From an uncultured Pelagibacteraceae bacterium (lineage in GTDB: Bacteria > Pseudomonadota > Alphaproteobacteria > Pelagibacterales > Pelagibacteraceae), in contig CACAHE010000008.1 in NCBI GenBank assembly GCA_902532195.1, positions 1 to 40,075 on the forward strand: a DNA stretch of 40,075 nucleotides. Direction: 5' to 3'. Numbering within the stretch: the first letter of the stretch is position 1; each line of letters starts with the position of its first letter. This document shows positions 1 to 40,075 of this stretch, piece by piece. The notes below the pieces were generated by a model. It saw only the letters and a list, made by a program, of their open reading frames with translations. It was not told the DNA's origin and did not search any database. A program made the translations under genes and the position numbers.

Positions 1-614
1 AAAGAACAAATAAAAGTTTTAAAAAATTCAAAATTTTAGTAGCAATCAGAGGCCCCCACGATGATTACTTTCAATTAGACTCATACAATAATTGTATAGA
101 CTCAATAATGAAAGTTGCACAAGAGATAAATAATTGTGAAGTTATATTTAAATCCCATCCAAATGAATTTGATTTTAACATCTTAAAGAAGAAACTATCT
201 TTTTTTAAAAATATAAAATGGTCAATAGAAGATAGTCACATTATGAAACTTTCATCAAAATCTAACTTATGTATTTCAGTTATAACATCTGCCTGTTTTG
301 ACGCTATAGCGTTAAAAGTTCCAACAATTGAGTTTTATAATGTGGAGCATGAAATTAAACATTCAAATAAAGTTAAGACTTTAATGCACATGGCATTTGA
401 TAAGAGAGATAAAAAATGGAAATCGATATTTTCATATAAAAAAATTATACAAAATGTCTATGATTATGAGACTCTTAAAAAGAGGGTTTTATCGGTATAC
501 ACCAATAAAAATAAAGTTTTATGGAACAAAAATTATCACACATTTCAAAAATTAGTTAATTTTAGAAATAATTCAAATAAGCTTTATAAACTTATAAATA
601 AAAAAATATCGTAG
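1..614 (+). CDS. Putative surface-polysaccharide glycosyltransferase, C-terminal part (5' end outside window)
   Basis: The reading frame is open from base 3, upstream of its first internal Met at 108, so the gene begins outside the window and only about 203 C-terminal residues are seen. Visible signatures are a core beta strand (KILVAIRGPHDDY), a KSHPNE motif and a segment with VITSACFDAIALKVPTIEF. Such His-Pro and Ser/Ala-rich 'PTIEF' segments occur in the nucleotide-sugar binding half of GT-B fold enzymes and in capsule/surface-carbohydrate biosynthesis proteins. The Lys-rich C-terminus has no membrane segment. A role in transfer of a sugar or sugar-phosphate to a cell-surface glycan in the cytoplasm is inferred; donor and acceptor cannot be read. 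Other glycan-type genes occur at 10406-13096. Confidence 0.55.
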   Translation, partial: RTNKSFKKFKILVAIRGPHDDYFQLDSYNNCIDSIMKVAQEINNCEVIFKSHPNEFDFNILKKKLSFFKNIKWSIEDSHIMKLSSKSNLCISVITSACFDAIALKVPTIEFYNVEHEIKHSNKVKTLMHMAFDKRDKKWKSIFSYKKIIQNVYDYETLKKRVLSVYTNKNKVLWNKNYHTFQKLVNFRNNSNKLYKLINKKIS

Positions 615-678
615 AATCCTGTTCAACTAATAAATCAATTATTTCATAGTATTTACTCAATTTTTAAAAAAAGGATGA

Positions 679-706
679 TTGACAAAATAATTGTGAAGTT
701 TATAAA
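679..706 (+). promoter_or_regulatory. Promoter of rpsD, near-leaderless
   Basis: TTGACA at 679-684 and TATAAA at 701-706 are separated by 16 bp, a near-consensus housekeeping sigma-70 promoter. The expected transcription start is about 712-714, only 5-7 bases before the rpsD ATG at 719, so the mRNA would have almost no leader and no room for a Shine-Dalgarno site. The motif match is seen directly; transcription is inferred. Confidence 0.6.
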
Positions 707-718
707 ACAAAAAATTAA

Positions 719-1336
719 ATGACAAAAAGATTAAACTCAAAACATAAAGTAGATAGAAGACTTCGTGTTAATTTATGGGGAAGACCCAAAAGTCCATTTA
801 ATACTAGAGCATACCCTCCAGGACAACATGGTAAAACAAAACCAGATAAACCTTCTGACTACGGAATTCAATTACAGGCTAAACAAAAATTAAAGTCATA
901 TTATGGAAATATGAACGAAAGACAATTTAGAAATGTATATAAAAAAGCCATAATGAAAAGGGGAGATACTGCTGAAAATTTAATAGGTCTTTTAGAAAGA
1001 AGATTAGATGCAATTATATACAGAGCAAAACTTTCAAACACAATTTTTTCATCGAGACAATTAATAAACCATGGGCACGTAAGAGTTAATGGTAAAAAAG
1101 TTAATATTTCTAGTTATCAGGTTAAAGAAGAAGACAGTATTGAAATTAGAGAAAAATCAAAACAACTTGCTATTGTGGACATAGCTTTAGCAAATAAAGA
1201 AAGAGAAGTACCAGAGTATTTACAGTTAGATGAAAAAAATAAAAAAGTTAAATTTGTTAGGGTGCCAAAATTTGAAGAAGTACCTTATCCTATAGTTATG
1301 GAACCAAATTTAGTAATAGAATACTATTCAAGATAG
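719..1336 (+). CDS. rpsD: 30S ribosomal protein S4
   Basis: The 205-residue product is the usual length for bacterial S4, one of the primary 16S rRNA binders that nucleates 30S assembly and helps form the mRNA entry channel. The N-terminus MTKRLNSKHKVDRRLRVNLW and the following GRPKSPFNTRAYPPGQHG stretch are typical of the alphaproteobacterial form. The S4 RNA-binding domain begins near residue 90 (LERRLDAIIYRAKL...SRQLINHGHVRVNGKKV). The ATG at 719 follows a strong promoter at 679-706. The gene stands apart from the ribosomal protein operon at the other end of the window and is followed after 7 bp by a methyltransferase gene that may be read from the same transcript. Confidence 0.97.
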   Translation: MTKRLNSKHKVDRRLRVNLWGRPKSPFNTRAYPPGQHGKTKPDKPSDYGIQLQAKQKLKSYYGNMNERQFRNVYKKAIMKRGDTAENLIGLLERRLDAIIYRAKLSNTIFSSRQLINHGHVRVNGKKVNISSYQVKEEDSIEIREKSKQLAIVDIALANKEREVPEYLQLDEKNKKVKFVRVPKFEEVPYPIVMEPNLVIEYYSR

Positions 1337-1343
1337 CAACTAA

Positions 1344-1955
1344 TTGATTAAAAGATCTTCATTAAAATTTATAAATAATCTACTAGAAAAAAATAAGAAT
1401 TGGAAAGTTTTAGATATTGGATGCGGTTATACAGCAAATAAACATGCTACAACTTTGTGCGATGTTATAAATTTACAAAATTATTATCCTGATAAAAAAT
1501 TTGTTAAACTTGATACTAAAAATCTACCTTTTATTGATAAAGAATTTGATTTTGTAATAGCATCTCATGTACTAGAACACATCAATGATATTAATTTTTT
1601 TATTAATGAGTTGCAAAGAATTTCTAAAAAAGGGTATATTGAAGTTCCAACAACTTTAGAAGATAATTTAGTTTTTGAAAATAAAAAAGATCATTTATGG
1701 CATATTAATTTTGATGATGATAATTATAAATTAATCATTAATAAAAAAGTCCAAGTATTTGAACCAATTTTAACAGTTTCAACTTCTCAAAAATTAAGAG
1801 AGTATTTTAGAGATAGTTTAGTAACTGAATTATATTGGGAAGAAAAAATTGATTTTAAATTTAAAAACGAAAGTAACTTAAAGCCCAATAGCGTATCTAT
1901 ATTAAATTTATTTAAAAAATTTATTTCAAAAAAAATAAGAAATTTATTTAGATGA
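1344..1955 (+). CDS. Class I SAM-dependent methyltransferase
   Basis: The 203-residue protein has SAM-binding motif I (VLDIGCGYTANKHA, about residues 22-35), an acidic/Leu-rich post-I region (KLDTKNLPFIDKEFDF) and the motif IV-like strand DFVIASHVLEHI, which define the class I Rossmann-fold family (Methyltransf_11 type). The substrate cannot be read. Similar small proteins are often found with glycan genes, so a sugar or lipid substrate is a guess. Translation must start at TTG 1344: an in-frame TAA lies directly upstream (1341-1343) and no ATG occurs before motif I. It lies 7 bp behind rpsD and its 3' end overlaps the convergent grxD gene by 12 bp. Confidence 0.8.
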   Translation: MIKRSSLKFINNLLEKNKNWKVLDIGCGYTANKHATTLCDVINLQNYYPDKKFVKLDTKNLPFIDKEFDFVIASHVLEHINDINFFINELQRISKKGYIEVPTTLEDNLVFENKKDHLWHINFDDDNYKLIINKKVQVFEPILTVSTSQKLREYFRDSLVTELYWEEKIDFKFKNESNLKPNSVSILNLFKKFISKKIRNLFR

Positions 1956-2285
1956 AGTTTTAAAGTTTATAGATTTTTCCTCAAATTTTTTAGCCAATTC
2001 ACCATTTTCGTACATTTCTTTTACAATATCGCATCCACCTATAAATTCTTTTTTTACATATAATTGAGGAATTGTTGGCCAATCACTAAACTCTTTAATG
2101 CCTTGTCGGATATTTTGATCTTCAAGAACATTTATACCTTTAAATTTAATTTCCATTAATTTAAGAATATTTGAAATGGCCATTGAGAAACCACATTGAG
2201 GCGCATCTGGAGTGCCTTTCATAAACAAACATACTTCATTATTATTTATTTCATTTGTAATTACTTCTTTAATTTTGTTATCCAT
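1944..2285 (-). CDS. grxD: Monothiol glutaredoxin, Grx4/GrxD family
   Basis: The 113-residue protein carries the monothiol active site CGFS (in APQCGFSMAIS), preceded by the MKGTPDAP loop and followed by the WPTIPQLYV and GGCDIV glutathione-binding segments. These proteins bind a [2Fe-2S] cluster with glutathione, deliver Fe-S clusters and form complexes with BolA proteins. The bolA gene lies immediately upstream and overlaps by 8 bp (2278-2285), which supports translational coupling and a shared Fe-S task. It is the last gene of the nine-gene minus-strand chain starting at sfsA. The C-terminus converges on and overlaps the methyltransferase gene by 12 bp. Confidence 0.95.
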   Translation of the reverse strand: MDNKIKEVITNEINNNEVCLFMKGTPDAPQCGFSMAISNILKLMEIKFKGINVLEDQNIRQGIKEFSDWPTIPQLYVKKEFIGGCDIVKEMYENGELAKKFEEKSINFKTSSK

Positions 2286-2514
2286 TTTTTTCCTTTGTTT
2301 TAATTGCTAAAGCATGTAATTCGTTTCCCATTTTACCCTTAAGTGAATTATATACAATCTTATGTTGTTCTATTTTGCTTATACCATTAAATTTTGAAGA
2401 AGAAATAGTTGCTGAATAATGATTCCCATCACCTGCCAAATCCTGTATTTCGACAAAAGCATCTGGAAGCGCTTCTTTAATTAACTTTTCTATTTCTTTT
2501 AAATCCATCGCCAT
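2278..2514 (-). CDS. BolA family protein
   Basis: This 78-residue protein has the BolA fold pattern: an N-terminal helix (IEKLIKEALPDAFVEIQDL), the strand pair with GDGNHYSATI, and the conserved C-terminal segment HKIVYNSLKGKMGNELHALAIKT. BolA proteins partner with monothiol glutaredoxins to hold or transfer [2Fe-2S] clusters and tune iron homeostasis, and grxD follows with an 8-bp overlap. The ATG at 2514 overlaps the purL stop by one base (TAATG). A second ATG lies two codons in (2508), so the exact start is uncertain by two residues. It is closer in size to the short IbaG/BolA2-like forms than to E. coli BolA. Confidence 0.93.
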   Translation of the reverse strand: MAMDLKEIEKLIKEALPDAFVEIQDLAGDGNHYSATISSSKFNGISKIEQHKIVYNSLKGKMGNELHALAIKTKEKNG

Positions 2515-4706
2515 TAATTTACCATATAATCCTTAATCCAATTATTATTATACTTCTTAAGTTCGTCAATTGTCAGTTTTGGCTCATTTTCAATTTCTAG
2601 AGAATCTTTTGTAATTATTCCTAATTTATCATAATGAACAGAATTTTTATCTAAAATATCCTCAACTTTTGTTAAATTTTCTTGTTTAATTTCTACAATA
2701 TATCTTCCTTGATCTTCACCAAAAAAATACTCAAATTTATTCATTAAATTATTTAATTTACCTATTTTAATTCCTTTATTTCCTTTAATACACATTTTAG
2801 ATATAGCTACCATAATACCCCCCAACGAAATATCATGGGAAGTCTCAATATAACTATTTTGGTAAAGTTTTAAAATTGTACGACCTATATTTTTTTCATT
2901 AAACAAATTTACTTCAGGAGGAGGACCTTTTTTTTCCCCCAATATTTCTTTAGCAAAAATACTTTGATCTAAGTGTCCATCAGTTTTTCCTAAAACAATA
3001 ACTTGATTACCAATTTTTTTAAAATCCATTGTCATGATTTTTGAATATTCTTTTAGCAAACCTATTCCCCCAATAGTTGGAGTAGGTTTTATACCTTTAT
3101 CTTTAGTTTCGTTATAAAATGATACATTTCCTGAAACAATTGGAAATTCTAAATATTTGCTGGCTTCATTAATTCCTTCAACACATTCAACAAACTCACC
3201 CATATTTTTTTCTTTTTCAGGATTCCCAAAATTTAAACAATTAGTAATCGCTATTGGTTCAGCTCCAACTGATATTAAGTTTCTCCAACTTTCGCAAACA
3301 ACTTGTTTTCCTCCAGTTAAAGGATGTGAATTACAATAACTTGCCGATGAATCAACTGATGCTGCTATTGCTTTATTTGTACCGTGTACTCTTACAACAC
3401 CAGCGTCACCACCTGGTTTTTGAATAGTATCTCCCATAACCGTATGATCATATTGTTCCCATATCCATTTCTTTTCACATATATTAGGATTAGATAAAAT
3501 TTTTTTCAAACAATCATTTATTTTTAATGATTTAAATTCATTTTTTTTAAATTTTATTTTTTGTGGGAGTTTTACTTTTTTCCATTTACGATCATACTGT
3601 GGTGCATTTTCTGATAAAAAATCTATAGGAATATCTACTACTTTTTGTTCATTAAAGAATATTTCAATTGTTTTGGTGTCAGTTGTTTTTCCAATTATTT
3701 CAAAATCTAGATTCCATTTATCAAAAATTTTTTTTGCTTCTTTTTCTTTTCCATTTTCAAGAATAATCAACATTCTCTCTTGACTTTCAGATAACATGAT
3801 TTCATGAGGCAACATATTCTCTTCTCTACAAGGCACTTTATTCAAATTTAATTCAATCCCTAGTTTCCCCTTAGAGGCCATTTCTACACTTGAAGAGGTA
3901 AGACCTGCTGCTCCCATATCTTGAATTGCAATTATTGATTTACCCTCCATAAGTTCCAAACAAGCTTCCATTAACAATTTTTCTGTAAATGGATCTCCAA
4001 CTTGTACAGTTGGTTTCTTTTCCTCTATTCTTTCATCAAAAGATGCTGATGCCATGCTTGCCCCATGTATTCCATCTCTTCCAGTCTTAGAACCTACATA
4101 AATTACTGGCTTATTTATTCCTGCAGCTTTTGAATAAAAAATTTTATTTTTTTTTACTAGACCAACCGTCATAGCATTAACAAGTATATTTCCATTGTAA
4201 CTTTCATCAAAAGATGTCTGACCACCTATAGTTGGAACCCCTATACAATTTCCATAACCACCAATGCCTTTAACAACACCTCTTAGTAAATTTTTAGTTT
4301 TTTTGTGTTGAGAAGATCCAAAATGAATTGAATTTAAATTTGCAATTGGTCTTGCGCCCATAGTAAAAACATCTCTCATAATTCCTCCTACCCCTGTTGC
4401 GGCTCCTTGATAAGGTTCAATAAATGAGGGATGGTTGTGGCTTTCTATTTTAAAAACTATTGCATGATCATCACCTATATCAACAACACCTGCATTTTCA
4501 CCAGGCCCTTGAATAACATTTTTACTCTTTGTATTTAGTTTTTTTAAATGAATTTTAGAAGATTTATAAGAACAATGTTCATTCCACATCGCTGAAAAAA
4601 TAGAAAGCTCTGTGATGTTTGGTGTTCTTTTTAAAAGCTTGCAAACTTTTTCATACTCCTCTTTTTTTAAACCAAACTCTTCAGCAATTTTTAAATTAAC
4701 TTCCAT
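2514..4706 (-). CDS. purL: Phosphoribosylformylglycinamidine synthase subunit PurL
   Basis: About 730 residues, the size of the small (three-component) PurL. It catalyses ATP-dependent amidation of FGAR to FGAM in purine synthesis, using ammonia from PurQ with PurS as bridging subunit; purS and purQ lie directly upstream. Recognisable are the N-terminal [14 protein letters not shown] and [36 protein letters not shown], the ATG-GVGGI loop, and the second AIRS-like half with DGHLDQS and [13 protein letters not shown] prefer the ATG at 4706, which overlaps the purQ TGA by one base. A GTG one codon upstream (4709) is possible but less likely given the TAATG/TGATG junctions of neighbouring genes. 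Confidence 0.97.
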
Positions 4707-5389
4707 CACTTAAAATTTTTAATTAAATTTTCAAAAAAAATTGAACCATCTTCTCCTGATAGATACTTGTCTATCATTCTTTCAGGATGAGGCATCATTC
4801 CTAAAATGTTTTTTTCTTTATTAAATATTCCAGCAATATTATCTATAGCTCCATTCGGATTATGCTCATGATCAGATAATCCCTTAGAATTACAATAAGT
4901 TATTGCTATTTGATTGTTATCTTGAATTGACTTTAATTCTTGATTAGAACAAAAATAACTACCTTCGTTGTGGGCAATATGAAGTTCTAAAATATTTTTT
5001 TTTATATTCTTAAAATATTTGTTATCAGTATTATTTACTTTTACATATATATTTTTGCATATAAATTCTATATTTCTATTTTGTTGCAATACACCAGGCA
5101 ATAAACCTGTTTCAGTTAATATTTGAAATCCATTGCATATACCAAGGACTAAACCACCAGATTTTGCAAAATCAATAACCGAATTAATTATTTTTGATTT
5201 ACCCGCTATACTTCCGCATCTTAAATAATCTCCAAAAGAAAATCCTCCAGGCAATACTATTAAATCACTTTTAGGTAATTTAGGATCATTGTGCCAAACC
5301 ATTTGATTTTTAAAACCAAATTTTTTTAAAGCTACATCCATATCTCTATCACAATTTGAGCCTGGAAATATAATTACTGACGATTTCAT
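4706..5389 (-). CDS. purQ: Phosphoribosylformylglycinamidine synthase subunit PurQ (glutaminase)
   Basis: The 227-residue class I glutamine amidotransferase hydrolyses glutamine and channels ammonia to PurL. The nucleophile elbow GICNGFQIL holds the catalytic Cys. The oxyanion segment [14 protein letters not shown] and the catalytic His-Pro-Glu in GMMPHPERM near the C-terminus are present, so the triad looks complete. It begins 5 bp after the purS stop and ends overlapping the start of purL, matching the 1:1 complex assembly of PurS, PurQ and PurL. Confidence 0.97.
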
Positions 5390-5394
5390 TAATT

Positions 5395-5628
5395 TTAAAT
5401 AATTTTAAAATCCTCAATCACTAAATTAGCAAGCAATTTTTTACACATTTCATCAACTTTAGATTTAGCTTTAATTTCATCTTTTTCATCTATCTCAATA
5501 TCAAAATATTTACCTTGCCTAACCCCATTTACATTTGGAAAACCCATGCTATTTAATGTTTGTTGAATTGCTTTACCTTGTGGATCTAGAACTCCATTTT
5601 TAAGAGTCACGATTACTTTAATTTTCAT
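5395..5628 (-). CDS. purS: Phosphoribosylformylglycinamidine synthase subunit PurS
   Basis: The 77-residue protein has the PurS pattern: an N-terminal strand MKIKVIVTLKNGVLDPQGKA, the helix QQTLNSMGFPNVNGVRQGKYF and the C-terminal CKKLLANLVIEDFKI. PurS dimers bridge PurQ and PurL in organisms with the split FGAM synthase. The ATG overlaps the purC stop in an ATGA arrangement (4 bp), and purQ starts 5 bp downstream. Confidence 0.95.
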   Translation of the reverse strand: MKIKVIVTLKNGVLDPQGKAIQQTLNSMGFPNVNGVRQGKYFDIEIDEKDEIKAKSKVDEMCKKLLANLVIEDFKII

Positions 5629-6413
5629 TTATTTTTTTTTATTTTAACAGCAGTAGGTTTGCTAAACTTGATAGGTCTTATATTTGATTGTTCATGAAGA
5701 ATATCTAGTCTTCTTGCTACCTCTTGATAACCTTCAATTATATTACCCAGATCTTTTCTAAATCTATCTTTATCTAATTTTTTATCTGTTAAAGAGTCCC
5801 ATAATCGACATGTATCAGGGCTAATTTCATCTGCTAAAATTATATCATCCTTTGCTCCAGAAATGGTTCTTCCAAACTCAACTTTAAAATCTACTAATTT
5901 AATATTAATTCCTCTAAACATTCCTTGAAGAAAATCATTTATTCTTAAAATATTTTTTTTAACAATTTTTATTTCACTTTTACTCATCCATTTAAAAACA
6001 AGTATGTGTTCAGGACTTACTATTGGATCACCCAAAGAGTCGTCTTTTAAACAATATTCAATCAATGGTTCATCTAAAACAGTTCCATCTTCTATACCAA
6101 GTCTTTTTGTAAGTGATCCTGTTGCTATATTTCTTACTATAAATTCAATAGGTATTATTTCTAATTGTTTGACAAGTTGTTCTCTCATATTCAATCTTTT
6201 TACTAAATGATTTTTTATTCCAATTTGATTTAAACTATTTAAAATATGTTCAGAAATTCTGTTATTTAAAATCCCTTTACCTTCTATGATTGATTTTTTT
6301 TGATTGTTGAATGCAGTTGCGTCATCTTTAAAGTGTTGGATAACAAAATTTTTTTCAGGAGAAGCATAAATGATTTTTGCTTTTCCTTCGTACAGTTTCT
6401 TTCCCTTTTTCAT
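5625..6413 (-). CDS. purC: Phosphoribosylaminoimidazole-succinocarboxamide synthase (SAICAR synthetase)
   Basis: The 262-residue enzyme joins aspartate to CAIR using ATP to give SAICAR. It shows the N-terminal LYEGKAKIIY ATP-binding motif, KDDATAFN, the EFIVRNIATGSLTKRLG segment, the LVDFKVEFGR strand and ADEISPDTCRLWD, all characteristic of PurC. Length is normal. The start ATG at 6413 shares one base with the purB stop and the end overlaps purS by 4 bp, so purB, purC and purS are probably co-translated from one message. Confidence 0.97.
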   Translation of the reverse strand: MKKGKKLYEGKAKIIYASPEKNFVIQHFKDDATAFNNQKKSIIEGKGILNNRISEHILNSLNQIGIKNHLVKRLNMREQLVKQLEIIPIEFIVRNIATGSLTKRLGIEDGTVLDEPLIEYCLKDDSLGDPIVSPEHILVFKWMSKSEIKIVKKNILRINDFLQGMFRGINIKLVDFKVEFGRTISGAKDDIILADEISPDTCRLWDSLTDKKLDKDRFRKDLGNIIEGYQEVARRLDILHEQSNIRPIKFSKPTAVKIKKNK

Positions 6414-7705
6414 TATTTAAAAACTCTCTTAAAAATATAATTTATATTCTTAAAATGTTTAGAATAATTAAATATTTTATCAATTTCTTTATCTGAAAGA
6501 TTTTTAGATATTAACTTATCTTTTTTAACCAAATCCTTTAATTTAAGATTTTTATTAAAGCTAGATTTAGCGTGTTTTTGTACAATTCTGTAAGATTTTT
6601 CTTTTGATATACCTGATTTTGTGAGTTCTAGCATTAATTCTTGTGAAAAAACTAGGCCTCTAGTCATGTTTAAATTATTTATCATTTTTTTTGGGTATAC
6701 AATCATTTTATCTAAAATATTTGCTAATCTTGATAAAGCAAAATCTAAAGTTATATTTGCATCAGGTCCAATATTTCTTTCTACGCTCGAATGTGAAATA
6801 TCTCTTTCATGCCAAAGAGATATATTTTCTAGAGCTGGCGTTACATAACTTCTAATCATTCTTGCTAAACCTGTTAAATTTTCACTTAAAATTGGGTTTT
6901 TCTTATGAGGCATCGCAGATGAACCTTTTTGCTCATTAGAAAAATATTCTTGTAATTCATATACTTCAGTTCTTTGCAAATGTCTTATCTCAGTTGCAAC
7001 TCTTTCAATTGAACCAGCAATAATTCCTAGAATTGAAAAATAATGAGCATGTCTATCTCTAGGAATAATTTGTGTGGAAACTGGTTCAGGCTTTAATTTT
7101 AATTTTTTAGCTACATAGATTTCAATTTTAGGGTTAATATTTGAAAATGTTCCTACAGCACCTGAAATTGCACAAGTAGAAACATCATTAATAGCGTTTA
7201 CTAATCTTATTCTATTTCTTTTAAATTCTTCATAAAAAGAAGCTAATTTTAAACCAAAAGTTATTGGTTCGGCGTGTATCCCATGACTTCTACCAATGCA
7301 TGGTGTCATTTTATATTTGTTAGCTTTTTTTTTTAAAATAAATAAAATTTTATCAATATCATTCAACAATATTTTACCCGATTGAACTAATTGAATATTA
7401 AAACTTGTGTCAAGGACATCTGAAGATGTCATTCCTTGATGCAGATATCTAGCTTTTATCCCGGCTTGTTCAGTTATTGAAGTTAAAAAAGCTATTACAT
7501 CATGTTTTACTCTTTTTTCTATTTGATGAATTCTGCTAACTTTAATTTTACCCTTTTTTTTTATAATTGATGCTACACCTTTTGGAATAACTTTATATTT
7601 TTCCATTGCTTCTGCAGCAAAAATTTCAACATCTAACCAGATTTTATATTTATTTTCTTCGGACCAAATGTTTGTAATTTCTTTTCTAGAATATCGATGT
7701 ATCAT
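6413..7705 (-). CDS. purB: Adenylosuccinate lyase
   Basis: The 430-residue enzyme cleaves fumarate from SAICAR and from adenylosuccinate, serving two steps of purine synthesis. The fumarase/aspartase superfamily signature SSAMPHKKNP is present, with TSSDVLDTS and GRSHGIHAEPITFG, which carry family catalytic and substrate-binding residues. Its start overlaps the map stop by one base and its stop overlaps the purC start by one base. The placement beside purC pairs consecutive pathway steps. Confidence 0.97.
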   Translation of the reverse strand: MIHRYSRKEITNIWSEENKYKIWLDVEIFAAEAMEKYKVIPKGVASIIKKKGKIKVSRIHQIEKRVKHDVIAFLTSITEQAGIKARYLHQGMTSSDVLDTSFNIQLVQSGKILLNDIDKILFILKKKANKYKMTPCIGRSHGIHAEPITFGLKLASFYEEFKRNRIRLVNAINDVSTCAISGAVGTFSNINPKIEIYVAKKLKLKPEPVSTQIIPRDRHAHYFSILGIIAGSIERVATEIRHLQRTEVYELQEYFSNEQKGSSAMPHKKNPILSENLTGLARMIRSYVTPALENISLWHERDISHSSVERNIGPDANITLDFALSRLANILDKMIVYPKKMINNLNMTRGLVFSQELMLELTKSGISKEKSYRIVQKHAKSSFNKNLKLKDLVKKDKLISKNLSDKEIDKIFNYSKHFKNINYIFKRVFK

Positions 7706-8478
7706 TAATTATACGGGGGTTTTATATAACCTTTAACAGATTCTGTAAAAATTTCATAACCATTTTCAGTTATACCAATTGTGTGTTCAAATTGCGCTGA
7801 TAAAGATTTATCTTTTGTTACTGCTGTCCATCCATCGTTTAAAACTTTCACATCATATTTTCCAGAATTTATCATTGGTTCAATAGTGAAGGTCATTCCT
7901 GGTTTTAATTCCAGTCCGGTATTTTTTTTACCATAATGTAAAATATTAGGTTTTTCATGAAAGGTATTGCTTATTCCGTGTCCACAAAAATCTCTAACAA
8001 CAGAAAAACCTTTATCTTCAACATATGCTTGGATCTCAGAACCTATATCTCCTAATTTAATTCCTGGCTTTAATATTTTTATTGCCCTCATCATTGATTC
8101 ATAAGTTGTATCTATTAAATTTTGTGCCTTTATTGGAATTTTTCCTACTGTAAACATTCTACTAGTATCACCATGATATCCATTTACTATTGCGGTCACA
8201 TCTATATTTAAACAGTCACCTTCATTTAAAAGTCTATCTGAAGGAATTCCGTGACAGACTACATGATTTAGAGATGTACAAAGAGACTTAGTATAACCTC
8301 TATAAAACAATGGGGCCGAATGTCCCCCGTTGTTTTTTATATAATCGTAACAAAGTTGATCTATTTGATTTGTTGATATTCCAGGTTTAATAAAACCAGT
8401 AATCATATCTAGGGTTTCAGCAGCTAGTCTTCCAGCAATCCTCATTTTTTCAAATTTTTCTATGTAATTATTATTCAT
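7705..8478 (-). CDS. map: Methionine aminopeptidase type I
   Basis: About 257 residues, the usual size of bacterial type I MetAP, which removes the initiator methionine co-translationally using a dinuclear metal centre. Metal ligands are recognisable in order: the Asp in NIDVTAIVNGYHGDTSRMF (two Asp), the His in GHGISNTFHEKPNI, and the Glu residues in FTIEPMI and QFEHTIGIT. VCHGIPSD holds the conserved His. I take the ATG at 8478, which overlaps the sfsA stop by 8 bp; a TTG at 8481 would add one codon. The stop shares a base with the purB start. Confidence 0.95.
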   Translation of the reverse strand: MNNNYIEKFEKMRIAGRLAAETLDMITGFIKPGISTNQIDQLCYDYIKNNGGHSAPLFYRGYTKSLCTSLNHVVCHGIPSDRLLNEGDCLNIDVTAIVNGYHGDTSRMFTVGKIPIKAQNLIDTTYESMMRAIKILKPGIKLGDIGSEIQAYVEDKGFSVVRDFCGHGISNTFHEKPNILHYGKKNTGLELKPGMTFTIEPMINSGKYDVKVLNDGWTAVTKDKSLSAQFEHTIGITENGYEIFTESVKGYIKPPYN

Positions 8479-9157
8479 CAACTATTTTTATTTTTTTTTC
8501 AATTTTAATTTCATCAGGGTTAATAATGCACCTGTATGCTAAAAAATTTACCCCAGCTTTCTTTGCTAACAGATAATTTTTATAATAATCATTATCAATA
8601 TCTTTAGCTATTTTAAATTTATTTATACCTTGAATTTGAGTTAAAAATAAGACGTAAGCCTTATAACCTTTTTTAATAGAATTTATTAATTTTTTTAAGT
8701 GTTTTGAACCTCTTAAAGTAATCGCATCCGGAAATTCAGCAAAATCATTAAATCTAGTTAATGTTACATTTTTAACTTCAATAATTTTTTTATCACATAA
8801 AAAATCAAACCTTGTATCTGTTGAAAATTTAAATTCAGGTTTAATATTTTTTACAGTCTTAAATTCTTCGATAAGTTTATTTATTAAACCATGGTGTACA
8901 ATTTTATTTGCTCTGTGAGTGTTTACACCTATTAATCTTTTTTTAGATTCAATAATTTCTAAAGTAAATTTTAATTTTCTTTTAGGATCATCATTTTTTG
9001 TAATCCAAACATTATTTCCTTCATTTAATAAACCCATCATTGATCCGGTATTTGGACAATGCGCAGTTACAATTGAATTATTAGCTTTTATATCGGTAAA
9101 AAATCTTTTATATCGTTTGATTAATTTGCCTTTAATTAAACTACTGGTAAATTTCAT
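8471..9157 (-). CDS. sfsA: SfsA family protein (sugar fermentation stimulation protein homologue)
   Basis: The 228-residue protein matches the SfsA family in length and motifs: VTAHCPNTGSMMGLL near the N-terminus, VNTHRANKIV, the DTRFDFL and IIEVKNVTL strands (a PD-(D/E)XK-like fold pattern with ExK), FPDAITLRGSKHL, and the C-terminal YRCIINPDEIKI. E. coli SfsA was described as a DNA-binding regulator of maltose metabolism; the biochemical role in general is unsettled and no specific job is claimed here. It heads the nine-gene minus-strand chain and is only 22 bp from the divergent gene at 9180. Confidence 0.92.
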   Translation of the reverse strand: MKFTSSLIKGKLIKRYKRFFTDIKANNSIVTAHCPNTGSMMGLLNEGNNVWITKNDDPKRKLKFTLEIIESKKRLIGVNTHRANKIVHHGLINKLIEEFKTVKNIKPEFKFSTDTRFDFLCDKKIIEVKNVTLTRFNDFAEFPDAITLRGSKHLKKLINSIKKGYKAYVLFLTQIQGINKFKIAKDIDNDYYKNYLLAKKAGVNFLAYRCIINPDEIKIEKKIKIVDE

Positions 9158-9179
9158 TATAATTTATTTATATTTGTAA
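9158..9179. promoter_or_regulatory. 22-bp divergent intergenic region between sfsA and the CinA-like gene
   Basis: Two divergent start codons (9157 on minus, 9180 on plus) are only 22 bp apart. The gap begins with TATAAT (9158-9163), a good -10 box for the plus-strand gene. The -35 boxes of both genes, if both have promoters here, must lie inside the opposite coding sequence, and the transcripts would have leaders of about ten bases or fewer. Promoter assignment is inference from motif and spacing. Confidence 0.4.
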
Positions 9180-9932
9180 ATGAAAAATAAAAAAGAGATA
9201 TTTGCTGGAATAATTATTATAGGTAATGAAATATTATCTGGTAGAACTCAAGATACCAATACTAGCACTATTTCTATATGGCTTAATTCTTTAGGTATTA
9301 GAGTGCAAGAAGTAAGAGTTATACCTGACAATGAAGAAATAATCATAAATACAGTTAATAAATTAAGAAAAAAATTTAATTATGTATTTACAACAGGGGG
9401 GATTGGACCAACTCATGATGACATAACCGCAGAGTCTATCTCAAAAGCATTTAACTTAAAATATGGACCTCATAAAGAAGCAATGCATATTTTAGAAAAA
9501 TATTATAAACCTGGTGATTTTACAGAGGGTAGAAAAAAAATGGCACACATGCCGGAAAATGCAAATTTAATTCTCAATCCAACTAGCGGTGCCCCAGGCT
9601 TTAATGTTGAAAATGTTTTCTGTCTACCCGGGGTCCCTTCAATATTAAAATCTATGCTTGGAGGCATTGGTCATATGCTTGTTGGAGGAGAACCTATAAT
9701 TAGCCATACTATAAATTTAAGAACAGTTGAAAGTGAAATTGCTAAATCATTAACTAAAGTTCAAAATGATAATAAAGAAGTAGATATTGGAAGCTATCCA
9801 TTTTTTAAAGCTGGTAAATTGGGTGTTGCTTTAGTCATAAGATGCTCGAACCAAAGTAAAATCGATAAATGTATTATAGATATATTAAATTTTGTAAAAG
9901 AAAAAAATATTGAGATAATAGAGAAAAATTAA
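9180..9932 (+). CDS. CinA-like molybdopterin-binding (MoCF) domain protein
   Basis: The 250-residue protein starts with a MoCF/MoaB-Mog domain: IIIIGNEILSGRTQDTNT and TTGGIGPTHDDITAESI are the signature segments seen in the N-terminal half of CinA. The rest (GRKKMAHMPENANLI...GAPGFNVENVFCLPGVPSI) matches the CinA N-terminal module. The C-terminal nicotinamide-nucleotide amidase domain of full CinA is absent. The CinA N-terminal domain has been linked to pyrophosphatase activity on ADP-ribose/FAD-type substrates in some bacteria, so a nucleotide-housekeeping role is possible, but the substrate is not shown by sequence. The stop directly abuts the next gene's ATG. Confidence 0.85.
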   Translation: MKNKKEIFAGIIIIGNEILSGRTQDTNTSTISIWLNSLGIRVQEVRVIPDNEEIIINTVNKLRKKFNYVFTTGGIGPTHDDITAESISKAFNLKYGPHKEAMHILEKYYKPGDFTEGRKKMAHMPENANLILNPTSGAPGFNVENVFCLPGVPSILKSMLGGIGHMLVGGEPIISHTINLRTVESEIAKSLTKVQNDNKEVDIGSYPFFKAGKLGVALVIRCSNQSKIDKCIIDILNFVKEKNIEIIEKN

Positions 9933-10376
9933 ATGTTATATTTTGCCTACGGCAGCAACTTAAATCACAAGCAAATGAAAATTAGATGTGAAGATGCAAC
10001 ATTTATAAAAAAATTTAATTTAAAAGGTTATAATCTTTGTTTTAGTCATAAAACTCAAAATTCAATTTATGGCCATGCCAACATAATTAAAAGTAAAAAT
10101 TTATTTGTTCCAGGTGTTATATGGAAAATATCAAAAAATGATGAAGATGAATTAGATTATTATGAGGGTGTAAGCTATAATTACTATTTTAAAAAGTATT
10201 TTAAATTAAATGGCAAAAAGGTATTGCTATATATTCAAAAAAAATATTATAGAAAAAAACCAAACTCAACATATTTACATACAATTATACAGGGGTATAA
10301 AGACTGTAATTTAGATTTTGATTACCTAAGAAAAAGAATTTCAAAATATGAGATTAATTATAAAATTTATTGGTAA
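9933..10376 (+). CDS. Gamma-glutamylcyclotransferase-like (AIG2-fold) protein
   Basis: The 147-residue protein begins MLYFAYGSNLN, the YGSN loop that binds the gamma-glutamyl group in the GGCT/AIG2 fold. The expected catalytic glutamate occurs in DEDELDYYEGVS, in the usual position before an aromatic YNYYFKKYF strand, so the active site appears complete. Family members cyclise gamma-glutamyl amines or peptides to 5-oxoproline; the specific substrate here is unknown. The ATG directly follows the stop of the CinA-like gene with no gap, indicating a two-gene transcript. A tail rich in Tyr and Lys follows. Confidence 0.8.
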   Translation: MLYFAYGSNLNHKQMKIRCEDATFIKKFNLKGYNLCFSHKTQNSIYGHANIIKSKNLFVPGVIWKISKNDEDELDYYEGVSYNYYFKKYFKLNGKKVLLYIQKKYYRKKPNSTYLHTIIQGYKDCNLDFDYLRKRISKYEINYKIYW

Positions 10377-10405
10377 ACAAGATTAATTGATTATAATAAT
10401 AATTC

Positions 10406-11302
10406 ATGAAAGTTTATGATTGTACTTTATATCATGATGAAGATTTAATTCTTGATTTAAGGCTTAATATATTATCAAAATTTATTGATAAATTCGTCAT
10501 ATGTGAGTCAAGATTCTCACATAGTGGAAGAGAGAAAAAATTAAATTTTGATATAAATAATTTTTCAAAATTTAAAGATAAAATAATTTACCTTGTATTA
10601 GATAGTGAACCAAAAGGACTTTTATTTAATGAAAGTTCAGAAGGTAAAAAAGAACTGCCAGAATATTATAGACATAATGCAATAAGAAGAATAGCCCATC
10701 AAAGAAATAAACTTATAGATGGATTAAAAGATGCTGAAAATAACGATTTCATTCTATACAGCGACAACGATGAAATTCCAAATTTGGAAAATTTTAATTT
10801 TAAAACATTTAATAAAAAGTATATTTTATTTAAACAAAAACTTTTTTATTATAAATTTAATTTACACCTAGATAGAATAAGTTGGTATGGAACAAAAGGA
10901 TGTAAAAAGAAATATTTATTGTCTTTTGAGAAATTAAGACAAATAAAACCAAAAATTTATCCTTTTTATAGGATCGATACATTTTTTAAATTTGATAAAC
11001 AGATCAGTTTAAACATAGTTAATAATGGAGGGTGGCATTTTACAAGGTTGCAAACCCCAGAAGATATTCATTTGAAAGAACTTGATGCTGAGCATCATGA
11101 TGAATATAGACTGTCAGGTAAAAATATTAATAAAATTAGAGAATTAATAAAAAATAGAAAAATAGACCACGATCATTTTGCAGATACCAAAAAATCAAAA
11201 TATGGACAAGAATTTAAATTAAGTAAAATATCAATAAATAGTTTACCTAAATTTATACAAGAAAACGAAGAAAAGTATAAAGAATGGTTCGATTATGATT
11301 AA
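10406..11302 (+). CDS. Glycosyltransferase family 17 protein
   Basis: The 298-residue protein opens with MKVYDCTLYHDEDLILDLRLNIL followed by DKFVICESRFSHSGREK and the acidic motif YSDNDEIPNL, the pattern of GT17 (family of the beta-1,4-N-acetylglucosaminyltransferase MGAT3, also common in bacteria). The NDE acidic cluster is the likely metal/nucleotide-sugar site, and NNGGWHFT is a further conserved block. It probably transfers a sugar, perhaps GlcNAc, onto a surface glycan in the cytoplasm; donor and acceptor are inferred only from family. It sits 29 bp behind the AIG2-like gene and 51 bp before an NAD-dependent epimerase. Confidence 0.82.
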   Translation: MKVYDCTLYHDEDLILDLRLNILSKFIDKFVICESRFSHSGREKKLNFDINNFSKFKDKIIYLVLDSEPKGLLFNESSEGKKELPEYYRHNAIRRIAHQRNKLIDGLKDAENNDFILYSDNDEIPNLENFNFKTFNKKYILFKQKLFYYKFNLHLDRISWYGTKGCKKKYLLSFEKLRQIKPKIYPFYRIDTFFKFDKQISLNIVNNGGWHFTRLQTPEDIHLKELDAEHHDEYRLSGKNINKIRELIKNRKIDHDHFADTKKSKYGQEFKLSKISINSLPKFIQENEEKYKEWFDYD

Positions 11303-11353
11303 TTCTACAGTTTTTAGTTTTAATTTTGAAAAAAAAATATAAATAGATTTCGA

Positions 11354-12364
11354 ATGAACAAAACAAAAATCCTCATAACTGGTGTTGCAGGCTTTCTAGG
11401 ATCACACCTGGCAGAAAAATTACATAATTTAAATTATGAAGTGATTGGCGTTGATAATATGTCATCTGGTTATGAAGACAATATTCCTAAGGAAATAAAA
11501 TTTCATAAATTTGATTGTTGTGATTTTGATAACATGAATAAAATAATGAAAGGTATTGATGTGATTTATCATTGTGCAGCTGCAGCACATGAAGGATTAT
11601 CTGTATTTTCTCCACAAGAGATTACAAAAAATAATTTACAGGCATCTGTAGCTGTTTTTTCTGCAGCAATTTCAAATAAAGTTAAAAGAATTATATTTTG
11701 TTCATCAATGGCAAGATATGGATCTCAAAAAACTCCTTTTACAGAAGAGATGGAACCTTCTCCAGTGGATCCGTATGGAATATCAAAGGTAGCAGCTGAA
11801 AAAATTTTAATAAGTTTATGCAATTTAAATAACATTGAATGGGTAATTGCGGTTCCACATAATATTATAGGGCCTAGACAAAAATATGATGATCCATTTA
11901 GAAATGTAGTTTCAATAATGTTAAACAGAATAATGCAAAACAAACCACCTATTATCTATGGTGATGGAAATCAAAAAAGATGTTTTTCATATATTGATGA
12001 TTGCTTAAATTGTTTACTTCCTATGATAAATGATCCAAAATTAAATAAACAAATAATCAATATAGGACCAGATGAAGAATTTGTTACTATTAATAAAGTA
12101 TTTGAAATTTGCTCGAATATAACTGGAAGCAATTTAGAACCAATATTTAAAAAAGATAGACCGCTTGAAGTAAAACACGCAACTTGTTCAGCTGATAAAG
12201 CCAGAAAATTATTAAATTACGAAACAAAAACATCATTGCAAGAAGGTATAGAAAAAACTTATAGATATATAAAAAAAAGAGGAATAAGACCTTTCGATTA
12301 TCATATTAATTTAGAAATTAAAAATGAACTAACACCTGAAACTTGGTTAAAAAAAGAAATTTAA
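11354..12364 (+). CDS. NAD-dependent epimerase/dehydratase (extended SDR, nucleotide-sugar type)
   Basis: The 336-residue enzyme has the NAD(P)-binding motif TGVAGFLGSH (residues 9-18), the catalytic SSMARYG serine region and the Y141-GIS-K145 catalytic pair (YxxxK), then PHNIIGPRQ and the C-terminal substrate half with GDGNQKRCFSYIDD. These are features of extended SDRs such as UDP-glucose 4-epimerases and dTDP-glucose 4,6-dehydratases. The DNMSSG segment and overall pattern favour a UDP-sugar 4-epimerase-like enzyme, but the substrate cannot be fixed. Together with the GT17 gene upstream and the FkbM gene that converges 3 bp downstream, it belongs to a small surface-glycan cluster. Confidence 0.85.
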   Translation: MNKTKILITGVAGFLGSHLAEKLHNLNYEVIGVDNMSSGYEDNIPKEIKFHKFDCCDFDNMNKIMKGIDVIYHCAAAAHEGLSVFSPQEITKNNLQASVAVFSAAISNKVKRIIFCSSMARYGSQKTPFTEEMEPSPVDPYGISKVAAEKILISLCNLNNIEWVIAVPHNIIGPRQKYDDPFRNVVSIMLNRIMQNKPPIIYGDGNQKRCFSYIDDCLNCLLPMINDPKLNKQIINIGPDEEFVTINKVFEICSNITGSNLEPIFKKDRPLEVKHATCSADKARKLLNYETKTSLQEGIEKTYRYIKKRGIRPFDYHINLEIKNELTPETWLKKEI

Positions 12365-12367
12365 TAT

Positions 12368-13096
12368 TTATTTGAAGTTTTTTTTAAACAAAATTTCGGT
12401 ATGGTTTTTTTCAGGTGATTCCGCTGGGTAAAAATTTCTTTCACCTAGCCAGCTAACTAATTCATCCCACAATACACCGCCATCATAATATTTTACCTTG
12501 CTTACTTCTACAGAAATTGAATTACATGATTTTAATGCATCTTCAGCTCCTTTGAAAACCAATAACTCAGAGCCCTGCAAATCAACTATCCAATGGTTAT
12601 ATTCATCAGGTGAAATATTATTTTTTTTTAAAATAGTATCTAATTTAAACATTTTTAATTTAATTTTTTCTTTCATAAAAACTTTGCGTCCATCCCAGCC
12701 TTTCTCTATGACTTCATTGGTAAAATTAAATAGAGAAGAGCAAGCTGCATCGTTGCCTGAAATAAAAAAATCTTTTTCTATATTGTCTTGATCTCCCAAC
12801 AAAACATGAAAAGCTTTTTGATCTCCATAAAAATATAAATTATCTTTTAACTGATCAAAAAGGTGAGGGACAGCCTCAAACCAAATAACTTTTTTTCCAA
12901 ACCAATTATATACTTCTGCCTCGTTTCCTCTGTGAGCTCCTAGATGCATTATACCTCTTGATTTATTCATACAATCAACTGTTTCTAAGGTAACTTCACC
13001 ATAAGGGTTAGGAGTATGTGGAGGACCTATTTTGATTAATTTAAAACCTAAGGCTCTTAATATTTTCTTAATTGTTCTTTTTAAAATATATAACAT
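12368..13096 (-). CDS. FkbM family SAM-dependent methyltransferase
   Basis: The 242-residue protein shows the FkbM methyltransferase pattern: RGIMHLGAHRGNEAEVY (SAM-binding motif I with an AHRG loop), KVIWFEAVPHLFDQLKDNL (acidic residue binding the ribose), and the C-terminal IVDLQGSELLVFKGAEDAL plus SISVEVS, which correspond to the family's 'D-x-QG-E' block. Family members O-methylate sugars or polyketides; with the GT17 and epimerase genes next door, methylation of a surface sugar is likely but not proven. It is convergent with the epimerase gene, 3 bp apart, and divergent from the serine hydrolase gene across 111 bp. Confidence 0.85.
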   Translation of the reverse strand: MLYILKRTIKKILRALGFKLIKIGPPHTPNPYGEVTLETVDCMNKSRGIMHLGAHRGNEAEVYNWFGKKVIWFEAVPHLFDQLKDNLYFYGDQKAFHVLLGDQDNIEKDFFISGNDAACSSLFNFTNEVIEKGWDGRKVFMKEKIKLKMFKLDTILKKNNISPDEYNHWIVDLQGSELLVFKGAEDALKSCNSISVEVSKVKYYDGGVLWDELVSWLGERNFYPAESPEKNHTEILFKKNFK

Positions 13097-13165
13097 TTAT
13101 TTATTGCATTTATTTTTAATATATTTTGTTTGAGCATAAATTTAATATTGTTATATGCTATTATT

Positions 13166-13195
13166 TTTACAAAATCGATAAATAAATGTTATATT
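13166..13195 (+). promoter_or_regulatory. Possible promoter of the exported serine hydrolase
   Basis: TTTACA at 13166-13171 and TATATT at 13190-13195 are 18 bp apart in the 111-bp divergent gap between the FkbM gene and the hydrolase. The predicted start would give a leader of only a few bases before GTG 13208. In such AT-rich DNA chance matches are common. Confidence 0.3.
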
Positions 13196-13207
13196 AAATA
13201 AAAAATT

Positions 13208-14584
13208 GTGAAAAAAATTTTAACCATTATTTCTATACTAATATTTTCAACTTCAGCTTATGCAAATGAACAGGAAGATTTTTTTTTAGAATTTAATCAA
13301 TGGTTAGCAAAAAATGAATTTACTGATTATTACAAAGTAGAGTTTGCAGAGGCAACTGGAATATGTAAAGATTTAGAAAAATTTAGTCACCTTTGGTATT
13401 ATAACAAATGTGATAAAAATAAAAAAATTACAGGTAATTACAAAGTCAATACTTATAACAATCGATCAGAAATCCCAGAGGAAGCTAAACCTGATTATGA
13501 AACTTTATTATACTACCTCTGGCTTTATTTGAATAAAAACTGGAACGGTAAAGAAAAATATAGTGAAATTAAATCATCTGAAAATCCTTATAAATTTCAG
13601 TTTGGTCTTAGGGATGACAAATATGTTAAAAAACAAATGCAAAAAACTGCATTACTTAGCTATCTTTTGTATGAAGATGGAAAAATAGTAATTGATGAAT
13701 TAAGTCCACCTGAAAGATTTGGAAAAGGTTTTAATAATGAAAGCACTCATCACTCCCAATCTGTTGGAAAAAGTATAGTTTCATATGTTCTGGGTCATGC
13801 CATATGCAAAGGATATGTTGGTGGTATAGATACACAAATAAATGATTGGCCGATTTTAAAAGGTACACTTTATCACAATCAAAAGATTATTGATATAATC
13901 AATATGAGAGCAGGGGATAAAAATTATTTTTCATCAAAAGATCCATCTAATAGATTTAAAAATTCAAAGTTTAATACCTCAGTTACAAACAGAACTATGG
14001 AAAGTGTAATGCAGAATGAATTAAAAGACTCAAAAAAATCTGGAACCAAACATCATTATAATAATTTATTACCTCATCTTATTTTTAACTATATTGCTTT
14101 TAAAACAGGAGAAGATGGTTTTCAAAAATTATTAGATGACATTTTTAGAGATAAAGTTGGAATCGAGCATGATGTTTCTTTTGCAGCAGCTACAAGATAT
14201 TCAGTCAGTGGAGAAAAATCTATAACTAATACAATGCTAGCTTCAAGGTATGATTATTTGAGGATAGCAAAAGCCATGTTAGATGATTGGCAAAATGATA
14301 CTTGTGAAGGAAAATATCTTAAATCTTTGTATGAGAGAAAAATTAATAAACATAGAGACTATCGTGATAATAACCACGCCTTTAGTGCCTCTAAGTCATA
14401 TGGTGGATTTTTTCATTTAGATCAATCTGGATTGAAAAATAGACATATATTTATTATGGATGGTCATGGAGGACAAACTTATACAATTGATTTTGATAAA
14501 GGAAGAATAGTTGCAACAATGGCTATTCACAGAGATTTCAATTGGAAGAAGATAGCTCATTCAGTTATTAAAAAAGGTAAATAA
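13208..14584 (+). CDS. Exported beta-lactamase-fold serine hydrolase (class C/penicillin-binding type)
   Basis: The 458-residue protein starts with a signal peptide (KK, a hydrophobic stretch ILTIISILIFSTS, and AYA before NEQ), so it acts in the periplasm. The active-site elements of the serine beta-lactamase/esterase family are visible: SVGK (SxxK) at 185-188, YNN (YxN) at 284-286 and a DGHGGQ block at about 418-423 in place of the usual KTG/HxG. An N-terminal domain of about 130 residues precedes the catalytic part. The family includes D,D-peptidases, esterases and amidases, and substrate is unknown. Start is GTG 13208, chosen because it places the signal peptide correctly and a promoter-like element lies just upstream. 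Nothing suggests true beta-lactamase activity. Confidence 0.75.
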   Translation: MKKILTIISILIFSTSAYANEQEDFFLEFNQWLAKNEFTDYYKVEFAEATGICKDLEKFSHLWYYNKCDKNKKITGNYKVNTYNNRSEIPEEAKPDYETLLYYLWLYLNKNWNGKEKYSEIKSSENPYKFQFGLRDDKYVKKQMQKTALLSYLLYEDGKIVIDELSPPERFGKGFNNESTHHSQSVGKSIVSYVLGHAICKGYVGGIDTQINDWPILKGTLYHNQKIIDIINMRAGDKNYFSSKDPSNRFKNSKFNTSVTNRTMESVMQNELKDSKKSGTKHHYNNLLPHLIFNYIAFKTGEDGFQKLLDDIFRDKVGIEHDVSFAAATRYSVSGEKSITNTMLASRYDYLRIAKAMLDDWQNDTCEGKYLKSLYERKINKHRDYRDNNHAFSASKSYGGFFHLDQSGLKNRHIFIMDGHGGQTYTIDFDKGRIVATMAIHRDFNWKKIAHSVIKKGK

Positions 14585-14604
14585 AAAAAACTTACTTATT
14601 AGTC

Positions 14605-14633
14605 TTGTTAAATTTTTAAACTTGGAATAAATA
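14605..14633 (+). promoter_or_regulatory. Possible promoter of tRNA-Leu/nadK
   Basis: TTGTTA (14605-14610) and TAAATA (14628-14633) are 17 bp apart; transcription would begin about 10 bases before the mature 5' end of tRNA-Leu at 14651. The placement fits a tRNA promoter, but the -35 and -10 boxes each depart from consensus. Confidence 0.4.
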
Positions 14634-14650
14634 CAAGTAAACAAAGGAAT

Positions 14651-14736
14651 GCCCTCGTGGTGAAATTGGTAGACACAAAGGACTTAAAATCCTTGCCCTT
14701 TTGGGAGTGCCAGTTCGAGTCTGGCCGAGGGCACCA
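14651..14736 (+). tRNA. tRNA-Leu (anticodon UAA)
   Basis: A full class II tRNA of 86 bases with encoded CCA. The acceptor strands GCCCTCG and CGAGGGC pair perfectly, the anticodon stem AAGGA/TCCTT encloses the loop CTTAAAA (anticodon TAA), a long variable arm (GCCCTTTTGGGAG region) marks it as leucine-type, and the T-arm holds GTTCGAGTC. The mature 3' end is only 5 bases from the nadK ATG, so the two are likely one transcript separated by tRNA 3' processing. Confidence 0.97.
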
Positions 14737-14741
14737 CTAAA

Positions 14742-15512
14742 ATGATAAAACCTTTTATAGTATTTGATAATAATAAATTTTCAAAAAAAGTAAGATCTTA
14801 TTTAATAAAAAAATTTAAAAAATTTTCTATTAATAACTCCAATTTAATTATTGTTATAGGCGGAGATGGCTTTATGCTTCAAACTTTAAAAAATTTTTAC
14901 AAGTATAATATTCCTTTTTATGGAATAAATTCTGGAAGCTATGGTTTTTTAATGAATAAATTTTCAGCAAAAAATACATTCAAGAACTTATTTAAAGCTA
15001 AGATGATAATTATTTCTCCTTTACAAATGACAGTAAGAAATAGATCAGGATTTATAAAAAAATCTATAGCAATTAATGAAATATCTATTCTTAGACAGAG
15101 TAGACAGGCCGCTTCTATATCTATTTTAAATAAATCAAATATAATTATAAAAAAACTAGTTTCAGATGGAGTCCTGATCTCAACTCCTGCAGGTAGTACT
15201 GCATACAACCTATCTGTTCATGGTCCTATTTTAAGTTTAGATTCTAAAAAACTATCTATTTCACCAATTAGTCCTTTTAGACCAAGAAGATGGAAAGGAA
15301 AAGTAGTAAGTGAAAATTCTAAAATTTTAATTAAAAATTTAAACGTTATTAAAAGACCCATAAGTGCTGTTGCAGATAATGTGGAAGTAAGAAATGCTAA
15401 ATCAATTTTAGTAAAAACTAATAAAAAAATTAAATTTAAATTACTTTACGATAAAAATAGAAGTTTACAAAAAAAAATTAAAATTGAGCAATTAAGAAAA
15501 GAGATAAATTAG
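14742..15512 (+). CDS. nadK: NAD kinase
   Basis: The 256-residue protein phosphorylates NAD to NADP. It has the GGDG catalytic motif (IIVIGGDGFMLQTL), the second motif GINSGSYGFLMN, and the SDGVLISTPAGSTAYNLS segment with the conserved Gly-rich loop. Length is typical for alphaproteobacterial NAD kinases. The ATG lies 5 bases after the tRNA-Leu CCA end, leaving no room for a Shine-Dalgarno site once the tRNA is cut out. The TAG stop (15510-15512) directly abuts the first tRNA-Thr 3' fragment (from 15513), so the gene marks the left, chromosomal edge of the accessory island. Confidence 0.95.
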   Translation: MIKPFIVFDNNKFSKKVRSYLIKKFKKFSINNSNLIIVIGGDGFMLQTLKNFYKYNIPFYGINSGSYGFLMNKFSAKNTFKNLFKAKMIIISPLQMTVRNRSGFIKKSIAINEISILRQSRQAASISILNKSNIIIKKLVSDGVLISTPAGSTAYNLSVHGPILSLDSKKLSISPISPFRPRRWKGKVVSENSKILIKNLNVIKRPISAVADNVEVRNAKSILVKTNKKIKFKLLYDKNRSLQKKIKIEQLRKEIN

Positions 15513-15566
15513 TGGTGCCCCCGCACGGATTCGAACCGCGGACCTATTGATTACAAATCAATTGCT
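15513..15566 (-). repeat. tRNA-Thr 3'-half copy 1: putative attachment site at the left island edge
   Basis: These 54 bp match the intact tRNA-Thr (22723-22776) from the CCA end to just past the anticodon stem, with one mismatch (GGATTC here, GGACTC in the intact gene). The match stops at TTGCT, and the D-arm and 5' acceptor strand are missing, so it cannot fold into a tRNA. A displaced 3' fragment at the far edge of foreign DNA is the classic mark of site-specific integration into a tRNA gene. It abuts the nadK stop codon. Confidence 0.88.
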
Positions 15567-15618
15567 AAAAGTTAAATAAACATTTGTTTGCAACAATAAT
15601 CCTAAAATATTTTTAACT

Positions 15619-15638
15619 TGGCAACAATCTGACAACAA
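15619..15638 (+). repeat. Cassette 1 left-end direct repeats (11-bp spacing)
   Basis: Two units, TGGCAACAA (15619-15627) and TGACAACAA (15630-15638), begin 11 bp apart, about one helical turn. They lie about 53 bp inside the left tRNA-Thr fragment. The same unit recurs three times near the right end of the cassette in the same orientation. A looser TTGCAACAA-like unit occurs at about 15589-15597. The layout resembles arm-type integrase binding sites. Confidence 0.7.
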
Positions 15639-16231
15639 TGGTAGTGTTTTTTATGGAAAAGAAAAAGAAGTATAAACCAAAAGGACCTATTCAAATTTTA
15701 GCAGCTATTGGATTAGTGATAGCAATATTGTGGACAGCGAAAGGCTTGTTTCAATTCGGAAGCGCTGGTTATAAAGAAGTTACCAGCTCTAAGTCTAATT
15801 ATAAAATAATTACATTAACAAAATGCTATATAACTGACTTACAAGAGACAAATGGTAAGGAAGTGTATTCTTATAAAAATTGGAAGGAACAAACTCTGGA
15901 TAAAAGAATTGAATATGAAAATAAACTTTATACGCTAGATACCGTGACAGAAGTCATAACGCAAACTACTGTTTTTAAAGATACACATTTAAAAAGAATG
16001 AGAGAGAACAATCTATTTTTAAAAAAACACTCAAAAGTAATCTTTAAGATTGTTGACCTAGGAGGTAATGTTGCAACAGCAGAAGATACTGACCTAGGCA
16101 AATGGTTCAAAAAAAATACTATCGATGTGGATTTTAAAACAAATCAAGTTTACAGATATTCTGAAGCTGATTTTGGAAGTGGAAATCTTTTTAAGACTGC
16201 AACCACCGAACAATGTCAAAGACAAAAATAG
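15638..16231 (+). CDS. Unknown single-pass membrane protein, cassette 1 cargo
   Basis: I do not recognise this protein. The 197 residues (192 from the second Met, codon at 15653, which I find equally likely) begin with a Lys-rich cytoplasmic tail (MEKKKKYKPKGP), then one hydrophobic helix (IQILAAIGLVIAILW, about residues 18-33), then a soluble domain of about 155 residues that should face the periplasm. That domain has no Cys-rich or catalytic motif I can name. The first ATG begins on the last base of the left-end repeat. It is the only gene of cassette 1. A role in surface exclusion or stress is imaginable, but nothing in the sequence shows it. Confidence 0.7.
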   Translation: MVVFFMEKKKKYKPKGPIQILAAIGLVIAILWTAKGLFQFGSAGYKEVTSSKSNYKIITLTKCYITDLQETNGKEVYSYKNWKEQTLDKRIEYENKLYTLDTVTEVITQTTVFKDTHLKRMRENNLFLKKHSKVIFKIVDLGGNVATAEDTDLGKWFKKNTIDVDFKTNQVYRYSEADFGSGNLFKTATTEQCQRQK

Positions 16232-16293
16232 ATTAGATATCAAACTATTGTAATAAGAATGCTGATGCTCCCAATTAAAACGACTACTTGATT

Positions 16294-16324
16294 TGACAAC
16301 AAACTGACAACAATCTGACAACAC
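16294..16324 (+). repeat. Cassette 1 right-end direct repeats (three units, 11-bp spacing)
   Basis: TGACAACAA at 16294-16302 and 16305-16313, and TGACAACAC at 16316-16324, are spaced exactly 11 bp apart and face the same way as the two left-end units. They lie 57 bp before the second tRNA-Thr fragment. The set overlaps the foot of a possible hairpin at 16320-16346 (AACAC...GTGTT arms, one bulge), which might end the transcript of the cargo gene. Confidence 0.75.
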
Positions 16325-16380
16325 TTATTGTCGTCATAATAGTGTTTGCATAAATAATTTTGATGAAAAAGTAAGTTAGA

Positions 16381-16429
16381 TGGTGCCCCCGCACGGATTC
16401 GAACCGCGGACCTATTGATTACAAATCAA
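16381..16429 (-). repeat. tRNA-Thr 3'-half copy 2: putative attachment site between cassettes
   Basis: These 49 bp are identical to copy 1 and differ by one base from the intact tRNA-Thr. Identity ends exactly after the anticodon stem (TTGATTACAAATCAA then AGAG). The internal position shows that two separate elements inserted at the same tRNA, one after the other. It is a tRNA remnant and cannot be a working gene. Confidence 0.88.
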
Positions 16430-16503
16430 AGAGCTTCTTAAAATATCCTTTCATTAACGTTGATATTATTAACTTCTAGAATCCCCGTCAAGCAAAGATA
16501 AAA

Positions 16504-16524
16504 AATTCACTTACAATTCACTTA
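16504..16524 (+). repeat. Cassette 2 left-end direct repeats (11-bp spacing)
   Basis: Two identical units AATTCACTTA at 16504-16513 and 16515-16524, 11 bp apart, lie 75 bp inside tRNA-Thr fragment copy 2. The same pair recurs at the right end (22599-22619) in the same orientation. The sequence is unrelated to the cassette 1 repeats although the spacing is the same. Confidence 0.75.
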
Positions 16525-19500
16525 TGTTAATTTATGATTTAAATTATATTTATTTAAATAAATTAGAGATGACAACAGTTATTACATCTAGAAATTATGA
16601 TAAAGAAGTTCTTAATATCATAAATAATATCATTCCAGGTTGTAAAAATATTTATATTAGAGTTGGTTATTTTTATTTTTCTGGTTTTTCACTAATAGCA
16701 AAAACTCTTAAAGATAAAAATATTAAAATATTAGTTGGAATGGAAGCAGATAGAACAACTAATGATTATTTAAGAAAATTTTCAGAAACAGTAGATAAAG
16801 ATGAAATTTTAGATAAACCAGAGGAAAGAGATGCATATTTTGTTTTTAAAAATAAATTAAGAGATGGTTCTTTAGAGGTTAGACAAAATAAAACACCAGA
16901 TCATTCAAAAGTTTTTATATTTGAATATACAGATAAAAATTCTAAGATTTTTAATGGTCCAGGCCAAACTCTGGTAGGCTCTTCAAATTTGTCTAATTCA
17001 GGATTTATTAACAATACTGAAACTAATGTTCTTTTACCTAGCCCAGATAATTTTAAAGATTTAAGTCTTAATTTTAATGATGATTGGGAAAATTCTACAA
17101 GATTATTAGATAAGAAAAATTTCAAAGATTTTGAAAAATATTCAAAAAAATTTCCATTTGAACAAAAACCGAGTCCATATTTAATGTTCGTACGAGTTTT
17201 AAATGAATTCTTTAAAGACCGAAGTGAAAATCGAATAAAGTTACCCAAAGATATTACTGATGATTATTTTGAAAATTTTAAATATCAAAAAGATGCTATT
17301 TCAAAAGGTCTAGATATTCTTAATGATCACAATGGAGTTTTGATAGCGGATGTAGTCGGACTGGGAAAAAGTATAATTGCTTCAGCAATTGCGAATAACT
17401 TAGGCTTAAGAACAATTGTAATTTGTCCGCCTCACTTAAAAGATCAGTGGAAAGACTACTTATTTAAATTTAAAGTAAGAGGTGCAAGAGTATATACATC
17501 AGGAAAAATTTTAGATGCATTAAAAGAAGATACACCAGGACAAAAACTAATAATAATTGATGAGGTACATAAGTTTAGAAATGATGAGACTAAAGATTAC
17601 TTAAATCTTTATCAATTATGTCATGATACAAATGGCAAAGAGGCAAACAAAATTGTTTTATTATCTGCTACTCCTTTTAATAATAAGCCAAGTGATACAT
17701 TCAGTTTAATCAAATTATTTCAAATACCAACAAGGTCAACACTTCAAACTATTACTAATTTGTCAGTATATTTTGAAAGAATAAATAAAACATATAACAG
17801 TTTAAAGCGAGAGCAGAGTAAAAATAAACGAAGTATAAATGATATTAATCATGATTTTAAAAAGCTAGGTGAAGAAATTAGAAATATCATTTCACCATTA
17901 ATAATTAGAAGATCCAGAATAGATTTAGAAAATATTAAAGCTTATAAAGATGATTTAAGGAAACAAGGTATATTTTTTCCTCGTGTCGAAGATCCTGTTT
18001 TATTGTCCTATGATTTAGGGGAAATTGAAAATATTTATATTGAAACTTTAAAGATTATTTCTCCTGGGAATGAGAAAAGTAGTTTTAAATGTGCCAGATA
18101 TAAACCTCTAACATATGTCAAGCCAGAATGTTTGAATGAAGTGCTTGATGCAGGAGGTTATAATGATGAAGAAAAAAAAAATAAGCTACCCCAACAACAA
18201 CAAAATATTCATGATTTTATTAAACGCATGATGGTAAGAAGGTTTGAGAGTAGCACTAACTCATTTTCTATAACATTGGGTAGAGTAATTAGATCAAATG
18301 AAAGATTAATAGAATATTATGAAAAAAAGGGAGTTGTTCCAGTTTATCCAAGGCACCAATTACCAGATTTAGAAGAATTATACGGAACAGAAGACGATGT
18401 CCAAATTGATGATTTTGATATTGAACATGAGTCAAAAATAAAAAAACTAGAAAATAAAGGATTGTGGTTTATTAAAAAAAATCAACTAAATAAAAACTAT
18501 ATTATCGATATCAAGAACGATTTAAGTGTTTTAAGATCTATTCAAGAGGATTGGAAAATTTTGAAGAAAAAAAATTTTAAAGATCCTAAAATCAATACTT
18601 TTAAAAAGATAATAGCTAATCAAATAAAAAAAGATCCTAAAAGAAAAATAATCATCTTTACAGAATTTTCAGATACTGCAAATTATTTATTTGATAATAT
18701 TAAGCAAGATTTTAAGGTTAATGTTTATACTTCAAAAGAATCCTCTAATAAGAAAAAAAAAATTGAAATAGCAGAAAATTTTGATGCTTCAAACAAAAAT
18801 CAAAAAAATAATTATCAAATATTAATTGCTACAGATGCAATATCTGAAGGCTTTAATTTACATAGAGCAGGGTCAATCTTCAATTATGATATTCCATATA
18901 ATCCTACAAGAGTTGTTCAAAGATTTGGCCGTATCAATAGAATTAATAAAAAGATGTTCGATAAACTTTACATTTATAATTTTTTTCCAACTGAGATTGG
19001 TGAAACTGAAGTTAAAATAAAAGGTATAACAGGTCTAAAAAAAATGATGTTTAATGCAATATTCGGTGAAGATACAAAGGTATTAACAACAAATGAGGAT
19101 CTAAAAAGTTATTTCCAAAAAGAGTTTAGTGATATTTATAAAGAAACAGAATCTCCAGAGACTTACTTTGAAAATATGATTTATGATTTAAGAAGTTATG
19201 AACCTCAAATAATAATTGAATCAAATAACATTTCAAAAAGAGTTAAAGCCAAAAGAAAGATCAAAGACAAAAATGGTTTGATTATTTTTTCAAAAAAAGG
19301 AGACATACCTCGATTTGTTTTTGCTGATAAAAATGAGAAAGTATTAGATATAACACCAATTGATGCTCTTAAAATATTTGAAGCAAAACCAAATGAAAAA
19401 CATATAAGTTTCGATAGGAGATATGATTTACTTTATGAAAGAATTAAATCTCAGATCTTTGCCGATAAAAAAATTTTACCACCTAATAAAAAGAAAAAAG

Positions 19501-19769
19501 ATTTAATTAATAAATTAGAATTATTGTCTAGAGAAAGTAGATATACAGACTATTATTCAAAATTATATATTGTGGTTAAAGAATTAGATGCCTTAACACC
19601 AATGCAGTTAAAAACTATAAAAAAAATCACATTAAAATCTTGTGATAAGAATATTAAAAATATTATGGAAATAATTCCTGAAAGATTGCTAGTAAATCTA
19701 ATAAAAACTTATAATGAAATTGAATTAAAAAAAGATGCCTTAATAATTACTGAGCAAATTAATGATTGA
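16524..19769 (+). CDS. Phospholipase D-like nuclease / SF2 (SNF2-type) helicase fusion, probable defence or restriction subunit
   Basis: The 1081-residue protein has two parts. Residues 1-200 form a PLD-like domain with one HKD-type site: H127-S-K129 (in TPDHSKVFIFE) and GSSN at 152-155, so two copies would be needed for one active site. From about 255 follows an SF2 helicase: Walker A GLGKS 279-283, DEVH 346-349, SAT 381-383, then a C-terminal RecA lobe with IIIFTEFSDTANYLF, IATDAISEGFNLH and QRFGRINR 799-806, the last resembling SNF2-like and restriction-type helicases. It probably translocates on DNA with ATP and cleaves it. The next gene, a DNA methyltransferase, overlaps by 8 bp. A later start at ATG 16569 (MTTVITSRNYDKEV) is as likely as 16524, which begins on the last base of the left repeat. 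Confidence 0.85.
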   Translation: MLIYDLNYIYLNKLEMTTVITSRNYDKEVLNIINNIIPGCKNIYIRVGYFYFSGFSLIAKTLKDKNIKILVGMEADRTTNDYLRKFSETVDKDEILDKPEERDAYFVFKNKLRDGSLEVRQNKTPDHSKVFIFEYTDKNSKIFNGPGQTLVGSSNLSNSGFINNTETNVLLPSPDNFKDLSLNFNDDWENSTRLLDKKNFKDFEKYSKKFPFEQKPSPYLMFVRVLNEFFKDRSENRIKLPKDITDDYFENFKYQKDAISKGLDILNDHNGVLIADVVGLGKSIIASAIANNLGLRTIVICPPHLKDQWKDYLFKFKVRGARVYTSGKILDALKEDTPGQKLIIIDEVHKFRNDETKDYLNLYQLCHDTNGKEANKIVLLSATPFNNKPSDTFSLIKLFQIPTRSTLQTITNLSVYFERINKTYNSLKREQSKNKRSINDINHDFKKLGEEIRNIISPLIIRRSRIDLENIKAYKDDLRKQGIFFPRVEDPVLLSYDLGEIENIYIETLKIISPGNEKSSFKCARYKPLTYVKPECLNEVLDAGGYNDEEKKNKLPQQQQNIHDFIKRMMVRRFESSTNSFSITLGRVIRSNERLIEYYEKKGVVPVYPRHQLPDLEELYGTEDDVQIDDFDIEHESKIKKLENKGLWFIKKNQLNKNYIIDIKNDLSVLRSIQEDWKILKKKNFKDPKINTFKKIIANQIKKDPKRKIIIFTEFSDTANYLFDNIKQDFKVNVYTSKESSNKKKKIEIAENFDASNKNQKNNYQILIATDAISEGFNLHRAGSIFNYDIPYNPTRVVQRFGRINRINKKMFDKLYIYNFFPTEIGETEVKIKGITGLKKMMFNAIFGEDTKVLTTNEDLKSYFQKEFSDIYKETESPETYFENMIYDLRSYEPQIIIESNNISKRVKAKRKIKDKNGLIIFSKKGDIPRFVFADKNEKVLDITPIDALKIFEAKPNEKHISFDRRYDLLYERIKSQIFADKKILPPNKKKKDLINKLELLSRESRYTDYYSKLYIVVKELDALTPMQLKTIKKITLKSCDKNIKNIMEIIPERLLVNLIKTYNEIELKKDALIITEQIND

Positions 19770-22599
19770 TTTTTCATTAAATTATTCAAAAGAGGATTTT
19801 AAAGATTTTCTAAAAGATTTTTTACCAAATGATTATAAAGAAAATAAGGTAGGGCTAGATATAGATGACAAAAACTCCTTTTTCAAAAATGCAGAAATAA
19901 TCGGTTCTGTAAATTCACTTGATAAATTAGTGGTTCTTGAAGTTGAAAGATTTAAAGCAGAAAAAAGTAGAATTAAGATCACTAAAGAATTGTTTAAATT
20001 TTTAGAGTTACATGGTTATAAAAATGCTTTAGTAATAACTTTTTCAGAAAAAGAAAAACACTATCGTTTGTCATTTATAAAGAGTGAATTGGTGTGGGTT
20101 ACTGATACAAAGGTAAAAAAACAATTTTCAAACCCCAAAAGATTATCCTTTTTATTAGGACCTGAGGCCAAAATTCACACTCCTACTAAACAATTAATAA
20201 AACTTGGAAAGATAAAAAGTTTTGATGATTTATATGAAAGATTTAATAATGAAATTGTTTCAGAAGAATTTTTTCAGAATTATAAAAAATTATATTTTAA
20301 ATTAATTGAACATATTGAAAAAGATAAAAGCCACAAAACTATAATTAATAAAAATAATTTAAGTTCAAGTTTATTTGCTACAAAAATCATGGGTCAGATT
20401 TTATTTTCTTATTTTATTCAAGAAAAAAAATGGCTTGGTGCAAATGAAAAAGATAAAATTTTTAATGGTGATATAAAATATCTAAGAAATACATTTTCAG
20501 AAATAGAAAAAACTAAAAATTACTATAATGAATTCCTTGAATATCTTTTTTATGATGGATTTAATACAAAAAATAAGGATGATTACGTAAAGTCATTACA
20601 ATGCAAAGTACCCTTTTTAAATGGTGGGCTTTTTGCACCATTGAAAGGATATGAGTGGAAAAATGAAGTTTTAAACATACCAAATTCATTTTTTTCAAAT
20701 TCAGATGAGGATGGAATTTTAGATATCTTTGATTTGTATAATTTTACTATCAATGAGACGGATCCAGTAGATAAAGAAATTGGTATAGATCCAGAAATGC
20801 TAGGAAAAGTTTTTGAACGTCTCATAGACGTAGATGGAGTAGTGTATACCCCTAAGATAGTTGTAAAAAATATGTGTGATAATGTTCTTATTCAATACTT
20901 AGTAAATAATAAACAAGATTTAAAACTATCTACTGAAACCATTAAACAGCTGATTAAAGAAAGATTTATAGAAAAAGATTCAGGGTTGTATAAAGAATTG
21001 AAAATTTCTTATCAAAAACTTGATCAAAAATTAAAACAAATAAAAATAATCGATCCAGCTGTTGGATCTGGTCAATTTACTACAGGTATGATGTCCTTGA
21101 TATGTGAAATTCGTGAAAAATTAAATATATTCTTCGAACATGATAGGAAAATGTTTCAACTTAAAAAAAATTGTATTCAAAATTCAATTTATGGAGTTGA
21201 TATCATTGATAGTTCTGTCGAAATTACAAAGCTCCGACTTTGGTTATCTTTGATTGTAGATGAGCGTAGAATTGAAAATGTATCTACATTGCCTAATCTA
21301 GATTATAAGATATATCAGTGTGACTCATTAATTTTTTCAGAAGTAAATATATTTAATAAAAGTCTACTAGATAAATTTAATTCGTTAAAAATAAATCTCT
21401 ATAATGAAGATAATAATGAAAAAGTTAATGAATTAAAAAAATCATTAATTTTAACAATGGATGAAATAATAACTTCACACGATAACATTGGTATTGAAAT
21501 TATTTTTAATGAGGTATTTTCTGGTAGTGATCCTGGATTTGATGTTATCATAGGAAATCCCCCTTACGTTTCAGCTGTAGATAGAAAAAGATCAGATGGA
21601 TTAAAGGATTATTATAAAAAATTTTATCCTGAAGCCACGGGATCATATGATGACTTCGTTCTTTTTTTGTTAAGAGGTTTATCAATTTTAAACTCAAATG
21701 GCGTTTATTCTTGGATAATTAAAAATACATTTCTCTCAGCTGATTATTCATCAAAAACAAAAGAAAAATTAATAAACAAAGGTGGGTTATATCAATCGCT
21801 AGATATCTCACATGAAGATGTTTTTCATAAGATTGGCGTATATCCTATTATAGTTAACGGCAATTTAAAAAATGAATCTAAAGATTTTCAAGAGCTTGAT
21901 GTAGGTAGTTTTGAAAATTTAGAAAATGAGATTTTTACTAAAGTTAAAAAATTAAAGGAATATTCTTCATTTAGAGATTTTAAAATTAAACTATTTACAG
22001 GCACTACCGGTTTTGCAGCTAACTCAATTATAAAATTAATAGAAACAAAAAGTAATGAAAATAATATTCCATTTATTGTTAGTGGTAATGTCGATAAATA
22101 TAAATACGATAATAAAAACGTTAGATATATGGGTGAGACTTATAACAAGGCATATCTAAAGATTAAGAGTCAAAAAATTTTAGCAGACCAGAAGATTAAT
22201 TTTTTTAAATCACCTAAAATTGTTATAGCTGGAATGACCAAAGAAATAGAGGCGGTATATATTAAAAAACCTATAGCATTAGGTGTGGGGATTTTCGGTA
22301 TTTATGAATTTTCTGGTTATGATCCATATTTTTTAACTGGTCTTTTAAACAGCAAATTTATATCTAGTTACATGCTTAAAAAATTTAAAGACAAGCATCT
22401 AGCAGGCGGATATATATCAATTACAAAAAGTGTAATCGAAAAACTCCCATTCATAATGATTAAAAAATCTGATCAAGATTATATTTCTGAAAGATCTAAA
22501 TATATTCATAATCATATAAATGAGTTAGAAAAAAAAGATATCAATAGTGTTTTAAAAAAAAGAGATGAAATTGACAAAAAAGTTATAAGTCTTTTTTAA
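19762..22599 (+). CDS. Eco57I-like (type IIG-type) adenine-N6 DNA methyltransferase with degenerate N-terminal nuclease-like region
   Basis: The 945-residue protein has SAM motif I DPAVGSG at 431-437 and the catalytic NPPY at 599-602, defining an N6-adenine DNA methyltransferase. The C-terminus (FLTGLLNSKFISSYML...GGYISITKSVIEKLPF) resembles a TaqI-type target-recognition domain. Residues about 45-130 (IIGSVNSLDKLVVLEVERFK...YKNALVITF) resemble the PD-(D/E)XK nuclease found at the start of type IIG enzymes, but the expected E-x-K reads E60-V61-E62. It starts inside the helicase gene's end (ATGATTGA, 8-bp overlap), so the two are translationally coupled. It likely marks host DNA against the helicase-nuclease; the recognition site is unknown. 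Its stop overlaps the right-end repeat. Confidence 0.87.
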   Translation: MIDFSLNYSKEDFKDFLKDFLPNDYKENKVGLDIDDKNSFFKNAEIIGSVNSLDKLVVLEVERFKAEKSRIKITKELFKFLELHGYKNALVITFSEKEKHYRLSFIKSELVWVTDTKVKKQFSNPKRLSFLLGPEAKIHTPTKQLIKLGKIKSFDDLYERFNNEIVSEEFFQNYKKLYFKLIEHIEKDKSHKTIINKNNLSSSLFATKIMGQILFSYFIQEKKWLGANEKDKIFNGDIKYLRNTFSEIEKTKNYYNEFLEYLFYDGFNTKNKDDYVKSLQCKVPFLNGGLFAPLKGYEWKNEVLNIPNSFFSNSDEDGILDIFDLYNFTINETDPVDKEIGIDPEMLGKVFERLIDVDGVVYTPKIVVKNMCDNVLIQYLVNNKQDLKLSTETIKQLIKERFIEKDSGLYKELKISYQKLDQKLKQIKIIDPAVGSGQFTTGMMSLICEIREKLNIFFEHDRKMFQLKKNCIQNSIYGVDIIDSSVEITKLRLWLSLIVDERRIENVSTLPNLDYKIYQCDSLIFSEVNIFNKSLLDKFNSLKINLYNEDNNEKVNELKKSLILTMDEIITSHDNIGIEIIFNEVFSGSDPGFDVIIGNPPYVSAVDRKRSDGLKDYYKKFYPEATGSYDDFVLFLLRGLSILNSNGVYSWIIKNTFLSADYSSKTKEKLINKGGLYQSLDISHEDVFHKIGVYPIIVNGNLKNESKDFQELDVGSFENLENEIFTKVKKLKEYSSFRDFKIKLFTGTTGFAANSIIKLIETKSNENNIPFIVSGNVDKYKYDNKNVRYMGETYNKAYLKIKSQKILADQKINFFKSPKIVIAGMTKEIEAVYIKKPIALGVGIFGIYEFSGYDPYFLTGLLNSKFISSYMLKKFKDKHLAGGYISITKSVIEKLPFIMIKKSDQDYISERSKYIHNHINELEKKDINSVLKKRDEIDKKVISLF

Positions 22600-22619
22600 A
22601 TTCACTTAATATTCACTTA
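22599..22619 (+). repeat. Cassette 2 right-end direct repeats (11-bp spacing)
   Basis: AATTCACTTA at 22599-22608 and TATTCACTTA at 22610-22619 repeat the left-end pair with the same orientation and spacing. They begin on the last base of the methyltransferase stop codon and lie 104 bp before the tRNA-Thr CCA end. Confidence 0.75.
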
Positions 22620-22722
22620 CCTTAATTATATCCCCTTCCTTTCTGTAGTCTTAATCAATAACTTTAAGTTTTAAAAAAATTTGAATAAATTTAGTATTTA
22701 TTGAAAATAAATGAGGTTTTGA

Positions 22723-22798
22723 TGGTGCCCCCGCACGGACTCGAACCGCGGACCTATTGATTACAAATCAATTGCTCTACCAGCTGAGCTACAAGGGC
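22723..22798 (-). tRNA. tRNA-Thr (anticodon UGU), integration target
   Basis: A complete 76-base tRNA with encoded CCA on the minus strand. Acceptor strands GCCCTTG and CGGGGGC pair with two G-U wobbles; the anticodon stem ATTGA/TCAAT encloses TTTGTAA (anticodon TGT); the T-loop reads TTCGAGT. The 3' half (22723-22776) is the block copied at 15513 and 16381, each with T-loop TTCGAAT instead. It lies 32 bp downstream of rlmB on the same strand and may be processed from that transcript. Confidence 0.97.
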
Positions 22799-22830
22799 TT
22801 CTGTGTTTTTTATTACGTATTTAAATATTA

Positions 22831-23574
22831 TCAAGATATATTTTTTTGTTGATTTATGTAATGAAAAACTATAGCGGCGCTATTTGAAATATTTAAACTC
22901 TCAACATTTGAATTAATCTGTATTTTGACTAAAAAATCAGTGTATTTTTCAGTGTGTTTTTTCATCCCAATTCCTTCAGATCCAAATAATAGTACGTTAT
23001 TGCCTTTCCAATCAATATCATCAAATTTTTTTTTACTTTTTGCATCGAAGCCATATACCCAGAAATTTTGCTCCTTTAAATATTTTAAAGTTGAATTAAT
23101 ATTTGCTACTTCAAAAATATTTATATGCTCCATACATCCACTTGCTGATTTAAACATTAATTTACTGTTATCTGGAAAATGACGTTGTTTAACAATTAAT
23201 CCATCTATACTAAATGAAGCAGCACTTCTTATTATTGATCCGATATTTCTGGGGTCTGTGACTCCATCTAAACAAGCTAAAGTTACATCGCCTTTATTTT
23301 TAATAAATTTTTTTAATTCTAAATTTTCTAGTTTTTCTATTTCCGCAACGTATCCTTGATGTAGTATTCCCTCATTTTTACAATATTTATCTAATTCTTT
23401 TTTTGTCTTAAAATATACTTTGACTTCACTAAGTAAATTTTTTCTTGGACTTTCTCTATGAATATTTTTTTTACTTTCTTCAGTTAAAAAAACTCTTAAA
23501 ACCTTTCTTTTTGGGTTTTTTAATGCTTCTATTACAGCGTGCTTACCAACAATAAAAAAATTTGTACTATTCAT
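22831..23574 (-). CDS. rlmB: 23S rRNA (guanosine-2'-O-)-methyltransferase, TrmH/SpoU family (RlmB-like)
   Basis: The 247-residue protein has a short N-terminal substrate-binding domain (FIVGKHAVIEALKNPKRKVLRVFL) and a C-terminal SPOUT domain with the three SpoU motifs: LDGVTDPRNIGSIIRSAASF, LLFGSEGIGM and LNISNSAAIVFHYI. These bind SAM in the trefoil knot. E. coli RlmB 2'-O-methylates G2251 in the 23S P-loop; that target is inferred from the domain layout. It is read away from the tRNA-Tyr/tuf transcript and toward tRNA-Thr. Neighbouring tRNA and translation genes fit the role. Confidence 0.9.
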   Translation of the reverse strand: MNSTNFFIVGKHAVIEALKNPKRKVLRVFLTEESKKNIHRESPRKNLLSEVKVYFKTKKELDKYCKNEGILHQGYVAEIEKLENLELKKFIKNKGDVTLACLDGVTDPRNIGSIIRSAASFSIDGLIVKQRHFPDNSKLMFKSASGCMEHINIFEVANINSTLKYLKEQNFWVYGFDAKSKKKFDDIDWKGNNVLLFGSEGIGMKKHTEKYTDFLVKIQINSNVESLNISNSAAIVFHYINQQKNIS

Positions 23575-23628
23575 TAATTTACCTAGCTTTTTATACGTTT
23601 TTTAAGTAGTTTTACCTTTATTTCTCGT

Positions 23629-23657
23629 ATTGCATTTATGCAATAAAAATATATAAA
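23629..23657 (+). promoter_or_regulatory. Promoter of the tRNA-Tyr/tRNA-Gly/tuf transcript with overlapping palindrome
   Basis: TTGCAT (23630-23635) and TATAAA (23652-23657) are 16 bp apart, about 50 bases before tRNA-Tyr. The -35 box lies inside the perfect palindrome ATTGCAT-TT-ATGCAAT (23629-23644), which could be an operator for a dimeric regulator or simply part of an AT-rich promoter. A second short inverted repeat, AAGGG/CCCTT (23686-23703), lies just before the tRNA. Confidence 0.5.
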
Positions 23658-23710
23658 ACCCATGTTGTTTAAAGCTTTATTGAACAAGGGGACGCTTACC
23701 CTTGAGTATA

Positions 23711-23796
<86 letters not shown>

Positions 23797-23837
23797 CTTA
23801 ATAAAACTTTGAAAACATTGGAGTGAACTTGGGTGTT

Positions 23838-23911
23838 GCGGGTGTAGTTCAATGGTAGAACGCTAGCCTTCCAAGCTGGATGTAAGGGTTCGATTCCCTT
23901 TACCCGCTCCA
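23838..23911 (+). tRNA. tRNA-Gly (anticodon UCC)
   Basis: A complete 74-base tRNA with encoded CCA. Acceptor strands GCGGGTG and TACCCGC pair (one G-U), the anticodon loop is CTTCCAA (anticodon TCC), and the T-arm reads GGGTTCGATTCCC. It lies 41 bases after tRNA-Tyr and 41 bases before the tuf start codon, presumably on the same primary transcript. Confidence 0.97.
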
Positions 23912-23924
23912 AAAAATTAAAAAA

Positions 23925-23948
23925 GGAAAAAAAAGGAAAAAAGGAAAA
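23925..23948 (+). promoter_or_regulatory. Tandem Shine-Dalgarno-like GGAAAA units before tuf
   Basis: Three AAGGAAAA units (GG at 23925, 23935 and 23943) precede the tuf ATG at 23953. The last is correctly spaced (8 bases between GG and ATG). Repeated purine-rich sites could act as ribosome standby sites for this highly expressed gene. Most other genes here show no clear Shine-Dalgarno site. Confidence 0.55.
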
Positions 23949-23952
23949 AGTA

Positions 23953-25143
23953 ATGTCAAAAGAAAAGTTCGTAAGAAATAAACCGCACTGTAACATTGGT
24001 ACAATCGGTCATGTCGATCATGGTAAAACAACTTTAACAGCTGCCATAACTAAAGTGTTATCTGAAACTGGTGGTGCGAATTTTGTTGCTTATGATCAAA
24101 TAGATAAAGCTCCAGAAGAAAAGGAGAGAGGAATTACAATTTCAACTGCTCACGTTGAATATGAGACTACAAAGAGACACTATGCACACGTTGACTGTCC
24201 AGGTCACGCTGACTATGTAAAAAATATGATTACTGGTGCAGCCCAAATGGATGGTGCAATTTTGGTTGTGAATGCTGCAGATGGTCCTATGCCTCAAACA
24301 AGAGAACATATTCTTTTAGCAAGACAAGTAGGCGTACCTGCTATAGTAGTTTTTCTGAATAAAGTAGATCAAGTTCAGGATAAAGAATTAATAGATCTTG
24401 TTGAAGAAGAAATAAGAGAGTTATTGACTTCTTATAAATTTCCAGGTGATAAAACTCCAATTATTAAAGGATCTGCATTAAATGCTGTAGAAGGAAAAGA
24501 TGAAGCTACAGGAAAAAATGCAATCATGGAATTAATGAAAGCTGTTGATGAATTTATTCCTCAACCAGACAGACCAAAAGATAAGCCATTCTTAATGCCG
24601 GTAGAGGACGTATTCTCTATTTCAGGAAGAGGTACGGTTGTTACAGGAAGAGTTGAGTCTGGAGTAGTAAAAACAGGTGAAGAAGTTGAAATCGTTGGAA
24701 TAAGAGATACAAAAAAATCTGTTTGCACAGGTGTAGAAATGTTTAGAAAACTTTTAGACTCCGGTGAAGCGGGAGATAATATTGGGGTTCTATTAAGAGG
24801 AGTTGAAAGAACAGATGTAGAAAGAGGTCAAGTTTTATGTAAACCAGCATCTGTAAAACCTCATACAAAATTTGAAGCCCAAGCTTATGTATTAAAAAAA
24901 GAAGAAGGTGGAAGACATACACCTTTCTTTGGTAAATACAGGCCTCAGTTTTATTTTAGAACAACAGATGTGACAGGTGAAGTTGAACTACCATCTGGAA
25001 CAGAAATGGTTATGCCGGGCGATGATGCAAAATTTACAGTTAAATTAATAACACCAATAGCTATGAGTGAAAAATTAAATTTTGCAATTAGAGAAGGTGG
25101 TAAAACTGTAGGAGCTGGAGTAGTAACTAAAATTATAGAGTAA
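23953..25143 (+). CDS. tuf: Translation elongation factor Tu
   Basis: The 396-residue GTPase delivers aminoacyl-tRNA to the ribosome. G1 GHVDHGKT lies at 19-26, the switch I region has [12 protein letters not shown]3 is DCPGHADY, G4 reads NKVD (NKCD in many bacteria), and domains II and III are complete ([15 protein letters not shown]...GGRHTPFF...RTTDVTG). Length is standard. It lies in the tufB-type place, between tRNA-Gly and tRNA-Trp. The other classical place, between fusA and rpsJ, is empty here, so this may be the only tuf gene. Confidence 0.98.
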
Positions 25144-25152
25144 GCTCCCTAT

Positions 25153-25228
25153 AGGAGTGTAGCTCAATTGGTAGAGCGCCGGTCTCCAAAACCGGAGGTT
25201 GGGGGTTCGATTCCCTCCGCTCCTGCCA
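25153..25228 (+). tRNA. tRNA-Trp (anticodon CCA)
   Basis: A complete 76-base tRNA with encoded CCA. Acceptor strands AGGAGTG and CGCTCCT pair, the anticodon stem CCGGT/ACCGG encloses CTCCAAA (anticodon CCA), and the T-arm reads GGGTTCGATTCCC. It lies 9 bases after the tuf stop and 18 bases before secE, the conserved tuf/tRNA-Trp/secE order. Confidence 0.97.
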
Positions 25229-25246
25229 AGTAATAGAAAAAAAAAT

Positions 25247-25438
25247 ATGAAAAACCCTTTGAAATTTTTTCAAGAAGTTAAGCAGGAAGCTTTTAAAGTT
25301 ACCTGGCCTACAGGCAAAGAGACAATGCAAGGAACTTTAATGGTTGTTGCAATGGCAATTATAGCTTCATTATTTTTTTTACTTTTAGATCAAATTTTAA
25401 AATATTTTTTAGAATTGGTTCTTAATATAGGAATTTAA
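25247..25438 (+). CDS. secE: Preprotein translocase subunit SecE
   Basis: The 63-residue protein is a single-transmembrane SecE of the short type. It has the amphipathic cytoplasmic helix with KFFQEVKQEAFKVTWPTGKET (conserved VxWP) and one membrane helix (LMVVAMAIIASLFFLLLDQIL). It clamps the two halves of the SecY channel. ATG 25247 is chosen because a longer frame from 25199 would begin inside tRNA-Trp. nusG starts 2 bp after the stop. Confidence 0.95.
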   Translation: MKNPLKFFQEVKQEAFKVTWPTGKETMQGTLMVVAMAIIASLFFLLLDQILKYFLELVLNIGI

Positions 25439-25440
25439 AT

Positions 25441-25971
25441 ATGAAAAATTGGTATATAGTTCAGTCCCATTCAAGTTTTGAAAACAAAGTAGCTCAGTTA
25501 ATTAAAGAAGAGGCTGAAAAGGCAAAAATCTCTGAAAAAATTGAACAAATAGTTGTTCCTACACATGATATTACAGAGGTAAAAAGAGGAAAAAGGGTAC
25601 AAAGAAAAAAAAAATATTTTCCAGGATACGTTTTAATTAAATCTGAAATGGATAATAATATTTATCATATGATAAAAAATATAAAAAAAGTTAGTGGTTT
25701 TCTAGGATCAAAAGGTTCTCCCGTTCCAGTCTCAGATAAAGAAATAGAAAAAATTTTAGGTCAAATAAAGGATGGAGTTGCACAACCAAAATCTGGTATA
25801 GATTATACGGTAGGAGAAAAAGTTCAAGTCATAGATGGACCTTTTGCATCGTTTAATGGTTTAGTTGAGGATATAGACGAAGAAAAATCTAGACTTAAAG
25901 TGTCAGTTTCTATATTTGGTAGACCAACACCTGTAGAATTAGAATATAACCAAGTGGAGAAAGTTAGTTAA
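25441..25971 (+). CDS. nusG: Transcription termination/antitermination factor NusG
   Basis: The 176-residue protein starts with the NGN domain ([30 protein letters not shown]) that binds the RNA polymerase clamp and ends with a KOW domain ([25 protein letters not shown]) that binds Rho or ribosomal protein S10. Length is standard. The stop overlaps the rplK ATG by one base (TAATG). Confidence 0.97.
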
Positions 25972-26399
25972 TGGCAAAAAAAGAAATTAGTGGATACGTG
26001 AAACTTCAAATTAAAGGTGGTCAAGCTAATCCTGCGCCACCAGTTGGACCTGCTTTAGGCCAACGCGGTATTAATATTATGGAATTTTGTAAAGCATTTA
26101 ATGAAAAAACTAAAAACTTCATGGGTAAACCAGTTCCAGTAGTTATAACAGTATATAAAGACAAAAAATTTGACTTCGTTATTAAATCACCACCAGCATC
26201 ACATTTTATAAAAGAAGCTGTAAAATTAAAGAGTGGTTCACAAGAACCAGGTAGAAATATTGTGGCTTCAATAACTAAAAAACAACTAGAAGAAATTGCA
26301 AAAAAAAAAATGGCTGATTTAAATGCAAATGATATAGAAGAGGCATCAAAAATAATTGCTGGTTCAGCTAGATCTATGGGAATAGAGGTTAAAGAATAA
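25971..26399 (+). CDS. rplK: 50S ribosomal protein L11
   Basis: The 142-residue protein has the L11 N-terminal signature [32 protein letters not shown] and the C-terminal RNA-binding domain with ASHFIKEA and [10 protein letters not shown]. It binds the GTPase-associated centre of 23S rRNA and is needed for stringent-factor activation. Overlaps nusG and rplA by one base each. Confidence 0.97.
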
Positions 26400-27088
26400 T
26401 GAGTTCAAAAAGATATAAAAAACTTCCTGAAAAAACAAAAGAATTAAAATCAGAAGTTATAGATAAACTTCTTCCTTTAGTTAAAAAAAATTGCACAACT
26501 AAATTTGATGAGTCTATTGACTTAAGTATTCAAATTAATAATAAGCAAAAAAAAGGTGAAATTTCTTTAAGGACAGTTGTAAACTTACCTGGTGGATCTG
26601 GAAAAAAAGTAAAAGTTGCTGTAGTTTGTGAAGAAGCCAAAATTAAAATTGCGAAAGATGCTGGAGCTGACTTAGTTGGTGGAGATGACTTAATCGAAAA
26701 AATAAAAAATGAACAATTAAATTTTGATAAATTAATAAGTACTCCGTCCATGATGTTAAAATTATCAAAATTAGGAAAAATATTAGGACCCAAAGGTTTA
26801 ATGCCAAATCCAAAATTAGGGACTGTAAATGAAGATATTAAAAAAGCCGTAACCGATGCTAAATCTGGACAAGCTGAAATTAGGAATGATAAGGATGGAA
26901 ATATAGGTTTAAGTATTGGAAAAAAATCATTCTCTGACAGTAATTTAATTAAAAATTATAATGCAATTATAGAAACTCTTGAAAAAGAAAAATCCAACAA
27001 TACTCTAAAAGGTGATTTGATAAAAAGCACATTTATAACATCATCTATGGGAGTATCTTATAAAATTAAATTACAGAAAAATATTTAA
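26399..27088 (+). CDS. rplA: 50S ribosomal protein L1
   Basis: The 229-residue protein carries the L1 signature GKILGPKGLMPNPKLGTV and the N-terminal SSKRYKKLPEKTK. It forms the mobile L1 stalk that guides E-site tRNA release. In many bacteria L1 also represses its own rplK-rplA message; no such leader structure was recognised here. The start overlaps the rplK stop by one base. Confidence 0.97.
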   Translation: MSSKRYKKLPEKTKELKSEVIDKLLPLVKKNCTTKFDESIDLSIQINNKQKKGEISLRTVVNLPGGSGKKVKVAVVCEEAKIKIAKDAGADLVGGDDLIEKIKNEQLNFDKLISTPSMMLKLSKLGKILGPKGLMPNPKLGTVNEDIKKAVTDAKSGQAEIRNDKDGNIGLSIGKKSFSDSNLIKNYNAIIETLEKEKSNNTLKGDLIKSTFITSSMGVSYKIKLQKNI

Positions 27089-27090
27089 TT

Positions 27091-27600
27091 ATGATGAATA
27101 AAGAAAAAAAACAGAGTTATATAAAAGAGATGACAACTCAATTTGACAAATCTGAAGCTGTAATTGTAGCTCATTATCAAGGTTTAACAGTTAATCAATT
27201 AGATAAATTAAGAGCTAAGCTGAGAGAAAATGGAATAATATTTAAAATTACAAAAAATAGAATTACAAAATTAGCTATTGAAAAAACAAGATGTAAAGAT
27301 CTTTCCAATTTATTTACAGGTCCTACAGCAGTCGCACTTTCAAAAGATGCAATTACATCAGCAAAAATTTTAACTAATTTTTCAAAGGAAAACAGCAATC
27401 TAAAAATACTTGGGGGAATCATGGGTAGTGATATTTTAGATGTTGCTGGAGTGAAAAATGTAGCAACTTTACCTACTTTAGATGAAGCAAGGGCTAAAAT
27501 TGTGGGTATTTTAAGATCACCTGCACAAAAGATCGCAAGTATTTTACTTGCACCAGCTTCAAAAATCGCTATTTTAGCGCTCGAAAAATCAAAAAAATAA
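27091..27600 (+). CDS. rplJ: 50S ribosomal protein L10
   Basis: The 169-residue protein anchors L7/L12 dimers to the ribosomal stalk. Visible are the N-terminal EMTTQFDKSEAVIVAHYQGLTVNQLDKLRAKLRENG rRNA-binding part, FTGPTAVALSKD, and the C-terminal helix LLAPASKIAILALEKSKK that binds L7/L12. ATG codons at 27091 and 27094 are both possible starts. Only 2 bp separate it from rplA, so there is no room for the long rplJ leader seen in E. coli. Confidence 0.97.
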   Translation: MMNKEKKQSYIKEMTTQFDKSEAVIVAHYQGLTVNQLDKLRAKLRENGIIFKITKNRITKLAIEKTRCKDLSNLFTGPTAVALSKDAITSAKILTNFSKENSNLKILGGIMGSDILDVAGVKNVATLPTLDEARAKIVGILRSPAQKIASILLAPASKIAILALEKSKK

Positions 27601-27615
27601 CCAGGGCAAAATTAT

Positions 27616-27984
27616 ATGGCAGACTTAAATAAAATTATAGAGGATCTTTCTAGTTTAACAGTAGTAGAAGCTGCTGAACTATCGAAACAACTCGAGGAAA
27701 AATGGGGTGTAACAGCAGCAGCAGCAGTTGCAGCAGCACCAGCGGCAGGAGCAGCAGCAGCAGTAGAAGAAAAAGATGAATTTACAATTGTTTTAGCAGC
27801 TGCAGGAGATAAAAAAATTAATGTTATTAAAGAAATAAGAGGAGTTACATCTCTTGGTCTTAAAGAAGCAAAAGATTTAGTAGAGGGTGCACCTAAAGAA
27901 GTTAAAACAGGTGTAAATAAAAAAGAAGCTGAAGAAATTAAGAAAAAATTAGAAGCAGCTGGCGCTAAAGTAGAACTTAAGTAA
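27616..27984 (+). CDS. rplL: 50S ribosomal protein L7/L12
   Basis: The 122-residue stalk protein recruits translational GTPases. It has an N-terminal dimerisation helix ([28 protein letters not shown]), an alanine-rich hinge (about residues 34-51) and the C-terminal domain [22 protein letters not shown]...[18 protein letters not shown]. The 15-bp gap after rplJ contains AGGG-like purines suited to strong translation, in line with its multi-copy role. Confidence 0.97.
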
Positions 27985-28000
27985 TTTTAAAAAATTTAAT

Positions 28001-28021
28001 ACTGGTTATAAAAAAATCAGT
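28001..28021 (+). other. Small hairpin in the rplL-rpoB gap
   Basis: ACTGGTT and AATCAGT can pair (7 bp with one G-U) around a 7-base A-rich loop. There is no following T-run, so it is not a strong terminator; a partial attenuator or RNase processing point between the ribosomal and polymerase genes is possible, as known at this junction in E. coli. Confidence 0.3.
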
Positions 28022-28028
28022 TGTATAG

Positions 28029-31000
28029 ATGCAGTTATCTTTTACTGAGAAAAAAAATATTAGAAAAAATTTTGGTAAGCTTAAAGAAAGTTTATCAATA
28101 CCAAATTTAATTGAAGTACAAAAAAATTCTTATAAACAATTAACCGAATATAATCCTGATGTAGAGCAATACCTTGTAAAAGGATTTGATAGAGTTTTCA
28201 AAAGTATTTTTCCGATTGAAGATTTAAATGATAAAGCAACATTAGAATATGTTTCATATCGTCTAGATAAACCGAAATTTGATGTAGAAGAGTGCATAGC
28301 ACGTGGACTTACATATTCAGCATCGTTGAAGTGCACTCTAAGACTAGTAGTGTATGATATAAATCAAGAAAATAATACCAAAGATATTTTATCAGCAAAG
28401 GAACAAGAAGTTTACATGGGTGAAGTTCCTATGATGACACATAGTGGTACATTTATAACAAATGGTGTTCAAAGAGTTGTTGTTAATCAGATGCATAGAA
28501 GTCCTGGTGTGTTTTTTGATCACGATAAAGGAAAAAGTCATGCAAGTGGAAAACTACTTTTTAATTGTAGAGTTATACCAAATAGAGGATCTTGGCTAGA
28601 TTTCGAATTTGATGTTAAAGACTATTTATATTTTAGAATAGATAGAAAAAAGAAAATTTTAGTAACAACTTTATTACAAGCTCTTGGATACACAAAAAAT
28701 GATATAATTAATGAGTTTTATGAAAAAGAAATTTATTCATACGACAAAAACCAAAATAAATGGAAAACAAAATTTGATCCCGAAAATTATAAAACTAAAA
28801 ATTTTTCAGAAGAAGTTGTTAATGCAAAAACAAACAAAATAGTTGTTAAAGCAGGAGAAAAAATTAATTTTTTAAATGCAAAAAAATTATCGAATGATGG
28901 CCTTAAAGAAATTTTAGTAACAAATGATAGTTTGTATGGAAAATATTTACATAAAGATATTAATATAGGTGAAGAAATTTATAAAATAGGAACTGAGTTA
29001 AGTGAAACAATTATACAAAAAATATTGGAATCAAATATAACTACTCTTGAAATATCTAAAACAAATTCGATTAATAAAGGTCCTTATTTAATTCAAACAT
29101 TACTAAATGATAAAAATGATCATAAAAATGATGCTATTTCAGAAATTTATAAAGTACTAAGACCAGGAGAGCCTCCAACTATAGAAATCGCAACTCAAAT
29201 TTTTAATAATTTATTTTTTAGTTCTGATAGATATGATTTATCGGATGTTGGTAGAGTTAAAATGAATTCCAGATTAAATTTAAATTGTTCCGACAAAATT
29301 ACAATTTTAAGAAATGATGATATTATATCAATAGTTAAAAAAATGTTGGATTTAAGAGATGGGAAAGATGAGGTCGATGATATTGATCACTTAGGTAATA
29401 GAAGAGTACGTTCTGTAGGTGAACTTGTTGAAAATCAAGCAAGAATAGGAGTCTATCGTATGGAAAGAGCAATAAAAGAAAAGATGACCACTTTAGATGT
29501 AGAGTCAGCAATGCCACAGGATCTTGTTAATGCTAAACCTTTAACTGTTTCTTTAAAAGATTTTTTCGCAACTTCTCAATTATCTCAATTTATGGATCAA
29601 ACAAACCCATTATCTGAAATTACTCATAAAAGAAGAGTATCAGCTTTAGGACCTGGTGGTTTAACAAGAGAAAGAGCAGGCTTTGAAGTAAGAGATGTAC
29701 ACCCAACTCACTACGGAAGAATTTGTCCAATTGAAACTCCGGAAGGACCTAATATCGGATTAATAAATAGTTTATCAACATATTCAAAAATAAACAAATA
29801 TGGGTTTATTGAAAGTCCATATAAGAAAGTTAAAGATGGTGTCGTTCAAGACAAAATAGAATATTTATCTGCTATGGAAGAAACAAAATATACCATAGCC
29901 CAAGCAAATTCAGTTATTGATAAAAATGGAAAATTTAAAGAAGAGTTAGTTTCTTGTAGACAGCTTTTAAATTTCATTTTATCTAAACCAGAAAATATTG
30001 ATTATATCGACGTATCTCCAAAACAACTAGTTTCTGTTGCTGCATCTTTAATTCCTTTTCTTGAAAATGATGATGCAAATAGAGCTTTAATGGGATCAAA
30101 TATGATGAGGCAAGCAGTTCCTTTGCTTAAACCTGAAGCACCATTGGTTGGTACAGGTATAGAAAGTGATGTTGCCTTAGACTCTGGTGTTACAATTGTA
30201 GCGAAAAGAGATGGTATAGTCGATAAAATTGATGGTAAAAGAGTAGTTATTAAAGCAACTGATGAAAAAGATTTTACAAAATCAGGTGTAGATATTTATA
30301 ATTTACAAAAATTCAAAAGATCAAATCAAAATACATGTATTAATCAAAAACCTTTAGTAAGAGTTGGAGATAAAGTAAAAACAGGCGATATAATTGCAGA
30401 CGGACCATCTACTAAAATTGGCGAATTAGCTTTAGGTAAAAATGTAACCGTAGCATTTATGCCTTGGCAAGGCTATAATTTTGAAGATTCTATTTTGATT
30501 TCAGAAAGATGTGTAACAGATGATGTATTTACATCAATCCATATCGAGGAATATGAGGTTATGTCTAGAGATACAAAATTAGGTGAAGAAGATATTACGA
30601 GAGATATACCAAATGTAAACGAAGAGTCTTTAAAAAATTTGGATGAATCTGGAGTAGTATATATTGGTGCAGAAGTTAAACCAGGAGATATACTTGTTGG
30701 AAAAGTTACTCCTAAAGGAGACTCAGCATCAGGACCCGAAGAAAAATTACTAAGATCGATTTTTGGAGAAAAAGCAATAGATGTAACTGACACCTCATTA
30801 AAAATGCCCAGCGGTAGTGGCGGTATAGTAGTAGATGTTAGAGTTTTTAATAGACATGGAATAGACAAAGATGAGAGATCAATTACTATTGAAAGAGCCG
30901 AAATAGATAGTGTTCAACAAGATAAAAATGTTGAAGAAGAAATATTGGAAAGAAGCATAAAACAAAGAGCTTCTTTAATACTTTCGGATACACCGATAAA

Positions 31001-32111
31001 TAAAAAAATTAAAAATATAAATGAAGGAGAAAAATTAAACCAAAATAATATAGAAGAGTTAAATATTTCAGATATATTTAAATTGTCTATAAATGATACT
31101 AAAAAAAATGAGGCCTTATCTCAATTAAAAGACCAATATAATTCAGCTAAAAAAGACATACAGGAAAGATTTGAAGACAAAGTATTAAAAATCAGACAAG
31201 GTGATGATTTGCTTCCAAGTGTAATGAAGATGGTCAAAGTCTTTGTTGCTATAAAAAGAAGATTAAGACCAGGGGATAAAATGTCAGGAAGACATGGCAA
31301 CAAAGGTGTTGTTAGTAAAATAGTACCTGTTGAAGACATGCCATATCAAGAAAATGGAAAACCTGTTGATATTGTTTTAAATCCTTTAGGGGTTCCCAGT
31401 AGAATGAACGTTGGTCAAATTTTAGAAACACATTTGGGATGGTCCTGCACAGAATTAGGCGAAACACTAAAAGAACTAGTTAATGAAAATCAAAAGAAAA
31501 TAAACAAAACAGAAAAAATAATTTCATTTTTAAAATCAATTTATGGCAAAGATATATATGACGAAAAAATTGAAAATCTTTCTACATCTGAATTCAGCGA
31601 TTTATGCCAAAATATTCAAAATGGAATTCCTATAGCAACCCCAGTTTTTGATGGAGCTAAAGAACAAGATGTTACAAAAATGCTTCAATTAGCAAAATTA
31701 CCTAGTACTGGTCAAACATACTTGTGGGATGGTAGAACAGGAGAAAGATTTGATAGACCTGTGACAGTTGGAACTATTTATATGCTTAAACTTCATCACT
31801 TAGTTGAAGACAAAATACATGCCAGATCTACAGGACCTTACAGTCTAGTAACACAGCAACCTTTAGGTGGTAAAGCACAATTAGGAGGACAAAGATTTGG
31901 TGAAATGGAAGTATGGGCACTTGAAGCATATGGAGCTTCATACACCCTTCAAGAAATTTTAACTGTTAAATCAGATGATGTTGCTGGAAGAGTTAAAGTT
32001 TATGAAACAATTGTTAAAGGAGATGAAAACTTTGAATCTGGTATCCCTGAGTCATTTAACGTACTAGTGAAAGAAATTAAATCATTAGCACTTAATGTGG
32101 AGTTAAATTAA
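28029..32111 (+). CDS. rpoB: DNA-directed RNA polymerase subunit beta
   Basis: The 1360-residue beta subunit is complete. The rifampicin-binding cluster reads [20 protein letters not shown] then [10 protein letters not shown] (around residues 515-545), with the Asp, His and Ser associated with drug sensitivity retained. [33 protein letters not shown] and [14 protein letters not shown] are further signature blocks, and the C-terminus contains [17 protein letters not shown]. It pairs with rpoC, which begins 2 bp after the stop. Confidence 0.98.
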
Positions 32112-32113
32112 GA

Positions 32114-35100
32114 ATGAAAAAAGAACTTGCAGATTTATTCAAAAGCAATGAAATTACAGATTCTCAAAATTTTAGTAGTATAAAGATAACACTAGCAAGT
32201 CCTGAAAAAATTAAATCATGGACTTATGGTGAAATAAAAAAACCTGAAACAATTAATTACAGAACTTTTAGACCAGAAAAAGATGGTCTTTTTTGTGCAA
32301 GAATATTTGGTCCTATCAAAGATTACGAATGTCTTTGTGGTAAATACAAAAGAATGAAATTTAGAGGTATCATTTGTGAAAAATGTGGTGTTGAAGTAAC
32401 TAAATCAAATGTTCGTAGAGAAAGAATGGGACATATTAATTTAGCTACACCAGTTGCTCACATATGGTTCTTGAAATCTTTACCAAGTAGAATTTCTTTA
32501 GCAATAGATATGAAATTAAAAGAAGTTGAAAGAGTATTATATTTTGAAAACTTCATAGTAATAGAACCTGGTTTAACCGGATTAAAAAAAAATCAATTAT
32601 TAAATGAAGATGAATTAATCAAATATCAAGATGAACACGGAGAGGAAGCTTTTACTGCTGGTATAGGAGCAGAAGCTATTTTAGAAATTCTAAAGTCAAT
32701 AAATTTAGAAGAAGAAAGACAATCTTTAATAAAAGCTATAAATGAAACAAAATCTAAAGTTTCTGAAGAAAGATCTATCAAAAGATTAAAATTAATAGAG
32801 TCATTTATAGATACAGGAAATAAACCTGAGTGGATGATATTAACAACTATACCAGTTATTCCACCTGAATTGAGACCATTAGTTCCATTAGATGGAGGTA
32901 GATTTGCCACTTCAGATCTTAATGATTTATATCGAAGAGTTATAAATAGGAATAATAGATTAAAACGATTAATGGATTTAAAGGCTCCAGACATAATAGT
33001 TAGAAATGAAAAAAGAATGTTGCAAGAGTCAGTCGATGCTCTATTTGATAACGGTCGAAGAGGTAGAGTTATTACTGGAACAGGCAAAAGACCTCTTAAA
33101 TCTTTAGCTGAAATGCTTAAAGGAAAACAAGGAAGATTTAGACAAAATCTACTAGGAAAGAGGGTAGATTACTCTGGTAGGTCGGTTATAGTTGTTGGAC
33201 CTGATTTAAAACTTCACGAGTGTGGTTTACCAAAAAAAATGGCTTTAGAATTATTTAAACCATTTCTATATGCTAGATTAAATAAGTTAGGGTTAGCATC
33301 AACAATAAAACAAGCTAAAAAATTAGTGGAAAAAGAAAAAGATGAAGTTTGGGATGCTTTAGAGTTAATTGTAAGAGAACATCCGGTTCTTTTAAATAGA
33401 GCTCCTACTCTTCACAGATTAGGAGTACAAGCTTTTGAACCAAAATTAATTGAAGGTGACGCTATAGAGCTGCACCCATTAACATGCGCAGCATTTAATG
33501 CTGATTTTGATGGTGATCAAATGGCGGTACATATACCTTTGAGTTTAGAAGCTCAACTTGAAGCTAGAGTACTAATGATGTCAACAAATAATATACTTAG
33601 TCCATCAAATGGAAAACCAATTATTGTACCTAGTCAAGATATGATACTAGGTATTTACTACCTTTCTCAACCACCTTATCAAAATGAAAAGGTTGATGGA
33701 TATTTTGTAAATACTAATGAAATAGAACATGCATTAGAGACTGGTCAAATTAAGGTTCATTCTAGAATAGTTTCAAGATTTCAAACAGTTGACGAAAAAG
33801 GAAATATTAAATTTGAAAAACACATAAGTTCAGCTGGAAGATTTTTACTTTCCAACCTTTTACCAAAAAACATTAATAATAAATTTTCATTAGTAGATAG
33901 ACTGTTACCAAAAAAAATTGTTTCAGAAATAATTGATCATGTTTTTAGATTTAGTGGACAAAAAGCTACAGTTATTTTTTGTGATAAATTAAAAGATTTA
34001 GGTTTCAAACATGCTTTTAAAGCAGGTATATCATTTGGAAAAGATGATTTAGTAATTCCCGAAAACAAACAACAACTAATTAATGAAACAAAGAAATTAA
34101 TATCAGATTATGAAAATCAGTACTCAGAAGGACTTATAACAAGAGGTGAAAAATATAACAAAGTTGTCGATGCATGGTCAAAATGTACAGACAGAGTTGC
34201 AGCAGAAATGATGAAGAAAATTTCAGCCACAGAAGTTACAAAAGATGGATTAAAAGTAAACTCTGTATTTATGATGGCAGATAGTGGTGCGAGAGGATCT
34301 GCTGCGCAAATGAAGCAATTAGCTGGTATGAGAGGCTTAATTGCCAAACCTTCAGGAGAAATTATTGAGTCACCTATTACTTCAAATTTCAAAGAAGGTT
34401 TAACAGCCCTTGAATATTTTAACTCAACACACGGAGCAAGAAAAGGTTTAGCTGATACTGCTTTAAAAACTGCAAATTCTGGTTACCTAACCAGAAGATT
34501 GTGTGATGTTGCTCAAGATTTAACTATAACAAAAGAAAAATGTGACAAACCTGGCAATATTAAATTATCTGAGATAATCGAAGGTGGAAATGTAATAGTA
34601 AGTTTATCCGAGAGGGTTTTAGGAAGAGTAGCTGCAATGGATATAAAAAATCCTATCTCTGGAGAAGTTATTTTAAAAAATGGCGAAATGATAGATGAAG
34701 CTGCTTGTGAAAAAATTGACTCTGCGGGAGTAAAAATAATAAGTGTATTTTCTGTAATTACCTGTAGCTTAAAAGAAGGAGTTTGTGCGACTTGTTATGG
34801 AAGAGACTTATCTAGAGGTAACATAGTTCACGTTGGTGAGGCTATTGGAATGATTTCAGCCCAGTCAATTGGAGAGCCTGGAACACAATTAACTATGAGA
34901 ACTTTTCACGTCGGTGGAACAGCATCAATCAAGCAAGACTCACAAATTGTAACTAAATCAGATGGTACTTTAAAAATAATTAATACAAATCTTTTAGAAG
35001 ATTCTAAAAAAAAATTAGTAGTAATGGGAAGAAATACCCAGTTATCTATCGAAGATGATAACGGTTTACAAATAGCAGTTTACAAGGTTCCATATGGATC

Positions 35101-36277
35101 AAAATTATTTTTTCAAAATGGAGATAAAATTAAAAAAAATACAAAAATTTGTGAATGGGACCCTTACACAACACCAGTTATTGCAGAAAAAAGTGGGACA
35201 GCTAACTATGTTGATTTAATAGATGGTATCTCTTTAGCCGAAACATTGGATGACGCAACCGGTATATCAACCAAAACAGTAATTGATTGGAAAACACAAT
35301 CAAAAAATACTGATTTAAAACCAAGAATCACATTAAGAGATGAAAAAGGTAATGTAATTAAAAAAGCTGATGATAACGAAGCAAGATATTACTTAGTTCC
35401 AGACTCAATATTGTCTGTCAAAGATGGACAAAAAATATTTGCTGGTGATGTAATTGCAAGACTTCCAAAAGAAACTTCAAAAACTAAAGATATAACTGGT
35501 GGTTTACCAAGAGTTGCTGAATTATTTGAAGCTCGTAAAGCAAAAGATAGTGCTATTATTGCAGAAAATGATGGAAAGGTAATTTTTGGAAAAGAAGTAA
35601 GAGGTAAACAAAAAGTTTCAATAGTTGCTGATGACGGTAACTCGTCTAATTATTTAATTCCTAAAGGAAAACATATTAATTTTAACCAGGGTGAAAAAAT
35701 TAAAAAAGGTGAATATCTGTTAGATGGCCAACCATTACCCCATGATATACTTAGAATTTTAGGAATTGAAGAGTTAACAGAATACTTTGTCAATCAAGTT
35801 CAAGAAGTATATAGGCTTCAAGGTGTAATAATTAATGATAAACACATAGAAACTATATTAAGACAAATGTTAAAAAAAGTTGAAATTAAAGAGTCAGGAG
35901 ACTCCAGTTTATTGCCTGGCGAAATTATTGATAGAATAAAATTTGATATAATGAATGAAAAATTAAAGTCAGAGAGTAAAAAACCTGCAAATGGTGAAAG
36001 AGTTTTAATGGGAATAACTAAGGCTTCTTTACAAACAGAATCATTTATCTCAGCGGCATCATTTCAAGAAACAACCAGAGTTCTTACAGATGCTGCAATA
36101 AAAGGTAAAATTGATAAACTAAGCGGTTTAAAAGAAAACGTAATTGTTGGTAGGTTGGTACCTGCTGGTACTGGATCAGTTAAGAACTTGTGGAATAAAA
36201 AAGCTGTTGAAGATGACAAGAAATTTTTAGCGGAACAAGAAAAAATTGAAACTTCTGAACCTCAAATTAATCAATAA
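32114..36277 (+). CDS. rpoC: DNA-directed RNA polymerase subunit beta'
   Basis: The 1387-residue catalytic subunit holds the Mg-binding NADFDGDQ at 462-469, the N-terminal zinc site ([13 protein letters not shown]...CEKCG), the second Cys cluster ([16 protein letters not shown]), and the bridge-helix/trigger-loop region with [15 protein letters not shown]. Start ATG 32114 lies 2 bp after the rpoB stop. A probable terminator follows at 36282. Confidence 0.98.
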
Positions 36278-36281
36278 TATA

Positions 36282-36302
36282 AGCCTTTTTTTAAGGTCTT
36301 TT
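36282..36302 (+). terminator. Probable terminator after rpoC
   Basis: AGCCTT and AAGG(T)CT pair around a T-loop with one bulged base, followed by a run of T. It sits 5 bp behind the rpoC stop and just before the str promoter, where a transcript boundary is expected. The stem is short, so efficiency is uncertain. Confidence 0.45.
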
Positions 36303-36305
36303 AGT

Positions 36306-36336
36306 TTGACAAAATACATTTCTATAGTATTTTGTC
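36306..36336 (+). promoter_or_regulatory. Promoter of rpsL-rpsG-fusA with perfect inverted repeat
   Basis: TTGACA (36306-36311) is followed after 16 bp by TATTTT (36328-36333). The same stretch is a perfect 10-bp inverted repeat, GACAAAATAC (36308-36317) and GTATTTTGTC (36327-36336), with a 9-bp centre and followed by ATTTTT. It could be a promoter with an operator, or an AT-rich hairpin terminator acting with the one at 36282; I favour the promoter because the rpsL operon needs one in this gap. Confidence 0.5.
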
Positions 36337-36384
36337 GATAATTTTTGGTTGGAATGTAGTGTATTAAGCACTAAACGCTGCCAC

Positions 36385-36404
36385 AAATAACCTGTCAGTT
36401 ATTT
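36385..36404 (+). other. Hairpin in the rpsL leader
   Basis: AAATAAC and GTTATTT form a 7-bp perfect stem around the 6-base loop CTGTCA, 27 bases before the rpsL ATG. It may be a leader structure for control by a ribosomal protein; no known class is recognised. Confidence 0.35.
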
Positions 36405-36430
36405 CATCAAAAATAAAAAAAAAGAATTAA

Positions 36431-36802
36431 ATGCCAACAATTAACCAGTTGTTAAGAAAAAAAAGAATAAAACCTTTAGCAAGAAATAAAGTTCCTGCTT
36501 TAGAAAAACAACCTTTAAAGAGAGGTGTTTGTGTAAAAGTTTACACAACAACTCCAAAGAAACCAAATTCAGCATTAAGAAAAGTTGCTAGAGTTAGGTT
36601 ATCAAATGGTTTTGAGGTTACAGCTTACATACCTGGAGAAGGACATAATTTACAAGAACATTCAGTTGTTATGTTAAGAGGTGGTAGAGTTAAAGATTTA
36701 CCTGGTGTTCGTTACCATATTCTAAGAGGAAATTTAGATACTCAAGGGGTAGCAAATAGAAAAAAGAGAAGATCATTGTACGGAACAAAAAAAGGTAAAT
36801 AA
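36431..36802 (+). CDS. rpsL: 30S ribosomal protein S12
   Basis: The 123-residue protein has the S12 signatures [31 protein letters not shown] and [19 protein letters not shown]. The lysines in the [10 protein letters not shown] loop tied to streptomycin sensitivity are unchanged. S12 lines the decoding centre. First gene of the str-type operon, with rpsG 2 bp downstream. Confidence 0.98.
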
Positions 36803-36804
36803 AA

Positions 36805-37275
36805 ATGTCAAGAAAAAGAAAAGCTCCAAAAAAAATACCAGTTGTTGATCCAAAATATAAATCAGTAATTATTCCTAAATTAATTAATTCCATAATGTAT
36901 GATGGTAAAAAAACAGTAGCAGAAAAAATTGTTTACGACGCTATAGATAAAATTAAAACTAAATCCAAAGATGAGCCATTAACTGTATTTAACGGAGCAA
37001 TAAATAATATTAAGCCTACCGTTGAAGTTAGATCAAGAAGAGTTGGTGGCGCAACGTATCAAGTTCCAGTTGAAGTTAAATCAAAAAGATCACAGGCTTT
37101 AGCATTAAGATGGCTGATTGAAGCATCAAGAAAAAGAAAAGATAAAAAAATGTCTGATAAAATTTTTAACGAAATTTTTGATGCATATCAAAATAAAGGA
37201 TCAGCAATAAAGAAAAAAGAGGATACACATAAAATGGCAGAGTCTAATAAAGCTTTTGCACATTTTAGATGGTAA
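36805..37275 (+). CDS. rpsG: 30S ribosomal protein S7
   Basis: The 156-residue protein is the normal S7 length. Signatures are [57 protein letters not shown] and the C-terminal AHFRW. S7 organises the head of the 30S subunit. It lies 2 bp behind rpsL and 6 bp before fusA. Confidence 0.98.
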
Positions 37276-37281
37276 TAAATT

Positions 37282-39357
37282 ATGCCAAGAACTCATAAAT
37301 TAGATAAGTACAGAAACATCGGGATCATGGCACATATAGATGCTGGAAAAACCACAACCACAGAAAGAATATTATACTATACGGGCAAAAGTCACAAAAT
37401 TGGAGAAGTTCATGATGGTGCTGCAACAATGGATTGGATGGAGCAAGAACAAGAAAGAGGTATTACAATTACTTCAGCTGCTACAACTTGTTTTTGGAGA
37501 GATCATAGAATTAATATAATAGATACACCAGGCCACGTGGATTTCACTATTGAAGTCGAAAGATCATTAAAAGTTTTAGATGGTGCTGTAGCTGTTTTTG
37601 ATGGAGTTGCGGGAGTGGAACCTCAATCAGAAACTGTATGGAGACAAGCTGACAAATATAAAGTTCCAAGAATATGTTTTGTAAATAAATTAGATAGAAC
37701 AGGAGCCAATTTCTTCATGTGCGTTGATATGATCAGAGATAGGCTTGGAGCCAAACCATTAGTAACCCAAATCCCTGTGGGTATTGAGTCTTCTTTAAAA
37801 GGTGTAGTTGATTTAATAAAAATGAAAGCAATAATATGGAATGATGAAACTTTAGGTGCTGAGTTTGAAGTTAAAGAAATTCCAGATGATTTGAAAGAAA
37901 GTGCAAATAAATATCGACAAGAGTTAGTTGAACTTGCAGTAGAACAAGATGAGAAATTAATGGAAGACTATTTAAATGGTAAAGAAATTCCACAAAATGA
38001 GCTAATAAAATGTATAAGAAAAGGATGTTTAAAATTTGATTTCGTTCCAGTTCTTACTGGATCAGCCTTTAAAAATAAAGGTGTTCAACCATTATTAGAT
38101 GCAGTTGTTGATTATCTACCAAGTCCAGAAGACATAGGTTCAATTAAAGGAACAAAACCAGGATCTGATGAAGAAATTGAGATGAAATTTGATGATAAAG
38201 CTCCTTTTTCTGCACTGGCTTTCAAAGTAGCAAACGATCCATTTGTAGGCTCATTAACATTTATTAGGATTTATTCAGGAACAGTGAAATCTGGAACAGG
38301 AATTTATAATACATCAAAAGATAAAGAAGAGAGAGTTGGAAGAATGCTATTAATGCATGCTAATTCTAGAGAAGATATTAAAGAGGCAAATACTGGAGAT
38401 ATAGTAGCATTAGCAGGTTTAAAATATACAATAACTGGTCACACATTGGCTGATGAAGAAAATCCTGTTTTATTAGAACCGATGGAATTTCCAGACCCTG
38501 TAATTGAAATTGCAGTTGAACCCAAAACAAAAGGTGATCAAGAAAAAATGGGAGAAGCTTTAGGAAGGCTTGCAAAGGAAGACCCTTCTTTCAGAGTAAC
38601 TTCTGATGAAGAGTCGGGACAAACAATCATTAAAGGAATGGGTGAGTTACACCTTGATATAATTGTAGATAGAATGAAAAGAGAATTTAAAGTTGAAGCA
38701 AATGTTGGGGCTCCACAAGTTGCTTATCGAGAAACGATACTTAACACAGCAGAATTTGATTATACCCATAAAAAACAAAGTGGAGGAGCTGGACAATTTG
38801 CTAGAGTAAAGTTATCTATTGAACCACTAGAGCCCGGAAAAGGTAGAGAAGTAGAAAGTAAAATTAAGGGTGGGGCAATACCAAAAGAATTTATCCCTGG
38901 CGTGGAAAAAGGAATAGAAACCATTGCAGATGCAGGGATATTAGCAGGTTTTCCTATAATCGATTATAAAGTAACTATTCTTGATGGTTTACACCATGAT
39001 GTTGATTCGAGTGTTCTTGCATTTGAACTTGCATCAAGACAATGCTTTAAGGAAGCATGTGCTAAAGGCACTTTAAAATTATTAGAACCAATCATGAGAG
39101 TTGAGGTAGTAACCCCTGAAGATTATATGGGAGATGTAATTGGAGATTTAAACAGCAGAAGAGGACAAATAAACACACAGGAACAAAGAGGAAATGCAAC
39201 TGTAATTACAGCAATGGTTCCCTTGGCAAACATGTTTGGGTATATAAATAGTCTAAGGTCAATGTCTCAAGGAAGAGCTCAATATTCAATGTTTTTTGAT
39301 CATTATGATAAAGTTCCTCAAAATGTTCAAGACGAAGTAACAAAAAAGACGGGTTAA
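37282..39357 (+). CDS. fusA: Translation elongation factor G
   Basis: The 691-residue translocase GTPase has G1 AHIDAGKT (17-24), switch [11 protein letters not shown]3 DTPGHVDF, G4 NKLDRTGA, and domains II-V complete ([18 protein letters not shown] in domain [12 protein letters not shown] in [18 protein letters not shown] in V). The rpsJ ATG follows 1 bp after its stop; the tuf copy usually found here is missing. Confidence 0.98.
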
Positions 39358-39358
39358 T

Positions 39359-39667
39359 ATGGAAAAACAAAATATAAGAATAAAACTTAGAGCATATGAT
39401 AATAAAATATTAGATCAATCGACTGAAGAAATTGTTAATACTGTTAAAAGAACAGGTGCTAATATAAAAGGTCCAATACCACTTCCTACAAAAATAGAAA
39501 AATATACAGTTTTAAGATCACCACACATAGATAAAAAAAGTAGAGAGCAATTTGAAACAAGAACGCATAAAAGATTAATAGATATAATAGAACCAACGCC
39601 ACAAACAGTAGAAGCATTAATGAAATTAGACTTAGCATCCGGTGTAGATGTGGAAATAAAAATTTAA
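39359..39667 (+). CDS. rpsJ: 30S ribosomal protein S10
   Basis: The 102-residue protein has [18 protein letters not shown] and [26 protein letters not shown], the S10 signature, and the closing [14 protein letters not shown]10 sits in the 30S head and also serves as NusE, binding the NusG KOW domain. It opens the S10-type operon; the ATG follows the fusA TAA by a single base, so both operons are probably joined. Confidence 0.98.
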
Positions 39668-39670
39668 ATT

Positions 39671-40075
39671 ATGAGCGAGATAGCCCTTATAGGAAAAAAA
39701 ATTGGAATGTCTAGAGAGTTTTATAAAACAGGTCACTCTGTTCCAGTTACTGTTTTAAAAATGGAAAAAGGAAGAGTTATTCAAGTAATAGAACAGGATA
39801 AAAGAGGATATAAAGCTGTTCAAATTGGATTTGGAAAAATTAAAGCATCTAAAATTAATAAATCAATAAAAGGATATTTTTCAAAAAAAAATACAGAACC
39901 TAAAAAAGTTCTTAAGGAATTTAGGGTTAATAGTACTGAAATTTATAAAGAAGGTAACGAATTTGGTGTAGAAATTTTTAAAGACATTAAATTTGTTGAT
40001 GTTAGATCAAAAACTATAGGTAAAGGGTTTGCGGGAGTAATGAAAAGACATAATTTTAGCGGTTTAAGAGCCACT
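39671..40075 (+). CDS. rplC: 50S ribosomal protein L3, 5' part (cut by window end)
   Basis: Reading from ATG 39671 the frame is open to the last base (135 codons). The start MSEIALIGKKIGMSREFYKTG and the RSKTIGKGFAGVMKRHNFSG segment are L3 signatures; the latter contains the beginning of the conserved central loop near the peptidyl transferase centre. About 70-80 C-terminal residues should lie outside the window. It follows rpsJ after 3 bp, the standard S10 operon order. Confidence 0.97.
   Translation, partial: MSEIALIGKKIGMSREFYKTGHSVPVTVLKMEKGRVIQVIEQDKRGYKAVQIGFGKIKASKINKSIKGYFSKKNTEPKKVLKEFRVNSTEIYKEGNEFGVEIFKDIKFVDVRSKTIGKGFAGVMKRHNFSGLRAT

Follow-up and report, generated by a model that had tools for sequence, protein, structure and literature searches.

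CIMEs (cis-mobilizable elements) are decayed ICEs or IMEs that can be moved in cis after accretion, and the accessible text on them describes elements that are flanked by attL and attR, lack integration genes and stand in tandem at one site (PMC5704250). The Dehalococcoides ssrA-specific islands also lie in tandem at a single RNA gene, with an integration module in 16 of 31 and a serine recombinase as the enzyme, according to the available portions of the report (PMC3146451). In streamlined aquatic bacteria, additive flexible genomic islands are described in the accessible parts of two reports as cassettes at tRNA genes with repeated tRNA ends (PMC7771536, PMC10872708). The first of these sources further indicates that prophages seem rare in Pelagibacterales (PMC7771536), and the route by which SAR11 bacteria exchange accessory genes is therefore of interest.

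The window, the whole 40,075-nucleotide stretch of Pelagibacteraceae DNA analyzed here, holds a comparable arrangement. Two cassettes lie at an intact tRNA-Thr, each with copies of the tRNA 3′ half on either side and, inside either end, a single motif repeated in tandem (Table 1). Like CIMEs, they keep attL and attR and lack an integrase gene. The cassettes do not encode the own tyrosine recombinase of tycheposons, and the integrase, replication and packaging-related genes of phage satellites are absent from them. No helper stands in tandem with them within the window.

Table 1 Features of the two cassettes and their flanks (positions in the window)
Feature	Position	Strand	Remark
NAD kinase-like gene, left host anchor	14742..15512	+	name from sequence reading
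Core 1, tRNA-Thr 3′-part copy	15513..15566		with anticodon stem-loop and TTGCT
Left-end box AACATTTGTTTGCAACAATAA	15579..15599	+	common to several, not all, class-1 arm groups
Cassette 1 left arm repeat 1, TGGCAACAA	15619..15627	+	
Cassette 1 left arm repeat 2, TGACAACAA	15630..15638	+	
Cassette 1 cargo gene, predicted protein	15653..16231	+	start in ORF list 15638
Cassette 1 right arm repeat 1, TGACAACAA	16294..16302	+	
Cassette 1 right arm repeat 2, TGACAACAA	16305..16313	+	
Cassette 1 right arm repeat 3, TGACAACAC	16316..16324	+	8/9 letters of TGRCAACAA
Cassette 1 inverted arm copy, TGTCGTCA	16329..16336	-	TGACGACA on the - strand; 5 bp past right repeat 3
Core 2, tRNA-Thr 3′-part copy	16381..16429		separates both cassettes
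Cassette 2 left arm repeat 1, AATTCACTTA	16504..16513	+	
Cassette 2 left arm repeat 2, AATTCACTTA	16515..16524	+	
Cassette 2 cargo, PLD-like + SNF2-type helicase protein	16524..19769	+	defence-like; PADLOC HKD+Snf2, 3.6e-36
Cassette 2 cargo, Eco57I / type IIG restriction-methyltransferase-like protein	19762..22599	+	PADLOC REase_MTase_IIG, 1.2e-91
Cassette 2 right arm repeat 1 (WATTCACTTA)	22599..22608	+	
Cassette 2 right arm repeat 2 (WATTCACTTA)	22610..22619	+	
Cassette 2 right end box	22620..22722		alignable with right ends of L080, L208, L209, L211, L212
Intact tRNA-Thr(TGT), integration target	22723..22798	-	

The initial annotation had described the repeats as TGRCAACAA in cassette 1 and WATTCACTTA (the ATTCACTTA type) in cassette 2, and both were found at both ends exactly where it had placed them. 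The 11-bp step between successive copies and their single orientation (+ strand) hold in both cassettes, as do the distances to the cores (~53–57 bp on both sides of cassette 1; 75 bp and 104 bp in cassette 2). One detail required amendment: of the three right-hand copies of TGRCAACAA ascribed to cassette 1, the first two are exact and the third agrees at eight of nine letters. The inverted arm copy that follows them is new relative to that annotation. Something alike was recognized by eye at ~17 of 51 right ends, and at a spacing of 5 an inverted copy occurs at 11 of 51 right ends compared to 0–7 for any other spacing, with a single chance-like case among the 11. Co-variation of this copy with the arms was considered and dropped; L242 and L263 have the same box with different arms. 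For the cassette 1 cargo gene, whose protein had no match in Pfam and PADLOC scans, the ATG at 15653 is a likelier start than the listed one.

In the rest of the window, TGRCAACAA occurs once more (31295) and ATTCACTTA once in reverse (2340), neither in tandem. Across the genome (973,691 bases scanned, 77.6% complete), the tandem ATTCACTTA pattern was found at two places, both of them cassette 2 ends, and the tandem TGRCAACAA..TGACAACA pattern at three, which make up one pair and one triple at the ends of cassette 1. Rather than being equally common elsewhere in the genome, the tandem forms are confined to the cassette ends. A reversed-pattern control was uninformative for ATTCACTTA because it reads identically backwards. 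The best left-right tandem match is 15/16 in cassette 1 and 16/16 in cassette 2; for each, none of 3,000 order-1 shuffles, a check proposed in the initial annotation, and none of 3,000 random window pairs equaled it. Related cassettes at tRNA-Thr also bear such repeats, and one of them (L095:12885-18994) combines TTCACTTA arms identical to those of cassette 2 with different cargo. The left-end box pattern of cassette 1 is present in 17 of 348 same-genus genomes (reversed control, 0).

Among 100 tRNA-Thr loci compared, 86 were scorable, 33 being empty and 53 filled. At empty sites the NAD kinase-like gene ends 4–20 bp from the tRNA-Thr. An extra core is present at 28 of the 53 filled sites and none was found at the other 25; at some tRNA-Thr sites the core or arms have been lost. 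We tabulated 50 core-to-core elements, the window's two among them, and in 48 neither of two profiles detected an integrase among reading frames of at least 80 aa. No conjugation family is among the 25 listed of the 45 Pfam families matched in 76 cargo proteins. Arm motifs vary widely between elements, many having a CACA or AACA tail in common, and the two ends of a single element tend to agree. Indeed, in a permutation test that took in 40 of the 50 elements (10 lacking a tandem window at one end were excluded), the left-right match averaged 13.75/16 for own ends versus 10.87/16 for foreign ends; the largest permuted mean was 12.18 and none of 20,000 permutations reached the observed value. 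Taken by class, the counts were 0/20,000 for cassette 1 and its kin (class 1, n = 33) and 16/20,000 for cassette 2 and its kin (class 2, n = 7). For 18 of the 40 elements the right end of another element matched better, and L097:18197 scored just 4/16 because its picked windows differ in register. Neighboring cassettes in one genome carry differing motifs, and similar cargo is found with different ones.

These comparisons, all at the level of sequence, indicate that the 11-bp repeats are probably arm-type sites. Each cassette would thereby be tagged for a single class of tyrosine integrase, and satellite-like elements using the same tRNA-Thr core would provide this enzyme in trans. The arm-type interpretation, already offered in the initial annotation, is favored by the same layout on integrase-bearing elements at tRNA-Thr. 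A scan for such islands with end repeats recovered L080, L208, L209, L211 and L212, which encode P4-like integrases, and L246 and L242, which encode short lambda-like integrases. The arm motifs are TTGACTACA in L080, CGACTACA in L208 and L209, CTCACTACA in L211 and L212 and, past the NAD kinase end, CTGCAACA in L246, while in L242 GTCCGCA flanks an attP-like core on both sides. The L246 motif is also present in the right ends of L089, L120 and L123, all cassettes without an integrase, and the L242 motif in L097:18197-18961, where the left copy is one base off. Class-2 right ends can be aligned with integrase-bearing right ends through the arms.

In the second, lambda-like family (18 loci), 15 of the 16 genes that could be scored have a tandem pair directly ahead of the integrase start, with a spacing of 11 bp in 11 and 12 bp in four, some of these loci being near-identical (L247 and L250; L249, L251 and L256; the four at 12 bp); 11-bp pairs have a frequency of 1.6% among random stretches and 0.5% among shuffles. 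The pair is absent before the L253 integrase, and L255 and L260, which lack a recognizable integrase start, were left unscored. In most integrase-bearing elements that could be traced the motif is repeated at the far end. Repeats of this type flank the core at both ends of L080, L212, L242, L263, L266, L268 and L270; matched arms together with a repeated tRNA core are present in L080, L212, L263, L266, L268 and L270 and, less exactly, in L265 and L267. In L208, L209 and L211, arms were observed on the integrase side only. L242 (8.9 kb) and L080 (7.7 kb) each carry an integrase and replication-type genes; the L242 genes include the integrase, a TerS-like gene and AAA_25, with no capsid gene among the proteins scanned (seven in one scan, six in another). 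Both families are rare, occurring in 3 (P4-like) and 18 (second family) of 399 genomes, with one genome per family clearly at tRNA-Thr. Neither was found in the 77.6% complete genome of the window, where the single PF00589 match is of no stated family. None of the integrases found has arms that are exactly TGACAACA or TTCACTTA, the nearest being CTGCAACA (L246) and CTCACTACA (L211, L212).

We also searched viral, phage and plasmid DNA for helpers. Of 52 viral-contig loci with the cassette-1 motif, three lie within 600 bp of an A1- or A2-like integrase, and the motif alone is therefore no guide to the helper. Viral contigs gave no matches to TTCACTTA arms, to the class-1 or class-2 left end or to a P4-like integrase, and the L242 integrase retrieved only L242 itself. 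The 34-bp tRNA-Thr core has 24 matches there (22 complete tRNA genes without repeats, one at a contig edge, and L242); an attP-like core flanked by arms on either side was seen in L242 alone. In named phage records, the core, the L080 integrase and L242 DNA were unmatched; the L242 integrase had 324 matches, all below 60% identity, with 37% among the ten matches listed. Named plasmid records yielded one integrase (24%). An integrase near the site in L087 was set aside, as by sequence reading it belongs to another place.

The L080 integrase has an N-terminal PF13356 domain (Arm-DNA-bind_3) and a profile match to the CP4-like N-domain 3jtz. That of L242 has no Pfam arm domain, its arm-binding domain being assigned from predicted strands and a helix only. 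A model of the second-family integrase contains strands at residues 3–7, 10–17 and 20–27 and a helix at 30–46, and its best PDB match is lambda integrase 1z1b (TM 0.54). In this family (mean column identity 75%), residues 5, 8, 12 and 14 are hypervariable (2.1–3.0 bits) beside the invariant R16 and H20; the hypervariable residues are predicted to read the arm. We propose that reading of the arm motif falls to the N-terminal domain, with its predicted three strands and helix, and action on the tRNA core to the core-binding and catalytic parts; arm and integrase would therefore have to match. The enzymes mobilizing class 2 would be P4/CP4-like integrases with the Arm-DNA-bind_3 domain, such as those of the five P4-like elements named above, and those mobilizing class 1 would be lambda-like integrases of ~328 aa, such as those of L242 and L246. 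Two candidate families, one per class, agree with the earlier suggestion of two integrases using one core. Drift or selection on reading residues and arms may then generate many separate integrase-cassette groups at one landing site. With integrases supplied by satellite-like elements, the cassettes could thus spread without an enzyme of their own.

Data on cassettes shared between hosts bear on this proposal. Among eight related-cargo pairs with at least one comparable host gene (nadK or rlmB), cargo DNA identity was 90–96% versus 73–83% for host genes in six and just 81–82% in two. High-identity cargo in diverged hosts sometimes bears different arms. L089 and L093 share 94% DNA identity across the whole element compared to 73–77% in host genes. 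Near-identical cassettes in diverged hosts have, most simply, moved without their own integrase, and they argue against the view that the cassettes are immobile relics, former integrase elements whose genes were deleted while arms and cores were left (CIMEs no longer moved). That view would account for the near-general absence of an integrase, for the homology of class-2 right ends to those of integrase-bearing elements and for the sites where core or arms are lost. We nevertheless consider it unlikely, since independent decay is expected of relic arms, yet the arms agree between left and right and the three right arms of L089 and L093 changed in concert. It is quite improbable that the main route of spread has been DNA uptake followed by homologous recombination at tRNA cores or flanks, with the arms having no current part: end swaps are visible, as in L075 and L122 (~90% DNA identity through the first cargo gene, left ends unrelated), but flanking host genes are merely 73–83% identical, and without a binding partner the 11-bp layout and left-right arm identity would scarcely persist. 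Binding of the repeats by something else, be it as a cargo operator or activator site, as a replication iteron or by a host DNA-bending protein, is very improbable, for although left repeats directly precede the first gene of cassettes and of second-family integrase elements, and an arm may well also serve as operator, right repeats lie past the last gene and ahead of the core, similar cargo occurs with different motifs, and a single host protein does not explain why motifs differ between neighboring cassettes of one genome.

The preferred reading, arm-type sites recognized by integrases supplied in trans, leads to a broader proposal to which we give an even chance. SAR11 bacteria may possess an arm-coded cassette system, in which integrase-less cargo shares one tRNA landing site, arm motifs define compatibility groups and each group relies on satellite integrases with fast-evolving arm-reading residues; the arm would be an address label read in trans, and defence or surface-protein cargo would be relabeled by end exchange or concerted arm change. 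If arms are addresses, a cassette free of mobility genes could be assigned to its helper from ~20 bp of sequence, the helper's reading residues could be compared with the motif, and sequence data would allow tests of whether small cassettes with defence or surface genes depend on helpers. The elements would then also be a set of natural variants in which to study DNA reading by the arm-binding domain of an integrase.

Our literature search, mostly of open-access titles and abstract openings, returned no description of arm motifs of integrase-less SAR11 cassettes. In contrast to CIMEs, the cassettes here are many and small with group-specific arm motifs, the scans performed gave no sign of conjugation ancestry, and the ends of class-2 cassettes show relatedness to satellite-like elements. 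The accessible text on additive flexible genomic islands does not describe arm sites, integrase links or integrase-less classes (PMC7771536, PMC10872708), and that on the Dehalococcoides islands, which differ in using a serine recombinase, does not describe arm-site classes (PMC3146451). Marine phage satellites, VEIMEs, tycheposons and PICMIs, named in the available part of one report (PMC11389934), resemble L242 and L080 in having an integrase and replication-type genes, and L242 also has a TerS-like gene; the window cassettes, by contrast, lack integrase, replication and TerS genes and would depend on such elements. Integrases of the lambda/Tn916 type, as the accessible text presents them (PMC8138268), likewise have a three-strand and helix N-terminal arm-binding domain and arm sites near the core, whereas here elements lacking an integrase bear arms, and within a family the residues predicted to read the arm are highly variable. 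Finally, integron cassettes and CALINs, according to the portion available (PMC11389934), are integrase-less cargo moved by an integrase encoded elsewhere, the same reliance that the proposed arm-coded SAR11 cassettes would have, but in the present case a tRNA gene serves as the landing site, and lambda-like arms accompany a core made of a tRNA fragment.

The initial annotation had placed 11-bp-spaced repeats at both ends of the window's two integrase-less cassettes, and a check of the sequence located every one of them at its assigned position. The motif given for cassette 1 (arms 15619-16324) held with one exception, the third right repeat, which reads TGACAACAC. The left-right match of the 11-bp tandem units scored 15/16 and 16/16 in the two cassettes, values reached by none of 3,000 shuffles and none of 3,000 random window pairs. 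Within the window's SAR11-type genome the tandem motifs are confined to the cassette ends rather than being equally common elsewhere. An inverted copy of the arm motif lies at window 16329-16336, 5 bp past the last right repeat, and such a copy, or something alike, occurs at ~17 of 51 right ends.

The stretch beside tRNA-Thr, the integration target, was surveyed in 99 same-genus loci and the window. Loci were drawn from the listed matches (345 of 349 genomes match, of which only part was taken) and from loci with the cassette-1 motif or the left box. Among 86 scorable loci, 33 were empty and 53 filled (a further 14 were unscorable), frequencies that, given this choice of loci, are biased towards filled sites; sampling is also uneven and several genomes are fragments. 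At empty sites the gap between NAD kinase and the tRNA is 4 to 20 bp; at 28 of the 53 filled sites at least one additional tRNA core is present. Fifty core-to-core elements were tabulated, among them both cassettes of the window and two elements with an integrase, L080 and L212; these counts retain the weak-core elements L060:6400, L087:15187, L150 and L155:10156 and the L130 element, which spans NAD kinase. L130:626 has its core, with a left end of class 1, ahead of NAD kinase, and the interval between NAD kinase and tRNA-Thr is empty there.

The element ends fall into two classes. Class 1, comprising cassette 1 and most other elements, has either the left box AACAWWTGTTTRCAACAATAA (found in 17 of 348 genomes; reversed control, 0) or a related left end with a different box. 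In class 2, comprising cassette 2, L064, L095:12885, L085 and L087, the left box lies around TTTCATTAACGTTGAT or a variant of that sequence. In both classes tandem repeats follow the left box and, at the right, precede the next core. The arm motifs of class 1 are TGACAACA, CTGCAACA, GACCACA with GTCCACA, CGACACA, GTCACA, ATACACA, GGTAACA with GGTAGCA, and GTCCGCA; those of class 2 are TTCACTTA, TTCACTTCA and AAGACTACA. The box AACATTTGTTTGCAACAATAA at window 15579-15599 is common to the left ends of several class-1 arm groups and could be the binding site of a different factor, for instance an excisionase or a bending protein.

Despite this diversity of motifs, the two ends of an element tend to agree. 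For the 40 of 50 elements with a tandem window at both ends, the own-end match averaged 13.75/16 versus 10.87 for foreign ends, a mean attained by none of 20,000 permutations (largest permuted mean, 12.18). The same held for class 1 alone (n = 33; 0 of 20,000); for class 2, taken together with the integrase-bearing L080 and L212 (n = 7), the count was 16 of 20,000. The own right end was best or tied in 22 of 40 elements, and a few low own-end scores, such as 4/16 at L097:18197, arise because the picked windows differ in register. Left ends share no homology with right ends, so common descent alone is not the cause of their like motifs.

No integrase serving the window's own two cassettes was found in the analysis; each of their arm motifs differs by a few bases from the nearest integrase-linked motif. 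Among 132 reading frames of at least 80 aa in the 50 elements, the profiles of both integrase families matched only L080 and L212. L080, a 7.7-kb element at tRNA-Thr, encodes a primase-helicase-like protein and a 451-aa P4-like integrase with PF13356 and PF00589, which is 100% identical to a protein of LHBX01000008 (Pelagibacteraceae bacterium GOM-A1). Its relatives L208, L209, L211 and L212 likewise lie at tRNA-Thr. Their 11-bp arms, TTGACTACA in L080, CGACTACA in L208 and L209, and CTCACTACA in L211 and L212, occur at both ends in L080 and L212 and on the integrase side only in L208, L209 and L211. The right ends of class-2 cassettes can be aligned with those of this group across the arms and the box after them. 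The contig of L209, a Pelagibacter-like element, is filed under a Flavobacteriales MAG, probably through a binning error.

The second, lambda-like integrase family was reached via a tRNA core search of viral contigs. Its representative L242 (8.9 kb, GC 0.30) encodes an integrase, TerS-like and AAA_25 proteins and has GTCCGCA repeats on either side of its core, the sole such case among 24 core matches in viral contigs. This motif also occurs in the integrase-less cassette L097:18197-18961, the left copy being one base off. The integrase family is large, with 4,495 proteins at E ≤0.001 among 6,594 candidates, of which 120 are listed. The integrase start was recognisable in 16 of 18 same-genus loci with a family-2 integrase, and directly upstream of it 11 of the 16 have two identical 7-mers spaced 11 bp; such pairs occur in 1.6% of random stretches of the same loci and 0.5% of shuffles. 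Four others, of one clade (L252, L254, L257, L258), have their pair, GTACTCA, at 12 bp spacing, and L253 alone of the 16 has no tandem pair before the integrase; the 15 loci with a pair include some near-identical to each other. L246 lies in the tRNA-Thr core, past the apparent NAD kinase end (by reading), with CTGCAACA twice, which is also the right-end motif of three cassettes that have no integrase, L089, L120 and L123. Among the loci followed to the far end, the four tabulated have a second copy of the tRNA core (54 to 60 bp), preceded by a tandem pair of the same motif.

Family-2 integrase loci with a repeated core and matching arms at the far end
Locus	tRNA	Arm motif
L263	tRNA-Asn (by reading)	GGTCGCA
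L266, L268	tRNA-Met	TGTCACA
L270		TGATCACA

The far-end match is less exact in L265 and L267, L271 has a mixed array, L264 has only a second pair in inverted orientation and lacks a repeated core, and L269 is too short for this comparison. In viral contigs L033, L047 and L049 a 444-aa reading frame follows a TGACAACA pair (11 bp spacing) at a distance of 26 bp, and TGACAACA arrays occur in further phage contigs. The satellite-like L242 (6292-6990) and an integrase-less cassette (L060:9161-9628) have a cargo gene in common (31% identity, E 1e-24).

Cargo points to recent movement between hosts. With one genome per species in the comparison set, protein identity between cargo of elements in different genomes reaches 95-100% for several pairs and only 27-79% for others. 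Nine pairs picked from these were compared as DNA, eight having at least one comparable host gene, and in six of the eight cargo DNA is 90-96% identical, versus 73-83% for nadK and rlmB (L075/L122, L089/L093, L096/L155, L096/L125) or 75.3% and 74.3% for nadK alone (L094/L097, L095/L096). Cargo identity is lower in L090/L096 (82%) and L151/L159 (81%); L085/L087, at 96%, had no host gene for comparison. Related cargo can carry different arms. L075 has CGACACA and L122 TGACAACA, with identity beginning directly after the left arms, and between L089 (CTGCAACA) and L093 (TGACAACA) three of three right arms are altered together. Most differences between L085 and L087 lie around the arms, with a ~44 bp indel before the right arms; identity in the cargo is 97-100% per 100 columns.

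Class-1 cargo consists of small genes. The cargo of cassette 2 comprises a protein with PLD and SNF2 helicase parts and a type IIG-like methyltransferase; different restriction-like proteins are encoded in L064 and L095. Two cargo proteins, probably those of L085 and L087, match an autotransporter domain. A pilin-type N-terminal motif is present in 13 of the 76 cargo proteins scanned (of 108 frames listed). A single cassette, L097:12786-16528, holds six pilin-like genes with nearly alike N-termini, interrupted by one other gene.

We propose that the arm motif would select the integrase, with the tRNA core common to all groups. Binding, excision and the supply of integrase in trans are what we infer; for cell-to-cell transfer, our guess is packaging alongside a satellite or the satellite's helper phage. 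In 40 relatives of the L242 integrase (near-duplicates and one odd row dropped), residues 5, 8, 12 and 14, located on the first two strands and turn of the L242 model, have entropies of 2.57, 2.45, 3.00 and 2.11 bits; R16 and H20 are invariant, and comparably variable positions occur elsewhere too, with the maximum at 166. Glutamate at position 14 accompanies arms ending CGCA (L242, L245), and Q, I or W those ending CACA or AACA. Exceptions are L262 (S, GGCGTCA), the L252 clade (V, GTACTCA) and L253 (E, no pair), and in this small set the pattern is only a hint that residue 14 is linked with the arm ending. The whole L242 model (pTM 0.51) best matches lambda integrase in the PDB (E 1.6e-10, TM 0.54), and three strands with one helix are predicted for its N-terminal domain (block pLDDT 86-92 for residues 1-40). 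The predicted domain of the L242 integrase thereby has the form described for arm-binding domains in the Tn916 group (PMC8138268).
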